Source: an uncultured Desulfatiglans sp. (GTDB taxonomy: Bacteria > Desulfobacterota > DSM-4660 > Desulfatiglandales > Desulfatiglandaceae). From it: a stretch of 64,000 nucleotides of DNA. A program made the position numbers and the translations under genes. Under the pieces are notes generated by a model, which saw only the letters and a list, made by a program, of their open reading frames with translations, searched no databases and was not told the DNA's origin. This document shows, piece after piece, positions 1 through 64,000 of the stretch; positions within the stretch are counted from its first letter, which is position 1, and each line of letters opens with the position of its first letter. The stretch is taken from contig LR026961.1 in the NCBI GenBank assembly GCA_900498135.1, forward strand, positions 315,226-379,225. The letters are read 5' to 3'.

Positions 1-150
1 CTTCCGGATTGGAAATTTCGTGTGCCGAATGTCTTTTTGACATGGACACGGGCTTGTTTCCCGTCGGACAGGGTCTTCCAACGTTCAGGAAACCTGGTTT
101 TCGGGCGGTTCCCCCGAGGAAGACGACCGCCCGGACCTTCAGGCCGGTTC
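1..150. other. Intergenic start of window with a repeat fragment
   Basis: The first 20 bases resemble one end of the dispersed intergenic repeat found elsewhere in the window (a TTCCGGATTGGAAA-type end). No convincing gene is visible before the first MoaD-like start. In clusters of this type the gene upstream is often a tungsten aldehyde oxidoreductase, but it would lie outside the window, so this is inference. Confidence 0.45.
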
Positions 151-390
151 ATGACGCTTACCGTGTGGCTCAGTTCCTCCCTGCGCAGGGCCGCCCCGGG
201 CTACGACCCTGCCAACGGCATGGCGGTCGAGGCGGCCCCGGGGGCGTCGGTGGCGGACGTCTGCCAGACGATCGGCATCGAGCCATCGGCCGTCAAGGTT
301 GTCATGGTGGATGGGCGGGCCCGTTCAATGGACCACCGGCTCGAAGGCCACGAACGGATTGCGCTCTTCCCACCGGTCGGCGGAGGTTGA
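151..390 (+). CDS. MoaD/ThiS-family ubiquitin-like sulfur carrier protein
   Basis: A 79-residue protein with the beta-grasp pattern of MoaD/ThiS sulfur carriers. It ends in FPPVGGG, so it has the C-terminal di-glycine that an E1-like enzyme adenylates before thiocarboxylation. The start is the ATG at 151; the open frame reaches further upstream, but those residues resemble nothing in the family and no good ribosome binding site is visible. Two bases separate its stop from the start of a second ubiquitin-like gene, and a ThiF-like E1 follows. In anaerobes such trios usually serve molybdopterin or tungstopterin assembly beside aldehyde oxidoreductases. The specific pathway here is inferred. Confidence 0.8.
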   Translation: MTLTVWLSSSLRRAAPGYDPANGMAVEAAPGASVADVCQTIGIEPSAVKVVMVDGRARSMDHRLEGHERIALFPPVGGG

Positions 391-391
391 C

Positions 392-742
392 ATGCCTGAA
401 ACCCATCCAGGGCCCCAGGTGGAAATCGTCGTTTTCGGCTCTCTCCAGCTGTCCCGGCAGCGAAAGGGATTGCCGGCCAGGGTGTTTCTCCCGATTCCGG
501 AATCGGGGGCGGCCGCCCACTCGCTCCTCGAAGCGATGGGGATATCACCGACCGAGGTCGAGGCCGTCTTCCGCAATGGCCGGGTTGTCAATATCTACGA
601 CCCGGTGTTTCCCGGCGACCGGGTCGCCTTCTTTCCCTATGGGACCCCCGGCCCCTACCGGGTTTTCCTGGGCATGGCGCGGGAAAACATCCGGCGCGCC
701 GAAAAGGAACAACCCGCCCCCGAAAAAGGCACCCGTACGTGA
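392..742 (+). CDS. MoaD/ThiS-like ubiquitin-fold protein without terminal di-glycine
   Basis: A 116-residue protein with a MoaD/ThiS-type fold (residues about 10-80: VFxSLQ..., FRNGRV, PGDRVAFFPYG). It does not stop at a Gly-Gly tail but continues for about 35 residues (GPYRVFLGMARENIRR and a charged end). Unless processed, it cannot be adenylated at a terminal glycine like a normal sulfur carrier. It begins two bases after the previous carrier and its last four bases overlap the GTG start of the ThiF-like gene, so the three are translationally coupled. It may be a structural partner or a ubiquitin-like protein of different function. The family assignment is good; the role is not known. Confidence 0.72.
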   Translation: MPETHPGPQVEIVVFGSLQLSRQRKGLPARVFLPIPESGAAAHSLLEAMGISPTEVEAVFRNGRVVNIYDPVFPGDRVAFFPYGTPGPYRVFLGMARENIRRAEKEQPAPEKGTRT

Positions 743-1668
743 GTATCCTCCTTTCTGAAGAACAGTCGGCCCTCCTCGAAAACGCCGCTGAATCCGTCCT
801 CCAGCCCTCCGGTGAAGCGCTTCGCATTCTCCGTGAAAAGACGGCGGCCGAACTGGTGGAAAAGTGGGGCATGACCTTGCGCGCCGTTCACGAAGCCGCC
901 ATGCATCTCGGCATCTACCCCGCTCGCTACTCCCGCAACCGAGGCTCCATCTCTCTCGAGGAGCAGATCGGGCTGTCGCATGCGCAGGTAAGCGTCATCG
1001 GCGCAGGCGGTCTGGGGGGAACCGTCATCGAACTCCTTGCCCGCCTCGGGGTCGGGCGCATCGTGGTGGCCGACCACGACCGTTTCGACGAAACCAATCT
1101 CAACCGGCAGGCCCTGAGCCGAACCGGGAATCTCGGCGCATTCAAGGCTGAAGAGGCCGTACGCGCCGTCCAGTCGATCAATCCGGCCGTCGAGGTCATC
1201 GCCCGTACCACCCGGCTGACCAGCACCAACGCAGAAGAATTCCTCACAGGCTCTCTCACGGCGGTCGATGCCCTCGACAACATCCCCGACCGCTTCCTGC
1301 TCGAGTCCGCCGCCCGAAGGCTCGGCATCCCTTTGGTGCACGCAGCCTTGGCAGGCTTCGAAGGGCAGCTGATGACCATCTTTCCGGAAGACCGGGGGCT
1401 CGAACTCCTCTATGGGACACCGTCGGCCGGCAGGGCCCGCTCCGCCGCCCCGGAGGCCGTGCTCGGCGTCCCCACCCCCACACCCACCCTCTTGGCCACG
1501 CTCCAAACCATGGAGGTGCTGAAGATCCTCACCGGCCGCGGGCAGCCGATTCGCAACGCCATGTTGCACGTCGACCTCGGAACAGGATCTTTCGATACCT
1601 TCAGTTTCGATCCGTCTCCCCGTCAGGAGAGAGGCGGTCGAAGGTCAGGGCAAGCTGCTGAGCAATGA
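739..1668 (+). CDS. ThiF/MoeB/HesA-family E1-like adenylyltransferase, cysteine-free
   Basis: A 309-residue E1-like protein. The nucleotide-binding GAGGLGG lies at residues 88-94 and the DHDRFDETNLNRQ segment at about 112-124, with the VDALDN motif at 176-181. These are the ATP/Mg and carrier-binding hallmarks of MoeB/ThiF proteins. An N-terminal extension of about 80 residues precedes the Rossmann fold. The whole protein contains no cysteine, so it lacks both the zinc-binding CxxC pairs and the catalytic cysteine of classical MoeB/ThiF. It presumably only adenylates its carrier. The GTG start overlaps the preceding gene by four bases. Its 3' end overlaps the convergent DUF72 gene by 68 bp. 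Confidence 0.85.
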   Translation: MSILLSEEQSALLENAAESVLQPSGEALRILREKTAAELVEKWGMTLRAVHEAAMHLGIYPARYSRNRGSISLEEQIGLSHAQVSVIGAGGLGGTVIELLARLGVGRIVVADHDRFDETNLNRQALSRTGNLGAFKAEEAVRAVQSINPAVEVIARTTRLTSTNAEEFLTGSLTAVDALDNIPDRFLLESAARRLGIPLVHAALAGFEGQLMTIFPEDRGLELLYGTPSAGRARSAAPEAVLGVPTPTPTLLATLQTMEVLKILTGRGQPIRNAMLHVDLGTGSFDTFSFDPSPRQERGGRRSGQAAEQ

Positions 1669-2623
1669 GCGGGGCGTTGCCCCCTGAGCGATTGTTGATC
1701 ACGACGTGCGCCCTGGCTTCCTGGACCACCGCCGCCTGGAGGATTCGGGCCGTATCCGGGATCATCCGCCGATCCAGCATCCCCTCGACCAGCCGGTCGA
1801 AAGGGAAGGCACGGGCATAGGCATCCTCGTAGCGAACCCCGCGGGGGGTCATGAGCCGGATGACATAGGTGTGTTCCCGATTCCTGCAGCGCCGCCCGGA
1901 CCGGTTGAACTGCTGCTCCAAGGAAGGCAGCCAGGTCCAGTGGGAGAGCACCTGACCCACCCCGCGGGTCTCGAGGACATCCAGGACGGCGGGATGCCAG
2001 AGCGAGGGGGTGCGCAGCTCCACGTGATAGCGGCCGTCCTCGGGCAGGGAGCCGAAAAACGCGTCCAGGCCTTTGGCGTGATCAACTGGTTCGGGTCGCT
2101 CGCTCCGGCGCTGGTATTCCTGCTCGAATATCAGGGCGGCCAGCCAGGGCCCGGTCAACGCCAGAGCGGGTTCATAGAACCGCTGTGTAAAGAACGCGCT
2201 GTCCAGATAGGCTTCATTTTCCACAAAGCCCCCCGCACGGTGGAGCTTCCGTGCGAAAACCGCCTGAGGCACCTTCAGAATCAGCCTGTCCGAGGAACCG
2301 AGGCATCCGGCATAGGTCTCCAAGGTGCGGTATGTGCGTGTCGGCCGTCCCGTTGCATCGAGGAGCGGCTCATAGAAGGTGAAATCCAATTCCAGGGTGC
2401 GGAAGTGTTGAAAGTAGTCCCGCACGCTCTCCACCGGCAGGACCTCTTCGACGAACCGTTTCCCGCCAAGGCGCCTGGTGCGGCGGATGATCTTCGGGCG
2501 CCAGGCTTCCGGATAGATCTGTCCGATCCACCCGGCATACCGGTCGCTGGCCGTCCCGATATAGACCAGGGGATGAATATCCCTGAACTGATAGCCATCG
2601 AACGGGAATCTCGAACGAGCCAT
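1601..2623 (-). CDS. DUF72 family protein
   Basis: A 340-residue protein with the DUF72 (YecE-like TIM-barrel) pattern: VYIGTASDRYAGWIGQIYPEAW at the N-terminus, then FYEPL, FxxKVPQAVF, LVLETRGVGQVLSHWTWLP and a late VVINNRSGGNAP segment. DUF72 proteins have no firmly established biochemical role. At 340 residues it is longer than many members. The ATG at 2623 is preferred over a longer frame because it begins with the normal MARSRFPFDGYQF-type start. It is convergent with, and overlaps, the ThiF-like gene. Confidence 0.85.
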   Translation of the reverse strand: MARSRFPFDGYQFRDIHPLVYIGTASDRYAGWIGQIYPEAWRPKIIRRTRRLGGKRFVEEVLPVESVRDYFQHFRTLELDFTFYEPLLDATGRPTRTYRTLETYAGCLGSSDRLILKVPQAVFARKLHRAGGFVENEAYLDSAFFTQRFYEPALALTGPWLAALIFEQEYQRRSERPEPVDHAKGLDAFFGSLPEDGRYHVELRTPSLWHPAVLDVLETRGVGQVLSHWTWLPSLEQQFNRSGRRCRNREHTYVIRLMTPRGVRYEDAYARAFPFDRLVEGMLDRRMIPDTARILQAAVVQEARAHVVINNRSGGNAPLIAQQLALTFDRLSPDGETDRN

Positions 2624-2703
2624 GGCTGCCACGCCTCCCTTCAACACCTCTCAGCATACTGCAAGACGCCGCGATTGCAAGCGGATTGAGCCCCTTCCGG
2701 CGC

Positions 2704-2732
2704 TTGCCTTTCCTCCGGAAGCGGAGTATCCT
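2704..2732 (+). promoter_or_regulatory. Putative sigma-70 promoter of the ElyC-like gene
   Basis: TTGCCT (2704-2709) and TATCCT (2727-2732) are spaced by 17 bp, about 95 bp before the start of the ElyC-like gene. This is a pattern match only. Confidence 0.4.
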
Positions 2733-2826
2733 TTAGCTGTTCGCAGCCTATGCACAAGGGGCCCTTTCACGGTCCGAAACCATAGGCCGTGTGCGGATGA
2801 AAAGCGTTTCCAGACAAGGAGGCACC

Positions 2827-3645
2827 ATGGCTTCCCATCCCCCTATACGCTATGATTCCGGTGATGATCAGGCCAGGGATAAACTCTCTCGCCTGATGAA
2901 GCTCAGAACAGGGACTCCATCAGGCACTCCACCGGACCAGGTTCAGATGGAAGGCCCCGACACAGGGCAGAAAAATCAGCCGATCGAACCGGAAGGCCGG
3001 TCCTTTTTCGGGGGAAGCAAGCTTAAATGGATCCTTTTCCTCATCTTCGTTCTGTATGCGCTGATCGCCCGCTACTATGAGCCGCTTCTCCAGAAGATGG
3101 GCTCCTATCTGGCCGTCTCGGACGAGCCGCGCCAGGTCGATCTCGCCGTCATCAGCATGGGAAACCCGCTTGACCGCACACTGACCGCCGCGGACTGGTA
3201 CAAGGAAAAACGGACAAAAACGATCTTCGTCGGCCGGACGGCGCCGCCGGACGGCGCGGCGGAGCTTCTCGCGCGGAGGCTCCCTCTCAGGGAAGAACGA
3301 GACCAAATCCTCCGTTGGATGGAAGCCCTCCAGGTCCCCTCGTCGGCCTGTCTCCTCGACGACACCTATCTCGAGGACGTCACGGCGGAATCCATCACCG
3401 TCAAGCGCATCGCCACGGAGAGCCGCCACCGGCGCATCGCCGTGATCACCGCACCGCTTGAAAGCCGCAGGATCGCAAGAATTTACCGCGATACCTTCAA
3501 GGACACGACGATCGACATCCTGATCATACCATCCTCTTATTCCTCCCGAGAAGAAGAGGCCTGGTGGCGCTCTTCCGCGGGGAGGGAAGCGGTGCTGACC
3601 GAATATGTGCGATTGACACTCACGGCCGTCTCAAGCAGCCGGTGA
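2827..3645 (+). CDS. Membrane-anchored YdcF/ElyC (DUF218)-like protein
   Basis: A 272-residue protein with a charged, Pro/Gly-rich N-terminus, one membrane segment at about residues 65-84 (LKWILFLIFVLYALIARYY), and a soluble domain resembling DUF218/YdcF/SanA: an AVISMGNPLDRTLTAADWY start, a middle LLDDTYLEDVTAES segment, and ITAPLESRRIARIYRDTF near the end. Family members are linked to envelope or undecaprenyl-carrier metabolism, but the activity is not settled. The start at 2827 has an AAGGAGG site seven bases upstream; an earlier in-frame GTG has none. A promoter-like pair lies at 2704-2732. Confidence 0.6.
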   Translation: MASHPPIRYDSGDDQARDKLSRLMKLRTGTPSGTPPDQVQMEGPDTGQKNQPIEPEGRSFFGGSKLKWILFLIFVLYALIARYYEPLLQKMGSYLAVSDEPRQVDLAVISMGNPLDRTLTAADWYKEKRTKTIFVGRTAPPDGAAELLARRLPLREERDQILRWMEALQVPSSACLLDDTYLEDVTAESITVKRIATESRHRRIAVITAPLESRRIARIYRDTFKDTTIDILIIPSSYSSREEEAWWRSSAGREAVLTEYVRLTLTAVSSSR

Positions 3646-3787
3646 GGCAGGGAACAGGCCTATGACCGACCGGGGACTTGCAGTGCCGAAAGGGCCGTGT
3701 CCGAAAAGGAAGGGGCCGGCCACCCGCCGCAGCCGTCATCGCGGCTCGCAAGCTGCCACACCCAAGGGACGGGAGGGGATATTTTGA

Positions 3788-3816
3788 TTGACAGCCACTG
3801 GAACGCTTGCTAGCTT
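3788..3816 (+). promoter_or_regulatory. Putative promoter upstream of thiC
   Basis: TTGACA (3788-3793) is followed after 17 bp by TAGCTT (3811-3816). The same TAGCTT -10 variant appears in the groES promoter candidate. If it is used, the transcript would begin at about 3823, inside the riboswitch-like segment, so one of the two calls may be wrong. Confidence 0.4.
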
Positions 3817-3821
3817 TTTTA

Positions 3822-3872
3822 GAGGCTGAAGCACCGCCAACCTGATCCGGCGCATGATCCTCGCGGCAATCT
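3822..3872 (+). promoter_or_regulatory. TPP-riboswitch-like leader element of thiC (incomplete)
   Basis: The leader contains AGGCTGA, then ACC, then AACCTGATC, GG...AT..CC and GCGG..AA in the order seen in the 3' two thirds of the TPP (THI-box) aptamer. It lies about 225 bp before thiC, the classic riboswitch target. The 5' GGGGTGC half and a clear P1 partner are missing, and CTGAGA reads CTGAAG. It may be a degenerate or divergent aptamer, or chance similarity. Confidence 0.33.
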
Positions 3873-4095
3873 CTTCTCGACGTGCACCCCCCCATTCGGA
3901 ACGACAGACCGAGACGATCCGGGCGATGCGCAGTGTCGCATCGGACGGTGCCGCACGAGTTGCGATCCGGCGCCGGGATGGTCCTGCCCCATCGAGGCCG
4001 GTACGACACCCGGCCTCGAGGCGCCTCCGTGAACCGCCGGCGCCTGCGCCCCGCCCTCTCGACAGGACGGATTTCTGCAGAAAAAGGGAATGCCC

Positions 4096-5379
4096 ATGAC
4101 ACAGTTAGCAGCAGCACGCTCGGGTGTGATCACACCCGAGATGAAAACCGTCGCAGACAAAGAACGGGTCGACGAGCAATGGCTGCGGGAGCAGATCGCC
4201 GCAGGCAGAATCGTCATCCCCGCCAACCGGAATCATCGGGGCTTGTCGCCCTGCGGCATCGGAGAAGGTCTGACGGTCAAGGTCAACGCCAACATCGGGA
4301 CCTCATCCGACCATGCCGTCCTGTCCGAGGAACTGGACAAGTTGAAGGTCTCCGTCGAGGCCGGGGCGGACGCGGTCATGGATCTCTCCACAGGAGGGGA
4401 CATCAACCGCACACGCCTCGAGGTGATCAAGGCCTCCCCGATTCCGGTCGGGACCGTCCCCATCTATCAGGCGGTCGTGGAAACCACCGAAGAAAAGGGG
4501 GGGCTGATCCACCTGACCGTCGATAAGATCTTCGAGGTCATCGAACGTCAGGCCCAGGACGGGGTCGATTTCATCACGGTCCATTGCGGTTTGACACGGG
4601 CGGCGCTCGAGATGCTCCGGAAGGAAGGACGCACCACCGACATCGTCAGCCGCGGGGGCGCCTTTTTGACGACCTGGATGCTCTATCACGACCGCGAGAA
4701 CCCGCTCTACGAGCACTATGACCGCCTCCTCGAGATCGCTGCACGCTACGATCTCACCCTGAGCCTTGGAGACGGCCTGCGCCCGGGCTGCATCGCCGAC
4801 GCGACCGACCGGGCCCAGATCCATGAGCTGATGACCCTCGGACACCTGACCCAGCTCGCCTGGGAAAAGGACGTGCAGGTGATGATCGAAGGCCCCGGAC
4901 ACGTGCCGCTCGATCAGATCGAAACCAACATCATTTTGCAGAAACAGCTGTGCCACCATGCGCCGTTTTACGTGCTCGGGCCACTCGTCACCGATATCGC
5001 CGCCGGCTACGATCACGTCGCGTGCGCCATCGGCGGGGCCCTGGCCGCGTGGGCCGGAGCGGACTTCCTCTGCTACGTGACACCGGCCGAGCACCTGTGC
5101 CTCCCGAGCGTGGAGGACGTCAGGGAAGGCGTAGTCGTCACCCGGATCGCCGCACACGCCGCGGACATCGCCCGGGGAAACCGGCACGCCATCGAGCGCG
5201 ACCACCAGATGGCCGTCGCACGCAAAAACCTCGACTGGGGGCGTCAGATGGAGCTGGCGATCGATCCGAAAAAGGCCAGGAAATACCGGGATGAGCACCC
5301 GCCGGGCGAGGACGATGTGTGCACCATGTGCGGCAAATATTGCGCGATCAAGCAGGTCAGGGAATATTTCAAAAGTTGA
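4096..5379 (+). CDS. thiC: Phosphomethylpyrimidine synthase ThiC
   Basis: A 427-residue radical-SAM enzyme that converts aminoimidazole ribotide to HMP-phosphate for the thiamine pyrimidine. Diagnostic segments are NANIGTSSDH near the N-terminus, DLSTGGDI, the HCGLTRAALEM region, GDGLRPGCIADA, EGPGHVPLDQIE, PLVTDIAAGYDH and the C-terminal CTMCGKYC that binds the 4Fe-4S cluster. The ATG at 4096 has AAGGGA six bases upstream; an ATG two codons earlier is possible. The gene stands alone, without other thi genes. A TPP-riboswitch-like fragment lies in its long leader. It is convergent with mnmE, with only 15 bp between the stops. Confidence 0.96.
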   Translation: MTQLAAARSGVITPEMKTVADKERVDEQWLREQIAAGRIVIPANRNHRGLSPCGIGEGLTVKVNANIGTSSDHAVLSEELDKLKVSVEAGADAVMDLSTGGDINRTRLEVIKASPIPVGTVPIYQAVVETTEEKGGLIHLTVDKIFEVIERQAQDGVDFITVHCGLTRAALEMLRKEGRTTDIVSRGGAFLTTWMLYHDRENPLYEHYDRLLEIAARYDLTLSLGDGLRPGCIADATDRAQIHELMTLGHLTQLAWEKDVQVMIEGPGHVPLDQIETNIILQKQLCHHAPFYVLGPLVTDIAAGYDHVACAIGGALAAWAGADFLCYVTPAEHLCLPSVEDVREGVVVTRIAAHAADIARGNRHAIERDHQMAVARKNLDWGRQMELAIDPKKARKYRDEHPPGEDDVCTMCGKYCAIKQVREYFKS

Positions 5380-5394
5380 CCAGGCGGGCGCCGA

Positions 5395-6789
5395 TCACTT
5401 TCCGATGCAGAACCGGCTGAAGATCTCGTCGAGGACCGCCTCGTGCGGCACCTCTCCGATAATCCCACCCAGGGCATCGAGGCCGGTCTGAAGCTCGAAG
5501 GCGACGATTTCGGAAGGATCTCCCGACTGGATACCCTGGAGCGCGCGCCTGAAGGCCGCCGCCGCGTTCTCGAGGGCCTGCTTGTGCCGGAGGTTGGGAG
5601 CGACGTCCGAGCATACCCCCCCCCTTTCCGAAGACAGGACCCTGTCTTTGATGGCCTGGTGCAGTTCCTCGATCCCCTCCCCGGTCAGGGCGGAGACCCT
5701 GACGGTCTGACAGGCTGCCAGACGCTCTTCGCCTGCACGCCCGATCCGCGGCGGAAGGTCGATCTTGTTGAGGATCACCAGATGGTTCCTGCCTTTGCAG
5801 TAATCGAGCAGTTCCAGGTCGTCCGATGCAAGGGGCCGGCTCTGATCGATCACCATCAGGATCAGATCGGCCTCCCCCAGCCTCCGGCGGGAGTGCTCGA
5901 GGCCTATCCGTTCCGCCGGGTTCCGGGCGCGCCTGAATCCGGCTGTGTCCATCAGCCGCAGGGGGACGCCGTCCAGGTTGAGCACCGTCTCGATCACATC
6001 GCGGGTGGTTCCGGGGCTGGGTGTAACGATCGCCCGGTCCTCATCGGTCAGGCGATTCAAGAGACTGGACTTGCCGGCGTTGACCCGCCCGGCGAGCACC
6101 GTTCCGACACCGTCCACCCACACCCGGCGCCTGTGCGCCGCCAACAGCCTCTCGATCGGCTGCAGAAGCCCATCCCGGACCGCCTTCAGAAGATCCAACG
6201 GATCGAATCCGGTGTCTTCCTCTTCCATGAAATCAATGGCCGATTCCACCTGCGCGAGCACCGCCACCGCCGCTTCGCGCAGCGATGCAATCTCATTCCT
6301 GAGACGGCCCTGAATCTGGCGGGACGCCATCACCAGGCCCTGCTCGGACCGGGATTGGATGAGGTCCATGACCGCTTCGGCCTGCGTCAAATCGATACGC
6401 CCGTTCAAATAGGCCCTCAGGGTGAACTCCCCCGGCCGGGCAGGCCTCGCCCCGGCTTCGACCGTCAGCCGAAGGACCTTCGAAAGCAGCACGTAGCCGC
6501 CGTGAGAGTTGATCTCGGCGTAATCCTCACGCGTGTAGGAATGCGGAGAGGGCATGAAGCTCACCAGAACCTCGTCGAGGGGTTCCCGGGTTTCAGGATC
6601 GATGATGTGCCCGTAATAGAGGCGCTGTGGCGACCAGCGGGCGGTTGCATGTCTGGGGCGGAACAGACCCCCGACGATCGCATGGGCCGCGGGTCCGCTG
6701 ACCCGCACGATGCCGATCCCTCCCGGACCGGCGGGCGTGGCGATGGCGGAGATGGTGTCGTTGGCGGCAGGGTCAGGCGTGGCGATCAT
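5395..6789 (-). CDS. mnmE: tRNA uridine-5-carboxymethylaminomethyl modification GTPase MnmE
   Basis: A 464-residue GTPase that with MnmG modifies U34 of certain tRNAs. The N-terminal folate-binding domain starts with the typical DTISAIATPAGPGGIGIVRVSG. The inserted G domain carries GRVNAGKSS (P-loop, 234-242), DTAG (281-284) and NKID. The protein ends in the diagnostic CIGK, whose cysteine (461) is functionally essential in the family. It is the last gene of the rpmH-rnpA-yidD-yidC-jag-mnmE run, its usual place in many bacteria. A terminator-like hairpin separates it from jag. Confidence 0.97.
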   Translation of the reverse strand: MIATPDPAANDTISAIATPAGPGGIGIVRVSGPAAHAIVGGLFRPRHATARWSPQRLYYGHIIDPETREPLDEVLVSFMPSPHSYTREDYAEINSHGGYVLLSKVLRLTVEAGARPARPGEFTLRAYLNGRIDLTQAEAVMDLIQSRSEQGLVMASRQIQGRLRNEIASLREAAVAVLAQVESAIDFMEEEDTGFDPLDLLKAVRDGLLQPIERLLAAHRRRVWVDGVGTVLAGRVNAGKSSLLNRLTDEDRAIVTPSPGTTRDVIETVLNLDGVPLRLMDTAGFRRARNPAERIGLEHSRRRLGEADLILMVIDQSRPLASDDLELLDYCKGRNHLVILNKIDLPPRIGRAGEERLAACQTVRVSALTGEGIEELHQAIKDRVLSSERGGVCSDVAPNLRHKQALENAAAAFRRALQGIQSGDPSEIVAFELQTGLDALGGIIGEVPHEAVLDEIFSRFCIGK

Positions 6790-6836
6790 GTGAGATGCCT
6801 TCGGTCGCCCGGCACAGGGGCCGGTGCCATAGATTC

Positions 6837-6882
6837 AAAAAGCCGCCTGCAGCGCAGGAAGCGCGGCGCGAAAGGCGGCTTT
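6837..6882 (-). terminator. Terminator-like hairpin between jag and mnmE
   Basis: On the minus strand an AAAGCCGCC arm and a GGCGGCTTT arm enclose a structured 25-base segment and are followed by a short T run. It could end or attenuate transcripts coming from jag before mnmE. Confidence 0.6.
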
Positions 6883-6900
6883 CCACATGAAAGAACCTTT

Positions 6901-7701
6901 TCAGTGGAGACGATCTGAGCGATGGTCCCCCCCCGATCGCTTGGGCATGATAACGATCTTCTTGAGCATCCCCTCTCCGCGGCTGCGTGTGTCCAGATCC
7001 GCATCGTCACGCAGCGTCAGATGGACGATCCTCCGGTCATAGGGGTTCAGCGGATTGGTGCTCACCGGTTTCTTGAGCCGCTTGGCCTTTTCTCCCATCC
7101 GGAGGGCCATCTCGATCAGGGAGTCCCGCCTCCTCTGACGGTAGTTCTCGGAATCGACCACCACCTGCACCCGCCGCTCGAGCGTTTTGTTGACGATCTT
7201 GTTCACAATGAACTGCAGTGCGTCGAGCGTACGCCCCTTCCGGCCGATCAGAAGCCCGGAGGTGTCGCCCGTGATGTTCAAAAGGATGGCGCCGTTGCTG
7301 TATTCGACCGCCACAGAGGTGTCATTCAAGGGAATACATGCAAGGATCTTTTCGAGGGTCTCGCGGGCGACCTCCAGATCATTCTCGTTTTCGGGGAGCA
7401 GCGCTTCGGCCGCCTCTTCGGGGACTCCAGCCGCCTCCCCGGCCCGGGGAGCTTCAGCCGAAAAGGGTTCAACAGCGGATTCCGCTTCCTGCTCCAGCTC
7501 GGGTTCGGACGGAATCTCTACAGCGGGCACGGGAATCGTCACCTTGATCTTGGCCTTGCGTCCACCGACAAGGCCGAAGATCCCTGCAGAGCCCGGTTCG
7601 AGGACCTCGATCTCCAGATCTTCTCTGGCACGGTTCAGCCGACGGCAGGCGTTGGCAATGGCGTCTTCGGTGTTTTTTCCTTCGAACTCATACACTTCCA
7701 T
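6901..7701 (-). CDS. jag: RNA-binding protein KhpB (Jag/EloR)
   Basis: A 266-residue protein with a Jag N-terminal domain (residues 1-50, MEVYEFEGKNTEDAIANAC), an acidic Glu/Ala/Pro linker (about 55-110), a KH domain (about 115-195 with LIGRKGRTLDALQFI) and an R3H domain (about 200-262). In other bacteria KhpB binds RNA with KhpA and affects elongation and cell size. It lies 16 bp downstream of yidC in the same operon, matching the conserved yidC-jag order. A terminator-like hairpin follows its stop. Confidence 0.95.
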   Translation of the reverse strand: MEVYEFEGKNTEDAIANACRRLNRAREDLEIEVLEPGSAGIFGLVGGRKAKIKVTIPVPAVEIPSEPELEQEAESAVEPFSAEAPRAGEAAGVPEEAAEALLPENENDLEVARETLEKILACIPLNDTSVAVEYSNGAILLNITGDTSGLLIGRKGRTLDALQFIVNKIVNKTLERRVQVVVDSENYRQRRRDSLIEMALRMGEKAKRLKKPVSTNPLNPYDRRIVHLTLRDDADLDTRSRGEGMLKKIVIMPKRSGGDHRSDRLH

Positions 7702-7717
7702 GCTTTTCCTCCGAATG

Positions 7718-9391
7718 TTATGCCGGCTTTTTCTGAATGCGGTACTGCTGCCCGATAGAGAGAACGTTGTTCACCAGCCAGTACAGGACCAGGCCCGAGG
7801 GGAAATTGATAAACATGAAGGTAAAGATCAGCGGCAGAAACATCATGATCTTGGCCTGGGCGGGATCTCCCGGAGTCGGAGTCATCTTCTGCTGAATGAA
7901 CATCGAGGCCCCCATCAGCAATGTGAGCACTGGTATACCATACGGCGGGGTCATAAACGGGATAGCGAAAGAAAAACTGAACAGACGATCAGGCGCTGAC
8001 AGGTCGTTTATCCAGAAAAAAAACGGCGCATGCCTCAATTCAATAGAACTTCCCAGAAGCCTGAACAGTGCAATGAACACCGGGATTTGTATAATCATGG
8101 GCAGGCACCCGCTCATCGGGTTGACCTTGTAGGTCTTATAGAGCCCCATCATCTCCCGATTCATCATCTCTTTGTTGTCTTTGTATTTTTCTCTGATCTT
8201 GGCCAGGCGCGGCTGGAGCTTTTGCATCTCTTTCATGGACTTGTAGCTCTTGTGCGTCAGCGGCCAAAAGAGGATCTTCACGAGGATCGTGAGCAGGATG
8301 ATCGAAAAACCATAGTTGTGGATATACTGATTGAAAAATCTGAGGAGGTGGAGGAGGGGCTTGGCGATGATATCGGTCCAGCCGAAGTCGACCACCCGGT
8401 CGAGGTCGCGGCCTGCCTCCTCGAGGCTTCCGAGATCCCGCGGACCCAGATAGAGGCCGTATTTCGCAGAGGCCGCCTGGCCCGCTCCGACCGTCACCGC
8501 GGATGGAACGTAGACGCCCTGCAGCCATCCGTTCGCCAGCATTTCAGCCTGAACCCGCCCCTCCGTCAGCGGCTCGGGGGGCAGCAAGGCCCTCATGAAA
8601 TAATCGTCTTCATAAGCCAGCCAGTTGATATGGCCATTGAACTGTTTCTGCTCGGAAGGATCCTCCAGCTTCACCTCTTCGAGGCTTCTGTCCTGATACA
8701 AGACCAGCCCGACATAGCTGTAGTATCCCTTCTTTTCCTTCGGCGGAACGGCCGTCAGCCCCGCTTTGAACGCGCCGGTCACAGGAGCGGTGCCCTCGTT
8801 CCTGACCTCGCTTTCGACATCGACGGCATACGATCCAGCGCTGAACCGGTAAACCTGCCTGTGGACCAGGCCCTCTGGCGTGCGGCGCTCGAAGACCACC
8901 TCCTGGGTCCCTCCCCCCTCGGTCAGCGTCAGGCTGTCAACGCCCACTTCGAAGGCCAGGTTCCGATCCACGGAGAGGACTGGATCTCCGAACTGGACCC
9001 CCGTAAAATCTCCCGCACCCGACATGTAGCGCAGCAGCTCGATCCATGGCGACTCGGGGGAGTTTGTCTCGCGGTACCGCTTCAGCTTGAAGCTCTTGAA
9101 GGTGGGGCCCACATTGGTCATCACCGCGCGATACAGGGGGGTTTCGATCACAACCTCCTTCTGCGCGATCTGCCCGCCTGGGTCTGCGGGCGGCTGGGGC
9201 CCGGCAGAAGGCGCAACGGGTTGGGGAACCGCCGGATCGACCGCCTGCGTTTCCGCAGGGGCAGACAAAGCACTTTCGGCCGCCGGTTCACTTTGCGCAG
9301 GTCTTTCCTCCTCCTTCGGAGCAAAGAGAAGCGACCACCCGATCAGCACAACGAAGGATAAAACGAATGCCAGTATCGTTCTTTTTTCCAT
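7718..9391 (-). CDS. yidC: Membrane protein insertase YidC
   Basis: A 557-residue insertase of the long gram-negative type. It has an N-terminal membrane segment (MEKRTILAFVLSFVVLIGW), a Pro/Ala-rich linker, a periplasmic beta-sandwich domain (about 80-330) and the conserved five-segment core from about 340 (YGFSIILLTILVKILFWPLT, MSGCLPMIIQIPVFIALF, FINFPSGLVLYWLVNNVLS). The ATG at 9391 is preferred to an upstream frame because the family begins with MEKRTxxA. It sits between yidD and jag. Confidence 0.96.
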   Translation of the reverse strand: MEKRTILAFVLSFVVLIGWSLLFAPKEEERPAQSEPAAESALSAPAETQAVDPAVPQPVAPSAGPQPPADPGGQIAQKEVVIETPLYRAVMTNVGPTFKSFKLKRYRETNSPESPWIELLRYMSGAGDFTGVQFGDPVLSVDRNLAFEVGVDSLTLTEGGGTQEVVFERRTPEGLVHRQVYRFSAGSYAVDVESEVRNEGTAPVTGAFKAGLTAVPPKEKKGYYSYVGLVLYQDRSLEEVKLEDPSEQKQFNGHINWLAYEDDYFMRALLPPEPLTEGRVQAEMLANGWLQGVYVPSAVTVGAGQAASAKYGLYLGPRDLGSLEEAGRDLDRVVDFGWTDIIAKPLLHLLRFFNQYIHNYGFSIILLTILVKILFWPLTHKSYKSMKEMQKLQPRLAKIREKYKDNKEMMNREMMGLYKTYKVNPMSGCLPMIIQIPVFIALFRLLGSSIELRHAPFFFWINDLSAPDRLFSFSFAIPFMTPPYGIPVLTLLMGASMFIQQKMTPTPGDPAQAKIMMFLPLIFTFMFINFPSGLVLYWLVNNVLSIGQQYRIQKKPA

Positions 9392-9549
9392 GTTCAAAGC
9401 TCTTTGGTTTCCGAGGCGCCACCAGGGCCTTTCGCCGGCCGGACCGGGGCTGCTCCTGCGGGGCGGGGATTCAAACGGGATATAGGCAGGAACCGCAAAC
9501 GGCCGCGCGCTCTCCACGCCTGCCTTCAGACAAAATCATCCGATTCGGG

Positions 9550-9816
9550 TCAAACCAGAGGGTCATAGCCGCCTGGGTGGAAAGGATGGCACTTCAGGAT
9601 CCTCAGAAGGGCCAGAATGCCCCCTTTTACGACCCCATACTTCATGAAGGCATCCCGGGCATAAGACGAACAGGTTGGATAAAAACGGCAGGAAGGAGGC
9701 CACAAAGGCGAGAGAAAACGCTGATAACACCCGATCAAGCCTACCGGGATATACCGGGCATTAAACAAACAATTCCTTATCGAAAAAGATCTCCTCAAGC
9801 TCTTCAACAACCTCAA
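9550..9816 (-). CDS. yidD: Membrane protein insertion efficiency factor YidD
   Basis: A small protein (88 residues with this start) with the full YidD signature: [27 protein letters not shown] with conserved cysteines, and [23 protein letters not shown]. It helps YidC insert inner-membrane proteins. The ATG at 9816 overlaps rnpA by 56 bp. A TTG at 9768, overlapping the rnpA stop, would give a more typical length of about 72 residues and may be the true start. Confidence 0.9.
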
Positions 9817-10111
9817 AGAGGCTCAGGCTGCCAGCTTCCTTCTTCGCGATGATCAGAACATCATAGCCCCGGGGAAATTCGACCTTGTGCAGCCTGAAAA
9901 ATTCGCGCATCAGGCGTTTGGCGCGATTCCGCTGAACGGCGTTGCCTGTCCTTCTGCTGGCCGTGACCCCCAACCGTGTGCATCCCAGCCCATTTCGCAG
10001 GCACTTGACAACAAAATGCCTGCTTTGCCGGCGCTTCCCCAACTGATCGACATGGATAAAATCCGGTCGGGCCAATAACCTTTCGTTTTTCGGCAGGGAA
10101 AAATCGCCCAT
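9761..10111 (-). CDS. rnpA: Ribonuclease P protein component
   Basis: A 116-residue basic protein with the RNase P signature [10 protein letters not shown] at residues 61-70, preceded by [13 protein letters not shown]. It assists the RNase P RNA in tRNA 5' maturation. It lies directly after rpmH, the near-universal bacterial arrangement, and overlaps the start of yidD. The RNase P RNA gene itself is not in the window. Confidence 0.96.
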
Positions 10112-10145
10112 ACCTGAACCGCAGAGGGCCGGATCGACAAGGCCC

Positions 10146-10280
10146 CTATACGGTTAAACGCTTGCGGCCTTTCGCCCTGCGACGCCTCAAGACGTTGATC
10201 CCGCCCCGTGTTTTCATGCGGGCCCTGAAGCCATGAGTCCGTGCTTTCTTGATATTGCTGGGTTGATAGGTCCTCTTCAT
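10146..10280 (-). CDS. rpmH: 50S ribosomal protein L34
   Basis: A 44-residue protein beginning [20 protein letters not shown] and ending RKRLTV, which is the L34 consensus. It is first in the minus-strand operon that continues into rnpA, and has a strong promoter pair about 225 bp upstream. The stop TAG occupies 10146-10148. Confidence 0.97.
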
Positions 10281-10502
10281 GATTCCTCACCATCTGCTAT
10301 GGAGATGAACGGTATTCCCCGTCCGGAAGCGCCTGACGGGAACATGCCTGCCGACAACAGGTCAGGAAGCCCCGGATGCTGCATTGGAAGCCAGATGGAC
10401 AGATCGATCTCCGGCTCGGCTGCGATCCCCCATGACCCGGCCCGAACACTTCAATCCAGGTCTCCTGCGGGGGCTTCCCGAACGATTCTAAAGTAAATGG
10501 TT

Positions 10503-10531
10503 ATTTAAGCATCCACTCTTGAAGATGTCAA
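10503..10531 (-). promoter_or_regulatory. Promoter of the rpmH operon
   Basis: On the minus strand TTGACA (complement of 10526-10531) and TTAAAT (complement of 10503-10508) are spaced 17 bp apart. The predicted leader to rpmH is about 215 nt. Confidence 0.65.
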
Positions 10532-10558
10532 GGCAAATCATTTTGGCCATTTTTGTGT

Positions 10559-10587
10559 TTGATCATTCATGCAATTTCCTTTAATAA
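10559..10587 (+). promoter_or_regulatory. Promoter of the mreB cluster
   Basis: TTGATC (10559-10564) and TAATAA (10582-10587) are spaced by 17 bp, 40 bp before mreB. It diverges from the rpmH promoter, with the two -35 boxes about 27 bp apart. Confidence 0.6.
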
Positions 10588-10609
10588 GATAGGATTGAAG
10601 TGCCGCTGA

Positions 10610-11665
<1,056 letters not shown>

Positions 11666-11723
11666 CCGGTCTGCCGGTCTCCCCTCTCGAAAAAGACTTT
11701 TTGACCCTTGTCCGAAGCGAAGC

Positions 11724-11976
11724 GCCGAGATTGACCAAAAAGACCATTTCCGGATAAAATCTAGATCGTATCCATCCGGAAATGATTTCCCGGTAGAACC
11801 CAGTTTGGAAATGATTCCCCGGTAGAACCCAGTTTCCAATCCGGAAATGAGGATTTTTGGCCAATATCAAGGAAATCGAGCGTTTGCGCGGAGGCGACCT
11901 GTCGGTCGCCGCACAAGCAAACGCGCAGATTGACGCCGAGATTGGCCAAAAAGACCATTTCCGGATGGAATCCAAA
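11724..11976. repeat. Intergenic modular palindromic repeat, copy B
   Basis: This copy fills most of the mreB-mreC gap (11666-12060). It has a core at about 11833-11975 (TTTCCAATCCGGAAATGAGG..., a GGCGACC/GGTCGCC hairpin, ...CATTTCCGGATGG) preceded by two or three truncated end units in tandem (CATCCGGAAATGATT..., GGTAGAACCCAGTTT twice). Each half mirrors the other imperfectly. Its orientation is opposite to copy C. Confidence 0.85.
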
Positions 11977-12060
11977 TAGCTTGCTGAGAGCATTTATGAC
12001 CGGTGCCCTGCCGAGAAAAGCGCCTCATTGTACTGAACCGAATCGGAATGCCTGGATGCT

Positions 12061-12909
12061 GTGAGCTTTTTTCGCAGAATTTGGATATGGATTTTTTTTC
12101 TGGCCTTCGTCCTGTTCCTCTTTTCATCGAGCCCGAACAGCGGCAACAGCTGGAATACGCTTGAAAGGCTGTTCGTCGAGATTACCGCCCCTCTTCAGAA
12201 TTTCTTCACCCGGACGGTCCAGGCGACCAAGGATTTCTGGCTCGACTATTTCTATCTTGTCGATGTGCGTCAGGAAAACGAGCGTTTCAAAGCCGAAATC
12301 CAATCTCTCAGGATGGAGAATCAGCGTTATCGGGAGATGGCGGCCGGCTATGAGCGCCTGCAGAACCTGCTCCAATTCCGGCGCACCATCGACCATCCGG
12401 TTCTCGCCGCCCGTGTGATCGGTCGTGATCCGAGCGGCTGGTTCAAGTCCATCATCATCGACAAGGGGGCAAAAGACGGGTTGACCATCAGCATGCCCGT
12501 GGTCAACGGCGACGGTCTTGTGGGGCGTATCGTAGCCCTTTCACCCCATTATGCCCAAGTTCTTCTCCTGATCGATCAGAACAGCGCCGTGGACATCCTC
12601 ATCCTGCCGTCACGGGACCGGGGAATCCTGCGTGGGCAATCTTCGGAAGCCTGTCGGTTGGACTACGTCGCAAAGGCTTCGAACGTCCGGGAAGACGATC
12701 CGGTTATCACCTCCGGGCTCGCGGGCGTCTTTCCCAAAGGCATCCCGGTCGGCCATGTCCTGACCGTTGCGGAGCCCCGCGGCGAGCTGTTCAAAAAGGT
12801 CACCGTCAAAACCGCTGTTGATTTTTCGAAGCTCGAAGAAGTGCTGGTCATTTTGAGACCCAGGGAGGAAGAAACATCCATCTTCAGGAACGAGCAAACA
12901 GACAAGTAG
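12061..12909 (+). CDS. mreC: Rod shape-determining protein MreC
   Basis: A 282-residue bitopic protein with one N-terminal membrane segment (residues 6-25), a coiled coil (about 65-105, RQENERFKAEIQSLRMENQRYREM) and the MreC beta-domain (IGRDPSGWFKSIIIDKGAKDGL, MPVVNGDGLVGRI, DDPVITSGLAGVFPKGIPVG). It links the cytoplasmic MreB filaments to the periplasmic synthases. GTG is the best start. The downstream mreD begins two bases after its stop. Confidence 0.95.
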   Translation: MSFFRRIWIWIFFLAFVLFLFSSSPNSGNSWNTLERLFVEITAPLQNFFTRTVQATKDFWLDYFYLVDVRQENERFKAEIQSLRMENQRYREMAAGYERLQNLLQFRRTIDHPVLAARVIGRDPSGWFKSIIIDKGAKDGLTISMPVVNGDGLVGRIVALSPHYAQVLLLIDQNSAVDILILPSRDRGILRGQSSEACRLDYVAKASNVREDDPVITSGLAGVFPKGIPVGHVLTVAEPRGELFKKVTVKTAVDFSKLEEVLVILRPREEETSIFRNEQTDK

Positions 12910-12911
12910 TA

Positions 12912-13430
12912 TTGCACACCTTTCTTTGGCTCCTTGGTCTGACCTACACCCTTCTGAGGGGGGACCTCGCCGAACGTTTCGACGTCCTTTTTTCCCACCT
13001 GGACATCCTGACGGTCCTGACGGTCTATGCCTTCCACGCCTTCGGGGCTGTGTCCGCAGGCGTGTTCGCCCTTGCGCAGGGGCTCTGCATGGATCTTTTC
13101 AGCCATGGGAAGGCAGGCCTCTTTCCTCTCTTGTATCTCACCACGGTGGCAGCCGTAGCTGTTCTTCGGCGTCTTTTCGAACTCGGGAACCCCAAAGGCC
13201 AGGTGATCATCTGCACCGCGGCGGAAATCTGCATTCATACCGTTCGAGCGTTTCTCTTCATCCTGCTCTTCCCGGCACTCTCCCCCTCGTTTCAATCCTT
13301 CTTGAACTCAGCCCTGATTTCTGCCACCATGACAGGGCTGTCAGGGCCGATCATCTTCCTCCTGCTTGACCGGCTGAGCGCCGTCCTGACGAAAAGCGCC
13401 GCCAGCGGGCCGAATGGGAAGATCGGGTGA
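12912..13430 (+). CDS. mreD: Rod shape-determining protein MreD
   Basis: A 172-residue hydrophobic protein with five or so membrane segments and the MreD feature GAVSAGVFALAQGLCMDLFSHGKAG near the middle. It starts with TTG two bases after mreC and is translationally coupled. MreD completes the MreBCD elongasome module. Sequence identity in this family is always low, so the call rests on hydropathy, the GxxxxLxxDLF-type motif and position. Confidence 0.88.
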   Translation: MHTFLWLLGLTYTLLRGDLAERFDVLFSHLDILTVLTVYAFHAFGAVSAGVFALAQGLCMDLFSHGKAGLFPLLYLTTVAAVAVLRRLFELGNPKGQVIICTAAEICIHTVRAFLFILLFPALSPSFQSFLNSALISATMTGLSGPIIFLLLDRLSAVLTKSAASGPNGKIG

Positions 13431-13508
13431 CGTCTGCCTGCCGGCTGAGCAGCGCCCTGCCGCTTCGTTTCAACCGAACATCGAACAGATGATGGAGAAG
13501 CAATCGAT

Positions 13509-15380
13509 TTGCACACGTTCGGGTCTGATTCCACCTCTGCTAAAACTCTGCACCGGCATATCCGGATTGCAATGGTGCTGGCGTTTTCGGCCTTCGCCGT
13601 GCTGATGCTGCGGCTGTGGTTCCTGCAGATCCTGCAGGGGCCGACGTTCAGGGAAAAATCCGAGAACAATCGTATCCGGCTCCGCGATATCGCTCCTTTC
13701 CGGGGGATGATCCTCGACCGCAACGGAGAGGTCCTGGCCGACAACAGGCCGGCGTATGATCTTTACTTCATCCCTGAAGAGGTTCAAGACCAGGACCGGC
13801 TTTTGAACGAACTGTCTCAAATGACGGGTCTCGATCCGCTCAAGGCGCGAGCTGCCATCGACAAGACGGGCGCCCGATACCCCTTTCTGCCCGTCTGCCT
13901 CATCCGTGACATGCAGCGCGATCAATTGGCGAAGGTGGAAACGCATCTTTATGACATGCCAGGCCTGTTCATCCAGGTGCAGCCCCAGCGGCACTATGTC
14001 TGGGATGACTTCGCCACCCATCTCATCGGATACGTCGGCGAAATCACCGAACAACAACTGAAAAGCGGTCGTTTTGCCGATAACAAGGCAGGAGATCTCA
14101 TCGGAAAATCCGGCATCGAAGCCCGCTGGCAGACCCATTTGGGCGGCGTCCGGGGCGGCGAACAGGTGGAGGTCGACGCCTCGGGCCGCCAGATCAGGGT
14201 GGTTTCCCGCAAGGCCCCCCTTCCAGGGGCCAACGTCCACCTCACCATCGACCGCAGGCTTCAGACCGTCGCAGAAGATTGCCTCGCGGATAAGACGGGG
14301 GCCATCGTGGCGCTGGACCCGACCAGCGGCCAGGTTCTGGCGCTCGCGAGCAGCCCCGATTACGACCCGAACGTTTTTGTGGGCGGCATCGACAGGACCC
14401 TCTGGAAGGCCATGATCAGTGCGGAATCGAGCCCCCTGCAAAACAGGGCCCTGTGCGGTCAATATCCACCGGGATCCATATTCAAGATCGTCGTCGCCCT
14501 GGCCGGACTTCAGGAAGGGCTGATAACCCCTTCCGAGAGGATCTTCTGCAACGGTGTGTACGCCATAGGAAATTACAAATACCGCTGCTGGAGGCGGCAG
14601 GGGCACGGCCACGTGGACCTGCACCAGGCCCTCGTGCAGTCGTGTGATGTCTATTTCTACCTTCTCGGCAAAAAGCTGGGCATCGAACGGATCGCGCGCT
14701 ATGCGCGTGCTTTCGGGCTGGGGCAGACAACCGGCTTCGACGCAGGGGACGAAAAGACAGGATTGATCCCCGACAACGAATGGAAGAAAAAAACCTACGG
14801 CGTATCCTGGCAACTGGGGGAAACCCTGATCTCATCCATAGGACAAAGCTTCGTCCTCGTGACCCCGATCCAGATGGCCACCCTCTTTTCAGCCGTCTTC
14901 AACGGCGGCGTCATTTATCAACCGCAGGTCACGAAAGAGGTGGTCGGCAGGAACAACGAAACGATTTTCCGGTTCGAACCGGTGGCCAAACAGAAGGTGC
15001 CCATCGACAAAGCCCATCTCGAACGGGTCAAGCAAGCCCTGGTCGGTGTGGTCGAAGGTCCGCGGGGCACCGGGTCACAATGCAGGATCGAGGGATGTTC
15101 CGTTGCTGGCAAAACCGGAACCGCTCAGGTTATAGCCCTTGAAAAAGCCAAACATTATGAAGACGAATCGGACATCCCCTGGCGGTACAGGGACCATGCG
15201 TGGTTCGTGGCCGTCGCACCGGCCGAGGATCCCAGAATTGCGGTAGCCGTTCTCGTCGAGCACGGGGGCCATGGTGGAAGCGCGGCCGCCCCGCTGGCCA
15301 AAACGGTGATCGAATCCTATCTGGAATCCCCCATGCGATCCGCCGGCGAAACCGGCAGACCGAAGGATATATCAGGTTAA
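13509..15380 (+). CDS. mrdA: Penicillin-binding protein 2 (elongation transpeptidase)
   Basis: A 623-residue class B PBP that cross-links peptidoglycan during side-wall growth. It has a membrane anchor at about 18-40, a pedestal domain starting RLRDIAPFRGMILDRNG, and a transpeptidase domain with SIFK at 323-326 (catalytic Ser323), SCD at 378-380 (the SxD form usual in PBP2) and KTGT at 535-538. The TTG start has GGAGAAG 10 bases upstream. rodA starts three bases after its stop, so the glycosyltransferase-transpeptidase pair is coupled. Confidence 0.95.
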   Translation: MHTFGSDSTSAKTLHRHIRIAMVLAFSAFAVLMLRLWFLQILQGPTFREKSENNRIRLRDIAPFRGMILDRNGEVLADNRPAYDLYFIPEEVQDQDRLLNELSQMTGLDPLKARAAIDKTGARYPFLPVCLIRDMQRDQLAKVETHLYDMPGLFIQVQPQRHYVWDDFATHLIGYVGEITEQQLKSGRFADNKAGDLIGKSGIEARWQTHLGGVRGGEQVEVDASGRQIRVVSRKAPLPGANVHLTIDRRLQTVAEDCLADKTGAIVALDPTSGQVLALASSPDYDPNVFVGGIDRTLWKAMISAESSPLQNRALCGQYPPGSIFKIVVALAGLQEGLITPSERIFCNGVYAIGNYKYRCWRRQGHGHVDLHQALVQSCDVYFYLLGKKLGIERIARYARAFGLGQTTGFDAGDEKTGLIPDNEWKKKTYGVSWQLGETLISSIGQSFVLVTPIQMATLFSAVFNGGVIYQPQVTKEVVGRNNETIFRFEPVAKQKVPIDKAHLERVKQALVGVVEGPRGTGSQCRIEGCSVAGKTGTAQVIALEKAKHYEDESDIPWRYRDHAWFVAVAPAEDPRIAVAVLVEHGGHGGSAAAPLAKTVIESYLESPMRSAGETGRPKDISG

Positions 15381-15383
15381 AGC

Positions 15384-16487
15384 ATGATCGACCGCAGACT
15401 CATTCAGAACTTCGATTGGCTCCTGCTCCTCATGATTGCAGGCATCGCCGTCATGAGTATTGCCAACCTTTACAGCGCCACTTACGCCGTGCGGGACATC
15501 GGAGGGTCTCAGGTCTTCTACAAACAGATCTACTGGTTCCTGATCGGGTTCAGCTTCCTGCTGATCATGACGACCTTCAACTACACCCATTTGGAACGTT
15601 TTGCCTATCCTGCCTACGCGATATCCATCCTGCTTCTGGTCCTCGTTCTGTTGGTGGGCAAAGTCACTTCGGGTTCCCAACGCTGGATCGCCCTCGGGCC
15701 AATCACGTTCCAACCCTCGGAATTTGCGAAGTTCGCGCTCGTCCTGGTTCTGGCCAAATTCATTGGTGATCGGGGAATGCAGAGAAGCTACCATTTGAGA
15801 GATCTCTGGCAGCCCCTCCTCCTGATCGCCCTGCCTGCAGCCCTGATTCTCAAGGAGCCCGATCTCGGAACGGCACTCCTCCTGGTTGCAGTGGGCGGAT
15901 CCATGATCCTGGTAGTCGGTATTCATTGGAAATCCTTACTGATTATTCTCTGCTCCACCATGGCCGCAGCCCCACTGATCTGGATGAAGCTGAAGCCCTA
16001 CCAGCAAACCCGAATACTGACCTTCCTCAACCCGGACCTGGACCCGCTGGGATCGAGTTACCACATCAATCAATCCAAGATTGCGATCGGGTCCGGGCTT
16101 TTCTGGGGCAAGGGTTTCCTTCACGGCACCCAGACGCGGCTCCACTTTCTGCCGGAACAGCACACAGACTTCGCCTTTTCGGTGCTGGCCGAGGAATGGG
16201 GCCTTCTCGGAGCTGGTTTTCTGCTGATGTTCTACCTCGGCATCATCATCTGGGGTCTGATGATCGCCGCCAATTCACGGGACCGGTTCGGTTCCGTGCT
16301 GGCCATCGGGATCGTGGCCATCGTCTTCTGGCAGGTCCTGATCAATGTCGGCATGGTGACGGGGATCCTGCCCGTCGTGGGCATTCCCCTGGTCCTCTTC
16401 AGCTACGGGGGCTCATCCCTCGTCACCACCATGATCCTGCTCGGGCTGCTGATGAACATCAGCATGCGCCGGTTCATGTTTCAATAG
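15384..16487 (+). CDS. rodA: Rod shape-determining glycosyltransferase RodA
   Basis: A 367-residue SEDS protein with about ten membrane segments. Characteristic segments are GSQRWIALGPITFQPSEFAKFALVL, KEPDLGTALLL, HFLPEQHTDFAFSVLAEEWG and the late VGIPLVLFSYGGSSLVTTM. SEDS proteins polymerise lipid II and work with the class B PBP encoded just upstream. It ends the mre-mrd group. Confidence 0.96.
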   Translation: MIDRRLIQNFDWLLLLMIAGIAVMSIANLYSATYAVRDIGGSQVFYKQIYWFLIGFSFLLIMTTFNYTHLERFAYPAYAISILLLVLVLLVGKVTSGSQRWIALGPITFQPSEFAKFALVLVLAKFIGDRGMQRSYHLRDLWQPLLLIALPAALILKEPDLGTALLLVAVGGSMILVVGIHWKSLLIILCSTMAAAPLIWMKLKPYQQTRILTFLNPDLDPLGSSYHINQSKIAIGSGLFWGKGFLHGTQTRLHFLPEQHTDFAFSVLAEEWGLLGAGFLLMFYLGIIIWGLMIAANSRDRFGSVLAIGIVAIVFWQVLINVGMVTGILPVVGIPLVLFSYGGSSLVTTMILLGLLMNISMRRFMFQ

Positions 16488-16595
16488 AATGAGAACCTTT
16501 CATCCCCGAACGGACATCTTCAACCTTGCAAGGCAGGCGCGCCGCGGTTTTCCGCACAATCCAACGCGTTTTTCCGGCCGGATCCGGAGCTGACG

Positions 16596-17378
16596 ATGCC
16601 GCCCTCTTCCCGCAAGAAACAGTCCCCTTTCAGAGCTGCAGGGGCAAATGATCCCCGCCCGGAGGTCCGGCGGATGTTCAGTGAAATTTCGGCCCGCTAC
16701 GACCTGATGAACCGGCTGATGACCTTTGACCGCGATCGGGGTTGGAAGCGCGAGGTCATCCGGCGCGCGCGCCTGCAATCGGGGCACCGCCTGCTGGATG
16801 TCGGAACAGGAACGGGAGGCATCGCCTTCGAGGCCCAGAAAAGCTGCCGGGAGGTCACTATCACGGCCGTGGATTTTACCCGGCCCATGCTCGAGATAGG
16901 CCGTGCACGCGATCGGAAATACACGATATCCTGGTGTCAGGCCGACGCATTGCACCTTCCCTTCGGGGATGCGGCCTTCGATGCCGTCACCTCGGGCTAC
17001 CTCGTTCGAAACGTCCCCGACCCCTTGCGGGCTTTCGAAGAGCAGATCCGCGTCCTCAAGCCGGGGGGGCGTGTGGTATGCCTCGATACATCCCCGCCGC
17101 CGCCAGGGCCGCTTGCGCCTTTCATCCGCTTCTATCTGCGGCGCGTCATCCCGTTCCTCGGAGAGGTCATTGCGGGCAACCGTTCGGCTTACACCTATCT
17201 CCCCGAAACGACCCAAGCCTTCTTCGAACCCGCACGCCTCGCCGCCCTCATGCGCGAGGCCGGCTTCGAGCGCATCTCATACCGGCAATTCATGTTCCGC
17301 ACGATTACGGTTCATACCGGCGAACGCCCTCTCGCACGTCGAGCCTCAGGACCTCATCGCGGGAAAAACCGCCTATGA
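16596..17378 (+). CDS. UbiE/MenG-family class I methyltransferase
   Basis: A 260-residue SAM methyltransferase. It has the UbiE/COQ5 pattern VRRMFSEISARYDLMNRLMTFDRDRGWKRE, motif I LLDVGTGTGG, DALHLPFGDAAFDAVTSGYLVRNVPDPLRAFEE, and the LKPGGRVVCLDTSPP segment. In anaerobes the likely substrate is demethylmenaquinone (MenG). No other quinone genes are adjacent, so the exact substrate is inferred. A GGAG site lies nine bases before the ATG. Its end overlaps the convergent ADP-ribosylglycohydrolase-like gene by six bases. Confidence 0.85.
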   Translation: MPPSSRKKQSPFRAAGANDPRPEVRRMFSEISARYDLMNRLMTFDRDRGWKREVIRRARLQSGHRLLDVGTGTGGIAFEAQKSCREVTITAVDFTRPMLEIGRARDRKYTISWCQADALHLPFGDAAFDAVTSGYLVRNVPDPLRAFEEQIRVLKPGGRVVCLDTSPPPPGPLAPFIRFYLRRVIPFLGEVIAGNRSAYTYLPETTQAFFEPARLAALMREAGFERISYRQFMFRTITVHTGERPLARRASGPHRGKNRL

Positions 17379-18284
17379 AGCAAGGATGCCTTCGATCAGC
17401 CTCAGCAGGTGATCGCGGCGCCGCATCCCTGTTATCCAGGCCTCCGGCACCCCTTGCATCCCGTTATGCGCCCCAAGCACCAAACCCACCAGCATGCCGC
17501 GGCCGGCGCTGTCGCCTCCGCCCATGACGCCCTGAACCAGGGCCTCCTTCAGGTTGTCCGGATATTTCTCGATCAAGTGGATCACACCCGGAAACGCCTC
17601 CGGGGCGTGGCAGCTCTGACCGAAAGCGAGGATCGCCTTGACGCTCTCTTTTCCGACCGATCCACGGCCTTGCTGAACCCACTTCTCGATCGCGGACCCG
17701 GTGTAATGTTCTTTCACCACATCGGAGATCGCATCTCCTGGGGTCTGTCCATGGAGAATCGCGTGCACCACGCGGGCGAAAAACTCGGCGCCCTCGACGG
17801 TCCAGTGATCGGCATGGGTCATGCGGGTCTGCTCCCTGGCGGATGCCACGAGGGCGTCGAGATCATCCGCATACAGGCAGACAAGCGGGGCGATGCGTGC
17901 TGCCCCGGCCAGGTCGTTTGAAGGGGAGCCGGGGTCGCGCCAGGTCTTTCCCTCCGCATAGCGTGAAAGGGTCATCCGGGTGGCCTGATCCACATATCCT
18001 TCATAGCCGTTGAACAAGGCACGCCAGCGCTCGGAGAAATCCCGCAGGTCAAACCGATTGAGGTCCGCCAGCGATTCGAGCAGCACCAGCATCTGGTCCC
18101 CGTAGTGCGTGAAATCCCCTTTCGTCTTTGTCGGATGGAAGGAATCGGGCGACGGCCCGAGCAAATTCTCGATCCGCCCGAAGCGCTTCAGGATCTGATC
18201 CGTGTCGTAGATCCAATGTGCACCGAGCGCCAGTGCATCCCCCGCAAAAGACGCCAAAACAGCCGCCTTGGATCGCTCCTTCAT
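17373..18284 (-). CDS. ADP-ribosylglycohydrolase family protein, variant metal site
   Basis: A 303-residue protein of the ADP-ribosylglycohydrolase/crystallin-J1 superfamily: AAVLASFAGDALALGAHWIYD at the start and VMGGGDSAGRGMLVGLVLGA near the end. The usual TDDT metal-ligand motif is replaced by FTHYGDQM, and the C-terminal GGDxDT reads GGGDSAG. A two-magnesium hydrolase site is therefore doubtful, and the true substrate may not be ADP-ribose. The ATG at 18284 has GGGGGG-AAA as binding site; the longer frame has none. Confidence 0.78.
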   Translation of the reverse strand: MKERSKAAVLASFAGDALALGAHWIYDTDQILKRFGRIENLLGPSPDSFHPTKTKGDFTHYGDQMLVLLESLADLNRFDLRDFSERWRALFNGYEGYVDQATRMTLSRYAEGKTWRDPGSPSNDLAGAARIAPLVCLYADDLDALVASAREQTRMTHADHWTVEGAEFFARVVHAILHGQTPGDAISDVVKEHYTGSAIEKWVQQGRGSVGKESVKAILAFGQSCHAPEAFPGVIHLIEKYPDNLKEALVQGVMGGGDSAGRGMLVGLVLGAHNGMQGVPEAWITGMRRRDHLLRLIEGILAS

Positions 18285-18487
18285 ATGAATTTCCCCCCTT
18301 TGCCGGATGGGTGCCAATCATTTCATCCCAAACGTCGATTCACCTGCAACGCTATGGATACATCCTTGCCGTCGGGTATTCCCCATGATATCGAGGAGCA
18401 TCCGGGACCCGCTGCTGAGCGCCCGCGCCCGCTCGGGGCGACCTCATTCCGGCCGGTCGCGGTACGGCCGATACGGGCCTCGACCCG

Positions 18488-18780
18488 TGCCCATCCGGAA
18501 ATGACTTCCCGATACCACCCCGTTTCCAGGCCAGAAACAGGGTCGGATCCCGCTGACCCTATCCGAACATCTGCCTACGGACCAGACATTCACCCCCTGG
18601 CTAGTTTCCATCCGGAAATGGTCTTTTTGGCTAATCTCGGCGTCAATCTGCACGTTTGCTTGTGCGGCGACCTGCAGGTCGCCTCCGCGCAAACGCTTGA
18701 TTTCCTTGATATTGGCCAAAAATCCTCATTTCCGGATTGGAAACTGAGTTCTACCGCGAAATCATTTCCGGATGGAAACT
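18488..18780. repeat. Intergenic modular palindromic repeat, copy C
   Basis: The core is at 18604-18779: CATCCGGAAATGGTC, TTTTTGGC, an 18-bp perfect palindrome GGCGACCTGCAGGTCGCC at 18666-18683, GATATTGGCCAAAA, then CATTTCCGGATTGG and a terminal CATTTCCGGATGG. A diverged end unit lies at 18488-18530. This copy has no second-module insert. The rest of the 850-bp gap up to the OmpA-family gene holds only its promoter. Confidence 0.88.
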
Positions 18781-18929
18781 GGCTATTCTCCATCTTGTGA
18801 CGGACACGACTCTCCCTGTACCCTGCGCTCCTCTGCGAAGCCCTGTTCAACCCAGCCACCCAAATGGGCTCTTCCGTTAAAATAGTATGAATTCTCAAGA
18901 GGAAAGGCAAACATTCTCTCACATTCCGC

Positions 18930-18956
18930 TTGACTGAAGATCAACTTTGCTATAGT
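18930..18956 (+). promoter_or_regulatory. Putative promoter of the VWA-OmpA lipoprotein gene
   Basis: TTGACT (18930-18935) and TATAGT (18951-18956) are separated by 15 bp, a slightly short spacer. A leader of about 175 nt without recognisable structure follows. Confidence 0.45.
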
Positions 18957-19138
18957 TTGGCCCTTAATGCCGATTTGGCTCTGCGCCTGGAAGCCTGCAG
19001 CGATGGGGAGCCGTAAGGTCTATTCGCAATAAGGATGGCCGTTGTTTTCAGAAGAGTCCGGTTGTACCTGAACGGATCTGCAGTAGAGGTTTGGGTTTAA
19101 GCTTTTGGACCAAAAACATTTTTCAGGAGGTAGTGGTG

Positions 19139-20314
19139 ATGCGTAGATCTTTTTTCATGGCGTTTCTTTTGATTGCGGTAGGGGCTTTCTTTGTTGGGTG
19201 TGCGACAGCGCCCCAACCCCTGACGCCTTTCCAGGCGTATGATCTGAACCCCAAAGTCAAATCGGGGGATTACACCCAAAGCGTTGACAATTTCATCGTG
19301 GTCTTCGACGGCTCCACCTCCATGTCAGACAAGTGCCAGGGGCACAAGAAGCTGGATCTCGCGCGGGAAACAGTCAACCGCATGAACCAGACGATCCCCG
19401 CCATCAAGCTCAACGGAGCGCTGCGCACCTTCGGGCAGGGCAGCTGCATCCCGGGGGACCCAACCTCCGTCATCTACGGACCGGCTCCTTACGTGAGCGC
19501 CGACATGGCCAAAGCGATCGCCAAGATCACCTGCACCGGCGGCAACACTCCCCTGGGAGAAGCGATGGAGGCCTCCGCTGCTGAGTTGAAGGCCATGCAG
19601 GGCCCAACCGCCATGATCATCTTCAGCGACGGCGAAGCCACCGACAAGGCCGTTCCTGCGGCCGAAGCCCTCAAGAAGGAATTCCCCGGGCTCTGCATCT
19701 ACACGGTTCAGATCGGCGACAGCAAAACCGGCAAGGCCGTCCTCGATGAAGTCGCCAAGGCCGGGAATTGCGGATTTGCGACCAACGCCAAGGACATCAT
19801 GGGCGGCGCCGAGATGGCCGCTTTCGTCGAAAAGGTCTTCCTGACCAAGGCTGCCGCAAAACCGAAGGCTGTTGGAAAACTTGACAGCGACGGCGACGGC
19901 GTGCCCGACGATATCGATCAGTGCCCGGGCACCCCCAAGGGGGCCAAGGTGGATGAGAGAGGCTGCTGGGTCATTCCGAACGTCCTCTTCGACTTCGACA
20001 AAGACACCGTCAAGCCTCAGTACCAGGGTGTCCTCGACGATGTCGTACGCGTCCTCAAACTCAATCCCAACGTCATGATCCAGCTGGACGGACATACGGA
20101 CAGCATCGGCACCGACCAGTACAACATGGGCCTCTCCCAGAGACGAGCCAACTCCGTCAAGAAATACCTCGAGAAGGCCGGCATTGTTTCGGGTCGTCTG
20201 ACCACCAAGGCCTACGGCGAGTCCAAGCCGATCGCCCCGAACAAGATCGACGGCAAGGATAATCCGGCCGGCAGGGCAAAGAATCGGCGCGTCGAGTTGT
20301 CGCCTGTCTTCTAG
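19139..20314 (+). CDS. VWA domain-OmpA domain lipoprotein
   Basis: A 391-residue outer-membrane-associated lipoprotein. It has a signal peptide with lipobox ending at Cys21 (FFVGC), a von Willebrand A domain (about 45-235) with the MIDAS start DGSTS at 57-61, a calcium-binding thrombospondin-3-like stretch (DSDGDGVPDDIDQCPGTP, about 249-266) and a C-terminal OmpA peptidoglycan-binding domain (VLFDFDKDTV..., LDGHTDSIGT, LSQRRANSVKKYL, RAKNRRVEL). The ATG at 19139 follows AGGAGG by eight bases. A hairpin terminator follows the stop. It is probably a well-expressed structural envelope protein; its ligand is unknown. Confidence 0.92.
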   Translation: MRRSFFMAFLLIAVGAFFVGCATAPQPLTPFQAYDLNPKVKSGDYTQSVDNFIVVFDGSTSMSDKCQGHKKLDLARETVNRMNQTIPAIKLNGALRTFGQGSCIPGDPTSVIYGPAPYVSADMAKAIAKITCTGGNTPLGEAMEASAAELKAMQGPTAMIIFSDGEATDKAVPAAEALKKEFPGLCIYTVQIGDSKTGKAVLDEVAKAGNCGFATNAKDIMGGAEMAAFVEKVFLTKAAAKPKAVGKLDSDGDGVPDDIDQCPGTPKGAKVDERGCWVIPNVLFDFDKDTVKPQYQGVLDDVVRVLKLNPNVMIQLDGHTDSIGTDQYNMGLSQRRANSVKKYLEKAGIVSGRLTTKAYGESKPIAPNKIDGKDNPAGRAKNRRVELSPVF

Positions 20315-20350
20315 ATCGTCCTCAGCTTAAACTAAACCTGAACCAGCAAA

Positions 20351-20408
20351 GATCCGAACGGCGGCCCCTTCAAGGAAGGGGTTTCCGTTCGGATCGGCTG
20401 GTTGTTTC
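20351..20408 (+). terminator. Rho-independent terminator after the OmpA-family gene
   Basis: GATCCGAACGG and CCGTTCGGATC form an 11-bp outer stem around a CCCCTT/AAGGGG inner stem, followed by a moderately T-rich stretch. Confidence 0.8.
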
Positions 20409-20482
20409 TATTTGATCTCCCTGTCACTCAAACCGGCCTGTTTCGACGCCGGCATCCTGGCTGCATTTCCCCGTTACTTTAA

Positions 20483-20768
20483 CGAGTGTCCATGCGGAAA
20501 TAAGGCTTCGAGAACGAAATCGTTTTCGGGCCGGACATCAGCACTTTTCTTTACACCCTTCGGGTGCTCAGTCCCACCGCTGCGCGGCGGGTCCCGGTTT
20601 CTTCACACCCTTCGTGTGCTCAGTCCCACCCCTGCGGGGAGGGTCCCGATTTGGCCAAGATCAAGGAAATCCATCGGGTGCGCGGAGGCGATCTGGTGGC
20701 CGCCGCGCAAGCAAACGCGCAGGTCGACCTAGTAGAGATAAGGCAAGAAGCCCGTTTCCGTAGGTAAC
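20483..20768. repeat. Intergenic modular palindromic repeat, copy D with double insert
   Basis: This is a diverged copy. The end units are at 20490-20530 and 20750-20768. Between them are two tandem units of about 51 bp of the second module (CACCCTTCGGGTGCTCAGTC..., CCACCGCTGCGCGGCGGGTC...) at about 20553-20650, then TTGGCCAAGATCAAGG and the RGGDL-encoding core. The 585-bp gap before mscS contains only this and the preceding terminator. Confidence 0.82.
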
Positions 20769-20899
20769 CAAATGATTTGCCAAGTCCAGCCGATCGACCC
20801 GGCCCCGAAGCGGCTGCAGGGTAAAGGAAGAACCCGGCAGTCTGCCGCTTTTTCAACCTGCCTCAAGCCTGAACCATTCGGGCTGGAAAGGAGTCGTCC

Positions 20900-21706
20900 A
20901 TGCAGGATTCTCTTCAAGTTGTCATGCATTATCTAACCACTTACGGCATCAATGTAATCGGCGCCCTTATCATTCTGATCCTCGGTAAGATCGGCGCCGG
21001 AATCGCCCGAAGGATCGTCACCAGAGTCCTTCGCAAGTCCAACACCGATGCCTCGGTGATCTCGTTTGTCGCCGGTCTGGCGTATGCGTTGGTCCTCGTT
21101 TTTGCCGTATTGGCCGCCCTCGCCAAATTCGGCGTTCAGACCACCTCATTCATCGCCGTCCTGGGCGCCGCAGGCCTGGCCGTCGGCCTTGCGCTGCAAG
21201 GCTCCCTTGCAAACTTCGCGGCCGGTTTTCTTTTACTGGTCCTACGCCCATTCAAGACCGACGACTACATCGATGCCGCCGGAGTAAGCGGCAGTGTAAA
21301 GGAGATCCATCTATTCACCACCACGCTCGTGACTCCCGACAACATCAAAATCATCGTCCCCAACAGCAAGATCTTCGCCGATACCATCAAAAACTTTTCG
21401 GCATACGATATACGCCGCCTAGATATGGTCGTCGGCATCGGTTATGGATCCTCCATTGAAAAGGCCATCGAGGTGCTTCAGGACCTCATCAAGAAAGACC
21501 CCCGGATCCTGCCTGAGCCCGAGCTGCAGATCGTAGTCGCGGAGCTGGCCGATTCCAGCGTGAACCTCTTTGTACGTCCATGGGTCAAGAAGGCCGACTA
21601 TTGGGATGTAAAATTCGATTTCACCCATGCCGTCAAGAAGGCATTCGATCAAAACGACATTGAAATTCCCTTTCCTCAGCGCACCATCCACATGGTCAAC
21701 CCATAG
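20900..21706 (+). CDS. mscS: Small-conductance mechanosensitive channel MscS family
   Basis: A 268-residue channel with three N-terminal membrane segments and the pore-helix/TM3 motif (TTSFIAVLGAAGLAVGLALQGSLANFAAGFLLL) around residues 85-120, then the beta domain (FKTDDYIDAAGVSGSVKEI, TPDNIKIIVPNSKIF) and a C-terminal domain. It releases solutes on hypo-osmotic shock. GGAAAGGAG precedes the ATG. A perfect 34-base palindrome after the stop should terminate it. Confidence 0.95.
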   Translation: MQDSLQVVMHYLTTYGINVIGALIILILGKIGAGIARRIVTRVLRKSNTDASVISFVAGLAYALVLVFAVLAALAKFGVQTTSFIAVLGAAGLAVGLALQGSLANFAAGFLLLVLRPFKTDDYIDAAGVSGSVKEIHLFTTTLVTPDNIKIIVPNSKIFADTIKNFSAYDIRRLDMVVGIGYGSSIEKAIEVLQDLIKKDPRILPEPELQIVVAELADSSVNLFVRPWVKKADYWDVKFDFTHAVKKAFDQNDIEIPFPQRTIHMVNP

Positions 21707-21735
21707 GCCGGCATCGTTTCAGGGTGCCATAATCG

Positions 21736-21769
21736 AAGAGCCGCACGGTTTTAAAACCGTGCGGCTCTT
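21736..21769. terminator. Bidirectional terminator between mscS and groEL
   Basis: A perfect 34-base palindrome (AAGAGCCGCACGGTTTT and its complement) lies between the convergent mscS and groEL. A-rich and T-rich flanks on each side make it usable in both directions. Confidence 0.85.
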
Positions 21770-21843
21770 GTCTGCAACTCGGGAGCCCCGATTATTCCGG
21801 AACAGAGGCTGCCGGACTATTTTTCCGGAGGGGGATTCACTTA

Positions 21844-23469
21844 TCAGTACATATCATCATCCGGGGGCATGGACGGGGCCGCCGGTTTTTTCTTGGCCGG
21901 TTTTTCAGCAACCATAGCCTCCGTGGTCATGAGCAAGCCTGCCACTGAAGCAGCATTCTGCAATGCAAAACGAGTGACTTTAGTGGGATCGATGACACCG
22001 GCCCCAATCAGATCCTCGTAAACGCCCGTATCGGCATTGAACCCATAGGCGCCGCTTCCTTCAAGCACCTTTTGAATCACGACCGACCCTTCGAAGCCCG
22101 CGTTGTTTGCGATCTGCCGCACCGGCTCTTCAAGCGCGCGCTTGACAAGATCCAAGCCCAGCTCTTCATCGTCTTCAAAATGCGCATCTTCCAGCGCTTT
22201 GACCACCCGAGCGAAGGCCACGCCGCCCCCGGGAACGATGCCTTCTTCGACCGCCGCGCGGGTGGCGTTCAATGCGTCTTCGACACGATCCTTGCGTTCC
22301 TTCATCTCGGTCTCGGTCGCAGCTCCCACGCTGATGACCGCCACGCCGCCGATCAGCTTGGCGAGGCGCTCCTGAAGCTTTTCCCGGTCATAATCGCTCG
22401 TGGTCTCGTCGATCTGAGCCCGAATCTGCTTGACCCGTCCATCCAGCGCTTCACGGCTTCCGCCGCCGTCGACGATGGTGGTGTTGTCTTTGTTCACCGA
22501 GATCCGCTTGGCCGTGCCCAGATCCTGGACCGTGATGTTTTCGAGTTTGATGCCGAGGTCCTCGCTGATGACCTGACCACCGGTCAGAATCGCGATATCC
22601 TGCAGCATGGCTTTGCGGCGGTCTCCGAAGCCGGGGGCCTTTACGGCCGCGCACTGCAGGGTCCCGCGCAGCTTGTTGACCACCAGAGTCGCAAGGGCTT
22701 CACCCTCCACATCCTCCGCAAGGATCAACAGGGGTTTGTTCATCCGGGCGATCTGCTCCAGGATCGGAACCAGATCCTTCATACTGCTGATCTTTTTCTC
22801 GCTGAGCAGGATGAAGGGCTCATCGAGATGGACCTCCATTTTCTCAGGATCGGTCACAAAATAGGGGCTGACATATCCACGGTCGAACTGCATCCCCTCG
22901 ACGATCTCCAGGGTGGTTTCCATGCTCTTGGCCTCTTCGACCGTAATCACCCCTTCTTTACCGACCTTCTCCATGGCCTCGGAAATGATGTTTCCAATAG
23001 TCTTGTCATTATTGGCGGAGATCGTTCCGACCTGCGCGATTTCCTTCTTCTCTTTCGTGGGATTGGAGATCTTTTTCAACTCCGCCACCACCAGCTCCAC
23101 AGCCCTGTCGATCCCGCGCTTGACCGCCATGGGGTTGGCGCCTGCCGCCACCAGTTTGGACCCTTCACGAAAGATGGCCTGGGCGAGGATCGTGGCCGTG
23201 GTTGTTCCGTCCCCGGCAACGTCCGAGGTCTTCGAGGCGACCTCCCTGACCATCTGAGCGCCCATGTTTTCGAACTTGTCTTCGAGATCGATCTCCTTTG
23301 CAACCGTCACACCGTCCTTGGTGATCTTCGGAGCGCCCCAGGACTTCTCGATCAGCACATTCCTCCCCTTCGGACCCAATGTAACCTTTACCGCATTGGC
23401 GAGGGTGTCGACGCCCTTCAGGATCTTCTCCCTGGCAACTGCACTGTATTTGATATCTTTACCGGCCAT
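21844..23469 (-). CDS. groEL: 60 kDa chaperonin GroEL
   Basis: A 541-residue chaperonin subunit. It begins [17 protein letters not shown] and contains [35 protein letters not shown] (ATP site), the apical-domain [17 protein letters not shown] and the VVPGGG-like [12 protein letters not shown]. The tail is PPDDDMY rather than a GGM repeat, a common variant. The ATG at 23469 has AGGAGG upstream. groES lies 14 bp upstream in the same operon. Confidence 0.97.
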
Positions 23470-23483
23470 TGCTCCATTCCTCC

Positions 23484-23774
23484 TCACGCTTCCACAATCG
23501 CCAAAATGTCATCCTCACGCATGATCAAATGTTCCACACCATCGATCTTGATCTCATTGCCCGCATACTTGCTGAACAAGACACGGTCGTTTTCCTTGAC
23601 CTCCATCGGGATCCTCTCGGCTTTGTCGTTCAGTTTCCCAACGCCGACCGCGATCACCCGGCCCTCCTGGGGCTTCTCTTTGGCCGTGTCCGGGATAATG
23701 AGGCCGCCCGGTGTCTTCTCCTCTTCTTCGATGCGAAGCACCACCACGCGATCATTCAACGGTCTGATCTTCAT
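23484..23774 (-). CDS. groES: 10 kDa co-chaperonin GroES
   Basis: A 96-residue Gro[31 protein letters not shown] at the start, [10 protein letters not shown], and [13 protein letters not shown]. It caps the GroEL ring. The ATG at 23774 lies downstream of AGGAGG; a TTG two codons earlier is less likely. A sigma-70-like promoter lies about 130 bp upstream. No CIRCE operator (TTAGCACTC inverted repeat) is visible. Confidence 0.97.
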
Positions 23775-23906
23775 GCGCAAAAAACCTCCTCAGGTAAAAA
23801 GTTCTGAAGGCTGAGCCGCCTTCCTGCTGGATTGAAACCCACTGAAACACCTGGGCCCTTTTAGACGGAAAAGGAATTCGACGCCACCTGCAAAATTCCC
23901 GCGAAG

Positions 23907-23934
23907 AAGCTAACCACCATTTATGGCTTGTCAA
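23907..23934 (-). promoter_or_regulatory. Putative groES-groEL promoter
   Basis: On the minus strand TTGACA (complement of 23929-23934) and TAGCTT (complement of 23907-23912) are separated by 16 bp. No heat-shock operator was recognised. Confidence 0.5.
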
Positions 23935-23947
23935 GCACCGTATTGTG

Positions 23948-24170
23948 CTCTGAGACTCATTTCCAACCGGGAATGGTCTTTTTGGCCAATCCCGGCGTCA
24001 ATCTGCACGTTTGCTTGTGCGACAACCACCAGGTCGCCTCCACGCAAGAGCTCGATTTCATCGATTTTGGCCACATGCGGACCCGCTCCACAGGGGCGGG
24101 ACGGAACACGCGAAGTGTGTGAAGAAACCGGGACCCGCCGCGAACCGGTGCGACTGAGCACCCGAAGGAT
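23948..24170. repeat. Intergenic modular palindromic repeat, copy E with double insert
   Basis: It starts with CATTTCCAACCGGGAATGGTC and TTTTTGGCCAAT, passes the GTTTGCTTGTGCG core and reaches GATTTTGGCCA, where two units of the second hairpin module follow (GGACCCGC..., GCACCCGAAGG...). It lies directly upstream of the groE promoter and downstream of the yqeB stop. Confidence 0.8.
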
Positions 24171-24196
24171 GTATGGACAGCCCTGACTGGACCCTC

Positions 24197-25009
24197 TCAA
24201 GCGGCGAAAACCCTGAGGATCGCCTCCAGCACACCGCCGCCGACAGCCAGGGCCTTTTCGGATATGGTGAAGCAGTGTTCGACATGGCCTCGAGGGTCGA
24301 TGTCGCCGATCTTCATCCCATCCTTCACAGGGATCCCGTCATGAATCATCCCCCGCAAGACGCCCTTGACCAAGGCGGGAACGGGTACACCATCAACCTC
24401 GCCTATGCGCTCCCCCGAGTCGACCATGCGGCCGATCTCGCTTTCGGCCTTCCATATCCCGTCCTTCGGCGCCCGCAGGACCCGGTCCCGCGTCACCCCC
24501 TCGACCGCCCCCGGAACGCCTGTATCAGCCTGCGCCCCCCCGGCGGTGATGACACGGCCCAGAAAATGTCCACGGTTCGTCTCGATAACGTAGTGGGCAT
24601 CCTTCCCTGCCTCGAATCCAGGGCCCAGGGCAATGCAGAGGGGAGCCATCGACAGGCTGCTCCCCGTGTTCTTTTTAGCCAGAATGGCATCCACCATGAC
24701 ATCGGGCTTCAAGCGGCCGCCTATCTCGAAAGCGGGGTCCACGTACACAGGCAGCCTACGCTCCCGCCAAAGGCCTGGCGCCGCATCGGGGTCCTCCACT
24801 CGGACGGCCTCGATCCCTTCGACCACCGTCCTGCCGTCGTATACAGCCTCGGAAAAGGAAACTGTACGCCTGACCGTCAACGGCTGCGCAATCTCCGTCA
24901 CGAAAATTTTGAAGCCGCACTGATGAAGACGGTACGCCACGCCGGAGGCAATGTCGCCCCCTCCTCTGACACCCACGATCACCTGAGACACTTCTATTCG
25001 TTTCCCCAT
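24197..25009 (-). CDS. yqeB: YqeB-type selenium-dependent molybdenum hydroxylase accessory protein
   Basis: A 270-residue protein of the EF2563/YqeB family. The N-terminal VGVRGGGDIASGVAYRLHQCGFKIFVTEIAQPLTVRR, the PDVMVDAILAKKNTG stretch, LGPGFEAGKDAHYVIETNRGH and LRAPKDGIW are diagnostic. The family is associated with the labile selenium cofactor of certain molybdenum hydroxylases, together with YqeC and SelD. No hydroxylase or YqeC is in the window. An AGAGGA site precedes the ATG. Its presence suggests selenium metabolism in this organism. Confidence 0.88.
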   Translation of the reverse strand: MGKRIEVSQVIVGVRGGGDIASGVAYRLHQCGFKIFVTEIAQPLTVRRTVSFSEAVYDGRTVVEGIEAVRVEDPDAAPGLWRERRLPVYVDPAFEIGGRLKPDVMVDAILAKKNTGSSLSMAPLCIALGPGFEAGKDAHYVIETNRGHFLGRVITAGGAQADTGVPGAVEGVTRDRVLRAPKDGIWKAESEIGRMVDSGERIGEVDGVPVPALVKGVLRGMIHDGIPVKDGMKIGDIDPRGHVEHCFTISEKALAVGGGVLEAILRVFAA

Positions 25010-25346
25010 GATTCAAATCCTCTCGACGCATGCATCCCAAAAAGGAAACACCGGCCCGCTCAGCTCAAACCGGCAGGCCGGCCGAACACAAACCCCTTCG
25101 GCAGAGATTCCTCGCAGAGGTCCAGGGATGCTCCTCTCTCCCTTCGTCCGATCCCTTTCCGCTCGAGCACGGTTGTCGAGCCCGAGGCGCAGCCAGTGAA
25201 TAGCCACCCGGAACCAGGATTCCCTGCGACCGCTCAGGGAGATTTCACATCCTTCGGCTTTTGTCAATCACATTCTCGACAGGCAACGCTGTGGAGCTCT
25301 GCAGGCCCAGCCTCTGGATGTTTTTCCCAGACCTCTGAACAGCGGC
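25010..25346. other. Gap without recognised features
   Basis: I see no gene, repeat or terminator between the yqeB start and the mutY stop. The small open frames here have no supporting start context or recognisable product. Confidence 0.5.
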
Positions 25347-26480
25347 TTATTCAAGGTGTGGTTCAGAGCCCCCAGGGAAAGCCGCGGCCAGGATCTTCCT
25401 TTCCAGTTTCGAGACCGGGAGTTCCGCCAGCCCGGCCCCTGCCGCCCAACGCCACTCGATCCCGTCACCCGGCATTCCCTGGGACGGATCCCACATCCAC
25501 CTGAAGAGGCGGACTTTCAAGCTGAAATGGGTATAGGCATGGGAGACCTCCCCGAAAAATTCCGCCTCCGGCACGGCCAGGCCAAGATCCGCCTTCATCC
25601 CCCGCCGGAGCGCCTCCCTGTCGGATTCGCCCGGCGCAGCCTCCCATCCTGGGAAGCGCCACAAACCGCCCAGCAATCCTTTCCCGGGGCGCTTCAACAT
25701 CAGGAGGGCGCCCTCGGCATTGCTGACCACCCCCAAGGCCATCTTGCGGATCGGGGTCCTGCGAACCCTCGCCGCAGTCGGCAGATCCGCCTCCAGGCCC
25801 TCTCGCCGTGCAAGACAATGCTCTTCGACGGGGCAGAAAGCGCATTCCGGACGCCTGGGGGTGCAGACGGCCGCGCCGAGGTCCATCAGGGCCTGATTGA
25901 AGGCACCGGGGTCCCCCGTTGGCACCAAGGCTGCCGCCGCCGATTCGATGGCCTTCCGCGCCTCTCGTTGTCCCGGCGGCTGTCTGATACACCCAAGCCG
26001 GCACAGGATGCGCCGCACATTGCCGTCGATCGCCGGAACCGGCTGTCCGAAAGCGATGCTCAGGATCGCACCGGCCGTATAGGGGCCGATACCCGGAAGG
26101 GCCATCAGGGCCGCCCTGTCCTCGGGCAATCTCCCGTCGTACATTTGGCAGATGCGATTCGCAGCCTCGTGCAGTGCGCGGGCGCGGGAGTAGTAGCCTA
26201 GATTCTCCCACGCCTTGAGGACCGCATCCCGGGGGGCCTTCGCCAAGGCCCGGCAGTCGGGAAACCGCTCGATGAATTTTTGGTAATAGGGGATTACCGT
26301 GTGGACCTGGGTCTGCTGCAGCATGATCTCCGAGAGCCAGATGCGGTAGGGATCCTTCGTGTGCCTCCAAGGCAGGTCGCGCCCGTTGGCCCGGTACCAC
26401 GCCAGCAGGCTTCGTCTCAGACGCGGCAGCACCCCGGCAGAAGGGAACCCCGCCCCCCCTGGCGACAGGCACGGCCTCAC
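25347..26480 (-). CDS. mutY: A/G-specific adenine glycosylase MutY
   Basis: A 377-residue base-excision enzyme that removes A opposite 8-oxoG. Visible features are SEIMLQQTQV with the catalytic Glu51, the helix-hairpin-helix LPGIGPYTAGAI (128-139), catalytic Asp142 in AIDGNVRRI, the 4Fe-4S ligands Cys206, 213, 216 and 222 (C-x6-C-x2-C-x5-C) and a C-terminal NUDIX-like domain (about 250-370). The GTG at 26480 overlaps the rarA stop as GTGA; the longer frame is only the rarA sequence in another frame. It forms an operon with rarA and the upstream kinase-like gene. Confidence 0.95.
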   Translation of the reverse strand: MRPCLSPGGAGFPSAGVLPRLRRSLLAWYRANGRDLPWRHTKDPYRIWLSEIMLQQTQVHTVIPYYQKFIERFPDCRALAKAPRDAVLKAWENLGYYSRARALHEAANRICQMYDGRLPEDRAALMALPGIGPYTAGAILSIAFGQPVPAIDGNVRRILCRLGCIRQPPGQREARKAIESAAAALVPTGDPGAFNQALMDLGAAVCTPRRPECAFCPVEEHCLARREGLEADLPTAARVRRTPIRKMALGVVSNAEGALLMLKRPGKGLLGGLWRFPGWEAAPGESDREALRRGMKADLGLAVPEAEFFGEVSHAYTHFSLKVRLFRWMWDPSQGMPGDGIEWRWAAGAGLAELPVSKLERKILAAAFPGGSEPHLE

Positions 26481-27793
26481 GCCTCCTCCTTCTTCTTGAG
26501 GAGTCTTTTGAAGGAAGCGAGGCGCCGGTCGACCTCCCGTTCGAACCCCCGCTGCGCAGGGGTGTAAAAGACCGCCTCCATGAGCTTGTCCGGCAGATAG
26601 GTCTGGGCGACCAGGGCACCGGGGTAGTCGTGGGGATACAGGTAGCCCTTCCCGTAGCCGAGTTCCTTCATCAGACGGGTCGGGGCGTTGCGGATATGCA
26701 GGGGAACCGAAAGCGCTCCATGCTGCTCGATCGCAGCACGAACCCGCTTCTCGGCCATATAGAGGGCATTGCTCTTCGGCGCTGCAGCCAGATAGACGGC
26801 GGCCTGCATCAGCGCCAGCCGCGCCTCGGGCGGGCCGACCTTCTCCCACGCCTCGAACGCAGCCAATGCGGCCGGCAGAGCCTGCGGGTCAGCGAGCCCG
26901 ACGTCCTCCGATGCGAAGCGGATCATGCGGCGGGCGATGAACAGGGCGTCCTCGCCCGCTTCAAGCATCCGGTACAGCCAATAGACCGCCGCCTGGGCAT
27001 CCCCTCCCCTCAGACTCTTGTGAAAAGCGGAGATCAGGTTGTAGTGCTCCTCCCCGGCCTTGTCGTATGCCAACGCCTTCCGGCTGAGGGCCTGTTCCAA
27101 TTCCTCGGTCCCCAGGGGCTTATCAGGTTCAGGACCGGCCAGGTGGTAATCGGCGGCCGCCTCGAGATCGTTCAGGGCCACACGGGCATCGCCCTGCGAA
27201 AGACTCACCAGAAAATCGAGCGCCTCCGGGGTCAATTGCAACCCCATTTCCCCGAGCCCCTTCTCCCCATCTGCCAGCGCACGTTCCAAGAGTCTCCGGA
27301 TATCCTGATCCGACAAGGGCTTCAGCGTCATCACCCGCGCCCTTGAAAGAAGCGGGGCGATCACTTCGAAAGAAGGATTCTCGGTCGTCGCCCCGACCAG
27401 GACGATCAGGCCGTTTTCCAGGTGGGGGAGAAAGGCGTCCTGCTGAGCCTTGTTCAAGCGGTGGATCTCGTCCACAAAAAGAAGCGTAGCCCTGCCGCTG
27501 CGCTCCTTTTCCTTCTGAGCCGCCTCCACGACCTCACGCAGTTCCTTGACGCCGGAGGTGACCGCCGAAAATGAACGGAATGGCAATCGGCTGTACCGCT
27601 CCATGAGTCTCGCGAGCGTCGTCTTGCCGCTACCGGGAGGCCCCCAGAGGATGACCGAACTGATACGCCCGGATTCCAGGGCCCTTGCCAGAGGCCTGTC
27701 CGGGCCCAGGAGATGCCCCTGCCCCACCATCTCCTCCAAAGCGGCGGGGCGCATTTTCTCAGCGAGCGGGGCACCCTTTCGATCTGCAGACAT
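26477..27793 (-). CDS. rarA: Replication-associated recombination protein RarA (MgsA)
   Basis: A clamp-loader-like AAA+ ATPase of about 438 residues acting at stalled forks. It has Walker A GPPGSGKTT (51-59), Walker B LLFVDEIHR, the TTENPSFEV sensor, and the C-terminal tetramerisation region (AVYLAAAPKSNALYMAEKR, YLYPHDYPGALVAQTYLP). The ATG at 27793 is listed; a TTG at 27802, overlapping the stop of the upstream gene as TTGA and closer to a GGAGG site, may be the real start. The stop overlaps mutY. Confidence 0.95.
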   Translation of the reverse strand: MSADRKGAPLAEKMRPAALEEMVGQGHLLGPDRPLARALESGRISSVILWGPPGSGKTTLARLMERYSRLPFRSFSAVTSGVKELREVVEAAQKEKERSGRATLLFVDEIHRLNKAQQDAFLPHLENGLIVLVGATTENPSFEVIAPLLSRARVMTLKPLSDQDIRRLLERALADGEKGLGEMGLQLTPEALDFLVSLSQGDARVALNDLEAAADYHLAGPEPDKPLGTEELEQALSRKALAYDKAGEEHYNLISAFHKSLRGGDAQAAVYWLYRMLEAGEDALFIARRMIRFASEDVGLADPQALPAALAAFEAWEKVGPPEARLALMQAAVYLAAAPKSNALYMAEKRVRAAIEQHGALSVPLHIRNAPTRLMKELGYGKGYLYPHDYPGALVAQTYLPDKLMEAVFYTPAQRGFEREVDRRLASFKRLLKKKEEA

Positions 27794-27798
27794 GCCGC

Positions 27799-29355
27799 TC
27801 AAAGCTGCTTGTCCTCCCGGCCCAGCGACGTGCTGATGGCACGCATCAGCCCGTCCAGATGCAGCGGTTTGAAGGCAATCAAATCCGCTCCCAACTCCTT
27901 CATACGTGCCTGTCCCGGCTGACGGCCCTTCGTCTTGAGCACCACCAGCAACGTCCCGAGATTCTTTTTACGAAGCCTGGGCAGAAGGATCGCAGGGTCC
28001 CATTCCTTATTGTCTGCATCCATCACCAGCATGTCGTAGCGCCCTCTGCGGGGCGCCCTCAGCACCTGTTGAAGACGGGAGGCCTCCCTCACCCGGCATC
28101 CCTTGTCATTCAAAACCTCACAGAGAAGGCGTCTGATCATCGCGTCGTCCGAGCACACCAGCACCTCTTGCCCTTTCAGCCTGCTGGAGCATGCACGGGC
28201 CCCCACCGTCCTGGGCGCGGCCACTGCGGGCAACTGCATCACGACCTGGGTTCCCCCGCCGGGCGGGCTGACCAGTTCAATGGCCCCCCCGTGTCGATTG
28301 AACACGCTAGAGGCCAACGGAAGGCCCATACCGAGGCGGCCGCCATCCCTCGTCGTAAAAAAGGGCTCGAAAACCCTCTGCCTCACCGTTTCGCTCATCC
28401 CCGGCCCGTTGTCCAGTACATAGACCCAGGCATGACCAAGATTCTCCTCCATGGAAACATGAACTTCTCCACTTTTACCCACCGCTTCGAGGGCGTTTTC
28501 GATGACCGCGGCGAAGGCCTCTTTCAGATGCGCCCCATTCCCCTGCACATGGACATCCGTCCGCAGATGCGTTTGGATCTTCGGCCCCCCGTTTTCGGAG
28601 CCGGTGCGCCGGCGCCAGTCGATACACGCCTCTTCAAGTGCCTCCTGGACCAGATTCTTCAAGGCCCGAGGATGCTTCTCTCCGCCGACCGCCGCAGCGC
28701 GAGAAAACTTCTCGACCTGTCGCAGGACCTGCACTCCCCGCCTCAGGGGCTCCGGGGCAGAACCCTGTGAGCGGTCGGACTGTGCGCCGCCCCCGGAAGC
28801 TTGGCCTATTTCATCGAGAAGCATCTCCACAAGCGGACCCGCTTCAGACGTCACCACCCTGGCGAGATCCAGGGCCCCTCCAACCCTCTCAGCGCGCAGA
28901 AGCTCGGCTTCACTCAAGGCCCGTTCCCCGCACTCGATGACGCCCAGAAGAAAGGCCCGCCGCCCCGTGTGAAGGATCTTCCGCACGAAGACCTCGCACA
29001 AGACGCGCCGGCCATTCTTGTCGACCAGATCGGCACGATAGCGGTCCGGCGCCACCTTGCCTATCGATCGCTTGTGGTGGATGGCGCTGACTTCCTTCGC
29101 GCAGTCCGGATGCACGAAGTCCATGAAGGACAGGCCCTGAAGCTGGCCAGAGTCCACGCCGAGACCTGCCTCCGCCGCCTTGTTGTTTATAACGATCTTC
29201 CCGTCTTGCACCACTGCAACGGCGACAGGGACAGCCTCCAGAAGACCGTTTGCCGCATCGAGGGACTTTCTGAGCTGCCTGATCTCGCTGTTGGCCTGAA
29301 CGAGTTTTTCCTTCAAACGGGCTATGTCCTTCTGAAGTCGCTCATGATGCTTCAT
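27799..29355 (-). CDS. PAS-HATPase-receiver hybrid protein lacking the phosphoacceptor histidine
   Basis: A 518-residue cytoplasmic signalling protein: an N-terminal coiled coil (1-40), a PAS domain (about 37-135), a short DHp-like helix (about 150-180), a HATPase_c domain (N-box ENALEAV at 286-292, DNGPGM at 315-320, LGMGLPLASS at 341-350) and a C-terminal receiver (about 395-515) with a candidate phospho-Asp446. Where NtrB-type kinases have AHEINNPL, this protein has VTSEAGPL (about 168-175), with no histidine. It may bind ATP but is unlikely to autophosphorylate conventionally. The ATG at 29355 follows GAGGGG. It is coupled to rarA and mutY. Confidence 0.8.
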   Translation of the reverse strand: MKHHERLQKDIARLKEKLVQANSEIRQLRKSLDAANGLLEAVPVAVAVVQDGKIVINNKAAEAGLGVDSGQLQGLSFMDFVHPDCAKEVSAIHHKRSIGKVAPDRYRADLVDKNGRRVLCEVFVRKILHTGRRAFLLGVIECGERALSEAELLRAERVGGALDLARVVTSEAGPLVEMLLDEIGQASGGGAQSDRSQGSAPEPLRRGVQVLRQVEKFSRAAAVGGEKHPRALKNLVQEALEEACIDWRRRTGSENGGPKIQTHLRTDVHVQGNGAHLKEAFAAVIENALEAVGKSGEVHVSMEENLGHAWVYVLDNGPGMSETVRQRVFEPFFTTRDGGRLGMGLPLASSVFNRHGGAIELVSPPGGGTQVVMQLPAVAAPRTVGARACSSRLKGQEVLVCSDDAMIRRLLCEVLNDKGCRVREASRLQQVLRAPRRGRYDMLVMDADNKEWDPAILLPRLRKKNLGTLLVVLKTKGRQPGQARMKELGADLIAFKPLHLDGLMRAISTSLGREDKQL

Positions 29356-30056
29356 TATACGCCCCTCTAAAATCCGGTTGTAAACAAGCATATCAGCCGG
29401 CGGAAGGCCTTGTCCGACCATTTTTGCACAAAGGCCTGCCTCCTCGACCACAGCCAAATCGCGGCCGTACCCAAGGATGCTGCCTGAGCCCGCTCAGGCG
29501 GCCAAGGAAGCGAAATCCGCCCTGAAATCGTTGCGGCCGATCAGGTGCAGCCTGCCACGCATCCAGGGCCCGCCCCGCAGGGATTCAATCGAACAGGCAC
29601 CTGATAGGCGCAAAAACCATCCTTTCCGGAGCCGAAACCCCGGCACCCAGGCAACCGAGCCGAGATGGACAACGAACCGGGACCGGGAATCGGCAGCGCC
29701 GAAAGATACCAAAACAGGGCACGATGCACAGCACCTGCAGATGAAGAAAGGACGGCAGGGCCCGGCGGCAGCCGGCTTCGCCTGCGGAGTCGTCATTATC
29801 AAAGGAAGCGGATCGATTTGAAAAGGGCCTTGCTGAAGGCACATCTATACCGTATCATAAAATGGCCGCGAAGGCCATAAAAGCCGCTCTTGAGGCCGGA
29901 TCGTAAAGTCCTTCTCTCAGGGGACGGAGACCTGCCCATGACCCGCAGACCCCGCTCCCTGGCTGCCGCCGGACGACAAAAGTTGTAGCCCAGGGCGCAG
30001 AAGGACCGGCACGAACAATCGCATCGCGGTCATTGTGGTATCCATTCGGAGGAATC
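29356..30056 (+). other. Long gap upstream of dnaE with a candidate promoter
   Basis: Seven hundred bases separate the divergent signalling gene and dnaE. A promoter-like pair, TTGCTG (29830-29835) and TATCAT (29853-29858) with 17 bp spacing, lies about 200 bp before dnaE. No RNA gene, repeat copy or convincing small gene was recognised; the open frames overlap in both strands without codon-bias support. Confidence 0.4.
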
Positions 30057-33000
30057 GTGACAGCCCCAAACCCCTTCGTCCATCTCCATGTACACACCGA
30101 ATTCAGCCTGCTCGACGGGGCCATCCGGATCGGACAGATGCTCGACAAGGCTTCGACGCTCGGGATGAACGCTGTAGCGGTGACCGATCACGGGAACATG
30201 TTCGGAACCGTCCAGTTCTCGCAGCAGGCAGCCAAAGCCGGCATCAAGCCCATTATCGGATGCGAGGTCTACCTCGCCCCGGGCGACCGGCGCGACCGCT
30301 CTCCGGCCCCGGATGGCAGCCCGAACGCGTACCACCTGATCCTGCTCGTCATGAATCTGGAAGGGTATCGCAACCTGTGCCGCCTGGTGACACTCGGCCA
30401 CCTCGAAGGCTTTTACTACCACCCCCGCGTGGATATGGCGCTCCTGAAGGAGCATAATAAGGGGCTCATCGCCCTGTCGGCGTGCCTCAAAGGCGTCGTT
30501 CCCCACCTCATCCAGCAGGGCAGGATGGAGGCGGCCCGTGAAAAGGCATTGGAATTGGCGGCGATCTTCGATCACGACCGGTTTTTCCTGGAGGTCCAGG
30601 CGAATCGCATGCCCGAACAGATCGCCTTGAACCGCGCCCTCAGAGAGCTCTCCGGCGGCCTGTCCCTGCCTCTGGCGGCGACGAACGATTGCCACTACCT
30701 CAACCGGGCCGATGCCGAGGCCCATGACGTGCTCCTGTGCATCCAGACCGGCAAAACGCTCGAGGATGAAAAGCGCATGCGCTTCCCCTCCGACGAGTTC
30801 TACTTCAAATCCCAGGAGGAAATGGCCGCGGATCTGCCGGACTTCGAGGACGCCCTGGCCCACACTGCCGGGATCGCCGAGCGCTGCAACTTCGAGCTGG
30901 AGCTTGGCCGCTACAAGTACCCTGTCTTTCACCTCCCCGAAGGACAAAGCCTCGAAGAGCGATTGACCGAAGACGCCGAAAAGGGTCTGGAGTCCCGCTT
31001 CGAGGAGTTCGAAGCCGAAGGCCGCGCCCCTTCCGCCGACCTGATCGGAACCTACCGCGAAAGGCTCGACTATGAACTCGGCGTCATCAAGAAGATGGGT
31101 TTTTCCGGCTATTTCCTGATCGTCGCCGATTTCATCGAATATGCCCGCAGGAAGCAGATCCCGGTCGGTCCCGGCCGTGGATCGGCCGCCGGGTCTCTGG
31201 CCGCCTACTGCCTGCGGATCACGAATATCGACCCGATCCGCTACGGCCTGCTCTTCGAGCGCTTTCTCAATCCGCAGCGCATCAGCATGCCTGATATCGA
31301 CATCGATTTCTGCATCAACGGCCGTGAAGAGGTCATTCAGTACGTCACCGAAAAGTACGGCCGGGACAGCGTCGGACAGATCATTACCTTCGGGACCATG
31401 AAGGCCCGCGCGGCAATCCGCGACGTCGGGCGCAGCCTCAACATCCCCCTCAAAGACGTCGACCGCATCGCCAAGCTCGTGCCGGAAGGCCCGCGCGTAA
31501 CGCTCGAACAGGCCCTTGCGGAAGAGCCCGAGCTTCGTAAACTGGAGCAGAGCGACCCTGCTGTCCGCAAGCTCCTGACCATCTCCCGTTCGCTCGAAGG
31601 ACTCTCCCGCCACGCCTCGACGCACGCCTCCGGTGTCGTGATCTCCGACCGGCCCCTCGTCGAGTACCTGCCGCTTTTCAAAGGGGCGCGGGACGAAATC
31701 ATGACCCAGTTTACCATGGACCGGATCGAGCAGCTCGGGCTGATCAAGTTCGATTTTCTGGGTCTGAAGACCTTGACCGTGATCCGGCAGGCCCTGGATC
31801 TGATCCAGCAAACCACCGGCAGAGAGCTGGATCTGGAAAAGATCCCCCTGGACGACCCGGCGAGTTATCAGCTCTGCTGCGAGGGGAAGACGACGGGGGT
31901 CTTCCAGCTGGAAAGCTCCGGTATGAAGGAGCTGCTGCGGCGCCTCAAACCCGGCGTTTTCGAGGACATGGTGGCCCTGGTGGCCCTCTATCGGCCGGGG
32001 CCATTGGGAAGCAACATGGTCGAGGATTTCATCAACGGGAAGCACGGCCACACCAGGATCCGATACCCGCTTCCTCAGCTCGAGCCGATCCTGAAGGAGA
32101 CCTACGGGGTGATCCTGTATCAGGAACAGGTGATGAAGATCGCCCAGGTGCTCGCCGACTACAGCCTCGCCGAGGCGGATGAACTGCGCAAGGCCATCGG
32201 CAAGAAAAAGGTCGAGGTCATGGCGCAGCACCAGAACCGCTTTACCGAAGGCGCAGCCAAGAACGGGGTGGATCCGGCCAAGGCAGAAAACCTCTTCAAT
32301 CTGATCGAGAAGTTCGGCGGCTACGGCTTCAACAAATCCCACTCAGCCGCCTACGCCCTGATCGCCTACCAGACGGCCTACCTGAAGGCGCATTTTCCGG
32401 TGGAGTTCATGGCCGCCCTTCTGACCCAGGACATGGGGAACCAGGACAAGACCATCAAGAACATCGCCGAGTGCCGCGAGATGGGGATCCGGATCCTGCC
32501 CCCCGATATCAATGAGAGCCAGGCGGATTTTTCGGTGATCGACGGTAAAATCCGCTTCGGTCTCGCAGCGGTCAAGAATGTGGGCCTCAAGGCGATCGAG
32601 GTCGTCATCGAAGAAAGGAGGAACAGCGGCCCCTTCGCCGATCTTTTCGACTTCTGCCGCCGCGTGGAAAGCAGCAAAGTCTCGAAGCGGGTAATCGAAT
32701 GCTTGATTCAATGCGGGGCGTTCGACTTTACCGGCCAGTTCCGTTCGAGGCTTTTCGCGGGGCTCGAGGATGTCCTCAAGCGCTGCGGCAAACACAGCGA
32801 TCCGAACCAGCTCAGCATCTTCGCTGCCATCGAGACACAGAACGGCGGTCCGTCGAGCCTCGTGGAGCTTCCCGAGATCGACGAATGGCCCGAAAAAGAG
32901 AGATTGGCCCGCGAAAAGGAAGCCCTCGGATTCTATATCACCGGCCATCCCCTGGACCGCTTTCAACAGGTGGCGGGCAGGGTCGCCGACTGCACCGTGC

Positions 33001-33566
33001 AGGAGCTTTCAACGAAGGAAGATAAATCCCTGGTCAAAATCGCCGGCGTCGTCGGGGAGCTCAAGTTGAAACGCACCAAGAAAGGCGACAGGATGGCTGT
33101 CTTCCAACTCGAAGATCTGACCGGCTCCATGGAGGTCGTGCTCTTCCCGGAGCCCTTCGCCCGCTGCAGCGCCCTCTTGAAAGGGGACGATCCCATCCTG
33201 GTCTGCGGACCGGTGGAGATCGGCGAAAGCTCCACAAAGATCATCGCTCAGGAGATCGAGGCCCTCAGCGCCGCCCGGCAGCGGTGCGTCAAGGCTATGG
33301 CCATCCGTCTGGCCGAAAAGGAGATCAGCCGCCCGTTGATCGAGGACTTGCGCAACATCGTTTTCCGCTACCCCGGGAGCTGCCGCCTGCTCTTCGCGGT
33401 CACCTCGCCAGAGGGCGGCGAGATACGGATCGCCGCCCACGAGCGCTTCCGGGTTCAGCCCTGCCCCGAACTCCTGGGGGAGATTCAAACGCTCGTGGGA
33501 GCCGGCCGTCACGAGTTCTTTTTCGACCAACCGGCGGCCGATCAGCACCCCGCTCCCTCCGCCTGA
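30057..33566 (+). CDS. dnaE: DNA polymerase III alpha subunit
   Basis: A replicative polymerase of 1169 residues, close to the usual 1160. It has an N-terminal PHP domain (FVHLHVHTEFSLLDGA, VTDHGNMFG), the polymerase palm with GPGRGSAAGSLAAYCL and the catalytic PDIDIDF, the fingers (GYGFNKSHSAAYALIAYQTAYLKAHFP), helix-hairpin-helix and OB domains (KIAGVVGELKLKRTKKGDRM). The GTG at 30057 is six bases after GGAGGA and gives the family-standard start; the earlier GTG at 30033 has no site. It is a single gene, not an operon. Confidence 0.97.
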   Translation: MTAPNPFVHLHVHTEFSLLDGAIRIGQMLDKASTLGMNAVAVTDHGNMFGTVQFSQQAAKAGIKPIIGCEVYLAPGDRRDRSPAPDGSPNAYHLILLVMNLEGYRNLCRLVTLGHLEGFYYHPRVDMALLKEHNKGLIALSACLKGVVPHLIQQGRMEAAREKALELAAIFDHDRFFLEVQANRMPEQIALNRALRELSGGLSLPLAATNDCHYLNRADAEAHDVLLCIQTGKTLEDEKRMRFPSDEFYFKSQEEMAADLPDFEDALAHTAGIAERCNFELELGRYKYPVFHLPEGQSLEERLTEDAEKGLESRFEEFEAEGRAPSADLIGTYRERLDYELGVIKKMGFSGYFLIVADFIEYARRKQIPVGPGRGSAAGSLAAYCLRITNIDPIRYGLLFERFLNPQRISMPDIDIDFCINGREEVIQYVTEKYGRDSVGQIITFGTMKARAAIRDVGRSLNIPLKDVDRIAKLVPEGPRVTLEQALAEEPELRKLEQSDPAVRKLLTISRSLEGLSRHASTHASGVVISDRPLVEYLPLFKGARDEIMTQFTMDRIEQLGLIKFDFLGLKTLTVIRQALDLIQQTTGRELDLEKIPLDDPASYQLCCEGKTTGVFQLESSGMKELLRRLKPGVFEDMVALVALYRPGPLGSNMVEDFINGKHGHTRIRYPLPQLEPILKETYGVILYQEQVMKIAQVLADYSLAEADELRKAIGKKKVEVMAQHQNRFTEGAAKNGVDPAKAENLFNLIEKFGGYGFNKSHSAAYALIAYQTAYLKAHFPVEFMAALLTQDMGNQDKTIKNIAECREMGIRILPPDINESQADFSVIDGKIRFGLAAVKNVGLKAIEVVIEERRNSGPFADLFDFCRRVESSKVSKRVIECLIQCGAFDFTGQFRSRLFAGLEDVLKRCGKHSDPNQLSIFAAIETQNGGPSSLVELPEIDEWPEKERLAREKEALGFYITGHPLDRFQQVAGRVADCTVQELSTKEDKSLVKIAGVVGELKLKRTKKGDRMAVFQLEDLTGSMEVVLFPEPFARCSALLKGDDPILVCGPVEIGESSTKIIAQEIEALSAARQRCVKAMAIRLAEKEISRPLIEDLRNIVFRYPGSCRLLFAVTSPEGGEIRIAAHERFRVQPCPELLGEIQTLVGAGRHEFFFDQPAADQHPAPSA

Positions 33567-33609
33567 AAGCGAAACACCGCGGTGTGCGGACGGCAGACGA
33601 CCCCCCCGC

Positions 33610-33873
33610 TCACCGGCCGCCCATTTCCTCTTCCAGATCCCGTACGTACTGACCGATCAACACACCAAGGTAGATGCAGACGTTTCCCTCCATGCACGAA
33701 TCGGCATCCTTCCGGTTCAGGAAGGCATGCCGCTGATGAGGCCCCTTCTGAAAAGTCACCACCCAGGCGTCTTTGCCCTCGTCCATTACGAGATCCATGG
33801 ACAGGCCGTATTTGGCGATCTCGGGATACATCTGCAAAAGCTTTTGTTTGAGATCCTCTTTCGTGTAGCTCAT
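33610..33873 (-). CDS. Conserved small protein of unknown function
   Basis: An 87-residue protein starting MSYTKEDLKQKLLQMYPEIAKYG. It has a strong AAGGAGGG site before the ATG. The middle (DAWVVTFQKGPHQRHAFLNRKDADSCMEG) looks like a compact beta-rich domain and the end (YLGVLIGQYVRDLEEEMGG) is helical. There are two cysteines but no motif that I recognise. The upstream gap (33874-34162) contains only a short TTCCGGATGGAA fragment of the dispersed repeat. Confidence 0.7.
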   Translation of the reverse strand: MSYTKEDLKQKLLQMYPEIAKYGLSMDLVMDEGKDAWVVTFQKGPHQRHAFLNRKDADSCMEGNVCIYLGVLIGQYVRDLEEEMGGR

Positions 33874-34162
33874 GATGACCCTCCTTGGTTTGAGTGGAAT
33901 TTAAGCGTCATGATCACATCGATGTCATTGATGATAGCATAGATCCACTTGTACTGCATCACCGAAGCTCGACGGGAGATTTCCTGGTCCGGATGGAAAA
34001 ACCCGGCCGTATGGGATCCTCCTTTCCGGATGGAACCGAGGCGGGTTCTCCGCCCCCGGGCTTGCAGGCGCGGGCGTCGAGGGGTAATATGCCGAAGGGG
34101 ATCGGCGAAAACCCTCCAAACACCCTAGACCCGCCGGCTGACCCCGGTATCGAGGAAGACCC

Positions 34163-34933
34163 ATGCCCACTGTTATGATGGAAATTCGCGCGCAGACCGC
34201 GGTCCTCACCCTGAACCGTCCGGACAAGCGCAATGCACTGAATGCCCGACTGCGCGCCGAACTTCGGGAGCAACTGGAGCGTATCGAGGCTAGCCGGCAA
34301 ATCCGTGCAGTCGTCGTCACCGGCGCCGGCGAGGCCTTTGCGGCAGGCGCCGACATCGCCGCCATGCAGAGCTACACCCCTGCGGATGCGCAGGCTGCAG
34401 CAGAAGAGGGCTGCGCGCTCTTCGCCTTTATGGAAGAAATGCGCGTTCCCATCATTGCGGCCGTCAACGGCTGGGCCCTCGGCGGGGGATGTGAACTCGC
34501 CCTGGCATGCGATATGCGGATCTGTGCACCGGAGGCCCGTTTCGGTCAACCGGAACTTCGTCTGGGGCTCATCCCGGCCTACGGGGCCCTTTTCCGCCTG
34601 CCTCGCCTGGTGGGCCCTGCCAAGGCCAAAGAAATGGTCTATACCGGCCGGCTCCTGGATGCGCGGGAGTCCCTCGAAGCAGGGCTTGTCAGTGAAATCA
34701 TCCCCCGGGACCATCTCCTGCAGCGAGCATTCGAACTGGCTGACGCCGTTTCCCCCGCTGCCCTGGCCGTCAGCGCGGCCAAGACTATCCTCAACCGCGC
34801 CTTCGATCTCACGCGCGCCGAAACCGATGCCTTCGCCGCCTCCCTGTACGCCGATCTTTACCGATCCGAAGACCTGCATGAAGGTCTGAGCGCCTTCCTC
34901 GAGAAGCGCAAACCCCAGTTCAAGGGACGGTGA
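34163..34933 (+). CDS. Enoyl-CoA hydratase/isomerase (crotonase) family protein
   Basis: A 256-residue crotonase-fold enzyme. The start has LNRPDKRNALN, the oxyanion segment AAGADIAAMQ (about 60-70), WALGGGCELALACD with Glu111, and FGQPELRLGL with Glu131, so both catalytic glutamates of hydratases are present. The usual GAGGTQRL is replaced by YGALFRLPR. Substrate is not predictable: beta-oxidation and ring-cleavage CoA esters are both possible in such anaerobes. It is monocistronic, convergent with and slightly overlapping the next gene. Confidence 0.88.
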   Translation: MPTVMMEIRAQTAVLTLNRPDKRNALNARLRAELREQLERIEASRQIRAVVVTGAGEAFAAGADIAAMQSYTPADAQAAAEEGCALFAFMEEMRVPIIAAVNGWALGGGCELALACDMRICAPEARFGQPELRLGLIPAYGALFRLPRLVGPAKAKEMVYTGRLLDARESLEAGLVSEIIPRDHLLQRAFELADAVSPAALAVSAAKTILNRAFDLTRAETDAFAASLYADLYRSEDLHEGLSAFLEKRKPQFKGR

Positions 34934-35843
34934 CCGGAAGGCCGGCGTGCCCATAGGTCGACAAACCCCCGTCCCGCCCCTCGGTGAAGCGTCTTTCGAG
35001 CTCATGGACTCTCCGTCGGCGATCCGGATCGGCCAGGTAAAGATACGGCTCCGCGTCCATCGAGGGCGCCCGGCCGGCAGCCCACTGCTCGATCCTGAAG
35101 AGGGCCTCGATCGACTTGTCCCAGACGGGATAACCCTGGTCATCCAGGGGCACCACCCCCTCAGGGGGGCGCCTCGAGATGTTGTTGATATCCACCAGGC
35201 GGACCGCGCCTGACCTATCGACGAGCAGATTGCCCACACCCGACAGATCGGGGAACAGGGCGGCCTCGGCGGCAAGCCGCCTAGTCCTTGCGACGAAGAT
35301 CCGCGCCTTTTCTTTTACGGCCTCGACCTGAATGCCTTCTACCGGGACCCCATCCGTCCGCTCGGTCTCACGCGTGATCAGCCGCACAAGGTTCTGCAAC
35401 CGTTGATCGGAGAGTTCGGCCCAGGGGTCGAGCACCGCTCCTTCCACATACTCCTGCAGGCCGCACAGCAGAATCTCCGGAGTGCCTTCGAAGCGGCAAC
35501 TGACCAGGAATTCTTCCGAAAGGGCCAGACACTCCGGACCCAGGAACCGGATCACCTGCTTCACGCCCGCAATCTCTTCTTCGGCCTCCCGGAGCCCGGG
35601 AAACCGAGTCCTGAATATCCGCAGGATCTTCAGGGGCTTCGCCTTGGGAAAAACCCTCACGCCGTCCTGCACAAGCCCCTCCCTCTCGCGCCGGACATCC
35701 ACCGGATCGAGCACCGCCAGAATATGGGAGCGCAGCCCGGCCCTGGGGTACCGTCTGAAAACGTAGACCGGCGGGTTTCGGATGAAGCCGAGCGACAGGA
35801 CGTCTTCCGGATCCAAAAACGGCTTGGTGCGAATGTCCTCCAT
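34920..35843 (-). CDS. Uncharacterised protein with a kinase-like catalytic-loop pattern
   Basis: A 307-residue soluble protein of unknown function. Residues about 200-225 read DLSGVGNLLVDRSGAVRLVDINNIS. This resembles the HxDxxxxN catalytic loop followed by a DFG-like acidic motif of aminoglycoside-phosphotransferase and lipopolysaccharide-kinase folds (D-x5-N...VDIN). Upstream there is a KAKPLKILRIFRTRF segment that could supply the ATP lysine, and LLCGLQEYVEG could be the hinge. I infer a small atypical kinase; no substrate is suggested. It overlaps the crotonase gene by 14 bp in convergent orientation. Confidence 0.6.
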   Translation of the reverse strand: MEDIRTKPFLDPEDVLSLGFIRNPPVYVFRRYPRAGLRSHILAVLDPVDVRREREGLVQDGVRVFPKAKPLKILRIFRTRFPGLREAEEEIAGVKQVIRFLGPECLALSEEFLVSCRFEGTPEILLCGLQEYVEGAVLDPWAELSDQRLQNLVRLITRETERTDGVPVEGIQVEAVKEKARIFVARTRRLAAEAALFPDLSGVGNLLVDRSGAVRLVDINNISRRPPEGVVPLDDQGYPVWDKSIEALFRIEQWAAGRAPSMDAEPYLYLADPDRRRRVHELERRFTEGRDGGLSTYGHAGLPVTVP

Positions 35844-36016
35844 GACGCTGCCCTCAAACGGGCGCTCGTTCGCGCCCCGGCGAAAAAGCCCGCGCTATTC
35901 CCTTCCAAAACGCCGGCTTTTGTGGCAGGGTGGCTTCCAAAAGCGGCGCGGCGCAGTCCGGCCCCTTTTTCCGGCCGCCGCTTGTCTACGTGAACCGAGG
36001 AGATCGAACCCGGTCG

Positions 36017-37249
36017 ATGCCTGCAACCCTTCGCACGCTTTTCAGCGGACGCATGCTCGTGGCCCTGATCATGGGCTTTTCGAGCGGCCTGCCCCTGCTA
36101 CTCACCATCACCGTCCTCCAGGCATGGATGAAAGAGGAAGGGGTCGATCTCTCGGTCATCGGCCTCATGGCCCTGGTCGGCATCCCGTATACGGTCAAAT
36201 TCCTGTGGGCGCCGATCCTCGATCGCTTCACGCCTCCGTTCCTGGGCCGCCGGCGCGGCTGGCTCATGATCGCGCAGATCGCCCTGGCCGCCGCCATTGC
36301 GGGGCTCGGCTTTACCGATCCGGTTGAAATGCCCTGGATGGTCGCCTTCGCCGCATTCCTGGTGACCTTTTTCAGCGCCTCCCAGGATATCGTGATCGAT
36401 GCCTACCGGCGCGAGGATCTCTCGGACGAGGAGCTCGGGCTCGGGTCTTCTCTCTACATCAACGGATATCGGGTCGGCATGCTCCTCGCCTCCGGCGGCG
36501 GCCTGATCCTCGCGGATCACCTCTCTTTTACGGCCGTCTACCTGATCATGGCCGCATGCATGCTTCCAGGGATCCTGACGACCCTCTGCGCCCGCGAACC
36601 GCGGGTCCTGGAGGGGACCCCGCGCACGCTGCGTGACGCGGTTGTGGAACCGCTGACGGATTACTTCAGACGCCCGCAGGCCTTGTGGATACTGGCTTTC
36701 ATCCTTCTTTACAAAATCGGCGACACGATGGCCAGCGCCATGACAACCCCCTTCTACCTGGACCTGGGCTTCACCAAGACCGAGATCGGCACCGTCGTAA
36801 AGCTTTTCGGCTTCTGGGCAACGATCGGGGGGGCGCTCCTGGGAGGCATCGTCATGCTCCGCCTCGGGATAAACCGCGCCCTTTGGGTCTTCGGGGTCCT
36901 CCAAGCCGTTTCGACCGCCGGGTTCGCGGCCCTCGCGCGCATCGGGCCCAGCATCCCTGCCCTTTCAGGCGTCATCGCCTTCGAGAATCTCTCAGGCGGA
37001 ATGGGAACCGCCGCCTATGCCGCCTTCATGGCCAGCATCACCAACCGCCGGTTTACAGCCACCCAATACGCCCTCCTGAGCAGCCTCATGGGCATTCCCC
37101 GCGTCATGGCATCGGCCCCCACGGGATTTATGGCCGAGGCTTTCGGCTGGGAGAGCTTCTTCATCGTCTGCACGCTCCTCGCCATCCCCGGGATGCTGCT
37201 GCTGGTGAAATTCGCCCCGTGGGGAAAGGCGCCCTCCCATCCCGGCTGA
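36017..37249 (+). CDS. ampG: AmpG-family muropeptide MFS transporter
   Basis: A roughly 410-residue major facilitator with many membrane segments. Its AmpG features are FSSGLPLLLTITVLQAWMKEEGVDLSVIGL, PYTVKFLWAPILDRFTPPFLGRRRGW, ASQDIVIDAYRRE, and the C-half KIGDTMASAMTTPFYLDLGFTKTEIG. AmpG imports anhydromuropeptides for peptidoglycan recycling. The ATG at 36017 is listed because the family begins just before the first membrane segment; a GTG at 35990 is an alternative. It diverges from the kinase-like gene and is monocistronic. Confidence 0.9.
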   Translation: MPATLRTLFSGRMLVALIMGFSSGLPLLLTITVLQAWMKEEGVDLSVIGLMALVGIPYTVKFLWAPILDRFTPPFLGRRRGWLMIAQIALAAAIAGLGFTDPVEMPWMVAFAAFLVTFFSASQDIVIDAYRREDLSDEELGLGSSLYINGYRVGMLLASGGGLILADHLSFTAVYLIMAACMLPGILTTLCAREPRVLEGTPRTLRDAVVEPLTDYFRRPQALWILAFILLYKIGDTMASAMTTPFYLDLGFTKTEIGTVVKLFGFWATIGGALLGGIVMLRLGINRALWVFGVLQAVSTAGFAALARIGPSIPALSGVIAFENLSGGMGTAAYAAFMASITNRRFTATQYALLSSLMGIPRVMASAPTGFMAEAFGWESFFIVCTLLAIPGMLLLVKFAPWGKAPSHPG

Positions 37250-37386
37250 TCCGCCAAACCGGCATATTTTACGTCGGCGCAGCCTGCGGACTCCGGGCGT
37301 CCGCCGGCTGCCTGGCGAAGCCAGGCGGCACCATCCGCCGCAGAGCCCCGCATCCGTGCAGCCGCTCCCGATCCTTCAAACCGGCG

Positions 37387-37415
37387 TTGATTTCAATACG
37401 ATCATCTGCTATGGT
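37387..37415 (+). promoter_or_regulatory. Putative promoter of the small secreted coiled-coil gene
   Basis: TTGATT (37387-37392) and TATGGT (37410-37415) are spaced by 17 bp, about 55 bp before the ATG at 37469. A GCCTGGCGAAGCCAGGC hairpin just upstream (about 37308-37326) may terminate ampG. Confidence 0.5.
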
Positions 37416-37468
37416 GGCTGTATTGCGCAGCCAGGAATCTATCCTGGCTCGGAGGCCTGAATAGAAAG

Positions 37469-37897
37469 ATGCGATTCTTTGCGATGCCCTACTCTTTGGG
37501 GTTGTTGACTGCATGGATACCGGTTTTTCTCCTCTCCCAGGCTGTGTGGGGGGAGGATCCCCAAGACCCCCCGGACCCCTGTGCAGCGCTGCGGCAGGAG
37601 ATCCAAACCCTTCGAAAAACCGTCGCCGCCTTGGAGGACGTCAACAACCTCTTCATGGAAAATCTGGCAAACTGCACCGAGGAAAACCAGGATCTGACTG
37701 AGCGCCTCGAGGGCTCCCCAAACCCGGTACCCGCCGTTGAAGAAGCGGAAAAGCAGCGTCTTATCGACCTCCTGCACCAGCGGCTTTCGGTCGATGATCC
37801 CCTCATCTATCTCCATAAACTGAATCCCGGCGAATTGGAAGCCCTGATTGCAGCGGTCGAAAAAGGGTGCAACCCTGCGGCGCAGCGTGCACCTTGA
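37469..37897 (+). CDS. Small secreted coiled-coil protein, unknown function
   Basis: A 142-residue protein. A hydrophobic N-terminus (about 8-27) followed by AVWGED suggests an exported protein cleaved after about residue 28. The body has two cysteines (in DPCAALR and LANCTEE) and a predicted coiled coil (about 40-80), with a helical C-terminal part (LIDLLHQRLSVDDPLIYLHKLNPGELEALIAAVEKGC). I recognise no family. A promoter-like pair lies 55 bp upstream. The 268-bp gap to map shows nothing clear. Confidence 0.6.
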   Translation: MRFFAMPYSLGLLTAWIPVFLLSQAVWGEDPQDPPDPCAALRQEIQTLRKTVAALEDVNNLFMENLANCTEENQDLTERLEGSPNPVPAVEEAEKQRLIDLLHQRLSVDDPLIYLHKLNPGELEALIAAVEKGCNPAAQRAP

Positions 37898-38165
37898 AGC
37901 CGTTTTTCGCGGCGCAATCGAGGCTGAGAGGCCTTCATCCGGATGGCCTCGCTGTGCCGCAGCATCCGGCGCCGCTTCCGTTCGGACGCTTCTGGCACCG
38001 GCCGATCGATGAAGTCCCCGTCCTATCGAAGCGAAGAGCGGTTCCTGGATATCGGATGTCCGGACCCATCTCAACGACAAGGGTTTTTCCGGTGAGATAC
38101 ACCACCAGCCGGCATCTCCGGAAGAACCAGACAGCTTTGAATCTGAGCAGAAATCGAGACACGGC

Positions 38166-39053
38166 ATGAAAAACAAGATCGTCAAGGTCGGCCGCAACGA
38201 TCCTTGCCCCTGCGGCAGCGGCCTCAAGTACAAGAAATGCTGCCTCCCGCGCGAACAAGCCGGGCAGCGTGGTCAAAAGGACCTCTATTGGAGTCGCCAT
38301 CACATCCGGATCAAGGAACCGATCGACATCGAGGGGATCCGGCGCGCCGGGAAGGTGGCGATCGCCACCCTTGACCTGGTGGAATCGCAGCTCAAGATCG
38401 GCATGACCACCGATGAGATCAACACCATCGTACACGAGTTTACGATCGCACAGGGCGCCGTACCCGCCCCTCTCCATTACCGCGGGTTCCCGAAAAGCGT
38501 CTGCACATCGGTCAACGAGGTCATCTGCCACGGCATCCCCGGCAGTCAGGCGCTGGAGGACGGCGACATCGTCAACGTCGACGTGACGCCGATCCTGAAC
38601 GGCTATTATGCCGACACCAGCAAGACCTTCTACGTCGGGACCCCCGGCCCCGATGCCCGTAAGATCGTCGAAACCGCCAGACAGTGTCTGAAACTCGGGC
38701 TGGACGCCGTAGCACCGGGAAAAACGGTCGGTGACATCGGCTGGGCGATTCAGCAATATGCCGAGTCGCAAAGATGCTCCGTGGTCCGGGAATTCGTCGG
38801 GCACGGGGTGGGCTTCGAATTCCACGAACCCCCGCAAATCCCCCATTACGGACGCAAAGGCGAGGGCATCGTGTTGATTCCGGGTATGGTCTTCACCGTG
38901 GAGCCGATGATCAATCTCGGGAGAAAGGAACTCGAGGTGCTGGACGACAATTGGACCGCGGTCACACGTGACCATTCGCTCTCGGCCCAGTTCGAGCAGA
39001 CGGTCGTCGTCACGGAAGACGGCTTCGAGAGCCTGACGCCCTACGATCTGTAA
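38166..39053 (+). CDS. map: Type I methionine aminopeptidase with N-terminal SEC-C zinc motif
   Basis: A 295-residue enzyme that removes N-terminal methionine. A SEC-C zinc finger ([16 protein letters not shown], residues 11-26) precedes the pita-bread domain, where [64 protein letters not shown] and [11 protein letters not shown] carry the five metal ligands. Fusions of SEC-C to MAP are known in several bacteria and may help ribosome docking. It is followed by queG on the same strand. Confidence 0.95.
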
Positions 39054-39167
39054 GGCGCAGTCTTCGAACGGACGATGGGTCGCAGGCCCTGCAGCCGGAC
39101 CTGCCCCCTCGTCGACCTATGCTATGTCCCGCAGGTTTTTCAACACGCTGAGATCGTTTACATCCGC

Positions 39168-40115
39168 ATGATGCGAGAAGGCTCGCCGAGCACGAATCCA
39201 CCCGACAGGGCCGTTTTCGAACGGAAAGCGAAGGAACGCGGCTTTTTGGGCGTGGGGTTCTCGCCGGCGGAAGCGCCTCTGTATCTCGATACCTTTCTGG
39301 AGTGGATCGCTGCGGACCGCCATGCCGGCATGCATTGGATGGCGAAGCACGCCGAGCTGCGCCGTCACCCTGCTGCACTTCTCGAAGGATGCCGGACCGT
39401 CATCTCGCTGGCCTATCCCTACTCACCCCGCAAACCGGTGACGACGGACAGTTTCGAGGCGGCTCGTTTCACCGAACCGCGCCTTCCCGATTATCATAAC
39501 CGCCTCAGAAAACACGCCCGTCCCCTCTTGGATCTCCTTCGCAGCTGGGATCCTCGGAGCAGAAACAGGATCTGCATAGATTCCGCACCCATTCTGGAAC
39601 GGAGCTTCGCTTTGCGGGCGGGCGTCGGCTTCATCGGCAAGAACAACCTCCTGATCGTCCCCGGATACGGATCCTACGTCTTTCTGCTCGAAATCCTCAC
39701 CACCATCCCTTTGACACCGACCCTCAGCACCCCGCCAAAGGACCAGTGCGGATCGTGCAACCGTTGCGTAGAGGCCTGCCCATCCGGCGCCCTCTCAGGG
39801 CCCCGCCTCTTCGATGCGAGCCTCTGTCTTTCCTACCGCACCATCGAGAGTCGCGACCCCCTGGGAGCCAATGCCGCTGAGGCGGCCAGGGACTGCTTTT
39901 TCGGCTGCGATGTGTGCCAGGAGGTCTGTCCCTTCAATCCGCCCCCGGGAACCGAGGATCCGTGCCTCCCCGGCGCAGCGGACATCCTGGCCATGGACAC
40001 GGAGGCCTTCGCGGCCCGATTCGGAACGAGCGCCTTCGCACGCGCCGGCCTCGAAAAAATCAAAGGCAATCTCCTGGCCATCGTGCAATCGGGATCAACC
40101 CGCCGCCGCGGGTGA
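39168..40115 (+). CDS. queG: Epoxyqueuosine reductase QueG
   Basis: A cobalamin-dependent enzyme of about 315 residues catalysing the last step of queuosine formation in tRNA. It has the N-terminal GFLGVGFSPAEAP and MHWMAKHAELRRHP, the CIDSAPILERSFALRAGVGFIGKNNLLI region, and two ferredoxin-like cluster motifs: CGSCNRCVEACP and CFFGCDVCQEVCP. Two adjacent ATG codons at 39168 and 39171 are the likely start; the longer frame lacks family sequence. Its end overlaps the convergent flavoprotein gene by 21 bp. Confidence 0.94.
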   Translation: MMREGSPSTNPPDRAVFERKAKERGFLGVGFSPAEAPLYLDTFLEWIAADRHAGMHWMAKHAELRRHPAALLEGCRTVISLAYPYSPRKPVTTDSFEAARFTEPRLPDYHNRLRKHARPLLDLLRSWDPRSRNRICIDSAPILERSFALRAGVGFIGKNNLLIVPGYGSYVFLLEILTTIPLTPTLSTPPKDQCGSCNRCVEACPSGALSGPRLFDASLCLSYRTIESRDPLGANAAEAARDCFFGCDVCQEVCPFNPPPGTEDPCLPGAADILAMDTEAFAARFGTSAFARAGLEKIKGNLLAIVQSGSTRRRG

Positions 40116-40703
40116 TCCGCCCGTCCGCTCCGCCTCGACCGCTTCCCGGCCGAACCGGAATGCGTCTTCGAGCAGCTCGGGATGTTTATCCAAATCCGAC
40201 CGTTTTTCGAGGCCCCTGGCGAAAAAGCCCTCCCCGCAGTGCATGTCCAAGGCGTCGAAAAAGTAGCGTGCCTCCATGCGGGCCCCGTCAAAAAGCGTTT
40301 TTCCTTTGGTGGCGCCTGCAGCAACCAGGTACCCCGTGCCGCCGTCGTAGCGTTTCCGCTCCTCGCGCGTCTTGAGCAGCATGCGGCGCGCCCACATCGC
40401 CTGGGAACGGTCCACCAGGGCCTTGGCCTGGGCCGTAATACCGTAGAAAAAGATCGGCGAGGCCAGAAAGATCACCGAGGCCTCGGCCAGCATCGGGTAG
40501 ACCTCCTGCATGTCGTCCTTGACGACGCATTCGCCGGTCTTATCGCACCCTCCGCACTCGATGCACCCGGACATCTTCAATTTGCGGACATAAATGCGCT
40601 TCACCTCGGCACCGGCCGCCTGCGCGCCCTCGAGGACGCTGTCCAGAAGGCGGTCGGTGTTCCCGCCCTTGCGGGGGCTGCCGTAGATACCCAGTACGTT
40701 CAT
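40095..40703 (-). CDS. Iron-sulfur flavoprotein / NADPH-dependent FMN reductase family
   Basis: A 202-residue flavodoxin-like protein. GIYGSPRKGGNTDRLLDSVLEG (residues 4-25) is the FMN phosphate loop. CIECGGCDKTGECVV (about 47-61) gives the compact Cys set of Isf-type proteins, and FLASPIFFYGITAQAKALVDRSQ is typical. It probably transfers electrons or reduces quinone-like or oxidised substrates in anaerobes. The ATG follows AAAGGATG. It lies downstream of a methyltransferase and hydrolase on the same strand. Confidence 0.88.
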   Translation of the reverse strand: MNVLGIYGSPRKGGNTDRLLDSVLEGAQAAGAEVKRIYVRKLKMSGCIECGGCDKTGECVVKDDMQEVYPMLAEASVIFLASPIFFYGITAQAKALVDRSQAMWARRMLLKTREERKRYDGGTGYLVAAGATKGKTLFDGARMEARYFFDALDMHCGEGFFARGLEKRSDLDKHPELLEDAFRFGREAVEAERTGGSPAAAG

Positions 40704-40768
40704 CGGTCATCCTTTCATTCAGGGTGTCGTTCTTGTCGGAAGAACCCTCTATCGGGTCGAGGGTCCCT

Positions 40769-41323
40769 TCAGGGAGCGTCGATGGTCCTCTTGCGGCAGA
40801 TGATCTCGGCCATTGCGCGATCAGGGTCCGGTCTGATGCCCTCCCAGGAATGGATCACCTCCCAGTCCTCGAACCATCCAAGCAACTCACCGGGGTTCAG
40901 GAGGTGGTCCGGATTGCGCGGACGCCCCAGCAGCCGCTGCGCCGTGGTGAACGTGGAATAGATCAGAATCCCACCTTCCAGAAGCGATTTGCGGAGGCAT
41001 GGAATCAACGGCCTGTGCAAGTAGCGAAACACGAGGATCCCGCCGTAATGCTGCCCGTCCAGAGGGTTTTCCCCGGCCTTCTCGAGATCGACCTCCCAGA
41101 ACTCCACGTCGACCCCAGCCTCCGCAGCCGATCGGCGCGCCTTCTCGAGCATCCCCTTCGAGACGTCGCAGAGGGTCACCTGCACCCCGAGTCTTGCGAG
41201 GAAGATCCCGTTCCGTCCGTCACCGCAGGCCACATCCAGGACCCGGCCGTGGAACCGCTCGGAGGTGAAAAGGTCCGCATGCGCGATCAGAAGCGGATGC
41301 GGGCTGCCCGGATCACGCGGCAT
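40769..41323 (-). CDS. Class I SAM-dependent methyltransferase (TehB-like)
   Basis: A 184-residue methyltransferase: motif I VLDVACGDGRNGIFLARLG, VTLCDVSKGMLEKARRSA, and YSTFTTAQRLLGRPRNPDHLLNPGELLGWF near the end, as in TehB-type tellurite or thiol methyltransferases. The start is the ATG at 41323; the longer frame is the 3' part of the overlapping hydrolase gene in another frame. It overlaps that gene by 11 bp, suggesting coupling. Substrate unknown. Confidence 0.82.
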   Translation of the reverse strand: MPRDPGSPHPLLIAHADLFTSERFHGRVLDVACGDGRNGIFLARLGVQVTLCDVSKGMLEKARRSAAEAGVDVEFWEVDLEKAGENPLDGQHYGGILVFRYLHRPLIPCLRKSLLEGGILIYSTFTTAQRLLGRPRNPDHLLNPGELLGWFEDWEVIHSWEGIRPDPDRAMAEIICRKRTIDAP

Positions 41324-42254
41324 CACGGGATCCCCCGCCGCCCGCAGCCGCTCCGAGGTGGCGTTCAACGAAGGCCTTGATGGCCTCGGGGTACCCCGGA
41401 TCCAGGCTGGCGCTGCTATGATCGCTGCCCTGCGCCACAAAAAGCTCGGCCTTTCCCGCCGGAAAAGCGTCCCTCAGGTTCCACGCGTGCTGGAGTGGAA
41501 AATGCTGGTCCTTTTCGCCGTGAATCAGGAGAACAGGGCAGTGGAGCAAAGGGGCGATCCGCACGGGGCTGACCCGATCCATGCGGAAACGGTAGAAGAG
41601 ATCCATCCATGCCACCACGGCCGGAGCAAACACCAGCCCGAAGAACCAGTTGAAGTTCCGGTAAAGCCGCAGCAAGGCCTCGCGTGTCCGGGCGTAACAC
41701 CCTTCCAAAAACAGGAGCCTCACCCTCTCCGGGTTTCGCCCCGCCGCAATGATCGCCCCGGCTGCCCCGGCTGAGTGCCCGTAAAGGAGAAGCGGCCGCC
41801 CGATCCAGCGCATGACCGTTTCGATGTCCTCTGCGAAGCGGAAGGCATTCATGAAGGGATAGGGACTCGAACCGCCATGATCCCGCGCGCTGTGCAGGAC
41901 GGTTGTAAATCCCAGGTTTCCGAAGATTCGGGCCCGCCCGACCATCCGGTCGCGGTTGCGGCTCCACCCGTGGGCGAGGAGGACGATCCCGCGCGAGGCC
42001 GCCACCCCGCCCTCGGGCTCGACCCGCCAGACCTCCAGATAACCCCCGTCGGCCGCGGAGATGCGCACATCCTCGACCTCTCCCCAGTCGGGCAGATCGC
42101 GGACTGGATGACGGGGGACGCGGTGGACCACATAGGTCAGGAGAAGACTGATGCAAAGATAGAGAACGAAAACCGTCAGGATCCCGTAAAGAACCGCCAA
42201 GGCGTCCCACCTTTCAATCGCCGGCACCGCTGCGAAGGCGCAACACCTTCCCAA
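41313..42254 (-). CDS. Membrane-anchored alpha/beta hydrolase
   Basis: A hydrolase with an N-terminal membrane segment (about 20-42) and an alpha/beta-hydrolase domain: GIVLLAHGWSRNRDRM, LYGHSAGAAGAI with the nucleophile elbow GHSAG, LLIHGEKDQHFP (acid) and QGSDHSSA (His). It resembles YfhR/BEM46-like serine hydrolases. The start is uncertain: TTG at 42254 gives 313 residues; TTG at 42200 has a better AAAGGTGG site and keeps the membrane segment. It diverges from the HNH gene. Confidence 0.82.
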   Translation of the reverse strand: MGRCCAFAAVPAIERWDALAVLYGILTVFVLYLCISLLLTYVVHRVPRHPVRDLPDWGEVEDVRISAADGGYLEVWRVEPEGGVAASRGIVLLAHGWSRNRDRMVGRARIFGNLGFTTVLHSARDHGGSSPYPFMNAFRFAEDIETVMRWIGRPLLLYGHSAGAAGAIIAAGRNPERVRLLFLEGCYARTREALLRLYRNFNWFFGLVFAPAVVAWMDLFYRFRMDRVSPVRIAPLLHCPVLLIHGEKDQHFPLQHAWNLRDAFPAGKAELFVAQGSDHSSASLDPGYPEAIKAFVERHLGAAAGGGGSRDAA

Positions 42255-42277
42255 CCGGATGCAAACCTACTTTTTAC

Positions 42278-42306
42278 TTGATTATTCCAGATACTTGAGT
42301 TACTGT
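42278..42306 (+). promoter_or_regulatory. Putative promoter of the HNH nuclease gene
   Basis: TTGATT (42278-42283) and TACTGT (42301-42306) with 17 bp spacing lie about 58 bp before the ATG at 42364, in a locally AT-rich stretch. Confidence 0.4.
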
Positions 42307-42363
42307 GCCTCTGTTTTGCGGTTGTTCATCCCGATCCCAAACCTCCATACAGGTGAAGGTGTT

Positions 42364-42888
42364 ATGGATAGGGTCCTGCTGCTGAACATCACCTATGAAC
42401 CTCTCAAGATCATCAACTGGCGAAAGGCGGTGACGCTGCTTTCGCTCGGGAAGGTGGAGGTCCTGGAGGAGTATGGCCGTGAGATCCGCTCGGTCAGCTT
42501 CCAGATCAAGCTCCCTGCCGTCGTGAGGCTCCTGAGGCTTGTCAGACGCCCTCTGAAACCGGTCAAATTCTCCCGCCAGAACATCTATGCCCGGGACAAA
42601 TACACCTGTCAATACTGCGGTGAATCCTTTGCGCCCGAAGAGTTGACCTACGACCATGTCATTCCGCGCTCACGAGGCGGCAGGACGGAATGGGGAAACA
42701 TCGTCAGTTGCTGCGTCGAGTGCAACCGCCGAAAAGGCGGACGTACGCCGCAAGAGGCCGGCATGCGGCTGATCCAGAAACCCTCGCGCCCCAAGTGGCT
42801 TCCCGTCTTGAAGATCACCGTCGGCATCAACGACGTGCCGACCTCCTGGCGCGATTATCTCTATTGGAATATGGAGCTGATGGAGTAG
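42364..42888 (+). CDS. HNH endonuclease
   Basis: A 174-residue HNH protein of the widespread chromosomal type: MDRVLLLNITYEPLKIINW at the start, then CQYCGESFAPEELTYDHVIPRSRGG with the DH pair, and the second zinc pair in CVECNRRKGGRTP. It ends with PTSWRDYLYWNMEL. Such single-copy HNH proteins are common in Desulfobacterota and Cyanobacteria, and no cellular role is established. The ATG at 42364 follows AGGTGAAGGTG; the longer frame has an unrelated start. Confidence 0.9.
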   Translation: MDRVLLLNITYEPLKIINWRKAVTLLSLGKVEVLEEYGREIRSVSFQIKLPAVVRLLRLVRRPLKPVKFSRQNIYARDKYTCQYCGESFAPEELTYDHVIPRSRGGRTEWGNIVSCCVECNRRKGGRTPQEAGMRLIQKPSRPKWLPVLKITVGINDVPTSWRDYLYWNMELME

Positions 42889-42900
42889 TCCGCGTCCCGT

Positions 42901-43320
42901 TCATGCGACAGCGGCCGCGATGCGCTCACTGAGCCGGCCGATCGCCCCCATGTCCCCCGTCTTGAGTTCCCAGCTCGATACCGGCAACGGCGACTCCTGC
43001 CCCGAGCGCGGGATCAGGTGCAGGTGGTAGTGCATCACCACCTGGTTCACGCCGCGTCCGTTCAACTGCAGGCACGCGATCCCGACCGGCGCGAGTACCT
43101 GCTTCAAGGCATCGGCGATCCGCTTCCCCGCCAACTGGACCGCGGAGAGATCTTCGGGGGGGATTTCCCACAGGTTTTCAGCGTGTTTTTTTGGGATGAC
43201 CAGGGTGTGTCCGGCCGTGATCGGGTTGATGTCGGCGAAAGCCAGAACCCTCTCGTCTTCAAAGATCTTGAAACAGGGAATCTCCCCGCGGACGATCTTA
43301 CAGAAGATGCATTCTTCCAC
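42901..43320 (-). CDS. HIT family protein (HINT-like nucleotide hydrolase)
   Basis: A 139-residue histidine-triad protein: CIFCKIVRGEIPCFKIFEDERVLAFADINPITAGHTLVIPKKH and the triad HYHLHLIPR. Such proteins hydrolyse adenosine phosphoramidates or AMP-lysine. The GTG at 43320 lies just after the upstream gene's stop, with a GAGGAGGAGG site within that gene, so both are coupled. Confidence 0.93.
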   Translation of the reverse strand: MEECIFCKIVRGEIPCFKIFEDERVLAFADINPITAGHTLVIPKKHAENLWEIPPEDLSAVQLAGKRIADALKQVLAPVGIACLQLNGRGVNQVVMHYHLHLIPRSGQESPLPVSSWELKTGDMGAIGRLSERIAAAVA

Positions 43321-43321
43321 C

Positions 43322-43663
43322 TCAAACCTCCTCCTCTTCTACAGGATCCTCGTGACCTCGCGACGCCCCGATGCGGCTCAGGATATCCAGCACCTCCTGC
43401 TTCTGCGCGGGGTCCGGTTGCGCCCCCCGGCGCAGGTTCAACGAGCGGAGAACATCGTAGGTTCCATCCGGGAAAACCACCGGGATCCGGCTGATGTAAT
43501 CGGGATCGGCGCAGCATCCGGGGGCGAAATACCTTCCGGGGCGCTTCCCCTCCCGCAGGCATTGCACAGCGGCACGATACCCCTCCGGACCCAAGATCCT
43601 TCCGGTCTCGCCTCGGAAAGTCGCGACCCATTCACCCGGGGCAAAGGCCCGCTTGCCAGACAT
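43322..43663 (-). CDS. Small conserved hypothetical protein
   Basis: A 113-residue protein (MSGKRAFAPGEWVATFRGETG) with GRYFAPGCCADPDYISRIPVVFPDGTYDVLRSL in the middle and an acidic end. A GGAGGATG site precedes the ATG. The paired cysteines are notable, but I cannot assign a family. It is coupled to the HIT gene immediately downstream, so a nucleotide- or stress-related role is possible but unproven. Confidence 0.65.
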   Translation of the reverse strand: MSGKRAFAPGEWVATFRGETGRILGPEGYRAAVQCLREGKRPGRYFAPGCCADPDYISRIPVVFPDGTYDVLRSLNLRRGAQPDPAQKQEVLDILSRIGASRGHEDPVEEEEV

Positions 43664-43784
43664 ATCATCCTCCTTCGAGCGGAGGGCATGAAACACGGAG
43701 GAAACAGGCCGTCCCCGCCGCCTCCAAGGCTCTTATCCTAATAGCGGGAGCGTGAGATGTCGAGCCCCCTTTTTGCATCCCCTG

Positions 43785-44495
43785 TCAAAACCATCCAGGC
43801 ACGCGTCTCCAAGCGCTCTGCAAGGCGGCGTCCCTCGCTTTGCATTCCGGATCATGCCTTTTCAGTAAATTCCAGAACTCCCTCGAATGGTTCATGTGGA
43901 TCGTATGACAGAGTTCGTGCAGCATCACATGGTCGACCCACTCGCGAGGCAGAAACAGGAGCTTGCAGTTGAGGCTGATGGTCTTCCTGCTGGAGCAGCT
44001 CCCCCAGCGGGTTTTCTGGCACCTGACCGCCGCCTGCCCAAACCGCAACCCTGTCTGATGGGCAAGCGCCTCCAGCCATTGGGGCAGAACTCCCCTGGCC
44101 TTCTGGGTGACCCATGCACGCAGCGCGGCCTGAGCCGCCACCGCCTCGCCCGTCCCTCCGCAAACCATGAGTTCGCGCTCACCCACTTCGACGATCCGGA
44201 TCCCCGCTGAACGGGAAGGCAGAAAGCCGACCGTGAATTCGGCTTCGATCGCCTGCAGGACGATTCGATCCGGCACTGCAGCCCTGGCACCCGCCGCCCC
44301 AAAGGCACCCTGCCGAGCGAGGCGCGACTGCGCCCGCGCCAGCCAGTCCTCCTTCTCCTCGAGGATGGCAGGGATCCGTGCCCGATCGAAGCCCCTGGGC
44401 ACAACCACCACAAGCCCTTCGCGCAGGGACAGCTCGAGCCTGACGCGTCTTGCCCGCGGGCTCTCTCTGACGCTGTATGTCTTTCGGTCCGCCAC
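43785..44495 (-). CDS. YgjP-like (DUF45/WLM) zinc metallopeptidase
   Basis: A 236-residue putative peptidase. It has the YgjP-family layout: SVRESPRARRVRLELSLREGLVVVVPRGF at the start, RCQKTRWGSCSSRKTISLNCKLLFLPREWVDHVMLHELCH, and the zinc motif HELCHTIHMNH with ligands His193 and His197. The GTG at 44495 has GGAGGCGG upstream; the longer open frame is antisense to nothing real but overlaps the acyl-CoA dehydrogenase. It begins about 18 bp downstream of that gene's stop. Confidence 0.87.
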   Translation of the reverse strand: MADRKTYSVRESPRARRVRLELSLREGLVVVVPRGFDRARIPAILEEKEDWLARAQSRLARQGAFGAAGARAAVPDRIVLQAIEAEFTVGFLPSRSAGIRIVEVGERELMVCGGTGEAVAAQAALRAWVTQKARGVLPQWLEALAHQTGLRFGQAAVRCQKTRWGSCSSRKTISLNCKLLFLPREWVDHVMLHELCHTIHMNHSREFWNLLKRHDPECKARDAALQSAWRRVPGWF

Positions 44496-44512
44496 AACCC
44501 GCCTCCAGGGTC

Positions 44513-45718
44513 TCAAATCAGGTTCATGCGGATAAAATCCAGGTTCAGCTTCTTGAGGATCCGGACCATGTTGTTGAGCTGGACCTCCACCGTTCCCTCG
44601 TAGATCTCCACGATCCGGTTGTCGCGATACCTCCGCTCGACCTCCTGCTCCAGAAAATAGCCGTATCCCCCGAAAACGGTGATCGTCTCGTCGATCACCT
44701 GTTTGGCCGTCTCCGGGACGTGATGCTTCACCATGGACGTGAACAGCGGAATAGCGGCGGCCGTCTGCTCCGTTCGGTTGTCGCACAGCCAAGCCGCATA
44801 GTAGGTCATCCATTTCATGGACTGGATCTGGCTCCACAACCTGCCCAGTTTGTGCCCGATCGCCTGGAAGTCGATGATGGGCTTTTCGAACTGCCGCCTT
44901 TCCCTCGCGTGCTTGAGCGCCTTCAGAAACGCGCCCTCCGCGTTGCCCAAGGCCTGGGCCCCGATTTCGATCCGGCTTTCATCCAGGAAATCGAGGATAT
45001 TCAAAAGGCCGCGGCCCCTTTCCCCCAGGATATTTTCCTTCGGGACCTTCAGGTTGTGAAAGACCACCTCCCCGCTCGATGTCGTCCGCAGCCCCATCTT
45101 GTGGGGGATCTCGTTGATCTCCATCCGGCCCTCGAGCCATGTGGCGGGATCGCGTTGGACGAGGATCGTCGACATCCCTTTTCCGGGAGGCGCCTCGGCG
45201 TCTTCCTGTGCCAGCACGATGAAAAAATCGGCATAGGCCGCGTTGGTCGTAAAGACTTTCACACCGTTCAAGACAAATCCGTCGACGGTTTCGGTCAGCG
45301 TGGTCTCCATGCTCCTCAAGTCGCTTCCGTGGTTCGGCTCGGTGAAGGAAACGGCGGACACCCACTTCCCCTCGGTCAAAGGCGTCAGGAATTTCTGCTT
45401 TTGCTCCGGCGTCCCGAAGATCCGCACGATCTTGGCCGGAAGGTACGCCAGATGGATGGCCATTCCGAGACCCGAATCCGCCTTGCAGAACTCCTCGATG
45501 ACGAGGACATTTTCCATGACACCCATGCCGCCACCCCCGATCTCTTCGGAATAATCGATCCCGATGAAACCGAGCCCCCCCGCCTTCTCATAGAGCTCCC
45601 TCGGAAAACGGTGATTGAACTCGCACTCTTCAGCGAGATCCGGTTTGAATTCACCTCGTGCAAACTCCGCCGCCGCCCGCTTGATATCCTTCTGTTCCCT
45701 GCTCAAAGAAAAATCCAT
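44513..45718 (-). CDS. Acyl-CoA dehydrogenase
   Basis: A 401-residue flavoprotein. It has the N-terminal FSLSREQKDIKRAAAEFA, IGIDYSEEIGGGGMGVME, AVSFTEPNHGSDLRSMETTL (FAD contact), VFTTNAAYAD, RIEIGAQALGNAEGAF and the C-terminal ETITVFGGYGYFLEQEVERRYRDNRIVEIYEGT with the putative catalytic Glu. GGGAGGTG precedes the ATG. With the second dehydrogenase and IclR gene upstream it forms a fatty-acid or CoA-ester catabolic group. The specific chain length is not predictable. Confidence 0.94.
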   Translation of the reverse strand: MDFSLSREQKDIKRAAAEFARGEFKPDLAEECEFNHRFPRELYEKAGGLGFIGIDYSEEIGGGGMGVMENVLVIEEFCKADSGLGMAIHLAYLPAKIVRIFGTPEQKQKFLTPLTEGKWVSAVSFTEPNHGSDLRSMETTLTETVDGFVLNGVKVFTTNAAYADFFIVLAQEDAEAPPGKGMSTILVQRDPATWLEGRMEINEIPHKMGLRTTSSGEVVFHNLKVPKENILGERGRGLLNILDFLDESRIEIGAQALGNAEGAFLKALKHARERRQFEKPIIDFQAIGHKLGRLWSQIQSMKWMTYYAAWLCDNRTEQTAAAIPLFTSMVKHHVPETAKQVIDETITVFGGYGYFLEQEVERRYRDNRIVEIYEGTVEVQLNNMVRILKKLNLDFIRMNLI

Positions 45719-45907
45719 TGCGTGGCACCTCCCTCGATCATTTTCAGACCCCGCTCCCTGGAAAGTTTAGGGAATCCTTCAAACACAATCAAGCTACCAG
45801 CCGCGGCCGCCCCCGAGGGTCGGGATAAAAGAGGTTCGGACGCTCAACTCCACCATTTCGCAACGAGTCCCGGTTCAGCCCGTACCAAGAAAATCCATCA
45901 GGAGCAC

Positions 45908-45990
45908 AAAGATGCCCTGCAGGTCACCGCACGAGCAATCGCGCGGATTGACGCCAAGATCGAACAAAAAGGCCATTTCCGGATGGAGAC
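45908..45990. repeat. Partial intergenic repeat, copy F
   Basis: A diverged half copy (CCCTGCAGGTC, GGATTGACGCCAAGAT, CATTTCCGGATGG) lies in the 288-bp gap between the two acyl-CoA dehydrogenase genes. Confidence 0.7.
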
Positions 45991-46006
45991 TATTTCAGGA
46001 CCGGCC

Positions 46007-47149
46007 TCACAGCCCGGGGGATGCCTTTTTCATGATCTCTCGTCCGATGATCATCCTCTGGATCTGGTTGGACCCCTCGAAGATCTGCGTCAACTTGGCA
46101 TCCCGGAACATCCGCTCGACGGGGTAATCCTTGATGTACCCGTACCCCCCCAGGACCTGCACCATGTCCTCGGTGATCTTCATGGCCGCGTCGCTGCAAA
46201 AATACTTGGCCATGGAGGCTAAACTCGTATTTTGCCGGGCCTCGTCGAAGTTGAGGGCCGCCTTTTCCATCAAGCCGCTTCCCGCCTCGATGAGGGTTAG
46301 AGAATCCGCAAGGATGAACTGGATTGCCTGATGCTGGATCAGGGGTTGGCCGAAGGTGAACCGTTTCCTTGCGTAATCCGTTGCAAACGCGAGGGCGCCC
46401 CGGGCCAGACCCAGTGCGAGGGCCGCTACGGTGGGGCGTGACATGTCGAAATCGGCCATGGCGATTTTGAACCCGTCGCCTGGTTTGCCCAGGAGGTTTC
46501 CCTCCGGGACCCGGACTTCATCGAGGATCACCTCGGCCGTGTTGCTTCCCCTGAACCCGCACTTGTCCTCGAATTTTCCAATGACGACGCCCGCCGTTTT
46601 TCTTTCGACAATGAAAAATGAGAGCCCGCCAGCCCCCGTCCGCGCCAGCACGGAGTAAAGGCCTGCAACCCCGCCGTTGGTGGCGAAAGTCTTACGCCCG
46701 GAAATCACGTAAATGCCATCCGCCTTTTGAGCTTTCGTTGAAACAGCCGCCACATCCGAACCCGCCCCCGGCTCCGTCACCAGATATCCCATCAGATGTC
46801 TGTCCTTCGAGATCATCGGAAAATATCGGTCTTTCTGCTCATTGCTGCCGGCGCGGATGAGAGGAAAACTCCCGACGGCCTGAATGATCAGATTCAGGGC
46901 TGATGAAGCGCACACCTTAGCGATCTCTTCGACGCTCAGACAGAGCGTGTGGCAGGGGTTGATGGGCCAACCTCCGTATTCCTCAGGCAGCATGATCTGG
47001 AGCAGTCCGAGATCCCAGAGCAAGGAAGCGACCTCCCGGTTGAACTCCCCCTTCCGGTCGATCTCGGCCGCCAGGGGGGCGATCTTCTCCTCCGCCATCC
47101 GCTTGACACTGCCGACCAAGATCCTCTGTTCTTCCGTGATGCGGCTCAT
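46007..47149 (-). CDS. Acyl-CoA dehydrogenase
   Basis: A 380-residue acyl-CoA dehydrogenase paralogous to the one downstream. Visible segments are LPEEYGGWPINPCHTLCLSVEEIAKVCASSA, GYLVTEPGAGSDVAAVSTKA, the FAD/substrate motif KTFATNGG, CGFRGSNTAEVILDEVRVP, and VQVLGGYGYIKDYPVERMFRDAKLTQIFEGSNQIQRMII with the catalytic Glu in FEGSN. Its ATG overlaps the stop of the iclR-like gene as ATGA, so it is co-transcribed with its likely regulator. Confidence 0.95.
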   Translation of the reverse strand: MSRITEEQRILVGSVKRMAEEKIAPLAAEIDRKGEFNREVASLLWDLGLLQIMLPEEYGGWPINPCHTLCLSVEEIAKVCASSALNLIIQAVGSFPLIRAGSNEQKDRYFPMISKDRHLMGYLVTEPGAGSDVAAVSTKAQKADGIYVISGRKTFATNGGVAGLYSVLARTGAGGLSFFIVERKTAGVVIGKFEDKCGFRGSNTAEVILDEVRVPEGNLLGKPGDGFKIAMADFDMSRPTVAALALGLARGALAFATDYARKRFTFGQPLIQHQAIQFILADSLTLIEAGSGLMEKAALNFDEARQNTSLASMAKYFCSDAAMKITEDMVQVLGGYGYIKDYPVERMFRDAKLTQIFEGSNQIQRMIIGREIMKKASPGL

Positions 47150-47916
47150 CTCTGACTCACCTCCCTGCTCAACTCCTCGGCGACGTGCTTGACGGCCCCG
47201 CCGATGAAGTTCTCCTTTTCGTCGTCCAGCCTGAAGGAAGGCCCCGCAACACCCAGGCAGGCAACAACCTTCCCGTCGGCGCCGAAGACCGGTGACGCGA
47301 TACGGAAAACGCCCAGGCGCATTTCCTGATGGTCGACGGCATATCCTTCCGCCCTGACCTTTGCAAGCTGCTGCTTGAGCACACCGAAGTCCGTCACGGT
47401 GTATTCGGTAATGGCGGGCAGGCCTATCCGTTCGATCACGCTCTCCAATCGACCCTCCGGCATATAGGCGAGGTACACCTTCCCCGGCGCAGTGGCGTGG
47501 AAATAGGGGTAGGTGCTCCCGATCCGAGAAAAAAGCCGCACGGCCTGAGGGCTCTCATCCTGATCGAGCAGCACGAGTTCATCCTTCACGCGGCCAGAAA
47601 ACTCCGCCGTTTCGCCGGTCAGATCCACGAGCTTTCTGAGATAATGCCTCGCTTCGGAACGGAAACCGATCCGGTCCAGAAGCAGGTTCCTCATATAAAG
47701 AAACTTGTAGCCCAGACGGTAGGTGTGATTTTTTGGATCGTAGAGGACATACCCCGTGTCGCGCAGGACATGCAGCAGCCTCCACAAGGAAGGTCCGGGG
47801 ACCTGAGAGGTCTCTTTCAGAGAGGAGAAGCTGAGTTCTCCATCCGCGGCCGCCAGGACCTCGAGGATCTTCAAACCCCTTGAAAGCGCCGGTGCTCCTC
47901 TCTGATTTTCCCCCAT
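47146..47916 (-). CDS. IclR family transcriptional regulator
   Basis: A 256-residue regulator with an N-terminal winged helix-turn-helix (SRGLKILEVLAAADGELSFSSLKETSQVPGPSLWRLLHVLRDTGYV, residues 11-57) and the IclR effector domain (about 75-250; FHATAPGKVYLAYM, YAVDHQEMRLGVFRIASPVFGADGKVVACLGVAGP). It probably controls the co-transcribed acyl-CoA dehydrogenase in response to a CoA-ester-derived ligand. A promoter and inverted repeat lie immediately upstream. Confidence 0.94.
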   Translation of the reverse strand: MGENQRGAPALSRGLKILEVLAAADGELSFSSLKETSQVPGPSLWRLLHVLRDTGYVLYDPKNHTYRLGYKFLYMRNLLLDRIGFRSEARHYLRKLVDLTGETAEFSGRVKDELVLLDQDESPQAVRLFSRIGSTYPYFHATAPGKVYLAYMPEGRLESVIERIGLPAITEYTVTDFGVLKQQLAKVRAEGYAVDHQEMRLGVFRIASPVFGADGKVVACLGVAGPSFRLDDEKENFIGGAVKHVAEELSREVSQR

Positions 47917-47982
47917 GAAGCGCCCTTTCGCAGCATTCGGACCGCCAGCGATCTTCTCAAAGGAATTTCATATTTGAAACGC

Positions 47983-48027
47983 ATGTGATCATATATGATA
48001 ATCACATACCTTTCGCCTGTCTGTCAA
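47983..48027 (-). promoter_or_regulatory. iclR promoter region with candidate operator
   Basis: TTGACA on the minus strand (complement of 48022-48027) is a good -35 box; the -10 overlaps an inverted repeat at 47983-48007 with arms ATGTGAT and ATCACAT and an inner perfect ATCATATATGAT palindrome (47988-47999). Position and symmetry suggest autoregulation by the IclR protein. Confidence 0.55.
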
Positions 48028-48053
48028 GCCCATCCCCTCCTGACAGCGCATGG

Positions 48054-48107
48054 AAAAATCCCCTGTGCACAGCCCGTTGAAAGATGGTGTGTGCACAGGG
48101 GATTTTT
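48054..48107. terminator. Strong symmetric hairpin with 18-bp arms
   Basis: AAAAATCCCCTGTGCACA and its exact complement surround an 18-base loop. Runs of A and T at the ends make it terminator-like in both directions. No gene ends here on the plus strand; it may stop transcripts entering the iclR promoter. Confidence 0.65.
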
Positions 48108-48122
48108 GGTGCGTAGTTAGAT

Positions 48123-48314
48123 CATCCGGAAATGATTCCACGGTAGAACTCAGTTTCCAATCCGGAAATGAGGATTTTTAGCCAATATCAAGGAAATCAA
48201 GCGTTTGCGCGGAGGCGACCTGCAGGTCGCCGCACAAGCAAACGTGCAGATTGACGCCGAGATTGGCCAAAAAGACCATTTCCGGATGTAAGCTGTTATC
48301 ATTTCCGGATGGGG
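48123..48314. repeat. Intergenic modular palindromic repeat, copy G
   Basis: A well-preserved copy without a second-module insert: CATCCGGAAATGATTCC, GGTAGAACTCAGTTTCC, the GGCGACCTGCAGGTCGCC palindrome (48214-48231), GATTGACGCCGAGATTGG, CATTTCCGGATG twice. Same orientation as copy B. Confidence 0.88.
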
Positions 48315-48421
48315 ATATCAGGAGGTCTTTCACGGCGACATCGCCACCTCCTTTTCAGCAAAGCTTTTTCGTTCGAAAACAAACATCAAGCTCTTCAGCT
48401 GTACTAAAAAACAGCCTGCGT

Positions 48422-48670
48422 CTAAAAGGTATCATTGCGAAGCATGCGATCGATTCTCGGGGAAACTGAGCAATAAACCACCGCGCCGTCGGTATAAACA
48501 GCATCGTCTGTAATTTTGGGTTGTGTCGACGAATAAGGACATTTAGTGCAGTTCCAGGTATTCCAAGAACGCGCCACAGCCTCATCAAGGCAACGGTTGT
48601 AATAAGGGCAAAAAAGATTTCGCTCACCTTTCTTGTGTGTTGGATTACGTTTTACAAGCACAGCATCCAT
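48422..48670 (-). CDS. Small Cys-rich protein, probable zinc-binding, unknown function
   Basis: An 82-residue protein, MDAVLVKRNPTHKKGERNLF, then CPYYNRCLDEAVARSWNTWNCTKCPYSS. Four cysteines in this stretch (C-x5-C-x13-C-x2-C) form a likely zinc site; a fifth lies near the end. The ATG follows GGGGGTG. It lies beside an AT-rich island and a repeat copy. The Cys/Trp pattern looks like a real small protein rather than a random frame, but I cannot name the family. Confidence 0.55.
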   Translation of the reverse strand: MDAVLVKRNPTHKKGERNLFCPYYNRCLDEAVARSWNTWNCTKCPYSSTQPKITDDAVYTDGAVVYCSVSPRIDRMLRNDTF

Positions 48671-48996
48671 AGCGTCACCCCCGTCGCAAAAATTGCCGCG
48701 AGTATAATGATTATATTAAAATCTAAATCATTTCACTATTATTATATTTTAACGATCCACTCACGCCGCTATTAAATTCCAATGGAAACAAGTCATTTAT
48801 TTATAATTATATATATGTAATATAAAGCTATCCATGCTTACGATATATACCAATAAATATGAAACCGTAATTATAATGATTGCAAAGCTGCTGCATCAAA
48901 TATTCACCATTTACTATGTGGTGCCTTCCAAATATTTTTTTTTTATTTTCACATTCAAAACAGTACAATTTCAAACAAGAGAGCTATTCGAGATCG
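48671..48996. other. AT-rich island
   Basis: This stretch is sharply AT-rich compared with its surroundings (runs of A/T such as 48700-48850 and a T-run near 48935). It holds no gene that I can support; the plus-strand open frames (48834 onward) look like chance low-complexity translations. It separates two small Cys-rich minus-strand genes. Confidence 0.6.
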
Positions 48997-49173
48997 TCAA
49001 CCGCGCGCCCGTCGACAGTATGGACGCCAAACGCAGTCTTTCTCTTCACAATAGGCCCCTTGTCTATCGAAACACTCAGGCTTCCCCTCCTGTCTCTGAA
49101 CTGAATGTATTATCCCTCTGATAATCGCTTCATCCCTTTCATTTCCAGCGCGGATTTTGTACCTGTCACTCAT
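48997..49173 (-). CDS. Small Cys-rich protein, unknown function
   Basis: A 58-residue protein starting MSDRYKIRAGNERDEAIIRG, with CFDRQGAYCEEKDCVWRPYC near its end: four cysteines spaced C-x7-C-x4-C-x5-C suggest a metal site. The ATG at 49173 has an AGGAAAGAAG purine stretch upstream. It faces the same direction as the other small Cys-rich gene across the AT-rich island. No family was recognised. Confidence 0.5.
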   Translation of the reverse strand: MSDRYKIRAGNERDEAIIRGIIHSVQRQEGKPECFDRQGAYCEEKDCVWRPYCRRARG

Positions 49174-49916
49174 GAGTCTTCTTTCCTTTTCAGCGGTCAA
49201 ACTCATGCACATCGATTTCGTCCAGGCCCGTTATCGATCGAATTCCACATCACAAAATCCGATGCCGCCCTCCTTGATCCCCTCGAAATCCTCGCCACGG
49301 AAAAAACCGTTTCCCGATCGGCCGCAGAAAAACGCGCATCGGGAGCGTCCCGCCGATCCTGCGGAATTTCCCCCCGCCTGCCTGTGCGCAACGTTCCACG
49401 TGAACTTGCAGCGTTCGCATCAAGGCATCTTCCCTCAGCTTGTCCTTCGGGTGTTTCTGCAGAGGACCCCGCATCCGTGAGGGATACTATCGCAATCCTT
49501 TCGAGCCGTGTCCATGGGCACAACACCTCATTTTCCTGGAGATAATCCCCGGTCTAAGCACAAAAATCCCCCCCCTGAATTCCAGACGAGAGCGCTCCCG
49601 AAGATCTCCCGAATTGCACCGAGCCGGAAAAAAGTGTAGTCGATCGTAATGCTTGAAAAAATTTCCTAATAGGTGCAAGACTTGAAAAAACCAGCCATTG
49701 AAATTCCGGGTGAAAGTTCGGGACACCTTCCCGGCTATAATGGGAGAAAATCCTTTTCACAGAATCAGCAGCGGAAAGACAATAAAATTCACGGCTTCAA
49801 GAACATGGATAATTTACTGATTTTACGCTTGAATCACAAAAGGACAATCGGCCTTTTTCGGTCCTTTAGGTCCCAAAACCAGGATTCAAAAGAGGCAGCG
49901 ATTCTGCTAATCGCTT
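49174..49916. other. Gene-poor stretch
   Basis: I found no convincing gene. One minus-strand frame (49250-49474, with an inner ATG preceded by GAGGGAAG) could encode a short basic protein ending in RVFLRPIGKRFFPWRGF, but there is nothing to confirm it. No terminator or RNA was recognised. Confidence 0.4.
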
Positions 49917-50192
49917 TCCATCCGGAAATGGTCTCTTTGGCCAATCTCGGCGTCAATCTGCACGTTTGCTTGTTCGGCGACCTGCAGGTCGTTTCTGCGC
50001 AAACAGTTGATTTTCTTGATATTAGCTAAACCGGGAACCGCCGCGAAGCGGTGGGAGTGGGCACCCGAAGGGTGCGAAGAAACCGGGACCCGCCGCAACG
50101 CGGTGGGACTAAGCACCCGAAGGGTGTAAAGAAAAATCCTCATTTCCGGATTGGAAACTGGGTTCTACCGAGAAAAGCATTTCCGGATGGAT
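49917..50192. repeat. Intergenic modular palindromic repeat, copy H with double insert
   Basis: Orientation as in copy C. After the GGCGACCTGCAGGTC core and the GATATTAGCTAAA junction, two units of the second module follow (GAAACCGGGACCCGCCGC..., GCACCCGAAGGGTG twice), then CCTCATTTCCGGATTGG and CATTTCCGGATGG. It precedes the PAS kinase gene. Confidence 0.88.
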
Positions 50193-50335
50193 ACTCATAA
50201 GGCAAAATACCCCGATGGAAAGACGGCAGCCTCTCGTGGAGTAAGGCGCACCACCGTCGGCCTCTCACTGGCGGCGGGCTGGCATGACACTGCAGATGGG
50301 CGTCTTTCGGCGGCCTGTCAAGAGAGAAACCAGAG

Positions 50336-52366
50336 ATGGAAGAAGACCATAGGCAAAACGGGCAGCAACCAACCGGCATCGGTTCATTACAGGAATTACT
50401 TCAAAAGGCAGAAGGTCTTTTGAAGCATCAAGTCCTGGAAAGCAACCTGGTCACTTTTCCCGAAGATCGGCAGGATGTGCTTCGGCTGGTCCGTGATGTT
50501 CAAATCTGTCGGGTGGCCTTAAACATTCAGCACGAAGAACTGCTAAAGACGAAACGAGAGCTTGCCAAATCAAACCAAACCTGGTTTGACGTCTTCGACT
50601 ATGCTCCAACGGGATTCTTCATTTTAGACCGGCAGCGACGAATCCTGCAGGTCAACAGGGCCGGAGCCAGGCTGCTCGGTTCTGAGAAAGACGAAGTAAA
50701 GAACCAGGTTTTCAGCCGCTTTGTGGCTCCGGAACACACCTCGCGGTTTCTTGATCATCTACAAGATAGCGTTGAAAACCAAAGTAAAACACCATGCGAG
50801 CTGGCGCTGCAAATGAGAAACGGAAATCAGATCTTCGTTCTCGCCCAAGGCCAGTGCCTTCCCTCCCGGAAGAGTCGGACGGATCTTTTCCTGATGGCCG
50901 TCATGGAGATAACCGACCGGAAAATCAGCGAGAAGGCCCTTCAAACGAGTGAACGAAGATATCGCAGTATTTTTGAGAACCTACAGGATGTTTATTATGA
51001 GGCGGCCATGGATGGAACCATTCTCGAACTCAGCCCATCCATTGAAAATATTTCTAACTACAAAAGAGAAGCATTGATTGGAAGATGTTTATATGATTTC
51101 TACGTAGATCCAAATAAAAGAAATGATCTTTTAAATACAATTTTAAAATACGGAAAAGTAATAGACTATGAAGTAAACCTGAAAGACAAAAATAATATAT
51201 CAGCTTTCTTTTTAATTACAGCCAAATTGCTGCGCGATGAAAACAATGCGCCTATCAAGATTACAGGCTTAATGCGCAACATTGATGAACTGAAAAGAGC
51301 GCAAGGCATGCTTAATGCGATACTTGCCGCCTCTCCTGTTGGCATATTTTTGATTCAAGACAATAAAATCACTTGGGCGAATGAAGCTATCTACAAAATA
51401 TTGAGCTATGAGTTCAACACATTGATCGGACAGAATACTATCATACTATATACAGATCGCACTGAGTATGAACGTGCTGAAAATTATCTGAATGAAGCAA
51501 TTAATCAGTCTGGCATTGCACAGATTGAGACGCAATTACTTAGAAAAGATGGCAGTTTGATTGATTGTTATATTTACGCGAGTCCTCTTGAACCACATGA
51601 TATCAATAAGGGTATCATTAGAGCCGTTTTGGATATAACCGTTCGGAAGAATGCGGAGGAGCAAATCAACCTTCTCAGTCAAGAATTAATGAGAGCACAC
51701 GAAAATGAACGTAAAATGATTTCAAGCGAATTGCACGACCGCATCGGCCAGGATCTATCAACATTGAAGATCGGTTTGGACACCCTCTTGGACAACCAGC
51801 CCATTGTTTCTCAGGTGACTCAGCACCGAATCGCCGAATTGTCTAGCATCCTCCAAACCGCTATACATAGTGTTCGTGACCTGTCGTATGATTTGCGCCC
51901 TCCCAGTCTGGACCAGTTGGGCCTCCCGAAAACCATCTTCCAGTTCTGCGACGATTTCTCCAAGAAAACGGGTCTGGATGTAGATTTCAGTGCGGCCGGA
52001 ATGGATGATCTGGCGCTGGACACAGATACTGAGATCAACATTTACCGGCTGATTCAAGAGGGCCTGAACAACGTTCGAAAACATGCCGAGGCTGAAAATG
52101 TCTTCATCAGGTTGCTTGCTTCCTTCCCAAACATCCTTTTGCGCATAGAGGACGATGGAAAAGGGTTTGATGTAAAGCAGCGCCTGGCGGACATGAAGAA
52201 TGAAAAACGAATGGGACTGCGCAGCATGGAGGAAAGGGCCAAGTTGCTCCAGGGAAAAATGGAAATCAAATCGAAGCCGGGGAAAGGTACAAAGATTGTA
52301 ATCGAAATCCCATATAAAAAGGGGCCTGACCGTGCCAGTGAAAAGAAAACGCATCTTGATCGTTGA
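50336..52366 (+). CDS. Cytoplasmic PAS-domain sensor histidine kinase (NarX/DegS-type core)
   Basis: A 676-residue kinase without membrane segments. It has three PAS domains (about 80-200, 205-325, 330-445), then a HisKA_3 dimerisation domain with SSELHDRIGQDLSTLKIGLD (phosphoacceptor His467) and a HATPase_c domain (EGLNNVRKHAEAENV, RIEDDGKGFD, MGLRSMEERAKLLQGKMEI). This core pairs with NarL/FixJ regulators, and exactly such a gene overlaps its 3' end. The second and third PAS regions are distinctly AT-rich relative to the ends. The signal is not evident; PAS domains may bind a small molecule or cofactor. Confidence 0.92.
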   Translation: MEEDHRQNGQQPTGIGSLQELLQKAEGLLKHQVLESNLVTFPEDRQDVLRLVRDVQICRVALNIQHEELLKTKRELAKSNQTWFDVFDYAPTGFFILDRQRRILQVNRAGARLLGSEKDEVKNQVFSRFVAPEHTSRFLDHLQDSVENQSKTPCELALQMRNGNQIFVLAQGQCLPSRKSRTDLFLMAVMEITDRKISEKALQTSERRYRSIFENLQDVYYEAAMDGTILELSPSIENISNYKREALIGRCLYDFYVDPNKRNDLLNTILKYGKVIDYEVNLKDKNNISAFFLITAKLLRDENNAPIKITGLMRNIDELKRAQGMLNAILAASPVGIFLIQDNKITWANEAIYKILSYEFNTLIGQNTIILYTDRTEYERAENYLNEAINQSGIAQIETQLLRKDGSLIDCYIYASPLEPHDINKGIIRAVLDITVRKNAEEQINLLSQELMRAHENERKMISSELHDRIGQDLSTLKIGLDTLLDNQPIVSQVTQHRIAELSSILQTAIHSVRDLSYDLRPPSLDQLGLPKTIFQFCDDFSKKTGLDVDFSAAGMDDLALDTDTEINIYRLIQEGLNNVRKHAEAENVFIRLLASFPNILLRIEDDGKGFDVKQRLADMKNEKRMGLRSMEERAKLLQGKMEIKSKPGKGTKIVIEIPYKKGPDRASEKKTHLDR

Positions 52367-53012
52367 TGATCATCCCCTTTTCCGTGAAGGGCTGAAATCC
52401 ATCATAGGGCGGGACAAGAGCTTCGAAGTCGTGGGAGAAGCAGGGGACGGTCGAGGGGCGAAGCAGTTGGCCAGAGAACTCGAGCCCGACCTCCTTCTGG
52501 TGGACATATCCCTGCCGGATCAAAGCGGTATTGACCTGGTGCGCGATATCAGAAGTTTTCTCCCGGAAGCCCGCGTGCTCGTTGTCAGCATGCATTCAAA
52601 AGTCCAGCATATCGCCGAGGCTTTCAAGGCTGGGGCCACTGGCTACGTCGTCAAAGAATCCGCATCCGAAAGGCTGGTCCAGGCCCTCGAAGCTGTTTCG
52701 AACGATCAGTACTTCCTCGACAGTTCCCTGTCCCAGCAGGTGGTGGAGACAATGATCGGATTCCCCGCCAAAGAAGCGAAGATCACCAACGCCGCATACA
52801 AAAAGCTCAGTCCCCGTGAGCAGGAGGTGCTGCGTTTGTTGGCCCAGGGATTGCCGGCGAAACAAATCGCTGAAAAGCTTTTCATCAGCCCGAAAACCGT
52901 TGAAAATCACCGGTCCAATATCATGAGCAAACTCGAGGTCAAAAGCACTCTCGAACTGGTTCGCTATGCGGCAAAGATCGGGCTGATCGACGTCGATCTA
53001 TGGAAAGAATGA
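52332..53012 (+). CDS. NarL/FixJ-family response regulator
   Basis: A 226-residue regulator: receiver domain with DD at 12-13, phospho-Asp58 in LLLVDISLPDQSG, and a C-terminal LuxR-type helix-turn-helix (LSPREQEVLRLLAQGLPAKQIAEKLFISPKTVENHRSNIMSKL, about 158-205). It starts with GTG inside the kinase gene, overlapping by 35 bp, so it is coupled to and very likely phosphorylated by that kinase. Targets are unknown. Confidence 0.94.
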   Translation: MPVKRKRILIVDDHPLFREGLKSIIGRDKSFEVVGEAGDGRGAKQLARELEPDLLLVDISLPDQSGIDLVRDIRSFLPEARVLVVSMHSKVQHIAEAFKAGATGYVVKESASERLVQALEAVSNDQYFLDSSLSQQVVETMIGFPAKEAKITNAAYKKLSPREQEVLRLLAQGLPAKQIAEKLFISPKTVENHRSNIMSKLEVKSTLELVRYAAKIGLIDVDLWKE

Positions 53013-53280
53013 CACCCCGCCTGGCACCTGTCTTTCCCCTTCTTTCTGATACGGGAAAAACTCCTGCCTTTCCGCTTTTCTCCCGTCAAAATGAGTTCAT
53101 CCCCTGATGGACAACGTAGAAAAAACATGGGAACGTTTCCAGGGTGAGAGGGTTGCATCTCCCTGAATCCCTGCCGCGGGATATCTCCATCGTCCTTTGG
53201 GGTCCTTGACGTCAGGGTTCAGGCGAAACGGGGCACGGGCAATTATCCAAGAAAAGCGCGGAGAAAAATGAGGACATTCC

Positions 53281-53730
53281 ATGTACAGCATTCTTGTCGC
53301 TCACAGTGATGCATCCATGCGTATCCTGTTTTCGGAAAAGCTTTTCGAAGAAGGGTATAACGTGACCAGTTGCGGGAATCTCGAACAACTCTCCGAGTTG
53401 CTCGAAACGAAATCGGCCGACCTGCTCATCATGAACGCGGCATTGGCAGGACGCATCGGCATCGAACTTTTCGCGTCAGTCCTCAAAAAGGGTAGTACAC
53501 CCCCTCTCCTGTTGTGCGTAAACCATTCCGGCATACCGGAAAATCCGCTCTTGGACGTCGCCCATTATAGGTACGGCTCTCTGAGCCCGGAGGAAATCAA
53601 AAATAAGGTGAAAAATATCTTCGACCTCCGGAAAACGCACCGAAAGAAGAAAACCACGCCAGCCGCAAGCAGGCACGTCTCTCCTCTTCCTGCGCTTTTA
53701 AACTCGGCGAGCGGGTCGACAGCGAGTTGA
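53281..53730 (+). CDS. Degenerate receiver-like (pseudo-receiver) protein
   Basis: A 149-residue protein with a CheY-like fold pattern: MYSILVAHSDASMRILFSEKLFEEGYNVTSC, then ADLLIMNAALAGRIGIELFASVLKKG. The phosphoacceptor position holds Asn52 rather than Asp, the acidic pocket is reduced to a single Asp, and the conserved Lys is absent (HYRYGSLSPEE). A Lys-rich, then Ser/Ala tail follows residue 118. It cannot be phosphorylated normally and may be a constitutive or ligand-gated partner. It follows the regulator after 268 bp. Confidence 0.68.
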   Translation: MYSILVAHSDASMRILFSEKLFEEGYNVTSCGNLEQLSELLETKSADLLIMNAALAGRIGIELFASVLKKGSTPPLLLCVNHSGIPENPLLDVAHYRYGSLSPEEIKNKVKNIFDLRKTHRKKKTTPAASRHVSPLPALLNSASGSTAS

Positions 53731-53875
53731 AAAACCCAGCGGTCGCAATCTGAAAAAAAGTGTCCGGGTGCAAGGCGAACAAGATCCCCCGGCCGGGGTG
53801 GGTATACGGGTGCAGTGCCGCAGCCTGGAGGGCGCACAGCGTGGCGGCCGGACGTTTCTCAACGGTCTGTCAAAA

Positions 53876-54217
53876 TTATCGGGGCATCGCGGCGGAGACC
53901 AGGATCGCACAATCCTTGTCTCCCGTGTTCTTCAGACTGTGCGGAACCCCGTAAGGAAGCCATATGGCATCGCCCGTCTTGACCGCTCTCCCTTCGTCTC
54001 CAACCATCATGTACCCCTCACCTTCAAGGATATAATAGATCTCCTCATAGGGGTCCACATGGGCCTCGATCTCTTTCCCCGGTTTCAGAACGGCATGCGC
54101 AAAAAAAAGCATTCCCTCGAGAACCTGGCTGGTCAGCAGCATCACGGCGCTCGCGCCTCCATGCGCCCTGTACAGGCTCCGCACAACTTCTTCGTGTTCC
54201 AGATTTCTGACGATCAT
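53876..54217 (-). CDS. Cupin-domain protein
   Basis: A 113-residue single-domain cupin: PGKEIEAHVDPYEEIYYILEGEGYMMVGDEG is motif 1 (metal ligands His and Glu), GDAIWLPYGVPHSLKNTG motif 2. The ATG at 54217 has GAGTGGGG upstream; an ATG at 54286 would add 23 residues. Small cupins of this type bind a metal and act as isomerases, sensors or dioxygenases; the substrate is unknown. Confidence 0.85.
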   Translation of the reverse strand: MIVRNLEHEEVVRSLYRAHGGASAVMLLTSQVLEGMLFFAHAVLKPGKEIEAHVDPYEEIYYILEGEGYMMVGDEGRAVKTGDAIWLPYGVPHSLKNTGDKDCAILVSAAMPR

Positions 54218-54307
54218 GGACCAAAAACCCCACTCGCATTCATTTACGAAGAACCGTTTAGAATCGACACGTAAAAACCGGGTCATACCGACCCGTCATC
54301 CGAGATT

Positions 54308-54372
54308 AGTTTCCATCCGAAAATGATTTCGCGGTAGAACTCAGTTTCCAATCCGGAAATGGTCTTTTGGGC
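54308..54372. repeat. Partial intergenic repeat, copy I
   Basis: Only end units are present: TTTCCATCCGAAAATGATTTC, GGTAGAACTCAGTTTCC, AATCCGGAAATGGTC. The core palindrome is missing. Confidence 0.75.
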
Positions 54373-54567
54373 CGATATGACCGGAAACATCCGCTTTCAA
54401 ACGCCAAGAACCTTTGCGCACCCGTCATTCAGAGAAAGGCCTTTCCCTCGACGCACAGCATGGCGTTGCCTGGAATCGGACTAACCCGCATCCAGATGGC
54501 GCGCCGGACGCAGCCCATGTTTATCCCGCCCTGCGCATATAACAGATGAGGACTTCCGCCGCGACGG

Positions 54568-55041
54568 CTACCGATCCACCTTTCGCTCGTAAAACCCTTT
54601 TTCGAAGGCCATGATGGTCGTCAGGCCTTCATTCACATCGATCGTAATGACCACCGGGCGACCCGTATCGTCGTCTTTACCCTCCAAATGACCAAGGTCC
54701 CCTTCAGGATCCAGAAGTGCAAAACCAGCCTCCTTCAGCAGGCCCGCCGACTGATCCTTCAACTCCCCATGGAAAACGAAGGCGTGCCCACCAAGCATCG
54801 CTTCATCTTCATAAATATAGCCGGCGCTCACCAAGGGACTTGCACCGGTGACATGGTACAGTTCGATCTTCAGCTCTCCCATCTGAGAGATCTCATCGGG
54901 TTCCCCCAGGATGGAGCGCACCTCGCTTCTGGACATCGACACACTGACCCGATCGATGTCCGAAATACCTACGGCGGCAGTCGCCGCCCCTGAGAAAAAG
55001 AACAGAACGCCACACAAAATGACCCATGGACCCTTTTTCAT
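54568..55041 (-). CDS. Secreted BamE/SmpA-like domain protein
   Basis: A 157-residue exported protein. The signal peptide (MKKGPWVILCGVLFFFSGAATAA) is followed by VSMSRSEVRSILGEPDEISQMGELKIELYHV, the start of a BamE/SmpA-like fold in which MSRSEVxxILGxPD is typical. There is no lipobox cysteine. The rest (GYIYEDEAMLGG, GKDDDTGRPVVITIDVNEGL) is not a known signature. AAGGAGC precedes the ATG at 55041; the longer frame starts in non-coding sequence. It may act in envelope assembly; this is inferred. Confidence 0.65.
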   Translation of the reverse strand: MKKGPWVILCGVLFFFSGAATAAVGISDIDRVSVSMSRSEVRSILGEPDEISQMGELKIELYHVTGASPLVSAGYIYEDEAMLGGHAFVFHGELKDQSAGLLKEAGFALLDPEGDLGHLEGKDDDTGRPVVITIDVNEGLTTIMAFEKGFYERKVDR

Positions 55042-55197
55042 CCGAAGCTCCTTTTCACCTTGTCCGCATGATGCGGACTCACAGCGCTGATATAAAGAAA
55101 CCGGTTTCTGCTTCCTTCTGGAGGGGACTTCACGAGTCGCCCGCGCCCTCGATCGACCCCTGCGGAATACCACCGCCGAATTGCCCCCGCAGGATGG

Positions 55198-55938
55198 CTA
55201 TTTGAACAGGGCATCGATGGCGTTGACCAGACCAGCCGGGTTGACGCCTACACCGACCGACGCGCTCGATTCCTTCTTGACCCTGGTTCCGTCTGCGGTG
55301 ACGTACTCCTTCGACGACGAAGAGGTCTTCACCTTTTTTTCGAGTGGATTTGCCTGGCTCAAAGCCGCATCAGCACCGATCTTGACCACTTCGCGCACCA
55401 GTTCCTTATGGCTCATCTGGGCCGCCTCGTCGGTGCCGGCCGCCTGCTCCGCGGGGACGCCGTTTGCCGGGGTGTCAACCGCCTGTTCCAGAGAAGCCGC
55501 CCCGCCCGCGCTCCCTACAGGTGTCAAGGTCACCTTTACAGCGGACGGGGTCAATACATAGGCCTCGCCTGTCTTCTCCTGCGCATCGAGGGAACTCATA
55601 CTGCTCCCGACGCCCATGGCGGGATCCTTGAAAAAGAGCCCGGAATGAACACCTGATTGAATCGCTTTCAGGTAGGCCCTGTCTTTCTGGTATAATTTTT
55701 GGATCACCACATCCTCCTGGCGGTAGTTCTCTTTTTGCAGGGTGAGGATATGGCTGCGGGTCCGCTCGAGCGAAACCGTGCCCGGGGTTGTTCCAACGTA
55801 TTGCCCATCGGCATACATCTTCGCCCCCATGGGATTGGTCGAAACCGGAATGTCCTGCTTCAGGACCGGTGTGCTGCATCCGCCGGCGAACGAGGTGATC
55901 AGTCCTATGATGATACAGAGCCGCTTCCAGATCTTCAT
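55198..55938 (-). CDS. PEGA-domain-like lipoprotein
   Basis: A 246-residue lipoprotein. The lipobox is FAGGC near residue 21. Residues about 30-75 (VSTNPMGAKMYADGQYVGTTPGTVSLERTRSHILTLQKENY) match the PEGA repeat found in surface proteins. After that the sequence is Ser/Ala-rich with KTSSSSKEYVTADGTRVKKESSASVGVGVNP near the end. GGAGGGG precedes the ATG. A terminator of the upstream maeB gene lies just before it. Confidence 0.75.
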   Translation of the reverse strand: MKIWKRLCIIIGLITSFAGGCSTPVLKQDIPVSTNPMGAKMYADGQYVGTTPGTVSLERTRSHILTLQKENYRQEDVVIQKLYQKDRAYLKAIQSGVHSGLFFKDPAMGVGSSMSSLDAQEKTGEAYVLTPSAVKVTLTPVGSAGGAASLEQAVDTPANGVPAEQAAGTDEAAQMSHKELVREVVKIGADAALSQANPLEKKVKTSSSSKEYVTADGTRVKKESSASVGVGVNPAGLVNAIDALFK

Positions 55939-55957
55939 CGATATTCCCCTCCGTTTC

Positions 55958-56000
55958 AAAAAAAAACGCCCGGGCCGCCGGATGGAATCGCGGCCGCCCG
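55958..56000 (-). terminator. Terminator after maeB
   Basis: On the minus strand a GC-rich hairpin (CGGGCGGCCGC and GCGGCCCG with a small bulge) is followed by nine T residues. Confidence 0.75.
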
Positions 56001-56143
56001 AAGCTCGATGATTACAATCTGTTGATGTGGATCGGTTTGACCGGACATCGTTTTCAAGCTTGGCAGTCTAAAAAGACTGGCCTTTCATGTCAAGCCCCCC
56101 GACCCGCTGACCGCTGCGGACCGTGCCTTCGTCCAACTCCGGA

Positions 56144-58414
56144 TCATCCCCTTTCTTCCCGCTCCTTCAATTCCTGCGCCTGTGCGACCGTGATGGCGAT
56201 GACATGCACGACATTTTCCATGTCGCTGCTCCGCTGAAGGACGTTGAAAGGCCTGCTGAGCCCCATCAGCAGCGGGCCCACGGCCTTCGCCCCGCCTGCA
56301 TATTCGAGCAGCTTGAAGGCCGCGTTCCCCGCGTCCAGATTGGGAAAAATGAGCACGTTGGCCGGCCCTCCGAGACGGCAGAACGGGTAGAGCCGTTTGA
56401 CGATCTCCTCCGAAAGGGCGGTGTCCACCTGCATCTCACCGTCTATCACCATACCCGGCTTCTTACGCCGACAGAGCTTCACGGCCTCTTCGACGACCAT
56501 GGCATCCGGATGCCGGGTACTGCCGAAGTTGGAAAAGGAGACCATGGCGATCCGCGGGTTGATGTCGAAGAAGACCGCCTGCTCTGAAGCGAGAAGGGCA
56601 ATCTCAGCGAGGTCCTCCGCGGAGGGGTGAAAATTCACGGTCGTATCGGCAAGAAGCAGCGTCCGCCCTTTAAGGATGAGGAGATAGCTGCCCGAAACCT
56701 TGGATATGCCGGACCGCCTCGGAATCACTTGCAGAACCGGGCGGATCGCATCCGGATAAGAGCGTCCGATGCCGTGGACCTGTCCGTCGACGTAACCCTC
56801 CAGCACCATCGCTGCGCCGAAGACGTAGCGGCTCCGCAGTTGTCGGCGGGTCTCCTCCAAGGACCACCCTTTTCGGGCCCGTTTTTCGAAAAGCACCTCG
56901 ACGAACCGGTCGTAGAGCGGGCTTTTGAAGTTGTCCAGGATCTCCACCCCCTCCAGCGAGACCTGTAGTTCGCGGGCCAATGATCGGATCTTTTCCTCGT
57001 TCCCGAGGAGCAGCGGCCGCGCAATGCCCTCGCGGGCAACCTCGTGCGCGGCCCGCAGGATGACTGGGTTATCCCCCTCCGGGAGGACGATCCGCCGGGG
57101 GTCCTGCTGGGCCTGAACGGCCACCTTGTGGAGGATCTCGCGCTCGGCGCCCAGGCGCGATTCTAGGATCTGGACATAAGCAGGCTCTGCGGGCAGGCTG
57201 ATCCGGGCGGCACCGCTTTCGACGGCGGCCTTCGCCACGGCCGGAGCCACCGTAAGAAGCACGCGCAGGTCCAGAGGCTTCGGAATGAGGTAATCCGGCC
57301 CAAAGTGAATCGGGCGCCCTCCGTAGGCTCGAATGACGGAATCCGGCACGTCTTCACGGGCCAGCCCAGCCAGGGCGTGAACAGCCGCGACCTTCATCGA
57401 CGCGTTGATCGTAGTCGCGCGCACATCTAGGGCGCCGCGGAACAGAAAGGGAAAACACAGCACATTGTTGACCTGATTCGGATAGTCGGACCGGCCCGTC
57501 GCGACGATCGCATCCGGACGGGCGGCCTTCGCTTCATAGTAGCCGATCTCCGGCTCCGGGTTCGCCAGGGCAAAGATGATCGGATCTTTCGCCATGCCCG
57601 CCAGGAGGTCTGCGTCGAAGGCTCCCTCGGTCGAGACCCCGACCAGGACGTGAGCCTCTTTGACAGCTTGCTGCAAGGTCCGGAGCGGCGTCTCGCCTGC
57701 AAAGGCTTCCTTGTAAGGGTTCATCCCCTCCTCCCGGCCTTTGTAGATGACGCCTTTGGAATCGACCAGCAGGATGTTTTCTCTCCTGGCCCCCAGTTCC
57801 ACATACATCCTGGCGCAGGCGATTCCTGCGGCGCCGGCGCCGTTGACGACGATCCGGATTTCTTCCAGAGGATGGCCGGCAAGCTCACACGCATTGAGCA
57901 AGGCCGCCCCGGAAATAATGGCGGTTCCGTGCTGGTCGTCATGGAAGACCGGGATGGACATCATCTCGGTCAGCCGCTCCTCGATGTAGAAGCAATCCGG
58001 TGCCCGAATGTCTTCCAGATTGATCCCCCCAAAGGTCGGCTCGAGCAGCTTGACCGTGCGGATGAACTCATCGGGATCACGCGTGTCCACCTCGATATCG
58101 AAGACATCCAGGTCGGCAAACCGTTTGAACAAGACCCCCTTTCCTTCCATCACAGGCTTGCCGGCCAGCGGTCCGATATTCCCCAGGCCCAGAACCGCCG
58201 TCCCGTTGGTAATGACCGCCACCAGATTCCCCCGGGTGGTATAGTTAAAGGACGCGTCCGGATCCTGCTCGATGCGCAGACACGGCGCGGCGACCCCGGG
58301 CGTATAGGCCAGGCTCAAATCCGTCTGGGTCAGGCACGGTTTGCTCGGGATGACCTCGATCTTCCCGGGTCTCGGTTCCTGATGATAACGCAGCGCCTCT
58401 GAATCGTAAGTCAT
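56144..58414 (-). CDS. maeB: NADP-dependent malic enzyme with C-terminal phosphotransacetylase-like domain
   Basis: A 756-residue fused enzyme that decarboxylates malate to pyruvate. The N-terminal malic enzyme part (1 to about 420) has [71 protein letters not shown] and the dinucleotide motif [10 protein letters not shown]. The C-terminal part (about 430-756) is a phosphate acetyltransferase homologue ([55 protein letters not shown]), usually regulatory. TAGGAGAAA precedes the ATG. It is monocistronic, with a terminator. Confidence 0.96.
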
Positions 58415-58624
58415 GGTTTCTCCTATATGAGTTCGTGACTACCGTTTTTCGATTTGGAAAGGCATTTGTCCCATTTCAAACAATGATATTTTACGCCTTG
58501 GCGCCCGAGGAATACAGTTGTTTCATTTTGAATGAAAAATCAGCATGAAAACATGGTTTCCCCCTCGATTTGTGGTATAAGAAAATGCTGATGTTCTGCT
58601 GCATGTCCGCCCGGAACTGTCGAT

Positions 58625-58822
58625 CCGATACAGCCCGGTTTCCAGGCCGCAAATGAGAAATGGTTCTTCACACGCTTCGCGTGCCCAGTCCCGCCGCTTC
58701 GCGGAGGGTCCCGGTTCGCAGATATCAGAATAAACAAATCCTTGCAAGCAGGCGGCCTGTCGGTCTCTGCGCAAGCTCGCTTGCGGATGAGGCCCGAGAT
58801 TGGCAAAAGACCATCACGAAAT
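58625..58822. repeat. Diverged intergenic repeat, copy J
   Basis: A decayed copy with one second-module unit (CACACGCTTCGCGTGCCCAG..., CGCTTCGCGGAGGGTCCCGG) followed by a mutated core (GGCGGCCTGTCGGTC, GAGATTGGCAAAAGACC). It occupies most of the gap between maeB and the DUF3313 gene. Confidence 0.72.
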
Positions 58823-58963
58823 GAGAGATAGGGAGGCCCCTCGCTCGATGCACGCGGGTGTGCGCCGCGTCACCTGGAACCGTTTTTTCAAGGGATTCGA
58901 ATGAGAGCGGGGATGGAATCTTGTCAGCGGCCGACGGCTGCGACCAATCGAAGGAGTGCCCAG

Positions 58964-59689
58964 ATGAAGGCGTTTCTCGGATTTGTCTTCGTCATCGCCT
59001 GTGTGGCGGGGTGTGCAGGAAACCGCTTCGAAAACACCCAGCCGGAAGGGGTACCCGGCGCCTCCCGCATGGGTTTCCTAGGAGAGTATTATCGGCACCT
59101 GACGCCCGGTCCGCCGGGCGGGGCCAGGATGCGCTGGTTCAAACCGGGTACGGACTTCCATAAATACACGCGGATCATGATGGACAGCGTAGTCTTCTAT
59201 TATTCTGAAAAATCGGAGGATTTCGGTATCGATGCGGTGGAGATGAAGGACCTGACGGACATCTTCAACAAGGAGATCGTCCATGCACTTCAAAAAGGGT
59301 ACCCGATTGCAGCCGAACCCGCCCCCGACGTCATCCGGCTCAAAATCGCCATAACGAACCTCGAGAAGAGCAAGCCCGCTCTAAGCGCCGTCACCACGGT
59401 CATTCCTGCAGGGATGGGCGTGAGTCTCATAAGGAGAGGAGCCACGGGTGTCTGGAGTGGCGCGGGCGAGATATCCATCGAGGTATTGGCCCTCGATTCG
59501 GTCAGCAACCAGGTCATTGGCGCAGCGCAGGACTGCCGCTCTGCGGCCTTTACGGAAAGATTCACCTCCCTCGGAATGGTCCAGAAGGCTGCCAAATACT
59601 GGGGCGACAAAGTCCGACACCTGATGGACATCGCCCAGGGCAGGGGCGGATCTGCCCCACCTTCCAATGGCGGCCGTTCCGATGGGTGA
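58964..59689 (+). CDS. DUF3313-type lipoprotein
   Basis: A 241-residue lipoprotein. Lipobox VAGC lies near residue 17, followed by GFLGEYYRHLTPGPPGGARMRWFKPGTDFHKYTRIMMDSVVFY, the DUF3313 signature. The later part (IRLKIAITNLEKSKPALSAVTTVIPAGMGVSLI, GEISIEVLALDSVSNQVIGAAQD) fits the family. AAGGAG precedes the ATG at 58964. The DUF3313 proteins are envelope lipoproteins without a defined activity. It is convergent with the peptidase-like lipoprotein. Confidence 0.87.
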   Translation: MKAFLGFVFVIACVAGCAGNRFENTQPEGVPGASRMGFLGEYYRHLTPGPPGGARMRWFKPGTDFHKYTRIMMDSVVFYYSEKSEDFGIDAVEMKDLTDIFNKEIVHALQKGYPIAAEPAPDVIRLKIAITNLEKSKPALSAVTTVIPAGMGVSLIRRGATGVWSGAGEISIEVLALDSVSNQVIGAAQDCRSAAFTERFTSLGMVQKAAKYWGDKVRHLMDIAQGRGGSAPPSNGGRSDG

Positions 59690-59734
59690 TCGAACCGGTT
59701 GTCCGCTCATCGTGGACAGGACGGGGCCCTCCGT

Positions 59735-61003
59735 TCAATTCATGCCTATCTTCTCAGGAGACGTTATCAAGACGGACAGGTTTTTCCCCTCATATCCAAG
59801 GGCCACAATGGCCACGCCATGGGTTTTGTCGATGAAGGCGCTTCTGTTTTTCAACTCGGGCCTGTAGGTGGCATGCTGCAAATAAGGTGTGGACGGATCC
59901 GCATCCATGATCTTCGCCGTTCCGCTCCCCTCCTCGGCATCAGGGTCGACCTGTATGACCAGCATTCCGCAATCGGGCAGCACCTTGTCATAATGGATGG
60001 GCTGCCGGTTTTCCACCAGATAATATCGACCCCCCTCAAGGGGCACCTTGACAGCCAGGATCCCTCCTTTCCCGGCAAGAGGCGCCAATACGACTCTCTG
60101 AGTCTCCCCCGGGTTTACGCGAACGACCTGTTCGGACGATATCCAGCCCAGTCTGATCTTTGTGAAGGAAGACAGCCCCGGCGGAGGCCCCTTCCGGTCG
60201 ACGAAATGCGCCGACATCACATCCCATCCTCCCATGTAGATGGTGCATTCTTCCCAGCGATGGCGCATCGAAGCGTCAGCCTGACGCTCGAAATCATACA
60301 GTCAAGGCACCAGCCGCTTGCCGTGCTGCACACCTCCCAAGGCATGAAAGAGATCATGGGCGAACATCCCCAGATGGGCGTTTTCAGCGGCGACGAACAC
60401 CCCTCCCGAAAAGGTCGCCCCGCCCTGGGCCCGGAGCGTCACGAATGCGGTATTTCTCCTCACGCCGGTCAACATCCCGGGGTTGGCGCAGTAGCAGATC
60501 ATGCCGTAGCCCTTGCCGGGCAGGGTGAAGGCCCCGGGAATGACGAGCATATGATCGTATTGTGAGAAATCGATCCGTGCTTCGACCGCCGTCATGGCAT
60601 CTTCGATCAATTTTCTGACCCTGCCCCGATCCACCTGAAAGTTATCCGGACTCACGCGGTATTCCGAAAGGTCGTCGGGCAGGGGAATCCATCCCTCGAA
60701 ATGAGGTTTAATCCAAGCCTGTCCGTAGGATTGGGCCTTTACATAATCGTTCAGTCGGTTGGTGGCCCTTTCCTTGATATGATTTAAATTGCATTCGGGC
60801 GCCACATCTTTGAAGCGGACCGCCAGCATGAGCACCCGCTGCTCCCCTTTTGCGCTGTTGGATTGCGGCCCGAGATCGGCGCCTCCAACCGCCACCCCGG
60901 AAGAACCCTCCGCCGGTCCGGCGACCGGGGCCCCCCTGCAGCCGGAAAAGAAGAGCACACAGAACAGAACGCCTAAACCGTATCGGGACATGACTGTCCG
61001 CAT
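59735..61003 (-). CDS. M6-like lipoprotein metallopeptidase with in-frame TGA (candidate selenoprotein)
   Basis: Read through one TGA, this is a 422-residue lipoprotein. It has a lipobox FFSGC with Cys22, a domain resembling M6 (immune inhibitor A-like) peptidases (QRVLMLAVRFKDV at about 55-67; the putative zinc motif HDLFH at 216-220, with Asp where HExxH has Glu), then KRLVP-TGA-LYDFERQ at codon 234 and a downstream MGGWDVMSAHFVDRKGPPPGLSSFTKIRLGWI region typical of these proteins. Both halves are in one frame with no sign of other decay. From my memory of the family, homologues have Cys at the TGA position. A SECIS-like hairpin follows. AGGAGG precedes the ATG at 61003. If TGA is a stop, this is a pseudogene split at 60302. 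Confidence 0.62.
60270..60304 (-). promoter_or_regulatory. Candidate bacterial SECIS element
   Basis: It begins at the TGA (60304-60302). Twenty bases later AGCGTCA pairs perfectly with TGACGCT around a GGC loop (60281-60279), extended by a G-U pair. Distance to the loop, a G in the first two loop bases and the compact upper stem match the general bacterial SECIS description. Confidence 0.5.
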
Positions 61004-61283
61004 CACAACAATCACCTCCTCTCTCCCATCTACTGGGTCAAAAAGACATGATCGCCTTATTCGATGACACTTTTCCGGTGTTTTCCCCTCTAGCACGGAA
61101 TCTGCCGGGCGAAGGGGGCAGGGAGATCGTGCGTGCCAGACTGGAGTCGGGAGCGGATGATCTGAAATCTTTCGGCAGATGGCGTCTGCCGAATTTCCCG
61201 TCAGATAACCCGTCAGAGGTGATAGTTACTCGCTTTCCTCGAATTTTTCAAGATCCGTCTGACCCATTTTCTTCACAGATGGT

Positions 61284-61312
61284 TTGATTTCCTTCTCCCT
61301 TAGGGTTATACA
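61284..61312 (+). promoter_or_regulatory. Putative promoter of the BMP-Cache gene
   Basis: TTGATT (61284-61289) and TATACA (61307-61312) are spaced by 17 bp, about 275 bp before the gene at 61588. A short repeat end (GATCCGGAAATGAGG) lies at about 61496-61511 within the leader. The remainder of the 580-bp gap shows nothing else. Confidence 0.55.
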
Positions 61313-61587
61313 TTGCGAAAAAACCCTTGCTATTTCTCCGTAACGGTCCAAATATGCGGGGCGGCCTCGTTTCACCGCCGGCTTGTTGGATGTAACGGCG
61401 CCCGTACCTCCCGAAATGCGATGCCCCGATTGATGCGGCGCCCGTTTCCCCCCTTTTGCTGCCGGGAACGGTTGTCTCCTTTCAGCGCAGATTGATCCGG
61501 AAATGAGGTTTTTCCCCCTATGCCGCCGGGCCCCCGGTGTGACAAGAGAAGAAGGGAGTCCTCGAACGACCCTTTTGGAGGCAGGAG

Positions 61588-63384
61588 ATGAAAGTGAAAC
61601 ACGTGGTCTATTCTTTGTTGTTTGCCTCGTTGGTCCTTCTTGTTCCGGCGGGGAATTCGTCCGCCCAGAACCCGACCCCTTTGAAGGTCGTGCTCGTCTT
61701 CGATATCGGTGGAAGAGGCGACGGAGGATTCAACGATGCCGCCCACAGAGGCCTCGAAAAAGCGGTTGCCGAACTGGGGGTCGAGGCCGTGTACGTGGAT
61801 CAGGAGCGGAGGCTGGAGCGCGACCATGCCGTCGATGCGGCCGCGGCTTCCGATGCGGATCTGATCATCGGCGTCGGCTTCGCCTTCTCGGAGAAGTTGC
61901 ATCAGCTCGCCCTGAAATTCCCCCGCAAAACATTCGTCTGTGTAGACTACAGCATGAGGCGCGACGACAAGGGGCGCCCCTTGCCGCTGCCTCCCAATCT
62001 GGCCGGGCTTGCCTTCAGGGAGGAGGAAGGCTCATATCTCGTCGGGGCTATCGCGGCCCTCACGAGCAAGACCGGGACCATCGGTTTTATCGGCGGGATG
62101 GATAACCCGATCATCCGGAGATTCCAGGCAGGGTACCTGGCCGGCGCACGCGCCGGGCGGCCGGATATCCGCGTGCTGTCGAAATATGCCGGGATAACCG
62201 GTGCAGCCTTCGACGATCCCGAGAAAGGATACCAGATCGCCCGCCGCATGTACCGGGAAGGGGCGGACATCATCTACCACGCATCGGGCGGCACAGGTGC
62301 CGGACTTTTCCGGGCGGCGAAGGAAACCAAGCGGCTGGCGATCGGTGTAGACGTCGATCAGAGCGCTCAGGCGCCCGGTCTGGTGTTGACCAGCATGCTC
62401 AAACACATCGATGTCGCGGTGTTCGAAAGCGTCAAGGCCCGCGCGGAAGGGCGTTTCTCCGGAGGGCTCAAGACCTTCGGACTGAAGGAGAAAGGCGTTG
62501 GATTTGTTTATAACGACCAGAACCGGAACCTAATTCCCCCCGAGGCCTATCACACCGCTCTCTCCCTGCAGCAAAGAATCGTCACGGGTGAGTTGGAGGT
62601 TCCCGCCTCGACCGATGAAAGACTGCTCCTGTCCCGGGAAGAGCTTCAGGAACTCCTGGTGCGGTTGCACTCGGAGGTGACGGGCGCGTTGGAAAGACTC
62701 GACGGTGATCTGACGCAGAGCGCAAAGGCGCTTGCCGGAAAGGACCTGACAGGTGATGTTGCCCGGGCCATGCTTCGAAAGCTCTACGCCGACAACCCTT
62801 ACATCATCGACTGCGAAACAGTCAACCCTGAAGGGATCATGGTGGCCGTCGAACCCCCGGAGCACAGGGCATCCGAGGGCAGCGACATCAGCGCTCAGGC
62901 CCACATGGTTAGACTGTTCAAGACGCGCGAACCGGTCTTGAGCGATTCATTCCGCTCCGTCGAAGGCCCACAGGCGGCTGTCATTCACCATCCCGTATTT
63001 GCTTCCGACCAACGGTTCGTAGGTTCCATCTCGGCGCTTTTTGCGCCGGAATACCTCTTGTCCGGCATCATCGGACCGGTCTCTTCCAACCTGCCGGTCG
63101 ACATCTTCCTGATGCAGACCGACGGTCTGATTATCTACGATGTGGATGCGGAACAAATCGGACGGAACCTCTTTACGGATGCCCTGTACCAGCCCTTTCC
63201 CGAACTCGTTGCGCTGGGTGGAAAAATCGCTTCCACCCCTGAAGGTGAGGGTGTTTACAGCTTTTATCTGAAAGAAGGAAAAATCCCCGTAAAAAAGACG
63301 ATTTTCTGGCGGACCGTCGACCTGCACGGCACCGCCTGGCGCATTGCCATCGCCTGCGCGCAACAGCATATGGAAAATCCGTAA
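61588..63384 (+). CDS. BMP-family solute-binding protein fused to a Cache-like sensor domain
   Basis: A 598-residue exported protein. A signal peptide (about 1-26) is followed by a BMP/PnrA/Med-type binding domain (about 30-335): LVFDIGGRGDGGFNDAAHRGLEKA, ADLIIGVGFAFSEKLHQLAL, FIGGMDNPIIRRFQAGYLAGA, IIYHASGGTGAGLFRAAKE, GVDVDQSAQAPG and VLTSMLKHID. Then comes a helical linker (about 350-385) and a periplasmic sensor-like region (about 385-595) with a Cache pattern (DNPYIIDCETVNPEGIMVAVEPPEHRASEGSDIS, HHPVFASDQRFVGSISALFAPEYLLS, LIIYDVDAEQIGRNLFTDALY). BMP proteins bind nucleosides or related ligands. No ABC permease is adjacent. GGAGGCAGGAG precedes the ATG. Confidence 0.8.
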   Translation: MKVKHVVYSLLFASLVLLVPAGNSSAQNPTPLKVVLVFDIGGRGDGGFNDAAHRGLEKAVAELGVEAVYVDQERRLERDHAVDAAAASDADLIIGVGFAFSEKLHQLALKFPRKTFVCVDYSMRRDDKGRPLPLPPNLAGLAFREEEGSYLVGAIAALTSKTGTIGFIGGMDNPIIRRFQAGYLAGARAGRPDIRVLSKYAGITGAAFDDPEKGYQIARRMYREGADIIYHASGGTGAGLFRAAKETKRLAIGVDVDQSAQAPGLVLTSMLKHIDVAVFESVKARAEGRFSGGLKTFGLKEKGVGFVYNDQNRNLIPPEAYHTALSLQQRIVTGELEVPASTDERLLLSREELQELLVRLHSEVTGALERLDGDLTQSAKALAGKDLTGDVARAMLRKLYADNPYIIDCETVNPEGIMVAVEPPEHRASEGSDISAQAHMVRLFKTREPVLSDSFRSVEGPQAAVIHHPVFASDQRFVGSISALFAPEYLLSGIIGPVSSNLPVDIFLMQTDGLIIYDVDAEQIGRNLFTDALYQPFPELVALGGKIASTPEGEGVYSFYLKEGKIPVKKTIFWRTVDLHGTAWRIAIACAQQHMENP

Positions 63385-63408
63385 TGGCCCAGGCGTCCGA
63401 GGAGAATC

Positions 63409-63521
63409 CGTTTCGGCGCCCATCTGTACGTTTGCCCATGCGGAGGCGGCCTGTAGGTCGCCGCACAAGCAAACGTGCAGATTGACGCCGAGATGGGCCA
63501 AAAAGACCATTTCCGGATGGG
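63409..63521. repeat. Intergenic modular palindromic repeat, copy L
   Basis: One half of the core is present: GTTTGCCCATGCGGAGGC, CTGTAGGTCGCC, CAAGCAAACGTGCAGATTG, CCAAAAAGACCATTTCCGG. The open frame seen in other copies has a stop here. It lies between the convergent BMP-Cache and solute-binding genes. Confidence 0.8.
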
Positions 63522-63523
63522 AT

Positions 63524-64000
63524 CTATCTATCTTTCATTTCCAGCATGTCCTCCAGCGTGTCGACCTCTTCCAATCCGAGCAGATCGCCGTCTTTTCGCT
63601 CACTGCCGTGCAAGGGCGAAAAATTGAGCACATTTCTGCTGACTCCATAGGACTCGATCTGCTCGTAGAGGAAGATTCCCGGGACATCCTCACGGATCAA
63701 AAGAAGGCTCTGAAGGTAAAGAGCCTTCCTTTTCTCCTGATCCATTTCAAAGCGTGCGGCCTCGAGCAGCGTGTCCAATTCCGCATTGGAATAATAGGAA
63801 ATGGAAGATTTCGACGAAAAGAGCGGAACCAGAATGCCGTCCGCGTCGAAAATCGTATTGCCCCATCCGAGGAGATACAAAGACTCCGCTCGGCGGTTCT
63901 TGAAAATCTGCATATACTCGGCCCATTCATACACCTTGACGTGGACCCGGATTCCGACCTTACCCAGCATGTCGGCAATCGCCGAAGCGACCTGCCGGTC
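63524..64000 (-). CDS. Family 5 extracellular solute-binding protein, C-terminal part
   Basis: The 3' end of a gene that continues past the window edge (frame open to 64000, about 158 residues shown). IADMLGKVGIRVHVKVYEWAEYMQIFKNRRAESLYLLGWGNTIFDADGIL, YYSNAELDTLLEAARFEMDQEKRKALYLQSLLLIREDVPGIFLYEQIESYGVSRNVLNFSP is the C-terminal lobe of oligopeptide/nickel-type ABC binding proteins (SBP_bac_5). Substrate cannot be told from this part. The listed end is the window edge, not the start codon. Confidence 0.88.
   Translation of the reverse strand, partial: DRQVASAIADMLGKVGIRVHVKVYEWAEYMQIFKNRRAESLYLLGWGNTIFDADGILVPLFSSKSSISYYSNAELDTLLEAARFEMDQEKRKALYLQSLLLIREDVPGIFLYEQIESYGVSRNVLNFSPLHGSERKDGDLLGLEEVDTLEDMLEMKDR

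Follow-up and report, generated by a model that had tools for sequence, protein, structure and literature searches.

A recently active 176-bp MITE with a conserved hairpin interior in an uncultured Desulfatiglans sp. and several orders of Desulfobacterota, and its candidate ISNCY partner

The window, that is the whole 64,000-nt stretch of DNA analysed here (G000:C1:315226-379225), belongs to the single-contig, 4.80-Mb genome of an uncultured Desulfatiglans sp. (G000, the source genome). At 18604-18779 it carries a 176-bp MITE, whose exact ends were located via its target duplications. The terminal repeats measure 15-17 nt, and the element contains no transposase gene; it is made of a 143-bp near-palindromic core and, beyond it, an asymmetric tail of about 34 bp, with the true right terminal repeat at its far end. 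The features of the focal copy are the following.

18598-18603, no strand: left copy of the target-site duplication TGGCTA; a single TGGTTA stands here in the congeneric genome G001
18604-18779, plus strand: complete focal MITE of 176 bp, bounded exactly by GTTTCC...GGAAAC; the site is empty in G001
18604-18620, plus strand: left terminal inverted repeat GTTTCCATCCGGAAATG, its first 15 nt common to both ends of the ISNCY IS
18666-18683, no strand: central palindrome GGCGACCTGCAGGTCGCC, perfect over 18 nt, the hairpin tip, followed by the conserved bulge TCC
18690-18702, minus strand: IHF-consensus site AATCAAGCGTTTG (WATCAANNNNTTR) in the right arm of the hairpin
18727-18744, minus strand: further copy of the terminal repeat, inverted and inside the element, which closes the 143-bp palindromic core and pairs with 18604-18620
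18745-18762, plus strand: asymmetric tail from the core to the right end, the least conserved part in alignment A1
18763-18779, minus strand: right terminal inverted repeat, the reverse complement of GTTTCCATCCGGAAATG; the element reads GTTTCCATCCGGAAATG ... CATTTCCGGATGGAAAC
18780-18785, no strand: right copy of the target-site duplication TGGCTA, a perfect 6-bp match to the left copy

The original prediction had described a nested design of roughly 170 bp. Its central palindrome is indeed present, whereas the unit proved to be exactly 176 bp, from 18604 to 18779, with a palindromic core and an asymmetric tail. Folding of the focal hairpin gave a z-score of -10.5 for RNA and -8.8 for DNA. Full-length copies 98-99% identical to the focal MITE exist elsewhere in G000, and G000 has 30 copies in all, counting the focal one, that match it at 96-100% identity over nearly the whole length, which indicates that the activity of the MITE is recent.

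A repeat search together with an nhmmer model located copies of the family in the window at 11609-11972, 18488-18538, 18603-18779, 20650-20767, 23960-24074, 45874-45991, 48123-48313, 49912-50194, 54309-54396, 58715-58817 and 63411-63541. The repeat family is therefore real, copies being recovered at nearly all the places first proposed; the additional bits at 1, 34010 and 61496 correspond to short end-motif matches visible by eye that fall below the threshold of the nhmmer model. The 64-kb window holds 12 clusters of the family, with both orientations present, and the motif CATCCGGAAATG, with up to two mismatches, matches 36 times compared to 10.0 +/- 3.3 in shuffles. Beside the focal element, we distinguished the following copies.

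11609-11760, minus strand: diverged copy or fragment, adjoining the next copy
11807-11972, minus strand: near full-length copy; no copy at the matching G001 site
18488-18538, minus strand: old tail fragment, with a match in G001 too
20522-20767, minus strand: diverged copy with two internal 52-bp cassettes (20546-20597 and 20598-20649)
23960-24173, plus strand: copy with an internal cassette (24128-24173)
45874-45991, minus strand: partial copy
48123-48294, minus strand: nearly complete copy, with 97% complementarity to the focal one
49915-50194, plus strand: 280-bp form, a MITE with two internal 52-bp cassettes (50031-50134)
54309-54396, minus strand: partial copy, right half
58608-58817, minus strand: diverged copy with one cassette (58664-58714)
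63411-63541, minus strand: partial copy

The cassette is a GC-rich double hairpin of 52 bp (CCGGGACCCGCC..GGTGGGACTGAGCACCC..GGGTGTAAAGAAA) that occurs inside MITE copies as 0, 1 or 2 tandem units and gives rise to length classes of 176, 228 and 280 bp; 43 of its 44 matches in 864 kb of G000 lie within or beside MITEs. A block of about 5.9 kb of the window (47935-53839), which holds two MITE copies, is absent from G001, with a 6-bp overlap at the joint. Elsewhere in G000, a tandem array (L247:5600-6500; G000:C1:3015794-3016247) contains four cores at an exact spacing of 142 bp, with N letters at the joints. In the dimers of L003, L007, L029 and L070:8964-9307, the second element begins within the first at a common TTTCC motif (GATTTCC/GTTTCC), an arrangement suggestive of recombination at microhomology. 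A left flank ..CATAACA (L009, L010, L028, L095; in L010 and L095 ..GACAAGAGCCCGTTTCATAACA) is common to several MITE copies and one ISNCY copy; this common flank could be either another dispersed repeat or a preferred target.

The window is richer in MITE clusters than the G000 average, with one cluster per 5.3 kb compared to one per 9.5 kb in 400 kb of evenly spaced stretches of the same genome, so that the density of one copy per roughly 6 kb initially proposed holds for the window and not for the wider sample. With the core pattern used for counts (GTCAATCTGCN9TGTGCGGCG, at most two mismatches), 290 MITE cores were found genome-wide in G000 and none with the reversed pattern as a control; the repeat is thus neither confined to the window nor an assembly artefact. 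MITE end motifs numbered 494 across G000 (control, 4). These G000-wide counts are pattern searches, and direct reading covered 864 kb of the 4.8 Mb. Copies avoid genes and are mostly intergenic: only 16 of 135 MITE midpoints in G000 lie inside ORFs of at least 250 aa, while such ORFs make up 72% of the sequence. Of the original claim that all copies are intergenic and occur in both orientations, the second part stands and the first holds for most copies.

Several observations reveal that the element moves. In 864 kb of G000, an exact 6-bp duplication flanks 13 of 38 full-length copies (175-177 bp) compared to 0.009 expected, about a thousandfold above chance, and a looser scan of G000 recovered 25 duplication pairs compared to 1.5 expected. 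Exact 6-bp duplications were also found at 31 of 81 testable copies from distant genomes, and the target is TAnYTA-like in both the G000 and the distant-genome sets. At the focal site, G001 has a single TGGTTA where G000 reads TGGCTA-element-TGGCTA, with flanks that are approximately 91-96% identical. The reverse case was also found, in which G001:C4:162475-162654 holds a MITE copy where G000 is empty, and G001 is devoid of a MITE copy at the site corresponding to 11.6-12.0 kb of the window. The target duplications and the empty and filled sites indicate that the repeat is a mobile MITE and not a REP/BIME element. All of the features of MITE membership that we examined were found: the repeat is short and non-coding, with terminal inverted repeats, duplications, empty sites in both directions and ends that match those of an autonomous IS. 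Judged from these sequence comparisons, it is a recently active MITE with defined ends, target and duplications, and the description "MITE-like" in the original prediction was well chosen, as shown by the inverted repeats at its ends, the 6-bp duplications of the target and the empty sites.

The same prediction also likened the repeat to REP/BIME-type palindromes, which would be spread by a RAYT (Y1) transposase via single-stranded hairpins. This explanation would suit the conserved imperfect hairpin with its fixed bulge and the fact that Y1_Tnp proteins are encoded in G000, and we take the hairpin tip, TGCGGCG..CGCC, to be reminiscent of enterobacterial REPs. However, REP/BIME elements are palindromes of 20-40 nt without target duplication that are tied to a RAYT gene, and Y1 enzymes of the IS200/IS605 type make no target duplications. 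Such an origin is highly improbable for an element with a fixed length of 176 bp, 6-bp target duplications, clean empty sites and ends matching a DDE IS. The proposed link to a RAYT gene did not materialize either, as a PF01797 search revealed a copy near one of six Y1 loci, which is no more than density predicts; the Y1 loci are not associated with the repeat. Three near-identical IS200-type Y1 transposase genes of G000 (L031, L032 and L033; 154 aa) have terminal hairpins and are unrelated to the MITE.

Duplications of 6-7 bp presumably point to the ISDol1 group as the probable partner IS group. The ISDol1 group is placed under ISNCY by ISfinder, and since we take its duplications to be 6-7 bp long, we searched G000 and its relatives with the ISNCY transposase model NF033593 (curated cut-off of 325 bits). 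G000 contains three ISNCY transposase loci, two without internal stops and one with an internal stop. The transposase is 455 aa long, scores above the cut-off (438.9 bits, E=1.7e-131) and has DDE_Tnp_1 and DUF772 domains. The corresponding IS is 1693-1698 bp long and its ends, GTTTCCATCCGGAAAACG / GTTTCCATCCGGAAATAGGG, both begin with GTTTCCATCCGGAAA; one copy in G000 is flanked by the 6-bp duplication TAAATA. As far as inspected, nothing relates the interior of the MITE to the G000 IS. The original statement that no transposase is visible remains true of the window, whereas an ISNCY IS with the same ends is present elsewhere in the genome. Two other candidates were discarded. In L069, two ends spanning 1.9 kb were considered as a possible second IS, and no transposase was recognised among the ORFs there; the IS1202 family was rejected as a partner because the duplication observed here is 6 bp, while the classes reported for that family are 3-5, >15 or 0 bp (PMC10132070).

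Matching ends and duplications are not restricted to the source genome. An ISNCY IS of 1698 bp with matching ends and the duplication TAATTA is present in G016, another with matching ends and the same duplication in G431, and two of 1671 bp in G472, from the order of G269, with the duplications TAGTTA and TAACTA; matching single ISNCY ends occur in G010, G543, G464, G487 and G269. The ends of the IS and of the MITE change together between lineages, since both carry AAAT ends in the family of G000, AAAC ends in the order of G269 and ATTTATGGATGG ends in G010. It could be argued that a different, unseen transposase moves the MITE and that the resemblance of the ISNCY ends is convergent, all the more so as ISNCY is absent from most carriers searched. 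Of the 41 genomes in the relatives set, only 3, among them G000, passed the NF033593 cut-off, no complete ISNCY gene was found in 19 selected genomes, most of them clear MITE carriers, and most of the MITE-bearing genomes searched have no complete ISNCY gene in their assemblies. ISNCY IS ends were sought in G395 and none were found, the related-locus search of genome contigs with the ISNCY transposase gave no match, and plasmid records yielded no match to the MITE and one weak 175-bp match to the IS. These gaps in carriers may reflect draft assemblies that break at repeats, or loss of the partner after a burst. Convergence is nonetheless improbable given the 15-nt ends in common, the common 6-bp TAnYTA-type duplications and the lineage-by-lineage covariation of the ends, and because ISNCY elements with non-matching ends (G012 and G019) occur in genomes without MITE matches. 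A further transposase with the same ends could nevertheless be encoded in G000, of which 864 kb of 4.8 Mb were read directly. Mobilisation of the MITE in trans by the ISNCY transposase is thus strongly, if circumstantially, supported by these sequence comparisons, and we assign a probability of roughly 0.87 to the reading that the 176-bp element is a MITE mobilised in trans by the ISNCY DDE transposase of a separate IS of about 1.7 kb.

The family extends far beyond Desulfatiglans. At the DNA level, matches were found in 18 of the 41 genomes of the relatives set, and of 395 genomes taken as a sample of the phylum, 59 contain the core pattern (at most two mismatches), some of the single two-mismatch matches being due to chance. 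The exact core pattern is present in at least 120 stretches in named genomes. Among the matches listed, record titles include Desulfuromonadales, Geobacterales, Desulfobacterales, one Syntrophales and many unplaced "Deltaproteobacteria", together with a few MAGs labelled Chloroflexi or Proteobacteria, which may be mis-binned. L131, L136 and L176, which contain MITE copies, come from one such MAG, C2.bin.19, labelled Chloroflexi, and these contigs are probably mis-binned Desulfobacterota. The sole match on a viral contig (L246, IMG/VR) is placed right at the contig end and may be host sequence. Of the 31 copies with duplications from distant genomes, 27 are 176-178 bp long. Copies are 92% identical within a genome compared to 74% between genomes, which suggests repeated local bursts of an old family. 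Lineage-specific insertions were also observed inside MITEs of other genomes (L145, L210, L214, L228, L237; L148, L236, L239), such as GCCTGCCC.GTGAAATGCGGAGCCTATTTCTCTGGG and TTCAGTGCTTGACTTGATTAACCTGGGCG, and some are perhaps further small mobile units.

We aligned 58 divergent full-length copies (alignment A1) and observed interior blocks, GTCAATCTGC, TTGTGCGGCG and CTTGATTTCCTTG, that are near-invariant across orders. The copies can be folded into an imperfect hairpin of 145 nt in which 90.6% of cells are paired and two-sided changes occur at 25 of 51 pairs; in the stem formed by 18604-18620 and 18727-18744, compensatory changes affect single pairs in up to 20-21 of the 58 copies. There are 270 two-sided cells; shuffled controls have 84 +/- 6 and slid ones no more than 56. 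The same 58 sequences served to derive the structure; this favours it over the slid controls on the percentage of paired cells but is unlikely to explain the two-sided counts. Template-switch repair of inverted repeats could also preserve the symmetry of a palindrome in the absence of any selection on structure, a process compatible with the observation that compensatory changes are nearly all from one Watson-Crick pair to another with rare intermediates. Yet such repair would erase imperfections as well, and throughout the phylum the TCC bulge, a T.G mismatch and the TCTGC/TTTCC internal loop do not vary. The constancy of the bulge and internal loops indicates that palindrome repair alone is insufficient to account for the conservation, and we attach little probability to this explanation.

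Conservation of the interior could alternatively mean that the main role of the core is that of a functional regulatory RNA or of an element bound by host proteins, kept and spread by cells, for which the transposon ends would be the vehicle. This would account for the fact that the interior, and not the ends alone, is conserved across orders, and it is consistent with the near-invariant interior, strong compensatory changes and fixed bulges, as well as with the annotation of a related-looking family of G. metallireducens as 24 predicted short RNAs (PMC2700814). On the contrary, copies are scattered and differ between congeners at the same loci, and the contrast between within- and between-genome identity is what bursts of a selfish element would give. 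No Rfam family reached its gathering threshold in the window. One-sided states are seldom seen, and among well-paired positions A-C states (75 cells) exceed G-U states (23 cells) on the strand as written, so that a plus-strand RNA is not favoured; if a transcript matters, the evidence leans towards the minus strand, in a set of related sequences with small numbers. We therefore consider a primarily regulatory core rather unlikely. An IHF consensus (taken from PMC5896051) is found at one place in 48 of the 58 copies and nowhere else in those copies, part of this stretch being invariant for whatever reason; 19 different N4 sequences occur at the site in a set of 65. A further possibility, which we put forward tentatively and with some doubt, is that the interior hairpin has been co-selected with this MITE phylum-wide as a functional module. 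It would be a structured DNA or RNA to which IHF or another host factor is recruited, or which is processed in transcripts, and the element would form a dispersed regulatory network.

The ISNCY-driven MITE would operate as follows. The ISNCY-family DDE transposase encoded by the separate IS of about 1.7 kb would recognise the common ends GTTTCCATCCGGAAA and insert the MITE into TAnYTA-type sites, mostly between genes, with duplication of 6 bp of the target. IHF may bind its predicted site and bend the MITE, helping the two ends to pair, and the conserved imperfect hairpin core could serve transposition, or could fold within read-through transcripts and so render insertions tolerable.

Comparison with known systems places this MITE among elements that are alike in kind and not in sequence, namely Correia, ERIC and QMITE. 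ERIC is an imperfect palindrome of about 127 bp conserved in several genera; its sequence differs, and the MITE described here has a 6-bp duplication and a likely partner IS. The ISNCY family itself (NCBIfam NF033593) has the same terminal repeats and 6-bp duplication, from which the MITE differs by lacking a transposase gene and, as far as inspected, by its unrelated interior. Correia elements (CREE/NEMIS) of Neisseria are abundant intergenic hairpin MITEs of 105-155 bp, the long form of which has an IHF site, and IHF bending has been proposed to bring their ends together (PMC2229807). The present MITE resembles them as an abundant intergenic hairpin element with a putative IHF site at a fixed place (48/58 divergent copies), whereas Correia elements have other ends, target TA, are Neisseria-specific as far as known and show no sequence relation. 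QMITE1 and QMITE2 of Coxiella burnetii are stem-loop MITEs, and QMITE1 has an IHF-like site and appears unique to one species (PMC5896051), unlike the MITE described here, which spans several orders. Chunjie, a 235-bp MITE of Geobacter uraniireducens (PMC10969869), comes from the same order as some of the carriers and is set beside our element by its description only. In the 2009 account, the "predicted short RNA elements" of G. metallireducens are intergenic, present in 24 copies and centred on the palindrome GRCGTAGCGCTGCTACGCC (PMC2700814 Fig. S1), and this account also mentions the family for G. sulfurreducens, G. uraniireducens and Desulfotalea (PMC2700814). This palindrome is much like the GGCGTAnnnnTACGCC tip of the MITE, and these elements are described there as RNA and not as a transposable element; compared by published description, they are probably the same family. 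Among the papers covered by a literature search with sequence strings, two unrelated ones matched, and none had the MITE signature strings in a relevant context.

We conclude that this is a real, mobile and unusually widespread MITE family with a strongly conserved interior. Exact ends, a target site, empty sites and a candidate transposase now define a family that annotation had so far treated, at most, as anonymous multicopy sequence or as short RNA. This concrete identity makes the family testable in laboratory Geobacter strains, if they are carriers. With hundreds of hairpins per genome, it is also a practical issue in the annotation, assembly and RNA-seq of such bacteria. Prokaryotic MITEs in the cited papers are mostly limited to one species or genus, whereas here a length of 176-178 bp and the interior are kept over several orders of Desulfobacterota, which raises the question of which selection acts inside a non-coding transposon. 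If the hairpin were indeed a co-selected functional module, the MITE, instead of being inert selfish DNA, would constitute a dispersed regulatory network in sulfate-reducing and Geobacter-type bacteria.

Follow-up and report, generated by a model that had tools for sequence, protein, structure and literature searches.

The selenoprotein candidate described here lies near the end of the window, the 64,000-nucleotide stretch of an uncultured Desulfatiglans genome that was analysed as a whole and whose numbering is used throughout. On the minus strand, a frame runs from an ATG at 61003 to a stop at 59737-59735 and contains one internal stop, a TGA at 60304-60302 that forms codon 234. The terminal stop is also a TGA. 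The gene limits and the position of the TGA agree with a preliminary description of the locus. Its features are as follows.

59735..61003, minus strand: putative selenoprotein gene, an open frame with a single TGA, encoding 422 residues including Sec234
61006, minus strand: alternative GTG start
61020-61013, minus strand: Shine-Dalgarno-like AGGAGGTG upstream of the ATG at 61003
60938..60949, minus strand: lipobox FSGC (Cys22) at the end of the signal peptide, by motif recognition
60488..60496, minus strand: CYC motif (Cys170, Cys172), candidate partner thiols for Sec, from the pattern of Cys retention
60344..60358, minus strand: HDLFH (His216, Asp217, His220), counterpart of HExxH, from invariance in alignment A3 and from hhalign
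60302..60304, minus strand: putative Sec codon TGA, codon 234, in a column that is TGA in ten species and otherwise Cys or Asp
60272..60288, minus strand: bSECIS hairpin with a 7 bp stem (AGCGTCA/TGACGCT) and a GGC loop, from synonymous invariance and fit to the published model
60206..60226, minus strand: WDVMSAH, the Met-turn region (Met263), from invariance in A3 and alignment to M6 WSLM

A plus-strand gene for a DUF3313 protein (58901-59686) lies tail to tail with this gene, and another plus-strand gene at 61588-63381 encodes a Bmp/PnrA-like periplasmic binding protein fused to a sensor domain. Comparison of gene neighbourhoods across 16 loci found no conserved neighbour of the family genes. 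The encoded protein ends about 40-60 residues short of most homologues, which carry a C-terminal extension whose role is unknown. A lipobox-like motif is present in 6 of 8 Sec proteins.

Conservation of the TGA and its hairpin

Searches of related genomes returned homologues at ~56-63% identity, all with TGA in the same column and all followed by a hairpin. Altogether the TGA and hairpin occur in ten species, nine in one clade (the window gene, L018, which equals L039, L020, L021, L022, L023, L024, L025 and L040) and one, L048, in a second, distant clade. Ten further homologues have Cys at column 234 (L026, L041-L046, L049, L067 and L069), and L047, from the second clade, is the only member with Asp; Trp was never seen there among the relatives aligned. 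Two Cys genes show the state of the hairpin where there is no TGA. In L041, a close Cys relative, the hairpin is gone and the protein at that place is almost unchanged, and in L067, a congener of L048, TGT stands in place of TGA and the stem is lost. With the site masked, the tree requires three changes of the Sec label, and well-supported branches make two of these unavoidable; exchange between Sec and Cys has therefore happened on more than one occasion. A second phylum-wide search returned the same genomes as the first, and no relatives of the family were found among viral contigs.

Among the genomes carrying family members, G020 (L025, L027, L028) has two copies of the gene, broken or fragmentary; in its L025/L027 copy the frame changes before the TGA is reached, close to the end of a contig, where an assembly error is possible. 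There is also a separate all-Cys clade (L044, L026, L045, L046, L069) in which GLCG replaces CYC and the C-terminal extension is missing, with one member in G021, a genome that belongs to the window's own taxonomic family.

Purifying selection acts on both sides of the TGA. Across eight species, amino acid identity is 70% before the TGA and 67% after it, with conservation of 0.85 and 0.80 at second codon positions and 0.46 and 0.42 at third positions. This position-wise pattern past the TGA indicates that the downstream half is selected as protein.

The hairpin begins 13 nt after the TGA in the window gene, with its loop at 20 nt, and an additional G-U pair lengthens it to 60271-60289. In the nine-species clade the hairpins have a 3 nt loop starting G[G/U], a stem of 7-8 bp and a spacing of 20 nt. 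Both types of hairpin in the family fit the bSECIS constraints quoted in PMC13188914: the main-clade type (loop GGC/GUC, 7-8 bp, 20 nt, -14.3 kcal/mol), and the different one of L048, which has a GGCC-GUC-GGCC core and a GUC loop 27 nt downstream of the TGA (-12.9 kcal/mol). Minimum free energies within the nine-species clade range from -8.7 to -14.4 kcal/mol.

Taken alone, such a hairpin is not convincing. When a comparable hairpin was defined as a perfect stem of at least 7 bp with a loop of 3-6 nt downstream of a TGA, 19 of the 2028 TGA triplets in the window (0.9%) had one, making the hairpin by itself only moderately unusual. Folding energy is also unremarkable (z -0.7) and, being close to background, was not used as evidence. 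An Rfam covariance search around the TGA gave only a chance-level snoRNA match on the opposite strand. The decisive evidence is comparative, namely the TGA and hairpin shared by ten species together with conservation at synonymous sites. Over eight usable full-length genes, no synonymous difference occurs at codons U+5 to U+9 in any of 118 comparisons (100% invariant), against a gene-wide level of 44%. These codons rank best among 237 five-codon windows, and none of 200,000 random five-column draws equalled their conservation. Because the hairpin hardly varies, it offers little covariation: one stem pair is swapped on both sides in L020 (A-U to C-G, compensated) and one is broken in L021.

The machinery to decode UGA as selenocysteine is present in the host genome (4.8 Mb, one contig), which encodes SelA (532 bits), SelB (387 bits, over the cut-off) and a UCA tRNA-Sec (selC, anticodon TCA). 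In addition, selA was found in all 19 other genomes tested that carry a family member. Two elongation-factor-like genes at G000:C1:2223102-2223992 and 2238308-2239198, 15 kb apart, have nearly equal scores with the SelB model and are likely duplicated EF-Tu genes.

These results support the preliminary description, which had proposed a selenoprotein from the letters and translations alone. Its perfect 7-bp stem with a GGC loop held, its figure of 20 nt being the distance to the loop, and the Cys it gave for related proteins in a VP-C-LYD context is found in the ten Cys homologues. Among the outcomes it had named as refuting were homologues lacking Cys or Sec at column 234, where we find Sec (TGA) or Cys with a single Asp, and absence of the selenium genes, where selA, selB and tRNA-Sec(UCA) are all present. 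The refutations that could be tested were checked and none came true. The YqeB protein it had cited in support was not found among the open reading frames scanned, which were not all of those in the window, and is not needed for the case. We consider it nearly certain that the gene is intact and not a pseudogene and that its internal stop codon is read as selenocysteine, although there is no protein or selenium measurement.

An M6-like fold with an altered metal site

The protein scores below the cut-offs of both M6 models, with 16.3 bits against 22 for Pfam PF05547 and 66.5 against 110.8 for NCBIfam TIGR03296. A structure model built from 17 homologues (pLDDT 87, pTM 0.85) matches immune inhibitor A2 (InhA2) with VIA Z 25.6 and 2.7 A over 332 residues, and Foldseek matches it to the M6 (InhA) fold with E 7e-14. 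The next structural matches, at about Z 11, are other zinc metallopeptidases, mostly metzincins. The protein is thus predicted by modelling to have the M6 (InhA) fold.

When the family profile is aligned with hhalign to classical M6 proteins from its own phylum (99.9%, E 2.6e-32), HDLFHALG falls opposite HEFGHWLG and, after an eight-residue insert, VP-U-LYD opposite LP-D-LY. U234 falls on the D of LPDLY, which is the Asp of HExxHxxGxxD and, in thuringilysins, the third zinc ligand (PMC12237041). It is likely that Sec234 occupies this ligand position, with the reservations that the insert lies just before it in the alignment and that no distances were taken from coordinates.

None of the 17 members of A3 varies at either His, the two Gly or the Met of the Met-turn, nor at the H, D and H of HDLFH or the W, D, M, S and H of WDVMSAH. 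Every family member has Asp where the catalytic Glu would be. The family motif is HDxxHxxGG-x8-P-[U/C/D], which departs from HExxHxxGxxD at two points: Asp stands in for the catalytic Glu and, after the eight-residue insert, Sec or Cys for the third-ligand Asp. The M6-like label in the preliminary description therefore held for the fold and is refined in that the M6 peptidase motif is not satisfied. With the catalytic Glu replaced throughout, catalysis is uncertain.

Upstream of this site, every full-length Sec or Cys member retains one or both Cys of the CYC motif, whereas L047, the Asp member, has neither. A link between the CxC and residue 234 remains unproven, since one Asp member is too few.

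Proposed mechanism and rival explanations

In the mechanism we propose, the gene would encode a lipoprotein of the M6 (immune inhibitor A) fold that is secreted, with export inferred and an outer-membrane or periplasmic location probable. The hairpin 20 nt downstream would recode UGA to selenocysteine, and Sec234 would replace the third zinc-ligand Asp to give a His216/His220/Sec234 metal site. Sec234 may also pair reversibly with a Cys of the upstream CxC strand, and the site would carry out metal- or redox-dependent chemistry in place of ordinary HExxH proteolysis. Each of the residues seen at column 234 (U, C or D) is capable of binding metal. That they replace one another at a ligand position speaks for a metal site, the CxC that goes with them speaks for redox chemistry, and the missing catalytic Glu speaks against an ordinary peptidase. 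Our inference is that this selenoprotein holds a metal through a His-His-Sec site and is probably redox-active. For this explanation in full, an M6-fold selenoprotein whose His-His-Sec site works with the CxC in redox chemistry, the evidence tips modestly in favour, with any proteolysis and the bound zinc being inferences. Whether selenium is bound to metal in at least one state is a question on which we see the arguments as evenly balanced, as this is inferred without metal-binding data. A bolder reading goes further than we are inclined to follow: that of an enzyme with the metzincin fold in which Asp, Cys and Sec have replaced one another as third metal ligand. In its natural His-His-Sec site, probably for zinc or iron, selenium would ligate the metal and also make a reversible Se-S bond to the CxC strand.

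The most serious rival, which remains possible, accepts the selenoprotein and removes the metal: the protein would be an oxidoreductase working purely by thiol/selenol chemistry, on an M6 scaffold that has been inactivated, with Sec234 and a CxC Cys as the redox pair. It would fit the view that most uncharacterised selenoproteins are redox proteins (PMC13188914), the retention of a CxC Cys in every full-length Sec or Cys member, the lost catalytic Glu and the scores with a model for M6-like inactivated metalloproteases. Against it stand the invariance of the Met-turn and of the two metal-binding His, and the Asp of L047, for which a pure thiol mechanism leaves no room.

There are two further rivals. 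A nonsense-mutated pseudogene with a chance hairpin would fit the Pfam M6 score under the gathering score and the ~1% chance of such a hairpin per TGA, but it is all but excluded: it would need ten independent pseudogenes at one codon, and it is contradicted by purifying selection after the TGA, by conservation of the hairpin at synonymous sites and by the Sec machinery in the genome. It is also very unlikely that the UGA specifies a different residue, for example Trp, or that short and long forms are programmed. Leaky UGA read-through does occur in bacteria, and a short form stopping at the TGA at 60304-60302 cannot be excluded without data. However, column 234 in relatives is Cys or Asp and never Trp, the gene's own terminal TGA at 59737-59735 means that TGA is still a stop here, and tRNA-Sec, SelA and SelB are present.

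Novelty and comparison with known systems

The preliminary description knew of no M6-type selenoprotein, and this held within the inventories and literature searched. The inventory of PMC13188914 (119 families/subfamilies, May 2026) lists no metallopeptidase or M6 family, and no metallopeptidase of this kind is listed in it, in PMC9312934 (2022) or in the deep-Sep study (PMC12013277). The NCBIfam selenoprotein models named in the inventory gave no convincing match to the family, the only hit being one member to TIGR01862 at chance level (E 0.14). The 2022 list does contain a trypsin-like serine protease, which belongs to a serine protease family and is not a metallopeptidase. The deep-Sep "Hypothetical protein DG/DW/DF" were weighed as possible earlier sightings, but their models (NF049953, NF041197, NF049942) did not match. 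The full-text literature searched contained nothing on a selenoprotein among M6 proteases; supplementary tables were outside its scope. The family is thus new to the selenoprotein lists examined, with an earlier mention not excludable. It would add to the selenoproteome a family from uncultured relatives of deltaproteobacteria whose fold is neither thioredoxin-like nor one of the known redox folds, and its natural Asp/Cys/Sec series at one ligand position poses directly the question of what selenium adds to a metal site. Such genes are likely misannotated as truncated or as two genes.

The family shares with M6 peptidases (thuringilysin/immune inhibitor A; PDB 4YU5, 4YU6) the whole-length fold, two invariant His, the Met-turn and the equivalent ligand position. 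It differs from them in having HDxxH in place of HExxH, the eight-residue insert, Sec or Cys for the third-ligand Asp and a CxC motif, and in scoring under the Pfam and NCBIfam cut-offs. A degenerate M6 relative, the T9SS-dependent M6-like inactivated metalloprotease (NF052323), is scored by all 17 A3 members, but the best match covers a small part of the 1043-position model and the window protein reaches 20.4 bits against a cut-off of 600. Like the predicted bacterial selenoprotein families of PMC13188914, this one combines UGA, a bSECIS and Cys homologues in genomes with selA/B/C. If our reading of the metal site is right, it would share with [NiFeSe] hydrogenases and formate dehydrogenases a Sec that ligates the catalytic metal. 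To our knowledge no selenium-ligated peptidase-like site has been described, and this family would be the first, if true; the hydrogenases and formate dehydrogenases have Ni or Mo/W sites in unrelated folds, whereas the site proposed here is a metzincin His-His-Sec.
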